Assembly (NCBI GenBank): GCA_006384855.1
Contig: VCJN01002426.1
Location: 62,001-126,000 of the forward strand
Length of the DNA stretch: 64,000 bases
From: Tetraselmis striata
Lineage: Eukaryota; Chlorophyta; Chlorodendrophyceae; Chlorodendrales; Chlorodendraceae
Direction: 5' to 3'
The notes under the pieces are model-generated. The model saw only the letters and a program-made list of their open reading frames with translations. It was not told the origin of the DNA and ran no database searches. The position numbers were made by a program, and so were the translations under genes. Of this stretch, positions 1 to 64,000 are shown one piece after another (the stretch's first letter is position 1; every line of letters begins with the position of its first letter).

Positions 1-909
1 GGCACAGAAGCGGCTGCCCCGCTGCATCTGAGCGTGGCATCTTTGTCCGTCCATGATCCCTCGCCGGCGGCAAGCTTTGCGTGCTACAAAGAGGCTACCC
101 GCAGGGCGAGTACGAGTACCGCCCGACTCAATCAATGAAGAGCATGCGCCGAAGATAGAGCCCCAGCCTAAACGGATTGAGCGCCCCGCCGCCCGCCCCC
201 CCCCCCCCACAACCCTTTGAGAGAGTCATATTAACAGCTAATTCGAGTAACCAAACTAAACATTCGATTTCGATGCCAAATCACGCGTCAATGAAAATCT
301 GGGCTGGGCAGAGACGATGGCGAGCTTTTGGTCATGGGCTGCCGGCTGTAACGCAGACACTGGCACCGTATAATTATTTGCATGCATGCCTGTATGTATG
401 CATGTATGTCGGGCTTTCGCCTGGCCGGGCTTTGGTGAGCACATCAGCAGTTCATTTCCCCAGCAGTGTTTTGAGCCTTTGGATGTCGATTCAGGTCATG
501 GCATGTGCATGAATGCGAATGGGCGGGAAGCAAGTAGCGGGGTGTTGCTTCTGAAAAAAACAAAGCCAGCAAGATGTAGCCCCGCGGTGTTGTTATGATG
601 GACATTCTCAAGTCTGCAAGCTGGGCTAGGATGGCTTGCGTGGCGGATGAAGCATGGAGCGACACGTGAGCCTGAATGTATTGTGCAAAGCCATGTGATG
701 CGCCTCTCCATCAGCGCATGGGTACGCTATAGGGCGCATTCAAGGCTTGCCAGCAGGGACGGCAGCTCCCCTGGCGGCAGCGGAGGCTCTCTGCGGTCCG
801 GCGCGTCCGGGTCCTCCTCCCAGGAGGGAGCCAAGCTGGGCCAGCACAGCATGCTTGCGTGGACGGCGGGAGGCGCAACGACGCCACCAGGCGGGTCGAA
901 CGAGGCGTG
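1..909 (+). repeat. Segmental duplication, copy A (left-truncated by window)
   Basis: This stretch matches 22916-23802 almost base for base apart from scattered substitutions and small indels. Shared landmarks are a C-rich tract near 190, a GCATGCATGC-rich stretch near 380, and the same C-terminal coding segment read on the minus strand. Similarity stops abruptly near 909, inside the coding sequence, where copy B continues with different codons. It is a partial gene duplication covering a 3' UTR and about 60 terminal codons. The direction of copying is not known. Confidence 0.9.
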
Positions 910-1112
910 ATCGACACCCTCGACAGCCACCGCCTTGCCGGCATCGACCATCTTGGGGCCGGTGGGTGAGCCGCTGCCACACACATCGAAGGGGTCGTCC
1001 GGGAGGGAGCCGCGGGAGAAGTGAGAGACGAGCCTCAACTTGAGGTGGTCATGTAGCAGCAGCGAGAGCGGTGGGTCAGTAAACGGTTTCGTACCGTTTT
1101 CCGGGGGCCGGG
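727..1112 (-). CDS. Terminal exon of a probable chimeric gene (unidentified)
   Basis: I do not recognise this protein. The open frame runs from a CAG splice acceptor just above 1112 to a stop at 727 (127 codons plus two bases). The first half looks coding (it includes LLLHDHLKLRLVSHF and SLPDDPFDVCGSGS) and has no counterpart in copy B. The last ~60 codons, starting at HASFDPPGG, are shared with the unidentified gene at 23612-24573. The junction at 909 therefore joins two unrelated coding segments in one frame. The stop differs from copy B, which reads four codons further. Upstream exons were not found. It may be a live chimera or a pseudogene. Confidence 0.4.
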
Positions 1113-1991
1113 CTGAGCACTATGCACGGTCCGAAACCGCGAGTTAGTGTTGCGCGGGCAGGAGGCCGGCACAAAACAGAGAGCGGTCTGATCTAGCGGA
1201 CGATTATGGAGTTATAAGATTCGACGGATATTGAGGTGACCCATGTTTTCGCCGCGGGCGTCACGCAAAGTGCCGTACTTCAGCATTTTAGTGCTCCAGT
1301 AGCGAGCAGTCCCTAGCTCCAAGACTGCCCGGCCAGCGGGCGTGCATTGCTCTGTGGCCGCCGCCAATGTCAAATTGACGTGGCGCGGAGGCCGCGGGCA
1401 GCCGGTGTCGACACCCGCATACCCTGGGTTAAGTGAGGGGATGGAAACCCTAAGAACACAGCTCTAAACATAATTAATATCAGAATACGTAGTCCTTAAT
1501 AATATCAGAATACATATATAGTATCATATAATTCATGTAATGATACTTACGCAACATACGGGGACGTACTGTATGGCGGATCATTGCTTTATAACATTGT
1601 CATGCAAGTAAGCTGAGGTCATCTTTGGTCGAGAAAAACGACGGTTCATCGGGCGCTAATCCTTTTACATATCTCGTTGCTCCATCGTTCTCATCGCTCG
1701 CAATGTACCTGTATGAGATACTAGCGATCATCGCATCGCTACAGGGTGTACACCAAATGATCGCGATCGTGCGCGGAAAAGCAGGTCGTCTGCATAAGGA
1801 TTACGCGCTGCAGCACATGCTCTACAGACTGCACCCCACCACCGTGTTGACGCTCAGAACGCTCGCAGACACAGCCATAGGCCGAGTGCCGAGGATACAA
1901 CGATATTGGTCGCACGACTACTCACACGACGCCTGCGAGGGCGCCCACCTTGCCCTCGCTTTGCCGTCGCGCACCAGGTAGTTGCTCTCGC
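1113..1991. other. Intergenic, no supported gene
   Basis: A mix of GC-rich sequence (1240-1440) and AT-rich sequence (1450-1620, with near-repeated AATATCAGAATAC at about 1480 and 1500). The short open frames lack family resemblance or splice partners. It serves at most as upstream sequence for the gene starting at 1992. Confidence 0.5.
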
Positions 1992-2639
1992 ATGGGAAAC
2001 ACGCGGCTGGCAGCTGCAGCGGCGCGGCTGGTGGCGTCTCACCCATCGGCCGGTGCTCGGTGCTGGGCGATAACCCCGTGCCTTGCCAGGCCTCCGCCAA
2101 GTGCGAGCGCCAGGTGTTTCGGCGCCCGTGCCGCGGCTGGCAAGCAGAGTGAGGGTGGCGCCACTGGCCGCCAGGGGGCAGCACCCGGGGAGGAGATTCC
2201 GGTGACGGTGCCCAAGCCGTACACGGTACCTGAGGGCTATGTGCCGCCAACCCCAGCTGAGTGCTGGCGCTACGTAAGCGGCGCCCCCCGATTTCGTGCA
2301 TCGTCGGAACGCACCACGCACGGGGGCTGACAACGCCCAGTCCAAACCTGACAATAGCGAGCAGAACATCGGCGGCACTTGGACGTAATTCTCTGAAGGG
2401 ACCGAGATGCATGCTACAGTCGGCAGAATCCGGGCTGCGTATTGGACTGTGAGATGTGCGTCTGACTATGATGTCCTTGTTCGCATGACATCGTGACGCA
2501 GGCAATGAAGCACCATCCCTACGCGCGCAGTGCATCCGCTGGCGCGCTGCTGTTTGGCCTCCTTGCCTGGGGGGCCAACTCTGTCTTCAAGGAGGGGTCG
2601 CCCAGCACAGAACCCACTGGCACGGAGTCGCCAGATTAA
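1992..2639 (+). CDS. Small, probably mitochondrial single-pass membrane protein
   Basis: Two exons, 1992-2273 and 2502-2639, join in phase 0 (donor GTAAGC, acceptor GACGCAG) to give 139 residues. The N-terminus (about residues 1-50) is rich in Ala, Arg and Ser with almost no acidic residues, as in mitochondrial presequences. A Pro-rich segment (PKPYTVPEGYVPPTP) follows, then KHHPYARSASAG, one hydrophobic helix (ALLFGLLAWGANSVF) and a polar tail. This layout resembles small accessory subunits of algal respiratory complexes, but I cannot name the family. The start is the first Met after in-frame non-coding-like sequence, with no upstream exon seen. The sense that it is a real gene rests on the clean splice and the amphipathic-presequence-plus-helix design. 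Confidence 0.6.
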
Positions 2640-2736
2640 TTAGCGGGCCAACCATGAGGTCACCCCAATGCACAACGCGCAAGCTTGGTGAGAGACACAT
2701 GGTGGCATAACAGGTCATGTCTGAGTACATGCACAC

Positions 2737-2975
2737 CTAGAGCGGACCAGCCCAATGTTTCCTTGGCGCCCAAGTCACCTGGGAACATGCTCCTCATAAT
2801 GCCGCCCAGGACGCCCCCAACACTACCGGTAGCGCTGGGCAGCTGCACCCCGAGAGGTAAACCACTCGCATACATGCAGTCGCATGCCCGCAGCAGGTCG
2901 CAGCTATGCACCGGTTGGTATCTCGCTGTGGGCATCTGCTCCCGGGGCGGCGATTCTTCTCAAAGCCTGCAAGGA
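2737..2975 (-). pseudogene. Decayed copy of the GET4 last exon
   Basis: The region aligns along its whole length with the GET4 terminal exon and the edge of the preceding intron (8131-8375). Matching landmarks are the GGCGCCCAAGTC block at the 3' end, the GCCGCCCAGxxxGCCC block, GAGCATCTGCTCC-like sequence and GCCTGCAAGGAGACA at the intron border. Substitutions are numerous and the frame reads only part of the GET4 C-terminus (YxSGLPLGVQLPSA, then GGIMRSMFPGDLGA). No other GET4 exon lies nearby, so this is an isolated single-exon duplicate that keeps intron sequence (DNA-mediated, not a retrocopy). Confidence 0.75.
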
Positions 2976-3323
2976 GACATGCACACACACGCTGGAAAGC
3001 TCTGAAAGGCCCTGCCCACACTGGCATGACACAATGCGAGTGCAAAATCCCCTGTTTTGGGCAACAGCATCAGCGACGTTACATCATATAGTCAAGCTTC
3101 TCAATCACAGAAGCCAGTCTGGCCCACCAGTAAATTAGGATGGAAGTTTGGCAATTACGAATAGAACAGAAAAGAATAGAAATTCCTTGCTACTTCGGGT
3201 TTTCTTGAAAGACAACTGAATGATTTGTCTTAGGTTCAGAGGGTATCCGTAGAACATGCTGGACGAGTCGTCATTGCTCAAATGATACGCAACACAGCAA
3301 TGCGCAAATACGTCTTTGTGCTC

Positions 3324-3461
3324 ATAATTGCGGTGTCGTGTCACAACGGGTGCCGGAGCGACTATAAGAATAGTTCTTATAACAACCTGCCCTGCCCTAC
3401 ATGGCTCAAACATAGAGGAATCAATCACGGAATCATATGACGGAGCTATGAACTATGAACA
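3324..3461 (+). repeat. Direct repeat unit 1 (about 135 bp)
   Basis: Begins with ATAATTGCGGTGTC and contains CGGGTGCCGG, CGACTATAAG, TTCTTATAACAACC and CATGGCTCAAACATAGA. A diverged second copy lies at 3813-3943 in the same orientation, and a short related fragment lies near 63466. Small dispersed repeat of unknown nature. Confidence 0.7.
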
Positions 3462-3812
3462 GTAATACAATAGTAGTAGGTGGTGCTGGTCGAGCAGATA
3501 GTGCGCGCATGGTCAGCTGGTGACGCCCGAAAGAGCAAGGTCGGCCTGGACTGACGTAGCATGTGGCAGGCGCTGCTGCCGCAGCTGTGCGCGGAGGACG
3601 CGTTGCACAAGGGTGAGGCCGGGTACAAGCAGTGGCCGGAGCTGCAATGAGCATGAACCAACAAGAGGCTCATGCGGGTGCGCGCGTCGGCGTAAGACGT
3701 TCTTGTGTCCTCCCACTTTTACTTGAGCAGGAGTAGCTTATGGGGCGGGGAGCCCTTACTACGGAGGTGCTGCTTCAGCAAATGGTCATGCGCTTCTCCA
3801 CGCTGAGTGGAA

Positions 3813-3943
3813 CGTAATTGCGGTGTCATATCACTACGGGTGCCGGCGCGACTATAAGTATAATTCTTATAACAACCCGACCTGCCCTGCATGGCTCAAA
3901 CATAGACAAAGCAATACCGGAATCATAACAGAGCTAAGAACAG
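3813..3943 (+). repeat. Direct repeat unit 2 (about 130 bp)
   Basis: Second, diverged copy of the unit at 3324-3461, about 490 bp downstream in the same orientation. The ~350 bp between the two copies holds no supported gene, and 3944-4279 also has none. Confidence 0.7.
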
Positions 3944-4279
3944 TTTGCCGGAACGGTCTTTCTGAAAGCAAAATGTTGTTGTAGTCACGCCCGCACCTGC
4001 AACAGTTGTGATTCGGTCGAGCAGGATCATTTGTGGAATTATATTAGCGGAGGCGTGATGATGTGTATGTGTGCATGAGCTTTGTTGGAGGCCACAGGAA
4101 TATTTGCAGACCGAGGCGTTGCCGCTGTTTTAAACCATGCAAGGTCTGGATGAGTGGGGGCGCAGTGTTGACAAGGAGAGCCTCATGTGGCACATGTGGC
4201 GCCCTCTAAATGACCAACGGTGAGGTTCGCACATTTGAAATCCGGCGCCAATATCTACCATCAGCGCCATGCTGATTGT

Positions 4280-4284
4280 TTACA
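4280..4284 (-). terminator. TGTAA poly(A) signal of the fibrillin gene
   Basis: On the minus strand TGTAA lies about 67 bases past the fibrillin stop codon. TGTAA is the usual green-algal polyadenylation signal. No other feature was used for the call. Confidence 0.5.
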
Positions 4285-4350
4285 TTGAAACCATGCTTGA
4301 TGCGTGCGCTATTGAAAGCAGAGCTGCGCCTGTGCTACACCCCGCGCGAT

Positions 4351-5491
4351 TCATTCGCGGCTTGCGGCTGGGCTGCTGGCTTTGTTTCGGCGCAGGATGT
4401 CCGCACACCCTGTCTCGTCCCTTGCAATCATCAGGTCGCCATCCAGGTATGTGATGAACATGGCGCGCTCATACTGCAGCTCCTTCGGCTGCGTCGTGCA
4501 ACACAAGAGCGCACATTAAATGAGACGCTCCAGAGCACCGGAGCAGATGGGGCATGTAACGGAGGCGCAGCAGGGGGAAGGGGCGGCCCACTCACCAGGT
4601 CAGTGGAATTGGTGTAAATCCGGACCGACTTGTTCGTCTCCCTGAGGCGGACGCCGGACTCAGATACCAGTTCGCAATTAATTTGGGCAACGAACTTTCG
4701 GCCCAGCAGCTCCACGTTGACGGTCGCTGTGCTGGTGAACCCCATCGCACTTGAAACGCCATCGCGGGACGGGACGATCTTCATCCGGAGGCCCTTCGTC
4801 TTCACCAACTCATCAGGCAACATGCCGGCAACCTATACCAGGCAAATTCTGAAGCTCAGCTCTATTCCCCAATACAAGTCCGCGCCGGAAGATTGAGCTC
4901 TCCACCCAAGCCCGTCTGCGTTCTATCATCCAAAATCCATCTATCATCATCATTCCTCCAATATACATTTGCCGGCTCTGTTACTTGGGCCACGGGCTAC
5001 ACGACACCCTGGGGGGAAGGGGCGCAGCGCACCGACAGGCCAAGCGTGCCAGGAGTGAAACCTCCTGCGTACATAGCCAGGGCGATAGGCCTCGTCGGCG
5101 AAGGCACAGGTCCGGGTGCCACGCCCCCGCTGTACGCAAACCTCCACTGCCCCGCCAGCAGCGGCGACCGTGCAGGTTCGGGAGTCGGATTCTCAGCCTC
5201 CAGGTCGAGAACGAGCTCAGCCAGTGCCGTTCTCGACTGCTTGCCGTCCACTTCGGCTAACAGGGCAGCTTTAGCATCGCCAGTGGCAGCAGCGACGCGC
5301 ACGGCGCGGCCCCTGGCGTGGGACGACCGGAGTCGGCGAGGCTCCGCGGAGACCCCTAGCCTGCCGCCGGCGATGCCGCGACGTAGCCTTGAGAGCTCCA
5401 TCCCCGGACGACACACACCTCTGAGTGATGGAGGCACCTGGGAACTCACACTCGGGTGCACCAAGCGGGATGAAAGGCACTGAGCGCTCAT
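4351..5491 (-). CDS. Plastid lipid-associated protein (PAP/fibrillin family)
   Basis: Fibrillins coat plastoglobules and thylakoid-associated lipid droplets in chloroplasts and affect lipid and plastoquinone metabolism. Three exons (5491-5033, 4832-4596, 4488-4351) join in phase 0 to give 277 residues. Residues 1-70 are Arg/Ser/Ala-rich, as in a chloroplast transit peptide. The PAP_fibrillin core follows: AALLAEVDGKQSR (start of domain), PLLAGQWRFAYSGG (the conserved LxGxWxLxY-type motif), then a beta-barrel-like segment (TATVNVELLGRKFVAQINCE, about residue 180) and the C-terminal ITYLDGDLMIARDETG motif (YLDxDLxIxRxxxG in the family). The start Met at 5491 is chosen because the frame opens there; an internal Met 30 codons later is possible. 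The specific fibrillin subfamily is not resolved. Confidence 0.88.
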
Positions 5492-6765
5492 CCTGCAGTA
5501 GAAAGTGGCTACCGGTACTTTGCTTCGTTCGGCTGCTCTTGCGCTATCGTCGCAGCTATGTCGAGCGCACGGCTCGGGCGGTGCCGCAGGTGGTTGTTCC
5601 GCGAAGCACGCGAAGCCCTCTGTTGGATCCCTATTCGGAATGCGGAACCAGGTAACTGGCTGATCAAGAAGGGAAATTCGCGGAGAGCTGACCAGACGAG
5701 CTGTGCAGCCTTCGCCAACTTGTCGCAGGATGGAATCGCGCGCCCCTCGCGTGATGACGACAGCAGGACAATTGGGTCAGCAGCAGCGTGGCGGGCTGAG
5801 AAACGCAAACGAGTGATGCCTGTAGATAGCGACCGACCGCTTGTTTGTTTTTCCAGCTAATAAAACTACTATGTTGCACTAGCGAATATTACTTCGCTAC
5901 CTTCGTTATATCCATGGATAATGAAGAGACATGTAATAGATCCTGATCGAGCAATTAAAAAGTCGATGTCGTTATATGTATAGCCACAATATAGCGCCTA
6001 TATAGCGACGACGATGAACTTCCTGAATGTAATTATATAAAAAATAAAAAATATATAACATTTTTCGCGCGCGAGCAGCGCCGTCAGCAATAATACTACG
6101 CGCGCGCGCCGCGGCGGGGGCCGTATAATACACCCCTCCACAGAAGTATGGGCTTTACGAATTCAATCGACACACCCATAAATGGTTACGTTGAGGCTGT
6201 GCGCGGATGCGTGCATGTTGCAAGTAAGACTTGTACGCCTGCTTGGCTTGCGTAAAAAATCTGTCATATTGCGCGTTAGGTCCGATAGTGCCAAGCTGTT
6301 GACGTTACCATCAACGATGATTTCATTTATGCCAATGAAAGCGTGCGTGTGGCGATAGATAGAGCTGCAAAACTAGAACGCGTGCGCCATCCATGCCCAT
6401 ACGTCGTATAGCCATTGGCCACACTTGGCGCCGAATTTATCCCACGTCCCCCTACTTTATATGTGAACTATCGGCAGTGCATGTAGAGCATTACAATTAG
6501 GTCATTCAGGGTAAGTAGCAAACCCTATCTATCGGTTCATTTTGTTGGTATGGGGGCAAATGAATGGCAACAATTCTGATGCTGTAATCGCTGCATTATA
6601 TATGCTCAAGCACGAGAGCGTTCTCTCGGCCGTCTTATTGCTGTAGGGCGAATAAGCCTTTCTATAGTAGTGCATGTCTATATGCGCCCATAGCGCGTTT
6701 TAACGAACCGTGTGGCGCGATAATGACGACGTGGCCTTGATTGACTCGATGATGGTGGGAATAAC

Positions 6766-6820
6766 GTCTCGCTGCAAGGGTTTCACTGGTGCCAGTCCTG
6801 TCCCGGGGGCGAAAAAAACG
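6766..6820 (-). repeat. Fragment of dispersed repeat R1
   Basis: Contains the R1 block GCTGCAAGGGTTTCACTGG, then GCCAGTCCTGTCCCGGGGGC. It matches 38485-38530 directly and 10615-10680 in reverse complement. Confidence 0.7.
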
Positions 6821-7971
6821 TTGTGAAAAGGGGATATACAAAGCGTGATGCCCACACCCAATGCTAAAGGGCGGGGCATGCTTTAATTAATAAATTGTGT
6901 GGTTCGCATGCAGCGGTGCAGGTACATCCGAAACACTGCCCTCATCACCGGGTATTGGGCATCGAGACGTATGCGCCGAAAGGTTCCACGTCCATGATGT
7001 GGCCGATTGTTGCATCGTGCGTATTTTCGGAATTTTCTGGGCAATCCCTGAGCCGCTAAAATTTTCCCACTGTTTGATTTTTAACGGTTGCTCAACAAGG
7101 CAACTTACAACGCAGTCGCGATGGTATGATTGATCAATAATCAGCGGCACAAACTCATCGTGGAAGCCGTCCAACGCCCGTCATGCCCCCACCCCCCCAC
7201 CTGAAAGGCTAAAACCACCCTAGCCCCTTCGCGAACGTGTTTCCTCACTCATCCATGGCCATGCCACCATCCAATGGTCTGTGTATGCGCAGCGGCGCGT
7301 CATGAGCACCAACCCATGTGTTGAGGGCGGGTTTCCGTACTTGAAACGCCCAATCTGGTGCCATGACGGCTTGCATGGGACGGTTTGCAGGGGACAGCTG
7401 TTAGAATATTAGGGCTTTATTAAACCCCGTTATGATGACGACTACGGATAAACGTGCAACATTCCAGCAGGGAGTCAGGTCACGAACCCTAGACTACGTT
7501 GCCCCTACTTTTTCGCAATAAACTCGTACTCGGCGAAAAAGCTGGGGCCTAAGACTTATATGGAGGGATTTATATTCGTATCGGACGAGCGCAGTGTAGG
7601 ACATCAGCAGCAAGCAGTGTAATCAGCGTGCTGCATGTCGAAATACCGTCAGCCGCATCAGCTGCTTGTACGAGCACATTACCATGAGCGAAATTTGATG
7701 GTGGTCGCTAGTACCGGTAGTACCAGGGGTAAGTTATCCCTGGTAGTACAAGGATTTTATTTTTCGTGGTGTATAAATAAGGATTAATTGAATCTTCTCC
7801 AGTATGCATCGACCAGGTATCGTCGTCGTCGTCTGCTAAGTTATACGTCTGCTGATGAGTACCATAGTCGGAGGGCAGCTGAAAGGGTGTATGTCCTGAA
7901 CCCCTGGAATGTTTCTCATTCATGTTCAGCGGTTACAACCATGCCAGGTTCCAGTCAAGCCAGTGTGTATG

Positions 7972-7983
<12 letters not shown>

Positions 7984-8041
<58 letters not shown>
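7984..8041 (+). repeat. (CA)n microsatellite with TA-rich flanks
   Basis: A near-perfect (AC) dinucleotide run of almost 60 bases, flanked on both sides by short TATATA runs. The long Thr-His frame that crosses it is an artefact of the repeat. It lies in the 3' flank of GET4. Confidence 0.97.
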
Positions 8042-8044
<3 letters not shown>

Positions 8045-8148
8045 TATATGTATATATATATATATATATTTCTTGCAGCTCCCTGGGTGCAGCATGCATG
8101 CGCGTGGAGGGGCATGAGCGAGCGGGCTGGAGCGGGCCAGCCCATTGC

Positions 8149-10334
8149 TTACATGGCGCCCAAGTCGCCCGAGAACATGCTCCGCATCATGCCGCCCAGC
8201 ATGCCCTCCAAGCCCCCGGCGGCCCTGGGCGGCCGCACCCCAAGGTAGATCTGCTCGATGCGCGTGATGAGGCTCGCCAGCAGCGGGTCGCGGCTCAGCA
8301 CGGCTCTGTACTTCTCCGTGAGCATCTGCTCCAGGGGCAGCGACTTCCTCTTCAAGGCCTGCAAGGAGACAAACATGGACGCATGTGACAGTCCCATTTC
8401 CAATCGGCACAATAACAATTCCATCCACTGTTTGGCATAGATTGATTCACATCATTTTTGTCATGTCAGGGTAGGTAGAATGCACATGACAGGTAGGGCA
8501 GTGTCCATCTCCATGAGCAATGCGTGTAAGCAATAATGTTTCTAGGGATTAAAACCCAGCAAGCAGCTCTGACCCCAAGCTTGGTTGTTGGGTTGGGCGG
8601 TCACGACACGGTGGGGCACTTGCCTGGATGAAGAAGCTGGTGAAGTGCATGAGCGGGGTGTCGGGCAGGGGGAGGCCCCCCCTGATCATGCCCATCGCGA
8701 TCAGCAGGTCCTCGCAGCCCCGCAGCTGGCGCTCCGTGCTCTCCCCCGTGGCGACCGCCAGGGTCTGCAGGCAGGCCCGGCAGATGAAGAGGTCCTCCTC
8801 CTCCGGGCGCCCCTCCTCCATGCAGGCGCAGAGCGCACTGGCGAACGACTCCCTGCGCCGGCACACACGGCGCACGTGCGGGCGAGGTGAGGTGCCCGGG
8901 TGAGCCCTTTTGGTAACTTTTTGCCAGCGAAAAGGACAGGTTCTGCAATTTGCGTCACGGCTACAAGGAACATTCAGAAAACTGTCAGCGGCGATGAGAA
9001 AGGGTGCTCGAGAGAGCTGCGCCAGAGGCGCATGCATGCCATATCGCGGAGGGGGCAGACAGGGCAAGGGGGGTTGGGTGTGGAGGGGCGCGCACTTGTT
9101 GTCGGCGCGGATAAAGTGCGTGGTGGCCCAGCCGAAGCCGCGCACGCCCATGCAGCTCCAAATGTACTCCGCGGCCTTGCCGTGCAGCACGGGCGCTTGG
9201 CCGGGCGACCCGCACCTGGGGCATCGGGAGGGAGCGCGGGTCAGCGAGCCAAGATACACCACAACGCATGCACGTGTGCGCCATTCCGGTGCACGAGTAT
9301 TTCAAAACAGACCCACATGCGCACAATTGCAGCGCCCAAGAGGGTCTCACTGGGGGTTTTAGGGTTTTGTTAGGGTTGATGTATGCGCTGGTGGGAAGAG
9401 CGCAAATTGTAGGTTCTGGATATGGCTGGAGGAGGTCGGTCCGTTTGGGTCCCTTTACCGATGAGGTGTCCTGTCCATTGGGTCGCTGCATCACGGCATC
9501 TAGTTGCTGTGTAGACAGTCAGCATGACGCACCTGCCCAGCCACTTCACGCCGTTCATGAGGAAGCTCACGCACTCCTGCACCGGCCAGCGGTCATCCGC
9601 GCCGGCCTGCTGGCCCGCGCCCGAGCTGGGCTCGGGGAAGGCGCAGAAGACGGACAGCAGGCGGTCGAAGTTCTCCGGGGTGCAGGGGGCCGCGTCCGCG
9701 ATGTAAGTCTGTAAGCGCGTGCGGGCAGGCCGCGTGAGCTGCCTCTGCGCCGGACGTGCCCGCTGCCCCGCGTCGCCCCCGGCACGCACCGCTCCCCGCG
9801 GGATGCCTCACCTCCACCAGAGTCTTGGCCATCTCAATCCCGCAGGTGAGCTGCCCCTTGCTGAGCTGCAGACGCGCTCCCTCCTGGACGCCGCAGGCGG
9901 CCACAGCTAATAAGATCCGTGCATGTGGGTTCCCCACAGGTGAAGGGTGCACCAGCCCAATCGATGCTGGGCGAGCCCTGCGCAATGCGCAGCGCAGCGC
10001 GTGGCCAATCTCCTGAGTGTCAGCGCCGCACCTCTGCCAGCCGGTACGAGGCGTCGTAGGCCTTCCTGTTGCGGTGCCGGGCATGCACCGTCTTCAGCAT
10101 CTGCTGCGCCTCATAGTACGCCCCCGATGCTATGCTCGCCTGCAGCTTGGCCAGTGTCTGTGCGCGGCAGACCGGAGACGAGTCCCTCATCCTCTGAGCC
10201 TGGCCAAGAAACCCCGCCAAACGCAGCTCCACGATGGCAAAGGAGCACTGAGCCGGGAGGATCGCCCCAGCAGCTATCGGGCCAGGCAATGCAGATTCGC
10301 GCCACACCTTGTCCAGGGAGGACGAGGTGGCCAT
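8149..10334 (-). CDS. GET4: GET4/TRC35 homologue (tail-anchored protein targeting factor)
   Basis: GET4 is a cytosolic alpha-solenoid protein that, with GET5, links SGT2 to the GET3 ATPase to hand tail-anchored proteins to the ER. Seven exons (10334-10308, 10157-10032, 9883-9812, 9708-9533, 9215-9096, 8852-8624, 8358-8149) keep phase throughout and give about 319 residues, close to the ~327 of the human protein. Family signatures include KLQASIASGAYYEAQQM (TPR-like helix 1), GQLTCGIEMAKTLVE, CTPENFDRLLSVFCAF, PLMHFTSFFIQ and the C-terminal SRDPLLASLITRIEQIYLGV. The Met is the first codon of a 9-residue exon followed by a GTGTGG donor. Intron 6 has a GC donor (CAG|GCAAGT). A Gly/Met-rich tail ends the protein. 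The last exon has a decayed duplicate at 2737-2975. It is transcribed divergently from the R3HDM4-like gene. Confidence 0.93.
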
Positions 10335-11646
10335 TCTGGCTGCCCGCGCTGAGTGGGCGAGCGCAGCGCCGTTGCTCCGCTTCAGCACCGCTTCTCTCTG
10401 ATCCCCTCCGCTCCTTGGCCTTCTCGTGCCTGCCCCCGGTTGATGTGTTTCCAGCCCGCAGACGCAGATCTCTCCACCGGTATCCACAGTCTCCGGATTT
10501 TTGAGTTGCTGGGAGGCTAGTGCACTTGTAATACGGCTCGTGCGGTGCCAGGTCGCTCCCTTCGCCGTCGCTCGCGATCCGGTTGTGGCTCGATTGTCTG
10601 GCTGGCCTACTTTTTCCCGCCCCCGGGACAGGACTTGGCACCAGTGAAACCAGGGACCCCTGGTGAAACCCTTGCAGCGTGTCTCTACGACGGCCGTTTA
10701 GGCAGCGATCGAGTTAGGGAAATCCCTAGCTATCCTAGCGCAGGTAGGCGACGCTCCGCTATTTTATTTAAAAAGCACTACCGAAGCATTCAAAAAGAAT
10801 TGCCGGAGCATTATGTAAAGCTAACTAAAGGCTAGTGACATTATTTCCAACACTGTTGGATCACCGCCTAAAACACTGCCATAAAATTCACCGGCCTGCT
10901 TGTCGCGGCATCAGAAGAAAGGTCGGAGCACCGCGCGCGGCGCGCGCCGTAGCTGATGACACGTCGCGTCATCGCGCTGCCGCCAATCTGCCGCGCATCC
11001 GCGGAAAAAGATCAGTGGCCTCCGCGCCGGCGCAGTAATAAAACAGCAAGCAGTGCGTGTGCGCACGGGGCGCGTGGCAGCGGCACTATCTGACCAGCAC
11101 ACAGCGATTCGGCCAGCAAGCACTACCAGCGTCGACCATCCGTTGCTCGCGGCCAAAGGGCACACAAAAGGCGAAGGCAAACGTGTTGACACTGATAGCG
11201 ACAAGATAGACAACGCCACACCAGCTTCGCCGCCACGTCGGTACTTACACTGGGGTGCGCAGGCAGCGGCGACAGGGTTTCGTCCGCCGTCCAGCGGGGA
11301 GCTCGCCTCCAGCTCAGCACCATTCGCAGCGCCCCGGAGCCGCTCCCATCCCGAGCCCCAAGTTGGCAAGGCGAGGCGGCATGGCCTCCCGTAAGCATGT
11401 GCAGCTTTCCAGGTGCGGTTGCCACGGGGTTCACACCCAGGACGGACGCAGCCGCGCCAGCTTGCTGATGCTTGGATGGGCCGAGTTCTTGTTATTATTA
11501 TTATTTCTTCATTTCATATTCCATAATGGCGAGGGCCGTGCCCGGCGGGGCGACGGGCAGCTACCGGACAGCGCACTGCCTCTGCTACTGAAGCAGGTGG
11601 GATCTGTGCGCGTGGTTCGTGGGCCGACAGGGCTGCGCTGGCCGAC
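10335..11646. other. Divergent intergenic region between GET4 and R3HDM4-like gene
   Basis: Holds both 5' flanks. A copy of repeat R1 occupies 10610-10896. From 10920 to 11400 the sequence is GC-rich and may carry 5' UTR or a non-coding first exon of the plus-strand gene: an ATG followed by a GTAAGC donor lies near 11380, but its phase does not fit the next exon. No separate gene is supported. Confidence 0.5.
10610..10896 (+). repeat. Dispersed repeat R1, longest copy
   Basis: Block P (GGGACAGGACTTGGCACC ... GTGAAACC) is followed by block Q (TCTCTACGACGGCCGTTTAG, then GCAGCGATC), a GCGACGCTCCG motif, and the tail TTCCAACACTGTTGGATCAC with CCTAAAACACTGCCAT. The whole order recurs in reverse complement at 38310-38530. 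No open frame is conserved between copies, so it is probably a non-autonomous element or a UTR of one. Confidence 0.75.
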
Positions 11647-13475
11647 ATGGACCCGGCGGAGCTGGAAGCAGCCGGCAAGCTCGGCGCCCGGCGCTTCCGG
11701 AGGTTCGCGCCCCCGATGACGTCGTCCATGCTGATTGCAAAATGTGGGGCGAAAGTAACAGCATGGCCCCTGCTGTGTACCACTAACCTGGGGACTCCGA
11801 CGCGTAGCATCCCGTGACCCCAACTCCCCACCCCCTTGCACCACTTACTGCGTCATGCTTCGCCAGCTTGCACCTGATCATGTCATGTAATTAAGCCTTG
11901 AGGGCACAGCTGACAGTCCCCCCCCACCACCACCACCCTCTGCGCAGGTGGGCCAACGACCGCATCCTGCGCGACCTAGCGGGCAAGCTGACGGCAGAGG
12001 ACATGCAGGGCCTCTTCAGCCCGGTCCCTTTTGGCAACGCGCCTGTCAAGTCGGCCCTGCAGCTGGCATCGGAGCCGCGAGCGTACGCCATCTGGGAGAG
12101 CTTTGTCAGCATTGACATGGACAGGCAGGCGCGCGTGCTCGAGGTGGGCCGGCATGGCTGGGAAAGCGCGCAGGGGGGGTGGGGCAGAGGGGGGAGGGTG
12201 GCTTGTGCCGCCTGGCCTGAGGCTCCTCCATAAGCAGCGCTTCGTCTCACTCGGGTGTCCCCGGCGGCCTCGCGAGCTCGCAGAAATGGGAGGCGCACAT
12301 CCGGGAAGAGCGCCGGCTGGGGCGGCTACCATCCAGAGTCCCGCCGGAGGTGAAGGCCCTGCAGGCATGGGGGAAAGTCAGCCGCAAGGTGCGATGCCTT
12401 CACGAGTGCCGAGGCCTCGCCCCTGGCATGAAGTTGCCCCCACCATGGCCGATGCGCACTCTCCCCCACGGCGAGTGGACCTGCGGGTGGCTCTTGCGCT
12501 GATAGAGAGCCTGCTGGGTGCGCGGCATGCCCCCCCCCCCCCCCCCCCCCCGCAGGCTCGCCACGGGCTGCGCCAGGCGTCGCTCGCGGCGGTGGAGGCA
12601 CTTGAGGCGGAGGTGCTCGCCGCCAAGGAGGTGAGCGAGGGGAGCCAGCCCCCACCCCCGCCTCCAACCCCACCCCCACCCTTGTGTGCTTGTCTGGGGG
12701 CAGTGCGGTCTATTTAAGTAGAGGCGTGTTGCCATCTCAGTGTTTATTTGTGTACCGCTTTTATTGCAAGCCCTTTCAGCCAAAAGAGATGCCACAGGTA
12801 TACCTCAAGTGAATTCAGTAGAATGCCTTCACTTGTTAGACTTCTAGTGCCCTTTATACATCTGAATTCGCCACAGCTGTGAGTGCTATCTATAGTCAGC
12901 TGAATTCCGCTATACTTTTTGGCTGCAATCAGCGGGATACCTGAGCATCCAGGATTTCATCCTCAGTCTGTGCCAAAATCAACTTCAAGTCAAACGATCA
13001 GCTGACTTCTTCTCCGCCTGAATTCGCCTGGTTTGAATTACTTTCCTGTGGTAATCCTGGGAAAATTCTGGCCTGAGCTAATCAAGCCGTGCCACCCTCC
13101 CCCCGCTTCATCCACCAGGAGGGCGAGGTGGGGCTGTGCCTGTCCAGCAGCTTCCAGAGGCTGCTGGTCCACGGCATCGCGGAGTACCACCATCTGCTGA
13201 GCGCCAGCCGCACCGAGGGCGACGGCACCCGGGTCACGCACGTCAAGCTGCGGCGGGGGGAGGCGCCGCAGGCCGGCGCGGGCGCGATTGGCCGCGAGGA
13301 GTACCGCGTCGCGGAGGTGCTGTGCCTGCTGCAGCTGCGCGAGGGGGACGAGGTGTGGCTGGGGGCGCACGGCCCCGCGGCCGACGACTGCGCCGCTGAT
13401 GCCCACGTCGACGAGGTCCCGCGCAGCCCCCACGGCGCTACCGGAGACGCCGCGTGCGACTGGGTGGTCGTGTGA
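11647..13475 (+). CDS. R3H domain protein, R3HDM4-like
   Basis: Five exons (11647-11702, 11948-12143, 12284-12388, 12556-12630, 13119-13475) keep phase and give about 262 residues, similar to the ~268 of animal R3HDM4. Residues 15-105 match the R3H-associated N-terminal domain: RRFRRWANDRIL at the start, then AEDMQGLFSPVPFGN and IWESFVSIDMDRQARVLEKWE. The last exon opens with a short R3H-like segment (SSSFQRLLVHGIAEYHHLLS), a fold that in other proteins binds single-stranded nucleic acid. The acidic C-terminus is not conserved. The first exon starts at the first in-frame Met; an upstream exon cannot be excluded. The third intron is preceded at its acceptor by an unbroken 22-C tract. TGTAA lies 79 bases after the stop. 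Confidence 0.85.
12530..12551 (+). repeat. 22-base poly(C) tract acting as polypyrimidine tract
   Basis: An uninterrupted run of C ends directly at GCAG, the splice acceptor of the exon starting at 12556. The tract thus replaces the usual mixed pyrimidine stretch. Similar tracts occur in the BRWD gene introns. Confidence 0.9.
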
Positions 13476-13553
13476 GCCGCCGGCTGCCAGGGCGCAATGC
13501 GCTTTGCGGTCGGCTCCGCGGGCTGTAGAACCCCAAGGTGTACGCTTACATGC

Positions 13554-13558
13554 TGTAA
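13554..13558 (+). terminator. TGTAA poly(A) signal of R3HDM4-like gene
   Basis: TGTAA lies 79 bases downstream of the stop codon, the expected distance for a green-algal 3' UTR. Confidence 0.5.
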
Positions 13559-14211
13559 CTGCGCGTACCCACCGCTGCAGCGGGGCACGGGGATGGATGA
13601 TACCAGGCTGATCATGAGTGGAATGCCGCAGGAGGGCGTGGTCGTGTGTTGAGCAGATGGGTCCGTCTGTTATACAATTCACAGTCTCCTCAGTGATAGA
13701 CGGGTGATTACATGTGCAGTGAGTTTGGGCGGTCGAGCTGCTCGAGGTGGCCGCGGCCGGTCGTCTGCGCTTGCTGTGGAAGGCAAAGTTGCGTAGTTGC
13801 TGTGACTGATCCGCACCCATCGCTCAGGGAACATTCAGCCAGCACCGTTGCCTTCCACTGCCCTGTGCTCGTGCACCTCCCCTGAAAGCTTGCATTGCTC
13901 ACGCAACGGGGGGCGCGTGCGCTCCGCGCGATGTCGCAGTGGTAGTGGTACTGCATGTTGCTGCAATGTGGGGTACTGAGAGTTTGGGCGTGCTGTGCTT
14001 TGGCTACTTGTGCGAGTGTGTACCTATGTGGACACGAGCCCCAAGTGTTAGCAAGGCGTGCATGGCTGAGGGAGGTGTGCCCCTCACGGCTGCGTTGGCG
14101 GTAGTGTTGCGCACCATCGGTCATGGATGATTGTCCGATTGTGATCAAGAATGGAGTGTTCATCTGGGACTGCTACATTATTGCTATGTGCTGAACAAAG
14201 ACTCTCGAAGA

Positions 14212-14361
14212 ATGGCAAGGCCGACGATCTCGTCTGATGCGCTCTCGGGCCTCTCGGGCTCCGGAGCGCGGCAGAGTCTGACGTCTCGGGTCGCGGAGCT
14301 CTCGGTGCGGGCGGCACGGTTTAACGCCAGGATTTCGGAGCTCGCCAGCAAGGTTAATTAG
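14212..14361 (+). CDS. Possible 49-residue protein (or terminal exon)
   Basis: The frame reads a Ser/Ala/Arg-rich peptide with a heptad-like end (RVAELSVRAARFNARISELA), which could form a short helix. Codon third positions are GC-rich, like the host genes and unlike the flanking sequence. I do not recognise it. The sequence from 13476 to 14211 holds only the 3' flank of the R3HDM4-like gene. It could be a small gene, the last exon of an unseen gene, or chance. Confidence 0.25.
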   Translation: MARPTISSDALSGLSGSGARQSLTSRVAELSVRAARFNARISELASKVN

Positions 14362-14885
14362 GGTCGTGAGGAGAGCGCAGCGGCGCTCGTCGGCTCGTCG
14401 CTGGCCGGGTTAAGCATTTCAAGGACCAGCACCTGGAGCTGTTTAGGCCCTTCTGTGGCTGGAAAACGAGCACTCGTGCATTGACGTGCAGCGCCACTAA
14501 TATTCTTTCTATTTACAGCCACGAGAACAACTAGTACGAATGTTATGTCACTGGGTGAATGCTTAGCACTGACCGCCCGCCCTTGTGCGTATTAACCACA
14601 GCCACCGTGTCGTCTTTCATGTCGCTTGCTCGAGCCCCGCATATGATCACAATCGGCATCGTCGTACGGGTGCGCATCAATGCGCCAACGGCACAAACGC
14701 GTCACCTATACGCGTCACCTATACTATATACTATGGCGGGTGACGGTCAGGGGTTAAAGTGCTTACTCACTCTCGGCAGCGGCTCTCACCTTGCGGACGC
14801 AAAGGATCATATCAGCGTGCGCAGGTCGTGAAACGAAACGCAATTCTCTGCTGACTCGAACAGCGTGCGAGCCAGGCTGGCCGAC
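14362..14885. other. Intergenic, left flank of the copia insertion
   Basis: Nothing recognisable. A short direct duplication (GCGTCACCTATAC twice) lies near 14700. Confidence 0.5.
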
Positions 14886-14890
14886 AGAGG
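14886..14890 (+). repeat. Target-site duplication, left (AGAGG)
   Basis: AGAGG directly precedes the LTR terminus TGTTAA. The same five bases directly follow the other LTR at 22284-22288. Five bp is the usual duplication length for Ty1/copia integration. Confidence 0.93.
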
Positions 14891-15334
14891 TGTTAATGTT
14901 GACACAAGGCGGCTGCAGCTGACAAACAAGCAGCAGCAGGTGAGTGTGAGTGCACAGGACGGCAACACGACCTTGCAGGTCGAGTGAGGAGCTGGTGGGA
15001 AGAACGAAGTGATTTACAAAGGCTAGGTTTCTCCAACTTGGCTGGTGGGCATGTTTGCAACATGCCTAGCCGGTCTGTGGCATCCTGGCCACTGAGATGG
15101 CCTCTAGTAGTTACCGTTGTACCTTGGTTCTGGTACGTTTGATGTAACTTTTCTAGTACTTTATGCTTTTTTGGTGTGGACATGAATGGTCAACAGTCAC
15201 TTGAGCCTGTTGCCCATCTGAGCGCAATCCTAAATGTACCCAGGTGCAGTACCACTGTGGCAGCCTGTTAGAGCAGCAAGAGCAGCTACAAGTCACAGCA
15301 GTTCAGCGCTCTCATCAGCATATTAGTATTAACA
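14891..15334 (-). repeat. 3' LTR of the copia element
   Basis: 444 bp with TGTTAATG...TATTAACA ends, a short inverted terminal repeat of the TG...CA type. Two differences from the other LTR. Its first six bases (minus strand) supply the last Cys codon and the stop of the Gag-Pol frame. Confidence 0.97.
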
Positions 15335-18300
15335 CCCCTCCTCGATGAACTGCATGACCTTTGCAGCAAACTTGGCGAAGAGAGGGTTGCGTAGAGGCTT
15401 GGTGAACATGTCGGCGGCCATCTCCCTGGTTTCCACGTAGTAGATACTGATGTCGCCATTCTTGCATGCCTCGCGCACGAAGTGGTAGCGGATGTCCATG
15501 TGCTTGGTACGACTGGATGTCACGTCATTGGTGGCGATAGCGATGCATGCTTGATTGTCCTCTCCGATAGGGGTAGGGCCGTCAAGTGCGAGTCCCAGCT
15601 CCTGCAACATCTGCCTGATGAACATCACCTCCTGAGTGGCGATTGCCATGGCGACGTATTCCGCCTCCGCAGTGGATAGGGTGACGATAGGCTGCAACAG
15701 CGACTTGTAGCTCACTGCTCCTCCGCAGATGGTGAAGTAGAATCCGCAGGTGGCCTTGCCTTGGCTGGTCATCGTGGCGTGGTTTGAGTCAGACCATCCA
15801 GCTAGCTGCAGCACGTCGCTCCCGCCGAAGGTGATGCCTCGATCAGGGTACTTCTTGAGGTAGCGCAAAACATGTTTTGCATCTTCCATGTGTGCGCGAG
15901 TTGGGGCTGACATAGCTCTGCACAGGCGGTTGACGGCCTCAGTGATGTCAGGCCTGGTGGCAGTGGAGGCGTACAGCAGTCCGCCGATAAGGCTCCTGAA
16001 AATGCTTGGATCGTCTAGCGCAGGTGAGTCGCGAGCATCGTTGCCGACGCTGGGAATATCAGCAGGGTTGCAGTCTGTCATGTTGAAACGCTCCAGCAGG
16101 TCGGTCACGTACTTCCCTTGATGTATCTTGATGGTGCCCGCGTCTCGGTCGCGCTCCACCTTCATGCCTAGAATCCAGGTGCAGGCTCCCAGGTCCTTGA
16201 TGTCGAACTCGTCAGCGAGGTTGCGCTTGAACTGAACCACCCAAGTGGTACAGTTGCTGCAGATCAGGATGTCGTCCACGTAGATCGCCACAATGCTGAA
16301 GGTGTTGCCGGATCGGTAGATGTAGGCGCCGGGGTCGGTCTTGAGTTGAGCAAATCCCTGCCCCAGCATGTGCTCGCGCAGCTTGAGGTACCAATCGTGC
16401 GGCGCCTGCTTGAGGCCATAGACGCTCTTCTTCAGGTGGTAGACCAGCTCCTCTCCGTTGGGGCCTTGCTGTTCAAACTCAGGGGCTTGTGTCATGTAGA
16501 TATCCTCCTCCAGGTCTGCGTAGAGGAACGCACAGTCGATGTCGGTCTGCTCGAGCTCCATGCCGTAATGGGCTGCCAGGGAAAATATGATGCGTAGCGT
16601 GGTGAACTTCACGGTAGGTGCGAAGGTGTCGTTGTAGTCGATGCCATGCACTTGGCTAAAGCCCTTGGCCACCAGTCGCGCCTTGTAGCGTGCCAGGCTG
16701 CCGTCGGCGTTGCGCTTGGTCTTGAATACCCACTTGCACCTGACTGCCTTCCTGCCGGATGGTAGGGTCACCAGTACCCACGTCTTCCTGGCTATGAGGG
16801 ATCGGTATTCTACCCACATCGCCTCCAGCCAGTGTGGTGCATCTGGACCGGTCAGAGCTTCCGTGTGCGTCTGCGGATCGCCGGGTGCCTCGCCTGCCAG
16901 ATGGGCATGATCTCGATTGCTCCATGCCTGGTGGCGGGCGCTGACGGGGTTGCGGTAGTCGATGCGCGGGCGGCTTGATCGGGACAAGCCGGCAGGCTGT
17001 GGCGGTCCGCTGGACGTCGGGGCGGTTGGCACTGTAGGGCGTGCTGGACCAGGGACGGCAGGAGTAGGAGGCTGGGGAGTCACTGCTGGTGGCTGCGGGG
17101 CACCGGCTCCGGCTGGTTCGGGCGTCTCATCTCGCTCAGGCTGGGCGTTTGGGAAGAAATCTTCGTCGCTGTCGCTGGCATCACTGTCACTGTCGGGACG
17201 GTGCAGTGGGCGGGATGCCCCTCCTGAGGTCGATGCCCCTCCGGAGGTAGATGCCCCTCCTGAAGTTGATGCATGCCCTTCCTGCCACATCATCCCCTCC
17301 TGTGTGGCATGCCGCCACACATCAGTGGCAGGTGAAGGGGTAGCCGGCAGGACCCAATGCTCGTTGAACGTGACGTTGCGCGTTGCCACGGTGGTGTTGG
17401 TATCAGGAAAATAGACGAGGTAGCAGTCGTCCGCATGCAAAGCGTCGTAGCCCACGAAGATGCCGAGTCGAGCAGAGGGGTCCGACTTGATGCGTTGAGC
17501 GCGCTGTTGATGAACGTACGCTGGACAGCCGAAGACGCGCAAATGGGAGAGATCAGGGGCGGCTGCGGCGACGATGGACATGGGTGCAGCGCCGGTGCTC
17601 CTGGGGGTGCGGTTGTGCAGGTAGGCAGCGGTAGCCATGGCAAACTGCCAGTACGGGGTAGGAAGGCCAGCATAGGCCAGCATGCAGCGGCCCCAGGTCC
17701 ACAAGGTGCGCCAGGTACGCTCCACCAGCCCATTCTGAAACTGGCTGTAGGGAGCAGAATACTCACGTCGCAGTGCATGAGCGTCACACTCAGCGATGAA
17801 GGCGCGACTGTGGAACACGCTGTCGTTGTCGAGACGTAGGGCACGGACGGTGTGCCCCATGCTGCGGGCGATCGCCAGGACGCGGCGCAGGCAGTCGACA
17901 GCGGCGGCGCGGGAGCGGACAAATAGAATGCAGCACCAGCTGCTGGCGTAATCAACAGCTCCAAACACGTAGGAGTTGCCTTGCAGCGATCTGGTGGGGT
18001 TCTCCCAGAAGTCGCAGCCCAGCATGTGACATGGTGCATCTGGTCGAGGATGACAGGTGCGCGGTCGCGGGGCTGCAGTAGCCTTGATCATGGCGCAGGC
18101 GTGGCAGAACGGTAGACGCGTCTGCGTGGAGTAGTCAACCTGCGTGCCTGCGGTGCCGCGCAGAGCGTCCATGGCGCGCTCATGGATGTGACCGAGCCTG
18201 GCATGCCACAGATACTTGGAGTCTTGCTTCACTGCAGAGACGAGGGAGATGCCCGCTGGGGGTCCAGACCGCTCAATGCGGCTGTGCAGTACGTACAGGC

Positions 18301-21300
18301 GGTCGACGCTCTCCACCGGGAAGACGGTATCGCCCACTTCGAGGCGGCTGCCGCGGGAGTTGATGATGATCTGGAGATGGGCATTCTGCTCCTCAGCTTG
18401 CCGGCTACTGAAGAGACGATAGATCTGGTTGTCAGAGCGGAACGCGAGATCTGGCACGTGTAACACATTGCGGAGAACGACTGTCTGAGCAGTGCCGTTG
18501 TCGTCGGGAATTGTGGTTCGCACAGTGCCGATGCCGACGGCTCGTGCACACAGTCCGTGAATCCAGCGCGGGGAAATGGGCTTGTAATCCGCGAAGTCAG
18601 AGATGTTGGCCACCATGTGAGAGGTGGCGCCGGTGTCAAGCACCCACGACTGCGGGAACGACTTGATGCTGGGTAGCGCAACCTCTGACGCACTGGCCTT
18701 AACGATGGCAAGTGCCAGCCACCTGCCGATGTTGGCATCGATGCAGGCGCCCAGCATCATGCGGCGCTGATCAAGCGAGAGACCAGGGATGTCCAATGTG
18801 TCAGCCGGGAAGCCCATGCTCACAGCCACGATGTCCAAACAGGGGGTTTCAGGCTCGCCGTCGAGTAGAAGCATGCTTTTGCCGGGCACTGCAGGTGCGT
18901 CTGTCGTGGCGGTGGTCATGCGGTAGGCGTAACTGCCCCGGCGGGAGACGAACTTCGAGAAGAGGCCATGCTGCAGATGAGAAGGAGCGGTCCACCGTGG
19001 AGAGAAGCCATGTGTGGTAAGGAGTTCCCCAACAGACAGCGGTGCCCGCTGGGCCTGCTGATAGTGAGCGCGAAAGAAATCGATGTCACGGATGTTGCTC
19101 CATACCACTGTATCGCGTCTGGCTGTTGACCCAAGCTCGTGCGCTCGGACCAGAATTGGCGTGCCCATAGCCTCAACGATCTCATGGCAGCGTGCAGCAC
19201 CGGGGACGTTCTCGAGAATGAAGTTGACGCCACCAGACTGCATCGACGCCAGACGCTTGACGACATCAATAGAACCGTACAGCCCACCAGCACGCGGGTC
19301 GGCGAGCATGAGGCGATGAGGGTTGGCGGCTGAGAACGGGGCGCAGGGCGGTGAGGCAATCACTAGATCGACATGCCCAAGGGACGCCAGTTCGTCGTCA
19401 GTGATGGACTGGACATCAGGGTTGATGCGGCCGTAGGAGTCGTGGATGGCGCTGGCAGGGATCTGATGAGGATGGCGGGCTTGCATGCGCTCCTGCTCCA
19501 CCCGGCCGGCCTTGCGCACGTGCTTGTTGGTCTCGCAGCAGATCATGTCGCCAATGGTGACACCAGCTTCGGCCAGGCCCTCCGCGATGGAGTGAAGGGC
19601 GCCAGCACACAGTGACAAAATCCGAATCGGCTTACCCTTGGTAAAAGCAGCACGGTCGGCCTTGACATCAGTAACAGACGGAAGAGGCTGGAACGGCGTC
19701 GGCGAGCGGGCAAGGGCGGCGTGAGGCAATGGCGGTGTGGAGGCGATGTCCGGCAGCGTCTGGGCGGCAAACGCAGCAGTATATCCACATGGATGGAAGA
19801 AGGGAACGGTCTTGGTAGGAGTGAGGTAGGCCGGGTAGCACACACCCGGGCGATGAGACGCAGTGTGGCGCCAGTGGAACGCGCGCTCCAGAGCGTCATG
19901 CTCGCACTCGCTGTCACTGTCGCCATTGCCGTCATCACCATGGACATCCACATCGCTGGCGGTATCGCAGAGGTTGTCGACAGCAGTCATCATGATCAGT
20001 TGATCAATGGCATCCGGTGTAGACGGAGGGACGGCGTCCGGGTAGTCAGCGGCATCATGTGTGGGAGGTCGCTCCTGTGGCGGGCTCCAGTCACACGGTG
20101 TGCAGCTGCCGCCAGACGAGCTGTCAGTCACCGCGCCCGGCATGCTGTTGTCGCTCGAGGCATCGTAATCCCCGTCGCTGATGCGCAGGAAGGCGCATGC
20201 AGCCTGGCGCGCCGCATGGTTGCGGCGGCGCACAGCATGGTTGCGGCGGCGGCGCAGATGGCGGTTGCGGCGATGAGGTGACTTGGGCTCGGCGTCAGGA
20301 TCCTCAGCGGACGCCTCCAGCGCGTCAGGCTCCGCGGCAGGCTCGCCTGACTCCTCGGGCTCCTTAGACTCATGACACGCCGCAGCAGACTCCACTGGCT
20401 CCGCGGGCGCCTTAGACTCATCAGTCTCCTGCTCAGCACCCATGGCAGGCTCCGCAAGTGGCATGATGGATGTAACCACCACATCAGCCTCGGGGAGCAT
20501 GGGACGCTTGCCATCCGCAATATCCGCCCGGAGCTTGTAGCACTCCTTGCGCAGGTGAGAGCGGCTACAACAGAAGGTGCAATGGGTGATCACGTTGAAG
20601 TCGGTGGTGACGGGCGCCAGACGTTCTGCTGATGTGGGGCAGCTGGGCAGGTTGAGGTGAGAGGTCGCCACAAAAGCAAATTCCTTGGCCACGTGGGCAT
20701 GCTCCTTGTCGCCAACGGCGTCAGGGCGGCCGCGGCCGTCTCCTGCAGGTGGGTTGCGATCAGGGTGAACACGGCCCGCGGCCTTGTCCCGGGCGTAGCT
20801 TCGGCAGTCACGCTTCGGGTGGCCAGGGATGCCACAGTAATAGCAGCGGCGCTTGTTGACGCCGGGGCGGTCTGACGGCTGCGTAGACGAGTGGCCAGTG
20901 CCGCCGGACGCCAAGGAAGACAGCATGGCGGCGAGCTTGGACATGGTTGCATCTTCAGCGCCGGGCTGAGGAGGAGAGAGCTCCTCTTTGAGTCTTGCGA
21001 CCAGGGCAGTGAGATCAGCCTCACTCAATTTGCCATCCTTCACGGCACTCGGCTGCGACGGGGGCGGCGCGGCCAGGAATGCTGCAGCAGTTGACTCGGC
21101 GGCAGGCGCACGGGAGGTGAGACGGACAGCCTTCGCTGCCTCAAGGAAGGTGTCAGGCCTGCTGCGAAGAAGGTGGTCGTACTCAGACTTGAAGTCAGGT
21201 TGACGCAGACCATCACGGAAGTGGTTGATCAGCTTGGCGTCAGGGACAATCGTGCCGGCTCTGTCAAGCATCAGGCGGGCAAGCATCAGGCGGGCGATGA

Positions 21301-21703
21301 ACGATTCGAGGTCCTCGTGAGGAGATTGCTTGGTAGACAGGGAGCCCTCAAGGGTGGAGATGTAGGTCTCAGGTGGCGGAGCAAAAGCGGCCTTGAGGGC
21401 TTGCAGGGCGTGGTAGCCCTTACGGGTGTTGTAACGGTAGCTGACGTCCAGGAGGTGAGTCGCCGCGGTCCTGCCAGGAAGCAGGTTGAGCAGCAGGCGG
21501 AAGACTTGGGCGTGGCAGTCCTCAGAGGTTGTGGTGTCATCAGCGACAAAGATATTAGAATACCCCTCCTCGCTGGTGAGACGACTCTCAAGCTGAAACT
21601 GCCACAGCAGCCATGAGGCAGCATCAAAATCACCAGGACGAGCAAAGGACTCATAGTCCTTGGTCTTCAAGCGCGCATGGGACATGGTAGCAAGGATTCC
21701 CAC
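15329..21703 (-). CDS. Copia Gag-Pol polyprotein with internal C5-cytosine methyltransferase
   Basis: One continuous frame of 2,124 residues. Parts in order: Gag capsid region of the UBN2/copia type (about 10-215); two CCHC zinc knuckles (287-300 and 375-388); an acidic linker with an Arg/His-rich patch (about 477-500); methyltransferase (about 693-1003); aspartic protease with VLDTGATSHM (1021-1030); integrase with HHCC zinc region (1167-1203) and a D-D-35-E core (D1231, D1292, E1328); Ser/Gly and Pro-rich linker (1478-1580); reverse transcriptase with YVDD (1808-1811); RNase H (about 1965-2100). The methyltransferase shows motif I (ILSLCAG), an acidic motif II (CCETN), motif IV with PPC (C787), motif VI ENV (831-833), an ARR motif VIII and motif X with QRRMMLG, in DNMT3-like order. 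Ty1/copia elements normally make a single frame that is processed by the protease, so the methyltransferase may be released as a separate product (inference). Confidence 0.96.
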   Translation of the reverse strand: MGILATMSHARLKTKDYESFARPGDFDAASWLLWQFQLESRLTSEEGYSNIFVADDTTTSEDCHAQVFRLLLNLLPGRTAATHLLDVSYRYNTRKGYHALQALKAAFAPPPETYISTLEGSLSTKQSPHEDLESFIARLMLARLMLDRAGTIVPDAKLINHFRDGLRQPDFKSEYDHLLRSRPDTFLEAAKAVRLTSRAPAAESTAAAFLAAPPPSQPSAVKDGKLSEADLTALVARLKEELSPPQPGAEDATMSKLAAMLSSLASGGTGHSSTQPSDRPGVNKRRCYYCGIPGHPKRDCRSYARDKAAGRVHPDRNPPAGDGRGRPDAVGDKEHAHVAKEFAFVATSHLNLPSCPTSAERLAPVTTDFNVITHCTFCCSRSHLRKECYKLRADIADGKRPMLPEADVVVTSIMPLAEPAMGAEQETDESKAPAEPVESAAACHESKEPEESGEPAAEPDALEASAEDPDAEPKSPHRRNRHLRRRRNHAVRRRNHAARQAACAFLRISDGDYDASSDNSMPGAVTDSSSGGSCTPCDWSPPQERPPTHDAADYPDAVPPSTPDAIDQLIMMTAVDNLCDTASDVDVHGDDGNGDSDSECEHDALERAFHWRHTASHRPGVCYPAYLTPTKTVPFFHPCGYTAAFAAQTLPDIASTPPLPHAALARSPTPFQPLPSVTDVKADRAAFTKGKPIRILSLCAGALHSIAEGLAEAGVTIGDMICCETNKHVRKAGRVEQERMQARHPHQIPASAIHDSYGRINPDVQSITDDELASLGHVDLVIASPPCAPFSAANPHRLMLADPRAGGLYGSIDVVKRLASMQSGGVNFILENVPGAARCHEIVEAMGTPILVRAHELGSTARRDTVVWSNIRDIDFFRAHYQQAQRAPLSVGELLTTHGFSPRWTAPSHLQHGLFSKFVSRRGSYAYRMTTATTDAPAVPGKSMLLLDGEPETPCLDIVAVSMGFPADTLDIPGLSLDQRRMMLGACIDANIGRWLALAIVKASASEVALPSIKSFPQSWVLDTGATSHMVANISDFADYKPISPRWIHGLCARAVGIGTVRTTIPDDNGTAQTVVLRNVLHVPDLAFRSDNQIYRLFSSRQAEEQNAHLQIIINSRGSRLEVGDTVFPVESVDRLYVLHSRIERSGPPAGISLVSAVKQDSKYLWHARLGHIHERAMDALRGTAGTQVDYSTQTRLPFCHACAMIKATAAPRPRTCHPRPDAPCHMLGCDFWENPTRSLQGNSYVFGAVDYASSWCCILFVRSRAAAVDCLRRVLAIARSMGHTVRALRLDNDSVFHSRAFIAECDAHALRREYSAPYSQFQNGLVERTWRTLWTWGRCMLAYAGLPTPYWQFAMATAAYLHNRTPRSTGAAPMSIVAAAAPDLSHLRVFGCPAYVHQQRAQRIKSDPSARLGIFVGYDALHADDCYLVYFPDTNTTVATRNVTFNEHWVLPATPSPATDVWRHATQEGMMWQEGHASTSGGASTSGGASTSGGASRPLHRPDSDSDASDSDEDFFPNAQPERDETPEPAGAGAPQPPAVTPQPPTPAVPGPARPTVPTAPTSSGPPQPAGLSRSSRPRIDYRNPVSARHQAWSNRDHAHLAGEAPGDPQTHTEALTGPDAPHWLEAMWVEYRSLIARKTWVLVTLPSGRKAVRCKWVFKTKRNADGSLARYKARLVAKGFSQVHGIDYNDTFAPTVKFTTLRIIFSLAAHYGMELEQTDIDCAFLYADLEEDIYMTQAPEFEQQGPNGEELVYHLKKSVYGLKQAPHDWYLKLREHMLGQGFAQLKTDPGAYIYRSGNTFSIVAIYVDDILICSNCTTWVVQFKRNLADEFDIKDLGACTWILGMKVERDRDAGTIKIHQGKYVTDLLERFNMTDCNPADIPSVGNDARDSPALDDPSIFRSLIGGLLYASTATRPDITEAVNRLCRAMSAPTRAHMEDAKHVLRYLKKYPDRGITFGGSDVLQLAGWSDSNHATMTSQGKATCGFYFTICGGAVSYKSLLQPIVTLSTAEAEYVAMAIATQEVMFIRQMLQELGLALDGPTPIGEDNQACIAIATNDVTSSRTKHMDIRYHFVREACKNGDISIYYVETREMAADMFTKPLRNPLFAKFAAKVMQFIEEGC
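15335..15343 (-). other. Polypurine tract
   Basis: GAGGAGGGG directly abuts the 3' LTR on the element strand, the usual place for plus-strand priming. It lies inside the coding frame, where it encodes Glu-Glu-Gly. Confidence 0.85.
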
Positions 21704-21828
21704 GAGGGGTGACGGAGGACGCCAGAGGACGACGAGGATGAGACGAGCGGAGAAACCCAGAGGTTGAGAAACCTAGGTGGAAGCGAAGACGAAAACAACG
21801 ATGAGTGGCGCAGGGACATGCGCGATCA

Positions 21829-21839
21829 GGCCTATAACC
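21829..21839 (-). other. Primer-binding site, possibly for an internal initiator-Met tRNA fragment
   Basis: The 11 bases next to the 5' LTR (GGTTATAGGCC on the element strand) pair, with one mismatch, with the anticodon stem-loop of plant-type initiator tRNA-Met (GGCCCAUAACC). Drosophila copia is known to prime from such an internal half-tRNA. No match to the tRNA 3' end (the TGGTATCAGAGC type of site) is present. The match is short, so this is a proposal. Confidence 0.4.
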
Positions 21840-22283
21840 TGTTAATGTTGACACAAGGCGGCTGCAGCTGACAAACAAGCAGCAGCAGGTGAGTGTGAGT
21901 GCACAGGACGGCAACACGACCTTGCAGGTCGAGTGAGGAGCTGGTGGGAAGAACGAAGTGATTTACAAAGGCTAGGTTTCTCCAACTTGGCTGGTGGGCA
22001 TGTTTGCAACATGCCTAGCCGGTCTGTGGCATCCTGGCCACTGAGATGGCCTCTAGTAGTTACCATTGTACCTTGGTTCTGGTACGTTTGATGTAACTTT
22101 TCTAGTACTTTATGCTTTGTTGGTGTGGACATGAATGGTCAACAGTCACTTGAGCCTGTTGCCCATCTGAGCGCAATCCTAAATGTACCCAGGTGCAGTA
22201 CCACTGTGGCAGCCTGTTAGAGCAGCAAGAGCAGCTACAAGTCACAGCAGTTCAGCGCTCTCATCAGCATATTAGTATTAACA
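21840..22283 (-). repeat. 5' LTR of the copia element
   Basis: 444 bp, TG...CA ends, nearly identical to 14891-15334. It should contain the element promoter. The leader between the LTR and the Gag start Met is about 136 bases. Confidence 0.97.
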
Positions 22284-22288
22284 AGAGG
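22284..22288 (+). repeat. Target-site duplication, right (AGAGG)
   Basis: Matches 14886-14890 exactly and marks the right insertion boundary. Confidence 0.93.
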
Positions 22289-22915
22289 AGCACCCATCTC
22301 TCTCAGGGCATGGAACGCCACGTCGCTCAGTAACTCGAGGGAGGCCAGCATGAGCCGACACTACCTGCCTACTTGTTCGCACCGTAGTGGCCGTTGACGA
22401 CCCTCTATACCGATAGAGGCCCGAACATGTCAACCTGAACGTTCTCGCGGACGTTCTCCCCGCCGGCGGTCGGCGTGCTGGACGGCGTCGCGTTGGAGGT
22501 GCCCATATGCTTTGGTTATTCTCGCACAGTCACCACAAACATACACAAATAACACGCGACGACATACCTCTACGACGGGTGAGAGCAAAGCTTCAGACGA
22601 TATGTACAGTCGCGTTTTATTCATTTCTTCTATGATACATAACATACATCCATACAAATAAACAAACCACATGCCACTGACAGAGTGCGAACGGTGTCGA
22701 GCCAAAATTGAGCGGCGTATTAGAAACGCGGCCCGTGTTAAGGAAGAGCATGATTACATAATAGGACTACTTTATAAGGGGAATTAAGAATAAGAGCGGG
22801 GCGACGCATGGTCCGCATATGCCGACGAGAAATAAGGATGACGGAAGGGCTTTGTATATCCGCGCCCCCACAGTTTTCGCCTTGTTGTGCTGGTGTCCGG
22901 GACGGATGGGAGAAT
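22289..22915. other. Intergenic, no supported gene
   Basis: Right flank of the copia element. Short frames only, with AT-rich sequence around 22610-22680. Confidence 0.5.
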
Positions 22916-23802
22916 GGCATAGAAGCGGCTGCCCCGCTGCATACGAGTGTGCCATCCTTCATCCTCCATCCCTCGCCGGCGGCAAGCTTTGCGTGCTACA
23001 AAGAGGCTACCCCCAGGGCGAGTACGAGTACCGCCCGACTCAAGCAATGAAGAGCATGCGCCGAAGATAGAGCCCCAGCCTAAACGGATTGAGCGCCCCC
23101 CCACCCCCCCCCCCCCACAACCCTTTGAGAGAGTCATATTAACAGCTAGTTCGAGTAACCAAACTAAACATTCGATTTCGATGCCAAATCACGCGTCAAT
23201 GAAAACCTGGGGTAGGCAGAGACGATGGCGAACTTTTGGTCATGGGCTGCCGGCTGTAACGCAGAAACTGGCACCGCATAGTTGCATGCATGCCTGTATG
23301 TATGCATGTATGTCGGGCTTCGCCTGGCCGGGCTTTGGTGAGCACATCAGCAGTTCATTCCCCCAGCAGTGTTTTGAGCCTTTGGATGTCGGTTCAGGCC
23401 ACGGCATGTGCATGAATGCGAATGGGCGGAAGCAAGTAGCGGGGTGTTGCTTCTGAAAAAACAAAGCCAGCAAGATGTAGCCCCGCGGTGTTGTTATGAT
23501 AGACATTCTCAAGTATGCAAGCTGGGCTAGGATGGCTTGCGTGGCGGATGAACCATGGAGCGACACGTGAGCCTGAATGTATTGTGCAAAGCCATGTGAT
23601 GCGCCTCTCCATCAGCGCATGGGTAGCGCGCATTCAAGGCTTGCCAGCAGGGACGGCAGCTCCCCTGGCGGCAGCGGAGGCTCCCGGCGGTCCGGCGCGC
23701 CCGGGTCCTCCTCCCAGGAGGGAGCCAAGCTGGGCCAGCACAGCAGGCTTGCGTGGATGGCGGGAGGCGCACCAGCGCCACCAGGCGGGTCGAACGAGGC
23801 GT
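22916..23802 (+). repeat. Segmental duplication, copy B
   Basis: Matches 1-909 in the same orientation. It covers the 3' UTR and last ~60 codons of the gene at 23612-24573. Similarity ends inside that coding sequence. The copia element and about 22 kb of genes lie between the two copies. Confidence 0.9.
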
Positions 23803-24573
23803 GCGCCCCGTGCACCGTCCAGCCGCGGCTCGAAAGCTGCAGCCACAGCGCTTCCAGCACAGCCGCCGCAAGCTCATCCCCAGGCGTGCCCGAGCACGCG
23901 CGCACAGATACCAAAACGACGGCAAACGGCGGGACCTTCGGGGCAACGAGCCTCGCCGGCGTGATCCGGCCCTCCCACGGCTCGCCGCGCCCTTGGTGCG
24001 CCCGCGCGTGGGGCTCCGCTAGGATCAGGAGGGCGGGCAGCTCCGGGCCTGCGTGCGGGCTGCCGTGTGCGTCGTCGGGCGAGCTGACCGCACCCTTCAC
24101 CTTGGCCTGTATGACAGTGGAGCGAGCGAGGGGGCGCATGGTATTCAGCCAGGCGTGCGTTCACTTGCCACGGAAGTGGAACGGCCACTTTCCGGGCAAA
24201 AATAATCCGGGCAAAAATCACGCCCGGATTTCGCGTCCCGCGAAGTACAGTCATTTCTCTTTTTGGCCGTGGTTTCTCCGCTATATTCGAACACGGGTAG
24301 AAGCAGTACCCGTACGGAAGAAGTACCGGTATTTCTCCTTTCTGCCTAAATCGAAGATTTAGCGTCCCGGCCACAGGACGACAGTGGTGGCATAGGGAGC
24401 TGCCTCACCTGATCGCACCGCATGCCCAGCCGCCGCAAAAGTCGCTGCAGGGATGGAGGGCCGGGGCTGCAGGGCTGCTCGGATGAGGCAGCGGCAGCAG
24501 CGGCATCGGGCAGCTGCAGGGAGAGCGCCGCGCCAGCACCGCGGCAGCCGGCGCACCCGCCAGAGACGCGCAT
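23612..24573 (-). CDS. Unidentified two-exon protein (219 residues)
   Basis: Exons 24573-24409 and 24106-23612 join in phase 0 (donor CAG|GTGAGG, acceptor CATACAG). The first exon is Ala/Ser/Pro-rich with Cys pairs (GGCAGCRGAGAA) and a basic helix (SLQRLLRRLGMRCDQ). The second has a Pro-rich linker, a hydrophobic strand (PPFAVVLVSVRAC), a helix (DELAAAVLEALWLQLSSRGW) and an acidic Pro-rich end. I do not recognise a family. The intron contains CCGGGCAAAAAT repeated and a CG-rich inverted motif. The start is the first Met in the open frame, and an upstream exon is possible. Its last ~60 codons recur at 727-909. Confidence 0.5.
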
Positions 24574-26527
24574 TTCCAGGATGCCGGCGCCGCTGGTAGC
24601 GGAGCGGCGACGGAAAGCGCATCAAAAGTCAGTGGCACTACGATACTTACACGCCTGTAATAAGCCGTCGTATTATAGTAGTATACATCGTCCGTAACAT
24701 TATGCAATGGGTTCCGCGGGGGGGTATTGCGCCGCAAAAGCAATCAATCGTTTTGCACCTTCAAGTCGAATATTCCGTTATATATTCGTGGTGTATCCTG
24801 ATGCATTTAAAAACCTGGTGATTCTAACTTCGTACAGGATGGAGTCCATAACAGGATTAGAGCACTCCACAAAAGTCTTTGCTTTTAGAAATCCGCGCGC
24901 ATCCCCGCCTTGGTGCCCCAAGCCCTTGAGCTACGGGGCCATGGAGCCTGGCATGTCGGTGTATGCAAGCCTCCTAAGCCTCCTACGCCGAGGAGGCAGC
25001 TGCTTTGTCCGGTTATCGCACTTGTAAAAAAATGTTTTTTCGGCGATGGCGTTGGTTGGCACAAAGCTGTAGAACCACCAAAACACGGTCAATGCACAGG
25101 GGGGCAACATGCTGGCGGTGTAGCTACCGTCCGTCGCATTTGCACGCCCGCTCCCGGTGGTGGGTGGACATATGCATGGGATGTGTATGATTCTCCGGTT
25201 TGAGCCCAGTCAACATGCAGGCTACCCTTGCAATGCGTGGGTGTTTTCATGACAGTGTGCCAATAATGCAGACAACTCTCCACAGTTTCAATCCCACAAT
25301 TTTCCAAGCCGCAAGATAAGCGCCGTTGGCTGCGCCTCGCTGGGTTAGAGGACTTCACATAAAGCGCTTTCGACTCCCCATGGGGCAATCTTATACCACC
25401 TGCACCGCGTGAGCTCGCCCCGCATCAATAACAATCTCACATGTCCACGTGCGTGTTGTAGCGCATGTCACCAGTGACCAAGGGGGGGGGGGGGGGGGGG
25501 GGGACGACAGGGTCGACGCAGCGTGGAGACCCATCAAGAGGTCCTCACGCCTGGGAGCTTGCGTGGAGTGGCGCATTCCATGCCCCCATCATGTGTCCCC
25601 ACCCACAATGAGTTGGCTGGCTGGCGTACCAGAATATGGGAGTATCTTCGACATGCCATATAGGTTCGCCGGTTCGTCCGCTTGGGGTGTCATTGAGTGA
25701 TATAGAAAGCGCTCCTCACGGGCTTTCTAGTCCGGTGTTCAGATCTAAATTCGGATAAGACGGCGATGTGATATAAATTTCCGCGTGTTTGCAACATTAC
25801 TGCTCTTTGCATGGCGAACGGCCAGTCTGCAAATGTCGGAAGCAGCCCGCTAGCTGACCATAGACGGTGAACCATGCGCCGAGCAGCACGGGGTAGGTGG
25901 CTGGCACATGTATCGCAAAGACCATGGGAGGAAAACACGGTTCTTTGTGTTGAAATGCCGGCGTGCCGTGCGCTCAAGTCGGCCACACCCCCGGTTTCCA
26001 ACACATGTCACACTGATATTGCCAAATGACAGGCGCCGCGCACGCAACGTACACCGTCGCATCGACCCCAGCGCACCATGCGCACGCCCTTTCATGAGTT
26101 TCCCCGCAATGACCTGCAATGGCATAGGTTTTCCGTGCGTTCATCGACAAGAAGCGCCCCAAGCGAAATCACAACCGTAAGAACAGGCAGACGTTTATGG
26201 CCTGCTGTATCACGACCGGAATTAAGCGTGTACACACGTCAAGCCTCGTCAATTTGGGGTCGCGTGCGACTCGTTTGTGAAAGTAAGAGTAAAGTTCGCC
26301 CCAGATCATCGGCCAAAGCCGCCCCAGCACTGGACCTGTTGTGCCAAGTGCAGTCCCAGGTCTGGCATATGGCATAGCCCTCAGACAACACTAAGCGACT
26401 TAGTATTATTATTATAAGAGCATTCATGCATGCACTTAGGCTCGAGCATTATCGTAAGTATTAGCCTGCTCTCAGTCATCTGGACAGGATATGTTTTCGC
26501 GTCGTTCTTATAAGCGCTCCGGCATAC
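24574..26527. other. Intergenic, no supported gene
   Basis: About 2 kb of mixed composition with a 22-G tract. Short frames at 25850-26380 read weakly protein-like on both strands but show no domain. Confidence 0.5.
25482..25503 (+). repeat. 22-base poly(G) tract
   Basis: Uninterrupted run of G in intergenic DNA, one of the several long G or C homopolymers in this window. Confidence 0.9.
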
Positions 26528-26957
26528 TTATTGGAGCGGTGCGATCACGAGAGGCGGCATTGGTACGGAAGCGCACCTAGCCTCTGCAGCCAGGCCGCCG
26601 CCGCTCGCCTGCCCTGAGCCACGGAGCGCCACCCGGAGGCAACGCAGCGCCTTGGCCGCGAGCTTGGTGTGTGCCGTCTCGGTGCGCGCGTCCGACGCTG
26701 TCTGCCGCGGCGGTGCCGCCCCCGGGCCGAACCGCGTCGAGCGGAAGCATGTGCAGCAGCCTGGGGTTACATGGAGCACCACGCCGTGAGCCAATCATGC
26801 GGACGGAGCAAAGGACCGCCGCGCTCGGCAGGCATCATCCCGTACCACCCGGGCTACTGTTGATCTCACCTGCCAATGGCCACGCCAGCGGACAGTCTGG
26901 GTGATTCAAGGCGCCGGGTGGCTCCTTTGCTGCATTCGCCTGCCACCGTGGCCCAAC
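26528..26957 (-). CDS. Two candidate exons downstream of BUD23 core
   Basis: Exon 26957-26870 (acceptor CTGCAG, donor GTGAGA) and exon 26760-26528 (acceptor CCCCAG, ending TAA) connect in phase to each other and to the last sure BUD23 exon, adding about 106 residues. They read as HPDCPLAWPLAG, then a Cys/Arg segment (CCTCFRSTRFGPG) and a helix (HTKLAAKALRCLRVALRG). They do not resemble the basic C-terminal domain usual in BUD23. They may be a novel BUD23 tail, the end of a separate gene whose 5' part I cannot see, or chance open frame in GC-rich sequence. Confidence 0.35.
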
Positions 26958-27222
26958 CTGCAGGGTTTTCAGGGTTTAGAGCCCCGTGCAGCGCAGTATT
27001 GGTGATGCGGTCTCTCTGATGGGAAACCATGATGATGATGTAGATGATGTTGATGATACAAAAACACACACCGCACGCAAACGGGCCCGCCCCGTCAGGC
27101 AACCAGATCGGTGTGACGGTACAGGGCTCTAACGTAGGGGTAGGTTCCTCGGTTTTGGGGATTGGAGCTCAGGGGGTGTGCCAGCGCTTGACCCAACGCG
27201 GGGCGTAACAACATGTACACAC

Positions 27223-28440
27223 CTGGCCCTGCTGCACGCACATGAAGTACTTGACGCCTCCCTTCCTGTGAGGCAGGTCCGCAAAGAGCGTGGGGCACAT
27301 GCCCGCTGCTGCCGCAGCGACCATCATCATCCTTGCCTTCGACATATCTGCCGCACAGCATCCAGGCGGCTCAGGGAGCTTGCCGCAGGTAGCGGAAGCA
27401 CCGCGGCGGTGTTGAGGGATCATTCGAGACGGCGCGTGGGGCGAGGGCAGACCTTCGATGTATAGCTGCAACACTGCGCATCCGCCGTGCACCAGGACCC
27501 TCGACAGTTGCGTGAATAGCGAGCCAAGAGCCTGAGCAGGAACAGGTACTCAGATGCCGCCCAGGAGAGGCGGTGCTCTGAGGTGGGACTGATGTGGGAC
27601 ACAGAGGTGCCCGTTGCCTGCGGGATATCCGCGCATGATAGGTGTACGTCAGGCGGTGGTGGCCGGTCCGCACCTTTCTGTTTATCGCCGCGTCCTGCGA
27701 CAGGTAGCACAGCCACTGGATTGCGGAGATGCTGATGGCATGAGTGAAGGCGCGCTCTCTGAATGCCAGGCCTTGGCCGGCATCCGACAGAACCACTCCG
27801 CATGATGTGCTCGCACTGCCATCACTCTGGGGGCGCATGCCAATGTGCTGGTGTGAGTCCATACGTCCATACCGTTGAATCCCTGAGGTAGCTGTCCTCG
27901 TATGCCCCTCTATTGGATCAGGGGGCGCTTGCAATGACCCAGCGGGGGTGGGATTACCCGCTCGTGCTGTGCGAAACGAGACAACATGGAGGCGGATATG
28001 TCGGTGCCTAGCCAGGGTATCCCCGCCTCCGACAGGACTCGCCCACTCAGACCGGAGCCGCAGCCAATATCCAGCAAGAGCCCGCATCCAGTGCCGCCCT
28101 GGAAATGGCGGATAGTTGTTAGATCATGCGACGATTGACGTAGGCAGGCTCTAGCATAATGAGTCGTGCACGAACGCGGGGCAGTTCTGGGCGTCCGGTA
28201 GCTTGCAGTGACAGAAGGGGGCGAAGGCTCGCCGCGGGTGGCACAGCGCGAGTGACCGACCTGCTCGGGATCACATCCCAGCAACTCCAGTGCCCGTCGA
28301 GCCAGCTCCCGTTGTATGGTAATGGTCTGGCTACAGTCGGAGTAGCGGGCGACCTCCTCGTCGCCGTAGAAGGCCGCGGCTTTGGAGAGGTGCTCCGGCC
28401 TCCCCGCTGCGAATCTCGCGTTGCTGCTGCTGGTACACAT
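27223..28440 (-). CDS. BUD23: BUD23 18S rRNA (guanine-N7) methyltransferase
   Basis: BUD23, with TRM112, methylates N7 of a guanosine of 18S rRNA during small-subunit maturation in the nucleus. Five phase-consistent exons (28440-28261, 28098-27958, 27826-27674, 27531-27453, 27347-27223) give 226 residues. Signatures are RPEHLSKAAAFYGDEEVARY at the N-terminus, the SAM-binding motif LLLDIGCGSGLSG, WLGTDISASML, the family motif HAISISAIQWLC, LVHGGCAVLQLY and the end strand GGVKYFMCVQQG. The start Met at 28440 is the nearest upstream of the family's RPEH. After the last sure exon, either an 18-codon read-through or the exons at 26957-26528 follow; neither gives the canonical basic tail of the family. 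A 680-bp tandem duplication begins just upstream of the start. Confidence 0.9.
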
Positions 28441-28514
28441 CTGCCCCAGCCGCACCCACCTCTCGCCTAACCCGCAATGCCCAAGCTGTGTGTTCCGCCT
28501 TCCTCCACGAGTTT

Positions 28515-29190
28515 GCGTTACTAGGCCGGTACAGGTTTGAGTGTAGGTAGGAGTACTCGTCACGCTGATGTAACCGTGGCTAGAGATAGGCATTGCTTCT
28601 GTAAACCGATGCAGCTACTGGCACTCACGAAGGGCAGTCCCAAAGTGGAATAAACAGAAGCGCGCCATCATCCTCACGCCGCCGGCGGGCTAATAAATAA
28701 GGGTACTCCAGATATTATTGCAGAGCCCGCCCGCCTCGTCATTTTCGTCCATCAGCATCAGCATCCATCATCATATCATCGTCAGGCCCGCGCGCCTTAG
28801 TTGTTTTGTGGTAAATTGTACAGTAATCCCAGGTCTGCGCGCTGCGCTGATCATCATCAGCCCAGTCGTGATGATGTGCTGATATGTATATATGATGATA
28901 AATTATAACATGACTACTCATATAAGGATCGATTTATGCCGACTAGGATGATGATAATGATGATATGCGCTGATGCTGATGATGATGTTGGCTAAATTAA
29001 AAAAATGCTGGCTTGGTGGTTTCGGAGCGCGTGGTGTTCCTCCATAATAATTCATCATGATGAATAATAAAGGGCAATCTTAGTTCTATTCATTTGATAC
29101 GGCGTTATTTGTATCCACTGTCCAAACTGGTACAAATCGGCCTTCTGGACAGTCAACCCCCACCCGTTGCGCCCGTGGCTGCCTGGTCGG
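28515..29190 (+). repeat. Tandem duplication unit 1 (about 680 bp)
   Basis: Starts at GCGTTACTAGGCCGG and ends at GTGGCTGCCTGGTCGG. Nearly identical to the next unit; the visible differences are a few substitutions and small indels. It covers the immediate 5' flank of BUD23 and contains GAT-rich simple sequence (TGATGATGATG) and a CCGCCGGCGGGC palindrome. Confidence 0.93.
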
Positions 29191-29194
29191 GCCG

Positions 29195-29865
29195 GCGTTA
29201 CTAGGCCGGTACAGGTTTGAGTATAGGTAGGAGTACTCGTCACGCTGATGTAACCGTGGCTAGAGATAGGCATTGCTTCTGTAAACCGATGCAGCTACTG
29301 GCACTCACGAAGGGCAGTCCCAAAGTGGAATAAACAGAAGCGCGCCATCATCCTCACGCCGCCGGCGGGCTAATAAGGGTACTCCAGATATTATTGCAGA
29401 GCCCGCCCGCCTCGTCATTTTCGTTCATCAGCATCAGCATCCATCATCATATCATCGTCAGGCCGCGCGCCTTAGTTGTTTTGTGGTAAATTGTACAGTA
29501 ATCCCAGGTCTGCGCGCTGCGCTGATCATCATCAGCCCAGTCGTGATGATGTGCTGATATGTATATATGATGATAAATTATAACATGACTACTCATACAA
29601 GGATCGATTTATGCCGACTAGGATGATGATAATGATGATATGCGCTGATGCTGATGATGATGTTGGCTAAATTAAAAAAATGCTGGCTTGGTGGTTTAGG
29701 AGCGCGTGGTGTTCCTCCATAATAATTCATCATGATGAATAATAAAGGGCAATCTTAGTTCTATTCATTTGATACGGCGTTATTTGTATCCACTGTCCAA
29801 ACTGGTACAAATCGGCCTTCTGGACAGTCAACCCCCACCCGTTGCGCCCGTGGCTGCCTGGTCGG
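29195..29865 (+). repeat. Tandem duplication unit 2
   Basis: Head-to-tail copy of 28515-29190, offset 680 bp. After it the sequence leaves the repeat at GTCGGTTGTAAGC. High identity indicates a recent event. Confidence 0.93.
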
Positions 29866-32800
29866 TTGTAAGCAACGGGCATGATGAGACCGCGCGTTGA
29901 CGACCCTTGCCCGAAATCAACTCGCTCACCAAGCACTCGAATGATCTAGCATAATGTCCCTCGCGAGCAAGATGCGCGCGCGCGCTCTCCGCCGCATCAT
30001 GTAGTAAGCAGAATTGCACGTACGGTCGTCGCATTGCCGGCGGCTTAGTATCACTCGCTCCTTCACGTGGTGGCGCCGGCCTTGCGTGCACCTGCGATTC
30101 GTCTTGCGGTATAGTGAGTGCAATTTCCCTGACGACAACTTTGCGGATTCACAAGGGGTCATATACCATGCCCAAGCGCGCCGAAACGAAGCGCACTCCG
30201 ACGACGTAGTGGGGGATACGAGCTCGACGGGCGGTCGCCGCTTGCCACGGGGCCGCGGCCTTGCCGGACATCATGGAGCGCCACTTGACAGTCGGCTACC
30301 GGAGCGCCAGCACGGCGGCTTGATGCCGCCGCTCGTCCCGCTTGTGAGCCCGAAATCGATCCGACTACCGGTACCGGTACCCTCCGCCTACGCGCGTCAG
30401 AGCGTCGCCGTATGCAACCCGCGAGTTGCCGTCTGTGAATATAAGCCCGCTACCTAGATAGGCGGCGCCCGGCCACAAACTCTTGCGGCTAGTGGAATTT
30501 CTTGGCGGCGGACAAGTCGACTTCGTCATCCCGCGATGACCTGCCCCTCCCCCGGCAGGGCATCAGCATGGAGTGGCCCCCGCCCAACAACGCGTTTGGC
30601 ACTTTTTGTTTATGTCATTCGCAGGCATGTCCAACTTTTGACGCTTAGATTTGCGATAAGTGAGAAATTATTGACACATAGATATAAATAACATTGTTTC
30701 CATGAGATACGAATATAACCACCCATAAATAAAACAAAATGATGGGGCGGGTTGTAACTATGTTTCACTGCTCTTTTGCCCCGCGATTGTAATTTTGTAC
30801 CCGTAGGTAGCAACAACGATGATAATGTAGCCGCAAGAAAACTTGAGGCAGCACGTCGTCGCCGTGGGACCCCACAGCGTTGCCGCCCGCGGGCGGCGGC
30901 CTCGCGGTGCGCGGTGCGGGCCGCGGCACTAGAAAGCGCAAACATTTTCGATGGAGAGGACGATGGGGCGGGGCATCGGAGCCGTGGGTAACGCTGTCGG
31001 GCCAAGCAGCTACATAAGATGTTGCCATGCCCCTCGTAACGGAAACCACCCCCTCGATATGCATGTATGGTTCAACCCGACACGTTAAAAGTAACATCGT
31101 AATGAACATATTCTGGCGAGCAAATTATTTGATGTAATATTATCATTACAATACTACGCTTGTGCGATTCATTGGACAAATATAAAAAGACAATATTATA
31201 TAGCGAACGCTGTACGTAGTAGTAGTTGCGTTGTTGCCAGTCCTGCCCCAAGGTTGAAAGCTTAAACGAACGATATATCATAGTATCATGTCATAATATC
31301 GCAGAACGCCGGCCTACTTAGGTGCAGTAGTAGCAACATGATGCACTGCGAGTATCCCAGTAATCCCGCGCCCCGCCTTGTGCGGAAGTATCGCACGGGC
31401 TTACTCCCAGTCAAGACATACTCGCGTGCGGGACTGGCCCGCTACTATCAATACTTGCCCTCAATCATCTACCGTGCTACCGTACTGTAGTCGTCGCCAT
31501 GAGTGGTATACAATACCGCACAGTTTCGACTTCCGGTCCGCCGCGGTATATTGTGTCTTGACGACGCGAATGCAGCCTATCGATACGGGCCACAGCACGC
31601 GCACACGTTAGTAGTAACAAGTCGTATCCCTATGGTATTGCTGCCCACTATTCGACGAGAGACGCTGTTGCGGAGCTTTTGACGATTATATTGCCGCGCC
31701 ATGAGCGATGGCATGGATGTATTTGCCGTGCAACATTTTCCATAGGACTGCCTTGCGCCGGGCGCTCGTTTGCTACATAGCGTCATAGCGCCCAACGTCG
31801 TGCAATGCTGTATTGCTGCGCCATCGTGTTGTCGTTGGTCTCGGAGCAGGGGTGGTGCGGCGAGGGCGCGAGGCCGCCAGGGCGCCTCCACACGTCTAGC
31901 CGCCACGACGCTCCCGAGTCAACAGCCAACCCCGACCTTTCAGAACACATAGTGGATTCTGAACTATGTGTGGATAGCATGCCAATAGCATTGCTGGGTG
32001 GACATCGTGCCTGCGGCCGTCGTGTTCCTTGCCGTGATGCAGTCGTCGTGCGCTGTGGTGCGGCGACGGCGTCGTTTTCAGCTGATGTGTCATGGTTTCG
32101 GAGCGGCGACGGCCAAGGACGAGGGGCGCTACCACACCGCACCCCACCGCCCTCGGCGACCAGACTACCACACCACACCATATCACACAAAACTATATAA
32201 TTATACACCACGGCCACGGAATATACCGCGCCATATCATCATCCGGCGACCGCCCCGTAGAACCCGCACGAACTCACAGGAAGGATATTGTGTTTTATCA
32301 TTTAGCGTGCGTGCCCCGGCTTGGGCCGTGCGAGGCGATTCGTCAACGGCGGCATGAATCACTTATGGTTTCGGAGAATTATGGTGCCCAGAAAAAAAAA
32401 CACGCGAAGTCGTCGTCAAGGTGTTTGACCAATTCATCGCCCTAGCCTTGCGCCCAGACATCTTAAATACAATCCATTTGTGTAGTCGTGCGCAGGCGCT
32501 CGCGCTCATCGCGCGCGCGTGCGCGCACACACACACACACACACACCTAATTGACTGTATTGCATTGCATCATATAATACCCCTATGTACATAAATATCC
32601 TTAGACAAAGCCATATTCAACCTGCAGGTGGTATATGTCCTTCATTTCCTGCGCACATCCGACAAAAAATACACATGACACACTACTACGGTACTATAGC
32701 GGTCATCATATGACACATCTCAGATTTACCCATTGCTACCGACTTTTAAACACATACGACAGTACCGGTGCCCGACTCTTTTACATAAGAAATGGCGAGA

Positions 32801-33479
32801 ATTATGCGCTAGTGAAGTATGGATCGACATGTGATGAAATACGGCTTATCGATATCACAACAAATATGATTAGACAAATAGGAAATGTATTGAAGCTTTA
32901 GCATCCGCATCGGGTCGGATGCCCCCGTTAGGTGGCATCTCCCATAGCATGAAGTCCTCACATGAAAGGCAAAGTTGAAAATATAAAATACATTGCAGCG
33001 GCACTGCCACGATTGATGCTAGCCATAATCTGCGTGGCTGCTTGACTTCACATCATTTCACAAAATATTTGCAATTGAATAAATGTATCGTCGTCGTAAT
33101 TATTATTTGCAATATTGCAATATGAGATATGAAATAATATATGAATGCCTCATATAAAATGTTCGTCGTTATTTTTGAAATGCTTACATCATGCAACCGG
33201 GCATTAGTATGACGATACATCCAGCATGCGGTGACATGTTGAGGGGTGTGGCACTGAATTTACTCGTGCTGATCATAATAATGTTACTAATGCCCATGCA
33301 AAATCACACCAAAGTGGGGTGTAAAAAATAATAGTATAGGTGATGGGCTAGTACATTAAGCATACATAGGTGGCATGCGGCGGCGTGGCGTAGTCGCTAC
33401 GGCGACGCGTGTCTCCCAATGTGCATGGTGCACCAGCCGGGATCTTCGCTAGGATTTCTAGACATTGTGATTATTTGGA
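29866..33479. other. Gene-free, increasingly AT-rich region
   Basis: No supported gene. GC-rich up to about 30.5 kb, then AT-rich with a (CA)n run near 32526-32546. The longest suspicious frame (32635-32901, plus) is described among rejected items. Confidence 0.5.
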
Positions 33480-33860
33480 TACGCAGAGTTTTGATTGCAT
33501 ATTATTGCTATCTAGCATATTTCACTGTGTCGTATTTGGATTATAGCACCATGTTCTAGGAGTTTGTTCTCATCTCTCTTTCACCTCTCGTCTGTTGTTG
33601 TGGTCACTGGTATCCAACCGGCCGGGGGTCGCTAATCTCGTATTGGGTCTTCTATGTGCAGTCTAGCGACGAGGTGCCAACGGTTGGGTATTTTTAATAG
33701 CGCATCAGATGTAAATCGACCAACACCACGCCCGTCCGTGCGAATGTGTACTCTCATGATCGCTGGGCACCCCGCCACCCCCCTCTCGCTCTCCTTCTCC
33801 CTCCCAAATCACCGACGCACGCCTAGAACGACCGAATCCAGATGAAATGTTGAATACGCA
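33480..33860 (+). repeat. Direct repeat pair, unit 1 (about 380 bp)
   Basis: Shares with 34105-34470 the blocks CACCATGTTCTAG, TATCCAACCGGCCGGGGGTC, CTATGTGCAG, AAGGTGCCAACGGTTG-like, CAACACCACGCCCGT and TAGAACGACCGAATCCAGAT, in the same order. Moderately diverged. No coding content. Confidence 0.8.
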
Positions 33861-34104
33861 CCTTGACATATGACGAAATATAGATACGAGTATGACCTGA
33901 TGATATGCATGTATCTTGCGATGTGTTTTCTTCCGTCGCATATTGCAGCATGTTCCCCTCATGTAGCGCTCCGTTACGATCGTCTTGTCATCACGAGGTT
34001 TTTGCCTTTTACGCGTGCTGTGTCTACCCTGCTTATTGTAATTCCGCCTCATGCTCCCCTTTGCTCTCTTGCCCGGCCGTGACCTCGCACATGAATTATA
34101 TGTC

Positions 34105-34470
34105 TGGTAGTTATAATTGCTGTATGCATATTCTTATTTAGCCCATTTCGGCGTTGTGCTGTGTTATCTAGATTGTGTCACCATGTTCTAGAGGTTTAGT
34201 GTTTTTCCTCTACACACTTGTGCTTGCGGTCAGTGCTATCCAACCGGCCGGGGGTCGCAACCCTTGTGTTATAGACCCTCTATGTGCAGATTAGCGACAA
34301 GGTGCCAACGGTTGAGCGGTATTGTATAGTGCAATAGATGCACACCGAACAACACCACGCCCGTTTGTGCAAATGCGTACCACATGATCGCGGGGCACTA
34401 CCTCTCCCTCTCGTCTCCCAAAGCACCGAACGCGTAGAACGACCGAATCCAGATATGTTCAATATTTACA
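34105..34470 (+). repeat. Direct repeat pair, unit 2
   Basis: Second, diverged copy of 33480-33860 in the same orientation, about 620 bp downstream. Between the units lies unremarkable AT-rich sequence. Nothing else is supported up to 34830. Confidence 0.8.
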
Positions 34471-34827
34471 TTATTACATGATCCGAAAGGTTTGTCGAAG
34501 GTGGTTGCAAAAATGTTTGATGTGGCTTTGTTTGATGCCGAGTTTGCTGGGTCCTAGTTCTGCGAACTCTAGTTAGGTGTGGTATGATTCAAGCCCGTTA
34601 TGCCTTTCGCGCAGCTTTTAATGCCATCCTTAGTTTAGACGTGCACACATGTTCAATACTGCTACTATTGCCTCATACACAATGCACGCTACTCCATAAC
34701 CGTGCATGCATGATACCTTCAATTGATGCCCAATCTCCCATTGATACATCCCCATGGACACGCACACGTATACATATCTCATATTGCCATTTATGTTGCT
34801 GCCAATGTCCTAAAATTGTATATATTA

Positions 34828-34833
<6 letters not shown>

Positions 34834-34893
<60 letters not shown>
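34834..34893 (+). repeat. (TA)n microsatellite
   Basis: About 60 bases of uninterrupted TA dinucleotide. The Tyr-Ile frames crossing it are artefacts. Confidence 0.97.
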
Positions 34894-34894
<1 letters not shown>

Positions 34895-35787
34895 GCACAG
34901 CCTTTGCCTGCCATTGTCACTAGCTAGCACACACGCGGCGCATGCTGTTGCTCATTCCCGCACTTGCTGCATCGCGTGTCATTTCTATGTCATCAATCAT
35001 GCACTCTATAATGCCCTTTGCTTTGTCCATGGGCATCCTCATGCCCGTAGTCTCAGTAAATAAGTATCAACCTAGCAAATGCGCTATGCATGGTCATTAG
35101 TCTTGCATGTGCATATGCTGATCCTTAAGGCATATTATACATTTTGCGCAGTGCCGGTGTTAGTCGCCTCTGCCATTACTTCATCCATGCATCTGACTCA
35201 TGTGTCGCCCATTAGCGACCATATCTCCTAAGACAGCTCGTACTGCTACATATATACAACATAAATGCTGCTGGCAGCGGTAACTAGCGATTTTTTTGCT
35301 GACGAAAACGCCTTAAGTGGCGGTAGAATAATGAGATTTATCATCCAGCGAAGCGTCGTCGATTTTTCGGCGGTGAGCTTCATTGCCGTACGGGTACCCG
35401 TATGGTGCAGCGGATCGGGCCTATAGGTGCATGACTAAAGCGCTTATCTACTGGCATGTACTACTAAGTACTGTAATACACCCAACCACCCGCCCACGGT
35501 CCTTAATTACACAGCCGTCCGATTACGATCTCACGGTTGGGAGGTACTGGTACTGGTACTCGCTACTCGCTCCTGGTAATGGAAAAAAAAACTGGTACTT
35601 CAAAGCGCTGGCAATGCAAACGCTCGCTGCTGGTACTTCAAAGCGCTGGCAATGCAATTCATGGAACTGTAGGCCAGTGATATAGAACCCGTTCTTTTAA
35701 AATTTTCTGAAAAATCGACGCATCGCTGATTCAACTGTCAAGTTACTCCATATTTTTCGCCAAATATGCTACACATTATATAATCCT

Positions 35788-35942
35788 TAGCAGTGCTGAC
35801 TAGATCACCAAACACGCTTGACAGCGCCGGCGTGGCATCCCGCCGACTGCTGAATATATACCGCAGCGCAGATCACCTTGTAAATAATTATAACTTTTCA
35901 CCACCACCAACTCTGGACGGAGCCGATCGTCTCGCCACATTT
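35788..35942 (+). repeat. Short dispersed repeat, unit 1 (about 150 bp)
   Basis: TAGCAGTGCTGACTAGAT, CACGCTTGACAGCGCCGGCG, TGGCATCCCGCCGACTGCTG and CCGCAGCGCAGA occur in the same order at 36918-37043. GC-rich islands in AT-rich surroundings, probably MITE-like. Confidence 0.8.
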
Positions 35943-35992
35943 GATGCTTCTACGATGTTTCGATCGCCGGATTGTGGTGTATTATCATTTTA

Positions 35993-36200
35993 AACAAATA
36001 AACAAGCAATACACCGCAGAAACAAAGAAAATAAATAAACAAACAATACACCACACAAACAATGAAAATAACAATGAAAACATACAAACCAACAAAACAA
36101 ACAAAGCAAACAAAACATACAAACCAACAAAACATACAATGAAAACGAACAAAACATACTGCATGAAGCCATGAAAACAGAAAACACACGAAACAAAACA
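35993..36200 (+). repeat. A/C-rich simple sequence
   Basis: About 200 bases made mostly of AAAC, AAAT and ATACA steps with very few T or G on the plus strand. It explains the Phe/Cys/Val-rich minus-strand frames here. No gene is supported from here to 36917. Confidence 0.85.
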
Positions 36201-36917
36201 TTTATGATAACAACAATGAGAGACCACGGTTGACAACAAAATAAGCCCTAAACCAACATGCCGCAATTGAGCACATGCTCTTGCAATGTGTTACCATATG
36301 AATCCCTGTGTGGTATACTCCTGCCATACTGGTTTCCGATGTGGTGGCAGCTTTAGGAATCAATGGTGTGGATTGTGCTCAACCAGTTGTATCCCCTAGG
36401 GGACGCCCTAGGTGCGGGTTTTGGTCATGACTGCCACTTGTCTCAATCATCAATGATCATTGCCCTTTACCAACATGTCCGCTCTGCTTTGCATCGGGCC
36501 AACAAGAGGCTGTGGTCTTTCGGTCTTCCACGGTCGCGCCATCAACGGCGTAACATACGCTGTCATCAACACGGACATTGACCTCCAAGACACATAGAAA
36601 ATAAAACTCAAAAACCCTTTTTGTCATTATTATCATATTCTACCTGACTGTGACACACCAAAGTTCCTTGTCGTTGACAAACACCCACTTCAGAGTTTCA
36701 ACTCTGAAGATCTGTCATGCTGATTTTTCAGCGTGTGACTGTCACTTGACAATGACACATGTTGCTGCTGCATTTGCTGACACACTGCGCTGCCATGCAC
36801 TTTTCCACATATATCACCGCCATTTGACACCTCATGGCGGGGAGGAATTTGAGGGGATCATGTTAGGGTAACAACCCTAGATCTCGACCTCTCTAAATGC
36901 CTTCCTACGTAATCTCA

Positions 36918-37043
36918 TTAGCAGTGCTGACTAGATTACCAGACACGCTTGACAGCGCCGGCGTGGCATCCCGCCGACTGCTGAATATAATATACCGCAG
37001 CGCAGACCAGCCACCAACTCTGGAGCCGACCATCTCGCCACAA
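36918..37043 (+). repeat. Short dispersed repeat, unit 2
   Basis: Close copy of 35788-35942 with a small internal deletion and a TATA expansion. Confidence 0.8.
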
Positions 37044-37149
37044 CTTCACATCAATAATATGTGCTGGTATACTGGTACCCGCGTGGATAGGAATTCTAGC
37101 GCCTTCATTGCAATCTAGTAATCTTGTCCTGCCGTCGGGACAGAGCTCG

Positions 37150-37410
37150 CAACAGCGTCTCTACGACGGCCGTTAATTAAGGCGGCGATCCAGTTACGGA
37201 AAGCCCTGCGTATTTCAGGCAGGCGACGCTACTACCCGCCTGTACTTCGTTGTAGTCATCAATCAAGCAAATCGCCGAAGTAGGCCAGGAAATCCTTCTT
37301 TTCTTCTGCGGTTTAAATCGCGTCGCGTCGTCCGTCGCGTTGTGAGCCAGCCAACAAGCGGTCATTTTTTCCCGCCTCTGGAACAGGACTGGCAGCAGTG
37401 AAACCCCCGG
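37150..37410 (+). repeat. Repeat R1 copy with permuted block order
   Basis: Block Q (CTCTACGACGGCCGTT ... CAGTTACGGAAAGCCCTG) comes first and block P (GGAACAGGACTGGCAG ... GTGAAACCC) last, the reverse of the order at 10610-10896. The sequence from 37411 to 37950 holds nothing else recognisable. Confidence 0.65.
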
Positions 37411-37950
37411 AAACAAGCGGTCATCAATAGACGACATGGCACATAAAATCCACAGTAGGCTACTTCGTCTCGCTGTCTCTAATTCAGACCGTATCCGCCA
37501 GACCTGTAGCCATTTTAAAATCCGTTATAACGACTAAGTCGGTACACAACTGTAGTCATGATCAGAGGGTCTGATTACAAGTACCGTGTACAGGTAACGG
37601 CACGTTGCTGGTAAGTACGCGAGATACGCGACCCTGTTAGTATACAGATACTACTATCACACATACTGCTACCATCCTGCTGTAGTACGTGCTACACCGC
37701 CGGTAGTAGATCAGCTATACTATTGTATCACCGTCGTGATGATCGTCGCCACATATGGTTGATATAATACTATGTTACTGCTTCCACCTCGCAGTCGCTG
37801 TAGAGGACCTTTCTGATTGTCCTTTTTTGAGTGATTTCCTGATATCGCCTTCTGCTGTTAGCTCATGTATATGTAATACTAGCAGTCACCATGTATGATG
37901 ACTTATTGCTGCTATATTCAAAATTATTGCGACTGTTATTATTTAATTAG

Positions 37951-38231
37951 TGGGAAAACTGCCCTGCATGTGACGGAAGTGAATCTGAGACTATCGAACA
38001 TGTGTTGGTGGAGTGCCCGCGGTGGGGTATCACGGTTATTTTAGGCTGTTAGTTCCGGAGTTCATTGATTTTATTAGCAGTCAGATTTTTGCCTCAACAC
38101 CCGAGGACTTCACTGCCTTTATTTTTGGGCGGGGTCCCCCCGTCCCTTCACAGCGCCCTGTATTTTACTGGGAATGGGAAACTTTTCCGGCTACGGCGTC
38201 GGGCCCTCCCGCACCTGTTGTAAATATGTAG
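37951..38231 (+). mobile_element. 3' fragment of a non-LTR retrotransposon (LINE)
   Basis: The translation starts ENCPACDGSESETIEHVLVE, followed by CPRW: the C-terminal zinc-binding segment (CPxC-x-H-x-C) found after the reverse transcriptase of many LINEs. The reading frame then shifts by one base after CPRWG, and the other frame continues (YFRLLVPEFIDFISS ... VFYWEWETFPATA) to a stop at 38229. Reverse transcriptase and endonuclease are absent, so the copy is 5'-truncated and dead. A short 3' tail is followed by an inverted copy of repeat R1. Confidence 0.7.
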
Positions 38232-38309
38232 CGACTATCGGACTCCCGACTCGCATTACTCGAATGGGCCGACGCCCAAACGGGTAGGGCGGACCTTTCG
38301 TGGTCAGTG

Positions 38310-38530
38310 CCGGTAGTTTCATGGCAGTGTTTTAGACGGTGATCCAACAGTGTTGGAAATGCCTTCACTGACCTTCAATTAGTCTTGCAGAATGCTTCGG
38401 CAATTTGCTTGATGAGCATAACGGAGCGTCGCCCACCCAGGGCTTCCCGTAACTGGATTGCTGCCTAAACGGCCGTTGTAGAGACGCTGCAAGGGTTTCA
38501 CTGCCAGTCCTGTCCCGGGGGCGGGAAAAA
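38310..38530 (-). repeat. Repeat R1 copy, minus orientation
   Basis: Reverse-complement match to 10610-10896 with the same block order. It begins (plus strand) at CGGTAGTTTCATGGCAGTG and ends at TGTCCCGGGGGCGGGAAAAA. No gene is supported between here and 38902. Confidence 0.8.
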
Positions 38531-38902
38531 CAAATTATTTAATTTGTGCCGCTTGTTTTGCCCGCCATGTGCGCGGATGATGCTCGCGGCATGCGTGAGC
38601 GAGCGCAGCGGAAATCGGCAGGAGATGGCGATATGGCTGCTCGCATCGACAACAGAGTAGCACGCTGCTGCGGCAGCTGCTTCGAGGCTCATTCCTGCTG
38701 AGAAAGACGTTGCGCGCTGTGCTACATATCATCTTCGGGAGCAGTCGACAGGTCGGAGTGGTTGCAGGGGGTCGCTGCTATCTACTGCTCAAGGGCGCCT
38801 CAATATACAGTTCGAGACGCGAAGATCACGTTGGGACCGTTTCGCACTCTACGGGGGCTTAGCTGTCTGTTGAACTTTTGTCTAGTGCGTGGACGAAACA
38901 GC

Positions 38903-41094
38903 ATGGTGGAGTTTCTGCCGTTTGCAGTGCGCCTCGCCGCCTTGTACGTTGTGACACGGGTCGCTGCGCGCGTGATGCACAAGCAGCAACAGCAATGCAG
39001 CCCACCGGGTGGGGCGCGCCTGAAAGAGGCAGCCGCTTGGTTACTTCTACTTCAGCTCCCTCCCTTTCTGTTTCCACCTGCTGGCGTCCAAATCATTGCC
39101 CGGGGAGGTACGATTCACCACGCGCGCAGCTGTCCACACAGTCCTTGATGAGCCCAATCGCCGAGTACCCACAGCAACTGTGATGCATGCAATGACTAGT
39201 ATGTGCACCTTGCAGGCGTCATACTGTTGAGGCGTCCACTCACTCAAATATCAAATTTGGAAAGCATTTTCCCAGGAAATCTCAGGAAGTGCTTCTCACA
39301 ATTTGTATGTCTATCATGCTCTGCAGGGGCATACTTCATGTGTAGTTTCCTTGGAAGCTTGCGCTGGCTGCTGTGGTGCACTGGTCGCTGGCCGGAGGGA
39401 TCAGCGGCAGGGCTGACAGTGTCTCAGTGGCAGGGCCTGTTGTTTCTGCCTGTAGAAGGTAACCGGCATGCCACAGCGCGATGAGCGGATAGCCAGCAGC
39501 GTTTTGATTTGCCTGGCGAGCATATGCCTTCATCGCTGACAGCCCGCGAGCTTGCTTCTGCGGCAACCTATTGCTGTGAACATCACCGCCTTTTCTTGGT
39601 ACATGCCATGATGCTCGTTCTTTTGTTTGTCCTGTGGTGTGGTTTACTCATAGGTACCACTATAAGAGCAAAAAAACAGACTGAACATGCGAGCTACCTT
39701 ACAGCAGCAATGCGATTTGGTGCGTTTGCCCATTGCCTGCTCCCACCTCATGTGAATGCCGACGCCGATGGGCCAGCCCCCACCCTCGCCAGAAAGATTC
39801 TCGCTGATGGCATCTCTGGATATTTGTTTTTATGTCCCATCGCATTGCACAGTCTCTAACCCTGTCGTTTAAAACGAGTGCTCGCAGTCGCTAGCGGAAC
39901 ATCACTGCTGATACTGACTCTCTGGGTGACCTGCTACTTGTCAAGGTGCATTGGCGGCTGTCATCGTTCTGCTGTCCGTTGAGGAGGAATCGGATTCGTT
40001 TCTAGGCATGCTGTGGCGACACAGCCTGTACAGTAAGATTGCCATGCTGCTTTTCTGGGGTTTCATGCAAATGAGCGCATCAGACGTGTGTGCCACGTAG
40101 CGGAAATTGCCTGCTGAGATGCCCCAATGAAGGAGATGCCCCACATGCTGGATGCTGCATTTTACCAGGTGTCGGTCTTTATACTCTTCTGACCTCTGCA
40201 CAAGATTTGGCGGCAATATATATGACATCGAGCTTGGGACTGCAAACGAAAATGCATTTTGGCAACGTAAGCCGCCTGGTAGCATAGGCCTCCTCCCTGT
40301 CCCGCGATCCTGATGTTTCTGAATGTCAATCTGATCCAACTCAACAGAGTTCAATTCAATTGCATATAATTTTCATCAATGGTTTTTTGGCTTTCGACGC
40401 GGACTGGCTGCGCAATGGCAGATCATTCTGATTTTGGCGCATTTGCAACCACAGCCACTACTATCAGAGCGCGTGGCCACATTCTGGGCGAAGAAATGGA
40501 ACCTCCCGGTGCAGTCGATTCTACGGTCAGTGGCCGGAAACCCAATGCCTTAAACTGATGCAGTTGAGACATGACTTCTCTGGAATTTTTAGCTTTATTT
40601 GAGTGTCATCAATCTGATTGGAAAATACCCGGCGCTGATAATTCATGTGTCGCCACCTCAGATCGCTGGTGTACGATCCCCTCCTCGAACGAACGATCAT
40701 CCAGACGGACGCTGCGAAAAACTCGCCATCTCCTGCCCCAGGGTGGGCGCGCCGCACATCAGCCGTTTGCGGTGTCTTTGCTCTAAGCGGAGTCATGCAC
40801 GAGCTCTCCTTCTGTTATCTCACCGGGGGGACATCACCGCAGCTGGGATGGCTGTGGTTCTTCGCTGCACAAGGACCAGTGTGCATCCTTGAGGGCATGG
40901 CCCTGCCCCGCAGAAGCATGATGCCACATCATAAAGGCTGGGCGTGCGTGCATATTGTGCTAACAGCTATCATTCTCGAACTTCTGGCAGCACCCCTTTT
41001 CTTCCAGCCGACTGAGGAGTCAGGTCTAGCCACTGCCATAGTAAAGGATGCCATCGCGTCGTTCTCTCTGGAGAAAAAGGCAGAAATCGGCTAG
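38903..41094 (+). CDS. Wax synthase-like MBOAT acyltransferase
   Basis: Members of this plant/algal MBOAT subgroup transfer acyl chains to fatty alcohols or related acceptors in the ER membrane. Sure exons are 38903-39107, 39327-39458, 39543-39653, one about 39690-39850, 40455-40525 and 40662-41094, phase-consistent where joined. Small exons between 39880 and 40180 carry TSLLILTLWVTCYLS and MPHMLDAAFYQ but their exact borders are unresolved. Signatures: several membrane helices (FLVHAMMLVLLFVLWCGLL), the FWAKKWNLPVQSILRSLVYD motif (FWxxRWH/N region of the family) and the catalytic-His segment ALSGVMHELSFCYL. C-terminal helices follow (VLTAIILELLAAPLFF). Substrate is not predictable. The start is the first Met before the first hydrophobic segment. 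Confidence 0.82.
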
Positions 41095-42176
41095 CATATG
41101 CTTGTGCTTTTCATTACTATGCACATCAAGATTGCAGTTGGGCCATCGCGTGATAACTTTGAAATCGCATACCCGGCTGGCAACCTAAACGTTTGCAGCA
41201 CATGATGCCACGTGGTAGCATGCACTGGCGCATGCAGGAAATACGGAGTTTCCAGCAGCTCGATTGTGTGTTTTGGTCATTGTGATGATACTCACACTAC
41301 ATGCCTCAATGAACGTATTACCTTGCAGATCTTGCGCTCAGCATATGCATACCGGCAGGGACATTTACACTGACAAGCAGCGGCGAAAGAACAAGTCCTT
41401 ATGACTAGCAGCAGCGTCTAGATGTACATGTGCCGGGATGCTGCATGCGAGGTCGATCAATGCACTCTGTCAATCACCAATACGCACAGACCTTCGGGGT
41501 GTTGACAACAGTTTATATGCCCATATAGTGCTGCATTTGGCGGGCGCAGCATATGTAATATATTGTAGATATTGCTTGCTACTATGTACTACCCGTAGTA
41601 GCAGTGTTACAGCAAGATACGAGAAAGGGTACGGGTAGGAGTACGCGAGCACCTATCAGATGACAGCACGCGCGCGCCGCACGCAGCACACCACTACTTA
41701 TCATATTCGTCGCGCGCTCCACAGAACGCGCCGCCAGCAAGTCGCCTGCTTACTGGAGGGCAGACATTATACGCGTTGGAGCCAGAAGGGTCAAGGGAGC
41801 ATATTCAGAGCACACATACCGCTCAGTTGACAGCAGTCAAGAAAGTCAACGTCCGTAGTTATATAGTCAAAGTCGCGCCCGAGTCCACGCTCATCGCAAA
41901 AAACACATATTCATTTGGCCGTCAGTCGGCGCGGGGGTGGCGTGGTGCTGTGCATAGTAAGTTATATGCGAGTCGTCTCATCGATTCTATACTACGCGGC
42001 GGCTTTGCTCAGCTCTCAGCAGTAGTGTGCACTCTCACGTTTCAAAGACGAGACCAGCGATGATCGGGGTTCTAGGCTACCTCATCCGGGCCTAGGACTG
42101 CCCGAGCCCCTACTATATACCTCTGAAACAGTTATCGTAAAACTCGCCAGCACGGCGAGACGAGCTCATCGTCGCT
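41095..42176. other. Intergenic, no supported gene
   Basis: Holds the 3' flank of the MBOAT gene (a TGTAA lies only at about 41549) and the 5' flank of the next gene. Short frames only. Confidence 0.5.
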
Positions 42177-45100
42177 ATGTTCAACGGCTGTGCAGTGAGC
42201 ACAGGGCGGTGGTCACAGATGATGAAGAACTTCAATAGTCAGCCTGCAGAGAATGTAGCCGTTTCGTCTCAAGGTGAGCCGCATCGGCCAAGTTATCATT
42301 CATCTTATGATCATAGACTATGAGAGCGAACAATAATACCATTTGACAATAGCCGCCTTGTCGAGCTAGATGCCCAACGCTGCTTGGCGCCATCATTATA
42401 AATATATGCCCGAAGTCGGCGAGTCGTGCGAGTTTGCCTGGCCGAGACCAATGCTGTCGACGATGTGTTTATCGCTCATCGCTAAAATGAAAAATGCATA
42501 ACTATGACACGTAAGCCAATTCTTGCACAGTGCTGCATATCGGCAATGGCCGAACGAGCCGACACACAGTCATTCAATCACCATATGTGTGTCTTCACCC
42601 TTCCTGTTTATTGTGGGCCCCGAAATCGCAGGATCTGACAGCCGCCGGCAGCAGTCTCAGGCAACACCACGCAACGCGCAGATTATCAGTCGTCCCGAGC
42701 CGTCATTGTCGCAGTGCCCTGGAAGCTGGTCTCAGCCGGCTAACATGGATGCGTTGACAGTGGACGGGGAAGCATTGCGACAGCAGCATGACCAGGCTCT
42801 AGACATATTGGATAGCAATACTCTGGGCACTGTCGTCAGCCAACACTCGCAGCCTCATCATCAGAACCATCAATTGGCACCGTCAAGTGTCCGGAACTGC
42901 TGGGGGAACTTTGGGTATCATTGCAAGACCATCAGTGCCGGGATCGAGCTGCCTCTGTCACAAAACTGTGATGATCGCAGCGATGCGAGCCTCGGCCCGG
43001 AGGGCCCGCTGCTGGGTCCCAGTATCATTGCTCACCAACACACCGACAAGCCCATGCAAAGTCAGCCACAAAGTCAGGGCGATATCGGCGCTTCGCAGAC
43101 ACTGATGACAGATGAGGATGAGGATGCTGACCTGCCGGACCTTCCAGAGGATGGAAATGACCCCGAGTTGTGGGATGATGAGTTTCTGAGCGAATTGCTC
43201 ACTCAGATGACGTCTTCACAGCCCGTCTCAACTGCCTTCAATGAGTCTTTGCCTCCACGGGGCCTGTCTCAGGGAAGCTTTGGCAGTGTGGATCCCTCCG
43301 TGACAAGGGTTCCGCCCGTCAAAAGCACCCCACGGAACATTCCGGCTCAGCCCAATAGAGCGTCTTTGGCGGCCGCTGCACAGCCTGTTCTATTCAGCGG
43401 ACCGACATCAACGAATCAGCCGTTTGACGGCAAACCTGCTTCCGCTAATCCTGGCGCGTTCTGTGTGTCTCCCAGCTCTATCATAGACCGCTCCCGGTAC
43501 CCTCCTGCCGCTCTTTCGCCTCGAACGCAGCTGGCGGAGCGGGCTGAATCGGTCAGACGAAATGCTTTGGAGGCCCCTTTGGACGGCTTTGCCGAGGCTC
43601 GAGTTACTGATGGTTGCTGTCTAACGCGCGTTGAAAAGCGAAAGGCAGCTGAAAGCGCTGCCGGAGAATCGTGCAAGAAGTGTGCAAAGCTGGAGATCAC
43701 GCTGGGAAAGATGGCAAAGACGGTGAACAGCATAGAGAAGCAGATACTTGCTCTTGGTAAAGTTTGCTCCAGGGCTGACAGAAAGCAGGCAGCAATTGAA
43801 AAGACATGCTCACAAGCTCTTGGTATGTGGCCACACCCCCTGCAATACCTAGACTGACTGAGCTCAAAATCAAACATGGAACTCTTGAAAGGCAATATCG
43901 TGATTTCTACCAAGGAGATATTCATACGGATGCTGCATGCTACCTGATTATGTTTTGGCTCACGCCTTGGCTTCAGTTTGCCTTAAATAACAATAAGAAT
44001 AATGCACTTCGTAAACAACTGTCAAAATGTTCTTCGAGGATTGCAGCATAACATTCCTCAAATAATCTGAATGATGAATTGCTATAAGGGAAAGCGCCTG
44101 CGTAAAGTGCATGCGCGTATTACTACTATTCTGGTAGTGCCGTTGACCTCCAGTTGGAGACATGAACTGTCGCAGTAACGTCAACCCACAAGAAAATCAG
44201 TGACTGCATTGTATGCTAGGGTCTTGGCTATTATTTGACTGCCTTTAACGAATAGAAACTGTCCCCATAAAAAAAGCAGTGTCGTACTGCCAACGGCATA
44301 TGGCTCAAGTAGGACAGGGCAGATAGAAGGTACACAACCAAATCATTCTCTAAATGACAAAGAACAAATTTAGGTTGTTCTTAAGTAAGTAAGTAAGTAA
44401 ATTATGCTGTTGGACCTAAGCAGCATTAACATCATGTCAGTATATCTGCGATTGCCTTGCCCATGAGGTATTTGCAGGTATATGCTCTGGTAGAGAACCC
44501 TTTTAAATGCTCTGACTGGTGCTTGTGCCCCGCCTCATCATTCCGTGTAGTGGCGTCACAGCGCATTCTGCGCCACCTGAGCATTAAAGCTTCTCGAGAG
44601 ACTCCTGACCAAACAGATCCCCCTGGCGCTGAAAAGCCCGATGCTGGAGCAGAGGTACTCAACTCGAGTGATGCATGCATTGTCCCCCTTTTTCCGCAAT
44701 AATGACCTGCACATAAGCAAATATCTACAATAATGAGATGAACAAGTCCCAACCAGATTTGTGCTGACTGCTGCTGTGCTATTGTAAAGCCTCAGGTAGA
44801 CGATCACGGCTTTGTGCAGCGTGCTGCAAAGGCATCTGCAATGCGCAAAATGACGCCACGCAGCAAAGATGTGCAGACAGGAAGGACGACTTCACAGAGT
44901 CAGCCATCCGAGGCACTGAAATTGGCCATGCCACACAGAAATGGCTCGAACAAGAATAAGGCCTCTCGTACTCCTTCTCAGCATAACGCCTCTTCAGGCG
45001 CATTGTTGGATGATGAACCGATTCTGTCTCAACATGCAGATTTCACAAGTGACGTACCTGATGCCAGCAATACTGCCAGCAAGGACTCCATTTTCCTTGG

Positions 45101-48100
45101 AGAACATCACACCATCAGACATTCAGGTCCTGGCCAAGCAGGTGACACAGCTGGGACAAATGCTCAGGATGACCTGCCAGCACCTGTGATCCAAGAGTGC
45201 GCTCTCAAGGCAGCCAGTCCTCAGCTGCAGACAACCCTGAGCAGGCAAGACCCGGCTCCAGATGCTCCATGCGCGTCGCCGAGTATGATATCAACCAGTG
45301 TGGTCGGCAAGGCCGCTGCTGCTGACTCGGCACAAGACTACGCCGACAGTGTTGTCTGCAAGCAAGGCGTCACAGGCCCATCAGTACCAGACGCTGCAGA
45401 TACCGCAAGTCTGGCACAGATGGTGACTATTGCCATTGCTATTTATTCAGCCTTGTGTCGTGGCTTTCTCTTCTGTATCACCTAATAATTGCGATGCTTG
45501 TGATTGTGAAAATGTGTATCATTGTGTTAAACGCCTACATTCAACGTATTCCTGTGCTATGAATAGCAGGTTAAGCCTAGTGAGACACCAAGGCTGCCCC
45601 TGGCACAACAACGAGCTTTGCTGGGACAGCATGTATGGGTAAGCTGCCTGCCTGCTGTCCGCTGCATGAAACCAACCATGGTGACAGGGTCTCCTTTTTT
45701 GCCCCCGGTCACCAGCCTTGGTCCCTGTTGCCAATCTGAAGTGCTGTCACGCCTCCCCCGTCCTCCTGCCTCCGCAGGTGTATTGGGCTGCCGATGCAAA
45801 ATGGTATGCTGGCACAGTGGCTGATGTTCAGACGCAGAGGCACAGCAAGCAGGTGCTTATCCGCTACACTGACAATGAAGAGGAGTGGGGTGACCTCCTG
45901 CAAGGTGGCAACTCTTTTCTTCGTGTGGATGAAGAAGGGGAGAACGAGATCTGCTCACTTGAGTGGCAGGATGCTGCCGTGGCCGCGGTCCTACCTGAAG
46001 CAGCACTCAGGACGGAGCGGGTCCAGGTCTGCCTCTCCACAGCAGTGCCCCTCTTGACCTTGAAACCTCCCTTCACGCAATCTGCATGCATAACCTTCTT
46101 GCGCACAACCCCTTGCAAACATCTTTGTTGTGCCACACACCTGACAACTTCTTCATAACTTACTGATCTACTTGGTCATACCGAAATAATCAGTATTTAG
46201 CAAACTTCTATGCATGAACATTCAAGCTCTCTTATGAAGCTCCTGCAGTCTTTGGCCTGTTTGATGCAAATTTTATGCACACAGTTGAATACTGCTGTAG
46301 AATGCTGCAAAAAACTGTATTGTATGACTATCAACAGCATGAAGCTTCATTTATACTGACTTCTGGATATCATTCTAATGCCAAGGCAAAGACCAGGCTG
46401 TGCCCTGGAAGTGGGAAAGCTGCTAAGAAGACAGCAGCGCCCTGCCAGGCCATGGCTTCCTCCATGACGGGCTTATCAGCCAAGCGCACAGCCTTCTTGA
46501 AGGCAAGTTGCAGCAACGACTTTACTCCTCCACCTCAAGCTTTTCGGCCTCTCAACCTCACCCCTTCCCTTGCAAGTGCCACACCTTCACCCGGCACCCA
46601 TCCAGCCAGTGGCCCCAGTCAGCAAGGCCGTCAATTCGAAACACAGGTAGGTGCCCACGTGATGGTCAGAATTGAAATTGCAAATGATGCTACCTTAACA
46701 CGACATCCTGTCTTGATCGTGCTTTTATCACTTGTGTGGATGCCTAGAACAAAGTTCATCATTTATGTTGCACAGAATATCATGGGTCTACGGTGTACAA
46801 GTGACTGGTGTGTCTTCAAAATCTGAATCAACAGCGAGATTTCATATTTTCAGAAGGAGATATGCAGCAGTATGTAGAAGGAGATAGACAATGCATGCGG
46901 CACTTAATGCCATCTGCAGTCACTATCAATAGCAAACTTCTGCTTCATACTTCTGCTGGCTCACAATCACCGTGCGTGCGTGCGCTAGAGCCAGGAGGCC
47001 ATCACGCCGGCAGCACCGGTGAGCTGTGGGCCTGGGCGGCTAAGGAAGCACCAGCCGGCGGTGCGTGGGCTGGCCAGGCTGTCCCTGCTATCATGCCCAA
47101 AGAGACTGACATCCTGTCTGACATATATATCTTAGGTTCAACTGTGAGTATCACAAGTGGTATGATATCATAAGCTCGACTCTACGGTGCAGACATATTG
47201 CAATGCATACTGCGCTTAATCCTATCTTCAATCACTATATATAGAACACTTCCTTTCTAGCAAGCTTTTGCTGCAGCTTTGTTGCAGACTCCTGCTTCAG
47301 ACTTCTAATTGCTTGCGATCTGCGTGCATGTGCTAGAGCCAGGAGGCCATCACGCCGGCATCACCGGCGAGCCGTGGGCCTGGGCGGCTAAAGAAGCACC
47401 AGCCGGCGGTACGTGGGCTGGCCAGTCTGCATCTGCTTTCATACTCAAGGAGACTGACATCCTGTCTGACATAAAAATCTCAGTTTCAAATGTGTGTATC
47501 GCAAGTGGTATGATATAATATCAACTCTCAGCTGCAGACATGTAGCAACGAACACTGCCCTTCTGGAAATCTTTGGCTGTAGCTTTGTAGACTTCTGCTG
47601 GCTAACAATCACCGTGTGTGTGTGCTAGAGCCAGGAAGCCATCACGCAGGCATCACCGGCGAGCCGTGGGCCTGGGCGGCCAAGGAAGCACCAGCCGGCG
47701 GTGCGTGGGCTGGCCAGTCTGCACCTGCTATCATGCTTAAGGAGACTGACATCCTGTCTGACATAAGAATCTCAGTTTCAAATGTATGCATCTCAAGTGC
47801 TAGGATATCATCATCTCGTCAACTATCAGCTGCAGACATATTGCAACGAACACTGCCCTTCTGGAAATCTTTGGCTGTAGCTTTGTAGACTTCTGCTGGC
47901 TAACAATCACCGTGTGTGTGTGCTAGAGCCAGGAGGCCATCACGCCGCCAGCACCGGTGAGCCGTGGGCCTGGGCGGCCAAGGAAGCAACAGCCGGCGGT
48001 ACGCGGGCTGGCCAGTCTGTCCCTGCTGTCATGCCCAACGGCCCCCTGGTACGCCAGTGCGTGGGCTCCTGGATATGGCTCCAACATGGTCGCCCTTGCG

Positions 48101-51100
48101 CAGGTGGAGCCTGTGCCTGCACCTGTCGACGTATCTTCTTCAGCTGCCACCGCAGTATGCGAGAGGCAGGAGCACTGGCAGTTGGCAAAGCACACACTGT
48201 CGGTAATTTCCTTCTCCCTGATTCCTTTAATCCACCAACAATTTGAAATATATTTTGAAATGCACTAGCCTCAGAGTGAATACGGATTGCATTTCCATAT
48301 CTCAGCCAACCATATTATTGTATGCTTGAATCTGCACGATAGCTGGAATCAAAATGATATTTAAATAATCATTGCTTTGCTGCACGCTTATCCTCTATGT
48401 TTTACTTCCTGGTATCAGAATACAGCTGTACTGTGCGACTACTAGCTGGCTGCTTTATTTATAGCACAATATGGCGGGAATATTGGACTCGCGTTCCCCA
48501 GCGGAGTAGAATGTCAAATGAGCAAACCGCCCCCTTGTCTCCACTGCAGGGTCATCCTCCACCTGCGCAGAATCTTGGCAGTGTTTTTGGGAGCCACTCT
48601 CTGCCCCACGTCACTCCAGAGCCAGCCCCTGCTCCCAAGCCCGCTCATCCACAGGTTTCGGAACGTAAACCTCTCCGCATGCTCTCCAGCTGCAAAAATC
48701 CACTGCCAAGCCCTCCGGAACCTCTCAGCACGCTATCAGCAGGCCTGCCCAGATGCCCTCTAGGAGACATATCCACAAGCGCAGTGCCTGAGCAGGGCAT
48801 TCTGGCAGTCGAACAGGAGCTCACTCCCAGGCGCATCACGCCTTTAAACCCGCGCATTGGGAAGGAGAATGTGAACACACTACCAGTCCATCTGAAGGAG
48901 AACGACATGGGTTCAAAGGATCTCCCTGCCGGTACGTGTTCAAGATCTCTACGGAATGGAACAGTGGCATCGCGAGCTTCAGGATCACCGGCACACGAAT
49001 TTCAACACCCCATCACACCTTCAGATGTCTCAACATCGCATCAGAGCAATCCGAAGCACAGCCAGCAGCTATCGCCTAAACCTGCAGGTGAGCATATAGG
49101 CACTAAGATTCATCTGTACTGAATAAACACGTCTACTATATCGGAAACTGAGTCTATCTCCGATGAGATGATTGCATACGATTTCAAGGCAAAATAAACC
49201 TATCTACGCGATTTTATATTGCCTATGCACTCAATTCTGCTATTCCCCTCACCCCCTACCCCTTTCTTCCCTTCCCCTCTGCTACAAGGAGAATCAAAAC
49301 AAGCATCCTCAATGTGCCGTCAGAAAGCTACTACCAGTCATCAGTGCAGCCTGACTCTGTCAACAGCAGCCCTCCTGAAGCAGTGCCCAGCAAGTGCCCC
49401 AGAACCAGTAAAAGCTGACAGTGCTCAATCCTCGAAGGATCCTTCAGTCGTTGTTGGAGGGGGTGTCGGCGCCGTGAGCGGTACGCTTCAGCCATTCAAC
49501 TTCCATGGGAGTGTGCAGTCAGAACCTCCGCGTCGTGACCTGTTGTCTACAGCATCGCCTGATTGCTCCTCTATCTTCTCAGCATCAGAAAGTACGGGCT
49601 TGAGATGTTTGTTGTGACTGCATAGCAGCGTAGTTTGTGCTGTGTGTGCACATCCCTGGCTGTATGCCCGACCCTCTTAACAGACACTTGACTTCAGAGG
49701 TTGTTGCTGCAATTATTCACGTCCATTTGCAGAGATGCCGCGAAGGTCTCTCCTGTCGTCTGTCCACGAGCTAAACGGCAGCAGTCTGCGTCATCCATTG
49801 CCGCCCTGCTCACCAAAAGGTATCTCAGAGTTGAGTGCTGCGTTCTGTTCTGGACATTATCATGTCGAGCTGCGCCGTCTGCTTCATTGTTGCTTCTCAG
49901 CCTATTTGCTAGTGCATCTCAGCTGCCGCTGATGCCATCAGGTCGAGAGGCAACGCCACATGATCCCGTTGGCGCTACATCTGATGTGGCAGCAGGCAAT
50001 GCAACAGGTTAGACGCAGCTGGCAGCAACCTGTCGCTGACACTCCCCGCACCGATACGTATCAATAATCTAACTTTCTGGCACTGTGATTGTTCAGAGCT
50101 GGGGAAAGGCCCTCTCCCAATCAGGCAGGCAAAGCTGGCAGAAGAGTCAGCCCACTGCCCTTCATCGGGCAGTGGTCCTGCCACCATGAGCAAGCCTGCT
50201 TGTCAGGAGAAACCCGCGTCACCTGTGTTCCAACGCCAGACTGCATCACTGCCAACACGGCCACTCACTGCGTCTCCGGCAGAACATGCCCTGCCTGCTG
50301 TAGCCGCAGCCGGTACTCCAACTCCTCTTCCTCGCATCACCAAGCCAATGTCTGCTGGCATGGTTTAGCAACACATGAATCAAAAAATGACATCTGTGCT
50401 TTCAGCTGTTTCAATGCACACACCTGACCGTTGCACTGCCGGAAGCTGCTGTCTCTCTGGCCAAAAAAGCTCTGGTCATTTGAAGCTGCAATATCAACTG
50501 AAGAAATTGTGGCCCTGTGCGTGCATTAGCTGCAGGCTCGGGGAACAAGCCCAACCTTGGAGCTTTGCAGACTGCAAGCAGGACAATCCAGCATGCACCG
50601 GCCCCTCTGCAGCAGAAAAGGGTCCCTTCTGCAGTGACACACCCACTGAGCTCAGTTAGCAATCCTTCGCAAACGATCAAATCCAAGTCTGACGTTTCGC
50701 AGCACGCCGACAGCAATGTGGCAGATCGCATGGCAGCTCCTCAGACTCACCCAAGCTCGGCAGGTGGACATGCTGGGAAATCAACCTCGCCACTTCGCAC
50801 CCCGACACCTCCTCCCACAGGCAAGGTGCTCCCTGGCGAGGTGCCAAAATCAAACCATGCTTCCGCATCAGGTGTGTCCGTGGCATGCCAACTGTTCTGC
50901 ACACATGGTTGCCACGATAACGTACCTGCTGTACAAAGCATGAAACTCGTCGCGGCATCAAGCACCAAGGGATTGCATCCTCCAAAGAGGCAAAGAGCCA
51001 GCATGAAATCTCGACATCATTACAGCGCTGCAACTGCTGCCTTCACAGGGGCAGGACAATGGCGCAAGGTTTCCCGTCCACAGTCGCTACCATCAGTTAC

Positions 51101-52724
51101 TGCAGAGGCTCGCCCATCAGTCTCAGGAATGCAGTCCAAGTTGCCCCGGGCTATTGCGACAGTCTCTTCAATGGCAAGCAAGCCCTTGCGCGACATATAT
51201 GTCGTTAGCAACCCACCTCCCTCAACCGCCAACAATGGCATGGAGAGTAGGCATGAGCGCCAAGGTCTGCACTTTGATCCTCAACAACGCACATCCTCCC
51301 CTCCTCCGCACATCAACGCCCAAAGTTCTGCTTGCTCGACCCTCAACAGCTCGGGCAAAGCAGGTTAGCCCACACATTCACAGATGTGCCCAGACTTGGA
51401 TTCACCTGACACACAAACCATGCCTGACATGCTTTTGCATTTGAGTGCATTTCGGCTGGGTTTTGCAGACCTTGCAGGGCTGGCGAACCGTCCGCCTCTC
51501 AAGTCTTTGGCGATGAGGTCAGAAACTCTCCTGCCAGCGCCTGCCAGGCAGCTTCCGAGCACCGTGGACTCCGGAGGTGCATGGAAGCCAGCCTGGACCG
51601 CAAAGCCTGATCCCAAGAGCAGAAGCGCTTCTCTGAACCCCACTTCGCCTGATGGAGGGGGCACAATCCGGGCAAGGCAGCCCCAGGACATCCCATCAGT
51701 TCCGTCTCCACCCAGAGCCTCCATGCCAGCATCTACAGGTGCGATGGCAGCATTCATGCTTGTTGAATTATACGTACCTGTGTTGTCGGTCCAGCATGTC
51801 ATCCCAGTATCATGTCAGGGATGCACGGTGTAACCATGAAACTTAACAAGTACACTACTGACCCTGTGTCTGGCACTCTGCTGGCTGATTGCAGTGAAGC
51901 CTTCAATTGCTCAAGCATCAGCTCTCATCGGTGAGAGGGGCGGCTCTGCTGTCGGTGGCATGCCCAGCAAAGCTGCTGGTACATGGAAGTCGTTCCCATC
52001 ATCCCGCTTGTCTCAGCCAGAGAAGCTAGCAGAATCCCCATCTCCTGGTCTTCCACCACCTGTTCATTCAAGTGATGCATTGATAGCCCCCCACAGCCAT
52101 CCAAGTGACAATGGGCCAGCAACATCCAAATGCATTCCCCTCCCAGCAGCTGCTGGCCCAGTACTACACGAGGCACAGAGTGATGGAAAGGCGGCTGCCG
52201 CTCTGGCAGGTACATATAGCGAAAATGTATTGTCCGAAAAACACTTTCCGGTCACTGCATGTCATTGCAAGTCGCAGCCGTTTACACAGTCCCTAATTCA
52301 TGCGTCTGGAATTAACTTCGTATTTTCAGAGACCGGAGCCATGCAAAGCAACGAGGAGAACAACGTCCGCCCTATCAAACGTCGGGGGCGCCGCGTTGGG
52401 CAGCCCCGGGGAAGAGGATCGGCTGCAACCGGAGCTTCTCAGCCATCCAGCGCCACTGCAACGTCGAGCCAGCGCAGTGCAGACCCCTCGCCTCAGCTCC
52501 AGCCTGTGCTTCCTTCCTCAACCCAGCCCCCCAGGATGAAGAGTCAGCACCAAAGCAACGGGCACCTGCCCCCCATGGCGCAGGAGGTTCCACGCGTTGC
52601 GCCTTCCAAGCTTGAATCACACCCAACCAACAGGCCCGAGTGCCAGCGTGGCACCAGCAGCAGCGCCGGCATCAACCGCCTGTGTGCTACTGGCGAGTGG
52701 AAGGTCCGGAAGACCGCAAAGTAA
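42177..52724 (+). CDS. Large SQ/TQ-rich protein with Tudor-like domain and AT-hooks
   Basis: About 20 exons encode roughly 2,000 residues. Exons read in phase: 42177-42273, 42632-43822, 44590-44654, 44796-45422, 45778-46026, 46392-46646, four 66-nt exons (46995-47998), 48104-48202, 48502-49087, 49289-49591, 49733-49819, 49942-50007, one starting at 50097 (end uncertain), one near 50400-50470, 50536-51363, 51469-51738, 51895-52209, 52330-52724. Features: 13 SQ/TQ sites in the first ~260 residues, an acidic patch (DEDEDADLPDLPEDGNDPE), a coiled coil (about 385-428), a Tudor-like domain (about 661-715: VYWAADAKWYAGTV ... IRYTDNEEEWGDL), AT-hook motifs (GPGRPRKxQPA) and a basic C-terminus (IKRRGRRVGQPRGRG). 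The rest is Ser/Pro/Gln-rich and likely disordered. SQ/TQ clusters plus Tudor recall DNA-damage mediators, but no BRCT is visible. Nuclear chromatin role is inference. Exons 50300-50535 are the weak point. Confidence 0.72.
46995..47998 (+). repeat. Four tandem exon-intron units, each with an AT-hook-like exon
   Basis: Exons 46995-47060, 47343-47408, 47635-47700 and 47933-47998 are each exactly 66 nt, phase 0 at both ends, preceded by GCTAGAGCCAG and followed by GTRCG donors. Each encodes EAIT, a short linker, GPGR(L/P)(R/K)K and (H/Q)QPA. The last two keep the AT-hook core GRP; the first two have GRL. The introns are also homologous (shared ACATCCTGTCTGACATA and GAACACTGCCCTTCTGG), so whole exon-intron units of about 290-350 bp were duplicated. 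Skipping or gaining any unit would keep the frame. Confidence 0.88.
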
Positions 52725-53326
52725 CGCAGGGACGCAGCGCACTGCATCGGTGCTGTATTCCTGCAGTGCGGGTGCCAAGAAAATGTATTTGCAATTTAGA
52801 TGTGAAGTACCGCTGCTGTGTCTGACAAGCAGCGGGACAGTACCTCCGTGGCTGCTCGTGCAGATCTTTCATTATTATGTAGTAGTCCAACCCTGGTCCG
52901 AATTGCTATTTAATCTGAATAGCTTCTCTATGGACACAGGAAGTGACCGCGCCGCATCAGTTTTGGCTACTCCTGCCAGAAATGACAGCACATTGCCGAC
53001 AAGAAAATATAGTGTGGGACACAAATCCTTTCAGGCATGTTTATGCAATGTTTCAATCCAGCGGATTCTCCATTTCTGCGTTTCTATCCCATATCCATGC
53101 AGGAACATATTCCCAGCAAAGCGCCGAATCCCCAGTGACAAACCACTGCACCTCAGAGATAGATAGGGGCGTCTAGCGCCCCGTGTCCCAGTGCTGCGAG
53201 TCTGAGATGTCAGATTACATTACGGGCGATTCCACCGGTGCTGCAGGGGACATCCCGCAGCTAGCATATGCTCGAGTTCTACTCCTAAGTCTGTACCACT
53301 CCTAAGCGACATAAGCCGCCCATGGT
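52725..53326. other. Convergent intergenic region
   Basis: Lies between the stop codons of two convergent genes. Frames here (for example 52597-53166) overlap the end of the previous gene in another frame and show no family resemblance. Confidence 0.5.
53215..53219 (-). terminator. TGTAA poly(A) signal of mL46 gene
   Basis: On the minus strand TGTAA lies about 108 bases past the mL46 stop codon, within the short convergent spacer. Confidence 0.45.
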
Positions 53327-54898
53327 CTACTCGCCTAACATACGAGATGTCAGCTCGCATAAATCTGTGTCCTTGATGTAGTCGGCAATCTCTTCCTTCG
53401 TGACCTGCAGCAGACACAGTCGTCAACAAAATGCCCTGCCAGCTATTCATTCCGCCTCTGCTAGATTGCAAATTCACAACAGCCCATGTTGCCTCTTGCA
53501 TACGTCGCACCCAAATGCGGTCATCTGCTCCACTGCTGGGCTCCAGCGCGAAGTCGTCCTGCATTATTTGGACCTTGTTGAAAAACTGAGCGCCCCCTGC
53601 AGTGGCCGCCACCAACATCGAAAAGAAGAGTTCAGGCAGGTGAATCGCTTGCTGACACGTACATGAGAGAATTCGGAGGTGGCAGGCACAGCTGGTTTGC
53701 AGTGTTGTATGTGTGGATTGTATGCATGTTGGGTTGCAAAACATAAGTGGTAAATACCTGACGACAGCGGCAGGTGGCCCATGGGAGCATTCCCCACAAA
53801 GTAGCATTTCACCTCCTCTCCGGCCAGAGCCTTCATATTCCGCTCTGCGGTATCCCTGGGGGAAAGAGGAAGGAGCGCAGTTGTCGTCAGAGCCGTGGCC
53901 AGCGATATGGAGCGAATCATTGTCCCCCAGTTCACGCCATCCAAGGGCCGGCTCCCATGGCGCGCTCTCAGATCTCGAACATGCCCCTGAACGAGCAGTG
54001 CAACTCAACCCCATATGTACCACGGGAGGGCGAATACCTCAGCGTCTCGCCCTCCTCATTCTCCACGCTCGGGAAGCCCCACTCCTGCGTGGACTTGTTC
54101 TTCACCAGCAGGAACAGGCGCCTGTCTAGCTTCCGCCATGTGGTTCTGTGCCGAAGCACCCCCAATGTGTCAGAGGCGTGCCCAGCTGTGTGCCGCCAAA
54201 TGCCGCGCATAGGGCTACGCTGCTGGAGGGGTCACCTGACGTCACCAGTTTCATCCGCCTCAGTGGTGCGGCTCGCAGGCTCCCAGCTGTCCACCTGACC
54301 CAAAACAAACAGAGCAGACGCTCAGCGCTGTGCCAACGCCGCAGGTCATCCCTGTAGCGCGCAGTAGGGAGGGCTCAGCGCTGCCTCTGCTGTGCCGTCA
54401 TGCAGCTGGAGCTACCTCCGTCTCTTGATCTCCGTCCTCAGTGGCCGTCGACTTGTCGACATCAGTGAACTCCTGTAGAATGCAGAGAGGAGAGCATACC
54501 GGGAAAAGGGTGAGTGAGACCCTCCATCAAGGTTTTGTGGACAGGGAATGGGGGACTGTGCAGTTATGGCAGCAGGTGGGAGAGCGCTGGCTCCCTGGCT
54601 ACGCTGCTCCCTCTGGCATCGAACAGTCTACCTCGGCGCACAGAGGTAGGGATGAGATGGCGTCACTGAGCAGGTCGTATACATCAGTCTGCCGAAAGCT
54701 GGGGGACTCGCCTCAGGAAGAATCTTATATTTCGACACCAGAGTTGCCCTGTGGAGCGTGCGGGGAATGCGTTAGCGGTGGTTAGGGTGAGCGCTGCGAG
54801 AGCCGGCGGTGTGTCCATTTCAGACACGTCTCTGCCTGGCACACTCACTGCCACTCCTGGTAGGCGACCTCGTAGTCCTTCGGCTCGGGAGTAATCCA
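53327..54898 (-). CDS. MRPL46: Mitochondrial ribosomal protein mL46 (first exon unresolved)
   Basis: mL46 is a Nudix-fold protein of the mitochondrial large ribosomal subunit. Eight exons keep phase: 54898-54849, 54698-54632, 54472-54416, 54294-54236, 54145-54038, 53855-53758, 53596-53511, 53404-53327. Signatures: TEADETGDVRTTWRKLDRRL before the Nudix fold, FLLVKNKSTQEWGFPSVEN, EEGETLRDTAERNMKAL (degenerate Nudix box, as usual in mL46), FVGNAPMGHLPL, QFFNKVQIM and the C-terminal IWVTKEEIADYI. The N-terminus must lie upstream: an Arg/Ala-rich frame at 55445-55215 (starting MRDSCFRAGKALRLGG) would suit a mitochondrial presequence, but its junction to WITPEPKDYEVAYQ is not clear. Confidence 0.9.
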
Positions 54899-56253
54899 CT
54901 GGTGGGCGATGGCGCGAAACGGGGTGGTCAGTGAGCGGCTGTGCGATGGAGGTGGACAGGCTGGCGCGTGAGGCATTTGCTCACCGGAAGTCTCTCCACC
55001 ACCAGAGATGATATGACTTTGCTAGTGGCAGATGATCCCTGAGTCGCGGCCTGGGCATGAGGGATCGGGGGTTAGTGCACTCCCCGAGTCACTGCTGCAC
55101 TCCACGCCGGCGCCACAGCGGCAGCGCATTGTTGCTTAGCAGCGGCAGGGTGGGGCACTTCCATAGCGCTGTGAGATTACGTTTCGAGAACCCGCAGTGG
55201 AGGCACCAACCTCCCCAAACGACCGCCCCATATGCCAGCCTGATGCGGCGGTGCACCGCGGGGCGGCCTGCGCCACACGCTGAGCTATGAGGCGCAGCAT
55301 GCTTCCTGTCAGCCCGTCCTTCCTCACTATTGCTCAAACCCGATCGGCTGCGTGCGCCGGCTGAACAGAAGCCAGCAGAGCAGCAGCGTCGCGCGTCACC
55401 ACCGAGTCGGAGTGCTTTCCCGGCGCGGAAACACGAGTCCCGCAACGGCAGCTCCGCGGGTTTGACTCCGACAGTTTCTGGTACCTAGCGCGTGCTGCTC
55501 TCTGCGCGCAGTTAGAGCCGTTCCGGTGCGGCTCATCATTGCCATCAGGCGGCGCGTCGTCCCCTCTGCTGTATCAGTACCCTGTAGTGGACGATGCAGG
55601 CGGCCGCGCCGTCGTCAGCAGCAGCGCCACCAAAATCACAGCGGCGGCGCAGGGTATGATCCCTTTATTTATATCTGCATGTAGGGTTTATCGTTATGGC
55701 CGCAATAGAAGCAGCAGATCCGATGCTCGCCCAGACATGCAGCAGGGATACTAATTGCTCTACCATCTCTATTTAGCGTCCGAGCGTCTTTTAGAGAATG
55801 CACAGAAAATATTAGGGACGAAGGGGATACTACTACATCTATATATTTACATGAGCTAGAAAAACCTACTACATATTCGATCAGCATTTCTTCCCGTCGC
55901 TTCGTCTGCTCGTACGACTAAACGGATTAAAAGGCTTTATTTTAAAAATGGTAAATAAATGAGACGATGATATGCGGGCGGAGGCGCTCTCGTGCGTATC
56001 AGTACAGTCCGTAGATGACCAACGGGGCGAGTCGCTAATACCCTGCATTTGGGAGCACGCACTAGTTTGAATTTTGAAGGCGGTCCACGTCGGTGGCGGG
56101 TGATCCGCAGTTGTTACTTCCCTCGGCGACAGGACAGTCAACGACGGCTTGCGGTCGACACGTCTGCCTGCGTACCCGCGCCGAGGCCTGCAGCGGCACT
56201 GACAGGACTGCCTTTCCCCACCGCACTAGGGGTGGCGACCCCCTTCTGGCGAG
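54899..56253. other. Head-to-head 5' region of mL46 and the BRWD-like gene
   Basis: Contains the probable first exon of mL46 (presequence-like frame ending near 55445, minus strand). From 55450 to 56250 nothing coding is supported; 55750-55970 is AT-rich. Confidence 0.5.
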
Positions 56254-59200
56254 ATGGTGGCGGGCGCCGAGGCGCGGCCTCCGCTTGTGAGTACTCCTCT
56301 GTCAAGCCCCATATAAAGGAGGGCAAACGGGGCACCAAGCAATGGGTTGCCATGTTCTACGTGGCGCCCTGTGGTTTGGGGGAGGAGTGCTTAGGGGCTG
56401 GAGGGGCGGGGTGGGGAGTGGTGCGTGTGTGTTGGTGGGGAGGGGGGGGGCAGAGTCCCTGGCGTGCACCTCCAGTGCCCCACCATCGATGCCCAACCCA
56501 CCGCTCAGAGTATGTGCAGCCACCAGACCTTAGCACCCCGCCGCCATTTACCTGCTGCAGATTGACGAGAGGGAGCTCAACTTCCTCATCCTTCACTACC
56601 TGCGCAGCGGGCCCTGCGGAGAGGCAGCCGCGCTGCTTGAGCAGCAGTTCACCCAGCAGGGCCTGCTCCCTCGCAGGGTGGATTTTGAGGGTGACCCCCG
56701 CCCCCCTCGAGCTCCTCCTTTCCCACATGAACTCACACATGAAACAAATTTCCCTCCCCGTGTGGCAAAGGCGACTTCTCTCCTGGGCGCTGTTGTCCCT
56801 GTACACACACATGCACAATGTCTGGCCTGCAGGCGAGGAGCACAATGGCACGTACGGCGAGCTCATTGCCCGGCACAGGCAACTGGGCCCCGCTCACCTA
56901 CCCCGCCTGCTGGAGCGGCTGGTGGCCGGACCGCAGGCGCGAGAGCGCGAGGGTGCCGCGCTGCCGTCGCTGCTGTCGCTGCCTGTCGCCAAGGGGGCGA
57001 ACGCGCATGGCAGCTATGCACGCGGTGACGTTTTGGGGCTGAAGCCGCTGATGATGAGGGAGGTGCGCGTCTGCCCGCGCAGTGGCTGCATATCCACATG
57101 CAGGCAGGCATTCATACATCTGTGCATGTTCCCGCACATACTGCGTGTGTGTGTGGGAGGGGGTTGGGGCGGGGGGGGGGGGGGGGGGGGGGGGATCTCT
57201 ACGCTACGGCTACTACTATCACGACGTATGTTGCATGCATGCAGTGATAGTAGCATGTATGCATGCATGCATGGTCAACATGCCACTAGCCAGTTGACCT
57301 CCCCTGCATCACACCCTTTGCCCACCAGATCGGCAGCGCGCGTGCCCCACGGGCATCCACGCTGCACAAGCAGTCCGCAGCCTTCCAGATCCCCAAGCTC
57401 TCGCACATGAGCACTGTGCGCGGGCACCGCCTGGAGACGTACTGTGTGGTGTGGGACCGTACCGCCAGCCGCTTTGCCACCGGCAGCGACGACCACCTGC
57501 TCAAGATCTGGAGCGCCCGGACGGGGCTGCTCATCAGCACCTGCCGCGGCCACAACGGCGAGGTGCGTGCCTTGAACTCTCCCCACAATGCCCCCCTCCC
57601 CCCCCTGGTCCTCTGGTCCCTCGCACACCATGTGAGGGATCATGCAGTGTTAGCCGCATTTGCTTAAACCTCCCCCCTCCTTGGCTGGGCACCTCGGCGA
57701 CCTCCGCACAGGTGACCGACCTTTCCGTCAGCATCTGCAACAATTTCGTGGCCTCTTCCTCCAACGACGCCTCTGTGCGCGTGTGGCACTTCACCGGCCC
57801 CAAGACAGGCCACCCTCAGGTACCGCCCGCTCCCCCCACCCGTGAGCATTCCACCCCAGCAACCCCCGTGCATATGCAGGCCGCAGGCATGCCCTACCGA
57901 GCCTGACCCCGCCCCGCTCCAACACCCCAGTGCCTACTGCTCGGCCACACGGCGCCGGTGTCCTACCTGGACTTTCACCCCAAGCTGCCGCACGTCCTGC
58001 TGTCGTCCTCCTTTGACAGCACCTGCCGCATCTGGAACGTGCTGGACGCCGGCGCGCCGGCCATGGTAAGCCTCGCATCATGGGAAAGCACCCGGGAAAA
58101 CAGCTTTGGGGTCGAGGGCAGGCAGGCAGGCCCCTTTGTCGGGAACTTAGCTTTCTTCACCGACAAACTAGCGGCTTGAAGGGGCACAGGCGGGCACGAG
58201 GTGGGCGGGAAGCAGGGACGGAATTGTTTTGTTATGAGTAAGTTACCCCGCACCTGTCAATTTGCAGCAGGCACGTTTACGTCGGAGAATAGAGCTGCAC
58301 CTTATCATGTACCCAAGGGTGCTCCGCAGACAGTAGGCAATGGACAGCTGCTATCGTCATGAATCGTCAAACACTAGTGTCGAATCTCAAACACCGACAC
58401 CTCACCATCAGCAGCGCCGCGGCACAAATGCGGAGGCCAGTGCTGATGGACCGCTCCTGACCGGCTGGCTGAATTCCTGCAGGTGCTGCACCCCGTGCCG
58501 TCCGGGTTTGGGCCGCACCGCCTGCTTGTAGCCACAGCGGCCGGGCAGCACCCCCTGGCAGCCTCCTACTGGACGGGCAGCCGCCAGCAGCAGGCACGCA
58601 GCGAGCACGAGGCGGCGGCCGCGGCTGAGCGCGCCAACATTGCGGCGGCGGAGGGCGCTGCGGGCGGGGAGCATGCCGGAGAAGCGCCGGCTGCGCCTAT
58701 GGCACTGCTGTGCTGCTCCTTCAGCAGCTGCGGCGCCTTCATCGTGGCTGGTGCGCTGCGCGGCCTCATCAGTCCCAGGGAGGGGGTCAGCTACATTTTG
58801 GCTGTAGGGGTGATTGGGGAAGTGGGGGGGGGGGGGGGGGGCAGCGGTGCATTGAGGAGAAATACCTCCCTTCCCCTTTCCCCTTGCATGCACTATCGCT
58901 ATCCACTTCCCCATGCTGCCCAGAGACAGTGTATCTAACGAGAAAGAGGGGGGGGGGAGCTGTTGAGCTCAACGCTGCGAGGCGTGCGGCGGTTTGGCGG
59001 CATGTGGTGCCCATGGTTTCGGAGCACTTTGCGCGCACGGGTCGGATACAATGACTAAAGCATCGACACGTGCAGTCGGGAAGGAGAGGGGGGTAGAGGT
59101 CACAGCAGTTTACCGGCAGTCTGGACACACAGGAGGTACATGTGTAGTGTGTGTAGTGTGTGTGTGTGTGTGGGGGGGGGGGGGGGAGGCGGGCGGGGGG

Positions 59201-62200
59201 GGGGGGGGGGGGTGCACATACAGGAAGAGGGCCTAACTGCACGTGCCTGATGCATGTAAGGGGGTTGCCATATCACTATCATCTAGGTGGCTTCCTCGTA
59301 GCCTGTGTGAGACGGCAAGAGAGAAGGGGAGAGAGATGGATGTCTATTGCCTGTAGAAGCCATTTGCGCCCACCCATCGCAACATGGCCGCTGTCTGCCC
59401 CCCCCCCCCCCCCCCCCCCCCTCTCCATGGGGACCGGCTACACCGGTACAAGCTACACATCTGAATGCGGCCGGCGTCACGTGCCGGCGCCTGCAGGCGG
59501 CACCGACTGCAGCTCGTACCTCTGGCACTGGAACACCGCGGTGCCGCTGCCCTCCTCCGCACAGGCCAGCGGGCTGGCCGCCTACCCGCTGCCGGTGGAG
59601 GTGTCCAAGCTGAGCGGCCACCGCAACGACATCTCCATCGTCGCCTTCTCCACCTCGGGCCACGCCATTGCGAGCGCCTCCAAGGTGCGCGCGGAGCACC
59701 GGAATGACCTCTGTCTGTGTGCCGCCCCTACTGCCAGTGTAATGCGGTAGCAGCGCGGAGGTGGCGCAGAAATGTCAACTGGCTGCCCCTTGCTGGCCGC
59801 GTTTTGCCACCCTTCCAGCGTGTTAACTATTTATATATTCTGCTACGAGTGTCGCCCGTAGCGGGTAGTGTATTGCCTTGCTACAACTGGATGGCAAAAA
59901 CAAAAACCGGGGGTGCATCACGGGGATTATTTGCAATATTCGGGGTCAATACTCGAATACTGGTGCTGCAGCGAGGACGATAATTATAGGTTTTTGCGAT
60001 GACGCGCACTGTAGGTTTTTACAGTACGAGTATAGCTCATCCGCCCCGCTCATGGTCGTACCAGGATATATACGCGCCGGTATAAGACGGCAGCCGATAC
60101 GACATAGGGTGATCATTGACGCAATCTGTTGTGCGTCGGTGGGCATCCCTGTCGGTGTCGCAATCTAATTTGAAACAGTCCACGTAAACCCTCTCACTGA
60201 AATGGGCGATACTAACTCAAACAACGTCCTTCGTGCTGTCCGATATCGATTCGGAATATAACTAAGATGTATCTGTCAGTTTCTTTCACGAAAAGCCGAA
60301 TCAGCGAGACATTTTCTATTCATCTCTTTTCCAATCCTAATTGCCGAACTTTCATCCCAATATGCTGTCGAGTCCTTCAATCAGGATGCGTATTGCCGCG
60401 ATGCGGTATGGTTGCTGTGTGCCAGTGTCGCAGAGTTTCATGCCACATCGATACTTTGCTGTTGTGCGCTTTCAGTACATTGTACTGATTGTGTGTTTTC
60501 AGTACATTGTACTGTGAGTTTTCAGTACATTGTTGCCTTGAGGAGATGGGGACAAGGTTGCGGCAATCGGTAGCCCTTCTTCCCGCCTCATCATTTCCCC
60601 GCTGCTCCTATTAATTGAGGACCCCCACCCCTTCCCCCCCCCCCCCCCCCCCCCATCTGGGGGGGCCATCCCCACGCCTCTCTCCCAGGACGGCAACGTG
60701 CTGGTGTGGAAGCGCAGCAACACGCGTGCGGGCCGCGCGCCGCGCTTCGACATGTGGATGTGCCTCAAGTGCGACATCGACGGGCAGGAGCAGGGCGCGA
60801 GCCGGCAGGCAAGGCGCCGCGCCAGCGTGCCCGCCGTCAACCAGGTGCGCCCCCCGCCTGCCACACACTGAGCCCGGCGGCAGCTGAGTCATCGGTATGA
60901 GGGGCTGACGGTGCATGACAGCGGCTGATTGGGCTGCGGCTGTGCGCGGCCAATGCTCAGCTAAGCGGGGCGGGGGCCAGTGGGTGGGGCTGCAGCTGCT
61001 CGTGCGCTGTTGATGGGATCAATGTCTGATCAATGCTCTGCGGGTGCTAGAGCATGCCAGGCCTCATGGCTGTCCCGAGCGACGCCCGAGCTGGTGGACA
61101 TGCTTTGTTCCGCGCTGCTTGTGAGCTTGGTGGGATGTCTAGGCGCCAATGGGACGGCTGCTCAAACAGGGACTGACGCCTCCCTCCTTCCCCGACTGCG
61201 CTGCTGGCGCCCCTCCCCTGCAGGCGGTGTGGACCAAGGACGACCAGCGCATCGTGACGGCGCTGTCAGACAACACCTTGCGCGTGTTTGACACCAGCGT
61301 GCGGGCAGCCGGCAGGTAGGGAGGGGGCTGTTTCTGACTGCATGCCTTGCGTCGCTGGTCAGACATTGCGGTAAGGGGGGGGGGGGGGGGGGGCATTCAC
61401 GTGAGGGCGGGGCGGATGACCCGGCGGGGTGGGGCTGCCCGTAAGCACTGACGAGCGGCCCCCGGGGTGTCTGCCAGTGCTGTGGACTTGGCGTCCGGCA
61501 AGGGGCGGCTGCTGTTCATCCTGCGAGGCCATGTGCAGCAGGTACACCCCCGCCATCATTCCGCATGACGGCCGCCGCCTGCCACCGAGTCCATCACCGT
61601 AACGCAATTGGATTGCCGCCCAGACGGGCCTGCTAAACCCGGGATGAATACTCATTCCAAGTGGGAAACGAGGGCCTGTATTCGGGCCAGGACCATCTTC
61701 CATCAGTGGTCCGACATGCGGAGTCAGACTTGCGCCTTTTAAATGCCGCCGTGGAGAAGGTTGCACTGGTTGTAGGTTTTAGGGTTTGTGGGGGTTTGTG
61801 GGTTTGTGGGGTTAAGGATTTAGGATTTTGATGGATGGGAAGGGGTTTCTGTTTTTAAGGATTTTAGGGGTTTTGGGGTATTTTAGGGTTTTCTCCGTAA
61901 AGTCTATCCCTTGGGCGAGAAAACCTATCATCAACGATGCAGTTCAAGAATCAATGCTGGTCAATGCTTCGAAAGCATTTCGTCCACAGCCATTAGTGAC
62001 CGCGCCAGCTGCCCACCTACCGGTGCCTTGGCGGGAGCTCACCCCCGCGCGCGCCTTTCTTGGCGCGCCGCAGGTGCACGTCCTCAGCGCCCACCCGAGC
62101 TCGCCCAGCGTGGTGATGAGCGCGGGCTACGACGGGCGCGTGTGCGTGTGGGACGTGGTGAAGGGGGAGCTGCTCAAGACGTTCACCACCGACCACCGCG

Positions 62201-64000
62201 GCGGCACCGAGCGCGACCCCGTCCCCGTGCTGGACGGCCACTTTTCGGCGGACGGCCACTCCGTGGTGGTCACCGACGTGGCTGGCCAGGTGAACCCCCC
62301 TCCCTCCTGACCGTGCTATGGCTGCCATTTTCGATACGGGTGCACGGATGGGTTACGCCTCAGATTCAGCTTGCATGCAAGCTGGAGGAACATTCACCGT
62401 AGGTCGGCTATCGCTGCGTTTGCATCCCGCCTCCTGAAAAGTATACCAGTTTCATCGTCGTTGTGTATTTATTACCGTAGCAGCGTCATGCTGTAACAAT
62501 TATCATCCCCAGGGTTAAATGTAATATGTATACATATTACACACACACATATATATGTATATATATGCAGTAAATATGTACATTCATGTACAGCATCTAC
62601 ATGTGTATAAATACATATATATGTATACACATATACATACATCTATATAGTGTCTATTTCCGTATTACATTTTTTGTCTATATGGATTGTCTATATATGT
62701 AGTAAGTCTCTGGCCAAATCAGGTTTTTATAAAGAAACAAGAAAATAATAAACACAAACAGTAACTGAGAAAATATGATAAATATAAACTCCGTAAACCA
62801 AACGAAAATTGCGGCATTGACATCGCCGTGGCTACTTGTAGTCTTCTATATATAGTCAAAAGAGTGCCGACTTTGGCCATATGCTTTGGATGTTGAATAT
62901 AGACAGCACCCTGACTGCCCGCACCGTTCACCAGGCCTCCATCTACCACACCGGGTCGCCGCACCCCTTCCGCCTGGCGCAGTACGACCAGTTCCTGGCC
63001 AGCGACTACGCGCCGGTGCTGCGCGACAGCAACGGCAACGTGGTGGACGCCGAGAGCCAGGCAAGCGCCAGCGTGGTGTGCCGCGCCTGCGCCCTCTGGC
63101 CCGCCCCCCGGCCGCCGCTGAGTCCCCCCCCCCCCCCCTCCCCGGGCGGATGCTGTGCCCTGGGCTGCTCGCTGTACGTGTCCGCAGGTGGCGCCGCACC
63201 TGATGCCGCCGCAGCCGCTGGTGAACTTGGCCAACACTCCCTACCCCGTGGCGTACCAGCAGGCGTACCAGGTGACCTGCCCACCCCGCTGGGCTTCCGC
63301 GGCTCCGACCCTTTGTGTCTATAATGCTGGTGGAATACATGCCCTGTAGGAAGAGCTCCTACGCGGCGTTGCGACGTGCGCCGACGGTATATGTGCGTGC
63401 TGACGCGCCTACAAGAACCATTCTTAGAGGCCTGGAACTGGGCTTGCTAGCAACGGATGACACCATTCGCTACAATTCCGCTACGGGTGCCGACCCGACT
63501 ATGAGAACAAACAGTTAAGAACGCGCTATGTCCTTATTGGTCCAGTTTAGACGAATACATCACGATATCATTGCGAGAATTAAAAACATCCGCTCGCCCC
63601 CCATTCCTGAGAGCAAAACACAGGTTGGCGCCCGTGTAGTTTCGTCTACATCTGACCGCCGGCAGACAGGGGAGGTTGTCATTGGCGGTGCTGTGATTGC
63701 CACATCGGTACCGGCAGGTGTGTGGCGCTGGTAGGGCTTCTGAGCCACCGGCTGCCTCGTCCTGTACATGCCTCAAGAGCTGGATGGCAGAGGGAGTTCC
63801 GGCATAGCACAGACGGGCTATCTGCTTGTTGAGGCCCGCCGCACGGGGGCGGTCGCCATGCTCCTTCCGCCTTCCCATAGCAGCATCCCCAGGGGAGGGA
63901 GCGAGGCTGCTGATGGCTGCGCGGTCGTGTTGTGCCTCGGCAGGCGGGTGCGTTGGAGATCGCGGCGGCGGACGGGCTGCTTGAGGGGCAGCCGGCGACC
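56254..64000 (+). CDS. BRWD/PHIP-type WD40 protein, N-terminal half (runs off window)
   Basis: BRWD/PHIP proteins read chromatin through WD40 repeats, a cryptic Tudor and bromodomains; only the WD40 half is in the window. Exons in phase: 56254-56286, 56561-56690, 56833-57062, 57329-57562, 57712-57819, 57931-58065, 58483-58750, 59497-59684, 60689-60844, 61224-61315, 61478-61541, 62074-62289, 62935-63060, 63188-63271 and one from 63945 to the edge (about 688 residues before it). Signatures: LNFLILHYLRSGPCGEAAALL (N-terminal helical motif), RGHRLETYCVVWDRT, SDDHLLKIWSARTG, SSSFDSTCRIWNVLDAG, SGHRNDISIVAFSTSG, AGYDGRVCVWDVVKGELL, then YDQFLASDYAPVLRDSNGNV and VAPHLMPPQPLV, the family block after the propeller. 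A GC-donor intron separates the last two. Long G and C homopolymers occur in several introns. Confidence 0.9.
57171..57194 (+). repeat. 24-base poly(G) tract in BRWD-like intron 3
   Basis: Uninterrupted G run about 110 bases after the donor, preceded by a GT-rich stretch. It is followed by a GCATGCATGC-rich segment near 57236-57270. Confidence 0.92.
58824..59421 (+). repeat. Poly(G) and poly(C) tracts within one intron (BRWD-like intron 7)
   Basis: G tracts at about 58824-58841, 59172-59186 and 59195-59212 lie on the donor side; a 24-C tract at 59398-59421 lies about 75 bases before the acceptor. The tracts are mutually complementary and could pair in the pre-mRNA. Short (GT)n runs adjoin the second G tract. 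Confidence 0.92.
60470..60533 (+). repeat. Three short tandem units in BRWD-like intron 8
   Basis: TTTCAGTACATTGT occurs three times in 64 bases, separated by short spacers. A 21-C tract lies at 60634-60654 in the same intron, near the acceptor at 60688. Confidence 0.85.
61375..61393 (+). repeat. 19-base poly(G) tract in BRWD-like intron 10
   Basis: Uninterrupted G run about 60 bases after the donor. Confidence 0.92.
61771..61893 (+). repeat. Degenerate telomere-like repeats in BRWD-like intron 11
   Basis: TTTTAGGG and TTTAGGG-like units (GGTTTTAGGGTTTGTGG, GATTTTAGGGG, ATTTTAGGGTTTTC) with TTTGTGGG variants over about 120 bases. Green-algal telomeres are TTTTAGGG or TTTAGGG. A shorter stretch of the same kind lies at about 9356-9377 in a GET4 intron. 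Confidence 0.6.
62525..62645 (+). repeat. TA/CA-rich simple sequence in BRWD-like intron 12
   Basis: Alternating TATACATATA, ACACAC and TATATG steps over about 120 bases. No coding potential. Confidence 0.85.
63124..63138 (+). repeat. 15-base poly(C) tract in BRWD-like GC-AG intron
   Basis: C run about 50 bases before the acceptor at 63187, inside the intron that starts with GCAAGC. Confidence 0.9.
63466..63515 (+). repeat. Short fragment related to the 3324/3813 repeat
   Basis: Contains CTACGGGTGCCG, CGACTATGAG and AACAGTTAAGAAC-like steps in the same order as the units at 3324-3461 and 3813-3943. Weak match. It lies in the last intron of the BRWD-like gene within the window, which otherwise shows nothing. 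Confidence 0.4.

Follow-up and report, generated by a model that had tools for sequence, protein, structure and literature searches.

The window, by which we mean the whole 64-kb stretch of Tetraselmis striata DNA that was analysed, contains a complete Ty1/copia retrotransposon on the minus strand at 14891-22283, the single long frame of which encodes a DNMT3-type cytosine methyltransferase domain in addition to Gag and Pol. The features of the element are as follows.

14886..14890, target-site duplication AGAGG, left copy
14891..15334, minus strand, 3' LTR of 444 bp (TGTTAAT...ATTAACA on the plus strand)
15329..21772, minus strand, single Gag-DNMT-PR-INT-RT frame, 2147 aa from stop to stop
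15335..15343, minus strand, polypurine tract GAGGAGGGG ahead of the 3' LTR, recognized by eye
16049..16786, minus strand, copia reverse transcriptase (RVT_2; Pfam, over cut-off), with YVDDI at 16268-16282
17357..17560, minus strand, retroviral polymerase SH3-like domain (Pfam, over cut-off)
17744..18037, minus strand, integrase core (rve; Pfam, over cut-off)
18083..18298, minus strand, GAG-pre-integrase domain (Pfam, under cut-off)
18443..18646, minus strand, Pol_BBD domain (Pfam, over cut-off)
18617..18637, minus strand, protease active-site motif DTGATSH (residue 1046), directly after the DNMT domain
18653..19705, minus strand, DNMT3-type C5-methyltransferase domain as aligned and modelled
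20540..20581, minus strand, second CCHC-like knuckle CTFCCSRSHLRKEC (residues 398-411), recognized by eye
20804..20845, minus strand, Gag zinc knuckle CYYCGIPGHPKRDC (residues 310-323; Pfam zf-CCHC, under cut-off)
21840..22283, minus strand, 5' LTR of 444 bp
22284..22288, target-site duplication AGAGG, right copy

The two LTRs are identical at 442 of 444 positions. The first ATG of the frame lies at 21683-21685, and its last codons read EEGC, with the stop inside the start of the LTR. The order of integrase before reverse transcriptase (RT), the copia-type RT, the TG...CA LTRs, and the short target duplication place the element in Ty1/copia, and an RVT_2 polymerase preceded by integrase is not the gypsy polymerase of KnitGypsy-Dnmt3. 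The DNMT domain is located between the Gag knuckles and the protease motif. Elsewhere in the window, a segment of approximately 850 bp at 56-909 recurs just past the element at 22968-23803 in pieces that are 92-98% identical, a tandem duplication with a period of approximately 680 bp (99%) occupies 28515-29087 and 29195-29762, and a fourfold repeat of approximately 216 bp (62-94%) is found at 46881-48034. A tRNA scan of the 64-kb window found none.

Regarding the methyltransferase domain, five motif regions were located.

18749..18769, minus strand, motif X region QRRMMLG
19112..19129, minus strand, motif VIII STARRD
19199..19213, minus strand, motif VI ENVPG
19334..19357, minus strand, motif IV ASPPCAPF, with the catalytic Cys
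19601..19633, minus strand, motif I region KPIRILSLCAG, with Cys where DNMT3A has Phe

The initial annotation had proposed a C5-methyltransferase domain with its motifs in order in a chlorophyte copia element, and the domain-bearing element was indeed found in many copies and several families. Motifs IV, VI, and VIII stood up to this wider comparison: the motif IV Cys, the Glu of ENV, and the motif VIII Arg, which follow one another in unpermuted order as in PF00145, are kept in 66/66 stop-free domains of at least 290 aa, and the Asn of ENV in 65 of them. This set was drawn from 73 fetched domain loci, the other seven being omitted, and is consequently biased to intact copies. Motifs I and X depart from those of DNMT3A. 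The standard C5-methyltransferase has FxGxG as motif I and GNxV as motif X; motif X of the element domains approximates G.C[IV]D.N, and motif I reads SPCHGPSASE in family D, while family E, a LINE-type carrier described below, retains CAGIGTG. Motif IV also varies, with PCC in family C and PDC in protein P0004. Recognition by profile, which the initial annotation had named as a check, holds for the window domain alone, which scored 22.1-22.2 bits against PF00145 (Pfam cut-off, 22 bits), but not for the domain inside the whole window polyprotein, which scored 18.5 bits and is under the cut-off. The whole polyproteins of families B, C, and D and P0004 scored 28.5-45.8 bits.

The predicted fold of the domain is nearest DNMT3, and DNMT3 entries top both VIA structure lists; DNMT2 appears in one list with 16.6 versus 20.9, and its absence from the best 50 entries of the other is no evidence of a difference. 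The sequence profile by itself ranks DNMT3A and M.HaeIII equal. The sequence match of the element domain to the catalytic domain of DNMT3A/DNMT3B is weak (E 0.0017), and, unlike these proteins, the element frame has neither ADD nor PWWP among its Pfam matches and differs in motifs I and X. A viral or bacterial source of the domain was considered and rejected; the matches comprised four loci on viral contigs and two on genome contigs, all at 27-33% over part of the domain, and four of these loci (L084, L086, L090, and L091) resemble ordinary Dcm-type enzymes by eye. The best Foldseek E-values were 1e-10 for viral proteins and 4.3e-13 for DNMT3B in the PDB, from libraries that differ in size.

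In the genome (224 Mb, 2903 contigs), the domain has at least 117 matches, which is a lower bound because 116 of 474 candidates were scored. Matches with at least 75% identity to family A, the family of the window, merged into 32 loci, some of which could be allelic, and the 2147-aa frame is present in seven of them. Three public JGI Tetraselmis striata protein models match the domain with 98, 95, and 69% identity over 57-81% of its length. Identity to the domain of family A is 45-47% in family B, 44-45% in its subgroup B', 45% in B2 (52% to B), 31-32% in C, 30-32% in D, and 31% in D2 (88% to D), and A, B, B2, C, and D make up a minimum of five families in the DNMT-bearing copia lineage. In a complete element from families B, C, D, and B2, respectively, the frame is 2299, 2164, 2130, and 2483 aa long; the LTR pairs of these four elements are 98.5-99.8% alike, and in all of them the domain lies upstream of the protease D[ST]GA motif. 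P0004 shows this Gag-side placement as well. Pfam matches to both copia Pol and PF00145 are present in B, C, and D.

Some copies show peculiarities of their own. On contig C1111, two family A domains at 97785 and 104749 are 6964 bp apart, the length of the element minus one LTR being 6949 bp, and this pair is probably a tandem with a common LTR. The RT frame of many family D copies (e.g., on contigs C2621, C977, C882, and C1531) is broken at one place, query residues 187-190, which may be a frameshift site or an old, shared break propagated with the help of other copies. JGI model P0002 combines part of Gag-DNMT with a GidB-type rRNA methyltransferase (PF02527), which is likely to be an insertion or a model fusion.

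The domain is kept under purifying selection. For the pairs B and B' (dS 0.18) and D and D2 (dS 0.23), its dN/dS is 0.20 and 0.28, respectively; values of 0.22 for B and B2, 0.24 for A and B, and 0.38 for C and D were obtained at dS of 1.7-2.3, near saturation, and the remaining family pairs tried were saturated. Within families, pN/pS of the domain is 0.33-0.34 in A (n=22), 0.31 in B (n=10), 0.56 in B' (n=5), 0.40 in C (n=10), 0.22 in D (n=12), and 0.36 in E (n=2). Among the 22 copies of family A, the DNMT part (0.34) has a higher value than protease-integrase (0.29) and a lower one than the Gag-side linker (0.44). Multiple copies, a DNMT domain in the element's own frame, and purifying selection, which mark DNMT-bearing retrotransposons as a general class, are all present.

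A related domain occurs in a LINE-type element of the same genome. Family E (L082, L067, and L083; contig C2687, frame from 12680) has a single 3505-aa frame, in which a domain that is DNMT3-like by fold is placed after RT and before RNase H. The frame has a second methyltransferase-like domain with a match to PCIF1_WW (8.2e-15), and its PCIF1-like part reads NPEY by eye; PCIF1 has NPPF at the corresponding motif and has been linked to m6Am at the 5' end of mRNA. In a tree of 20 rows (nine copia, five E-type, one DNMT3A, and five prokaryotic-type enzymes; DNMT1, DNMT2, DNMT5, and a second DNMT3 row are not among them), the nine copia domains form one clade (94/96), the five E-type domains group together (87/88), and the two clades are sisters (87/90), although supports of 87-96 are not decisive. 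DNMT3A joins the copia and E-type domains against the prokaryotic-type enzymes (100/99); its row is fragmentary, and the join carries a long-branch warning and may be false. By eye, the copia and E-type domains have C-terminal blocks in common that are unlike DNMT3A (K[FL][VL]..., EP..DIR..MGF, and LLG.C[IV]D.N), with single-family exceptions. An unrooted Pol tree of six rows sets A, B, and P0004 apart from C and D, matching the DNMT tree, and a DNMT-less copia family with 1561-aa frames attaches between the two groups; in this unrooted tree, it is possible that the latter family lost the domain.

The simplest reading of these trees would be one capture in a copia ancestor. The initial annotation had proposed that a chlorophyte copia lineage made its own capture; the single copia clade is compatible with this idea, but since its sister in the 20-row tree is the domain of LINE-type elements, one family of which resides in the same genome, the domain may have passed between retroelements. 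A broader proposal, which we advance tentatively and hold to be doubtful, is that, in green algae and other organisms, a DNMT3-derived cassette has moved around between copia LTR elements and LINEs that bear RNase H, and that in Tetraselmis the retroelements would be the only DNMT3-type writers, supplying the host with de novo CpG methylation. Searches of proteins from other species were made with family A, an A1 profile, and family E as queries, and absence from EukProt proteins means little because transposons may have been masked.

Copia and gypsy elements without a DNMT are abundant in the genome, and the domain is, therefore, unnecessary for spread there. The 1561-aa copia family has near-identical LTRs in two copies (L088 and L089), neither of which has a DNMT match, and several copies per contig on a few contigs (e.g., C776, C805, C440, C1776, and C1435). 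Other methyltransferases were also encountered. A repeat (L001, L002, L004, L006, and L008) carries a different, bacterial-type cytosine methyltransferase, with DLFCGIGG where its start is complete, and an adjoining protein with NDDDLCFKYC; by eye, it looks like a virus-like element, perhaps a polinton-like one, and three further matches are present on contig C1230 besides L003 and L005. At L007 (C2385:454794-458405), a bacterial-type methyltransferase lies by a transposase-like frame and an apparent RNA polymerase subunit piece, which by eye is possibly a giant-virus insertion. L095 (C1546) is a DNMT2-like methyltransferase gene matching in separate exons, and L092 (C11, with matches also on C726 and C1756), which likewise matches in separate exons and has TAGFCCQSFSRAG as motif IV, may by eye be DNMT6. 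No DNMT3-type match was seen outside retroelements among the few other loci examined (123 of 337 candidates scored). SRA-domain exons scored over the cut-off on three contigs of the host genome, and a host reader of hemimethylated CpG may, judging from these matches, exist. In a genome search for DNMT1-RFD, neither this domain nor the control matched anywhere, which makes the absence uninformative.

If copies were methylated at CpG, faster decay of CpG would be expected. Rare transitions, taken from variants carried by at most two of the 22 family A copies, were found at 35 of 15745 CpG site-copies (0.0022), 49 of 13856 CHG site-copies (0.0035), and 44 of 25561 CHH site-copies (0.0017). The corresponding values in the domain for CpG versus CHH, all from small counts, were 0.0087 versus 0.0026 in B, 0.0047 versus 0.0052 in B', 0.0061 versus 0.0045 in C, and 0.0019 versus 0.0024 in D; no CpG-deamination signature was consistent across A, B, B', C, and D, and the excess was marked only in B. 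The observed/expected (o/e) ratio of CpG in LTRs is 0.37 in A, 0.31 in B, 0.13 in B2, 0.80 in C, and 0.85 in D, and 1.23 and 1.25 in the 1561-aa copia family. LTR depletion as a signature of self-methylation was rejected because LTRs of three DNMT-less gypsy elements, which are cut or split at the locus edge, are also depleted (0.56, 0.48, and 0.70). CpG statistics neither show nor exclude self-methylation.

We lean towards the reading that a copia lineage gained a DNMT3-type domain, most simply once, and kept it under selection, and that the enzyme would methylate the element's own new DNA. In Tetraselmis, a lineage of Ty1/copia would have gained the domain between Gag and the protease and then split into families. 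The putative enzyme would be synthesized along with Gag, be carried inside the virus-like particle, and act on the new DNA of the element while reverse transcription is in progress, once it is complete, or immediately following integration, and the new copy would arrive at the chromosome with host-like CpG marks. These marks could conceal the copy from defences against unmethylated DNA or could lower its activity with little burden on the host. Because of its Gag-side placement in the five copia families examined and P0004, the domain would be made with Gag and likely enters the particle where cDNA is made. The anatomy of the element, its copy number, the predicted fold, the conservation of catalytic residues, and purifying selection come from the analysis itself; we infer the activity of the enzyme, its CpG target, its packaging, the element's own DNA as the substrate, and the benefit to the element.

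An active enzyme might instead act chiefly in trans, with host genes, competing elements, or their chromatin as its targets, and shift the host methylation landscape in favour of the elements. The large number of domain matches in one genome and the lack of a DNMT3-type match outside retroelements among the few other loci examined are consistent with this, and the authors of the 2018 study speculated that element enzymes could have shaped methylation in Symbiodinium (PMC5890265); nevertheless, we regard it as rather unlikely, because CpG o/e outside the element within the window is 0.88, with no sign of strong CpG loss, and the place beside Gag suggests action inside the particle. Methylation of RNA, such as the genomic RNA of the element, with a role in packaging, stability, or translation, appears improbable given that the fold is nearest DNMT3 and DNMT3 entries head both VIA lists, even though LINE-type family E has the PCIF1_WW match and RNA methylation was raised for the LINE enzymes of Symbiodinium (SymbioLINE-Dnmt) by the 2018 authors (PMC5890265).

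Whether catalysis still matters at all was also considered. The domain could simply be carried along, or it could serve Gag as a module that binds nucleic acid, to which the degenerate motif I (Cys for Phe, and SPCHGPSASE in D) and the variation in motif IV (PCC in family C and PDC in P0004) would point. With dN/dS of 0.20-0.38 and the three catalytic residues present throughout the stop-free set, in families down to 28-38% identity, we give this explanation little credence. The fact that the window copy, unlike the others, scores near the Pfam cut-off could suggest an artefact of assembly or annotation, in which a host methyltransferase was misjoined to a copia element. The initial annotation had named such an error at a single locus as a danger, and it was refuted by the seven loci with the 2147-aa frame and by the recurrence of this domain order in four other families and an ENA protein; its probability is negligible.

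Work on two host lineages in 2018 posed the puzzle of why a transposon should bear an enzyme of the class that usually silences transposons. The elements described here add a third host lineage, the chlorophytes, a further element superfamily, a Gag-side place for the domain, and several families kept in parallel, and the genome also provides natural controls in its copia and gypsy elements that have no DNMT. Tetraselmis is a culturable alga, and a direct test of self-methylation is, therefore, feasible by comparing methylation on copies with and without the domain.

In our literature search by title and abstract opening, the scope of which did not extend to most subscription journals and preprints, no chlorophyte copia element with a DNMT was found. 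A 2023 survey reported no DNMT3 in any MMETSP green alga (PMC9998398). One sentence of a 2025 paper places certain DNMT3s inside LTR Copia and DIRS elements (PMC12344493); it credits streptophytes and dinoflagellates, citing the 2018 study, which says Gypsy, and Tetraselmis is absent from its main text. The Copia wording may be a slip or may be based on the supplement; the protein set of that paper is EukProt, which includes Tetraselmis striata models of the present element.

The precedent of retrotransposon-borne DNMTs invoked in the initial annotation is sound in that the 2018 study describes them in Symbiodinium and Klebsormidium, but there the DNMTs are borne by LINE, DIRS, and gypsy elements, not copia, and Copia of Symbiodinium is described as being without any DNMT (PMC5890265). 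KnitGypsy-Dnmt3 of Klebsormidium nitens is likewise an LTR element of a green-lineage alga with an unpermuted, in-frame DNMT3-type domain under purifying selection; compared by description, it is a gypsy element with the domain in the Pol polyprotein (PMC5890265), whereas the Tetraselmis elements are copia with the domain on the Gag side, upstream of the protease. SymbioDIRS-Dnmt3 similarly has a multi-copy DNMT3-type domain, in a DIRS element with a tyrosine recombinase, unlike the Tetraselmis copia. In yeast, the SymbioDIRS domains placed de novo methylation on CG, and the assay detected no activity from the KnitGypsy and SymbioLINE domains, an outcome that the authors called inconclusive; methylation of cDNA was proposed by them for DIRS elements (PMC5890265). 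SymbioLINE-Dnmt is a non-LTR element with a DNMT, as is family E, but its DNMT, of an orphan clade, for the most part occupies an ORF that precedes the one for RT (PMC5890265), whereas family E has one 3505-aa frame and a DNMT3-like fold. Taken together, the Tetraselmis elements are new relative to known DNMT-bearing retrotransposons in the carrier superfamily, the host lineage, the place in the polyprotein, and the presence within one genome of both copia and LINE-type elements whose domains are related.
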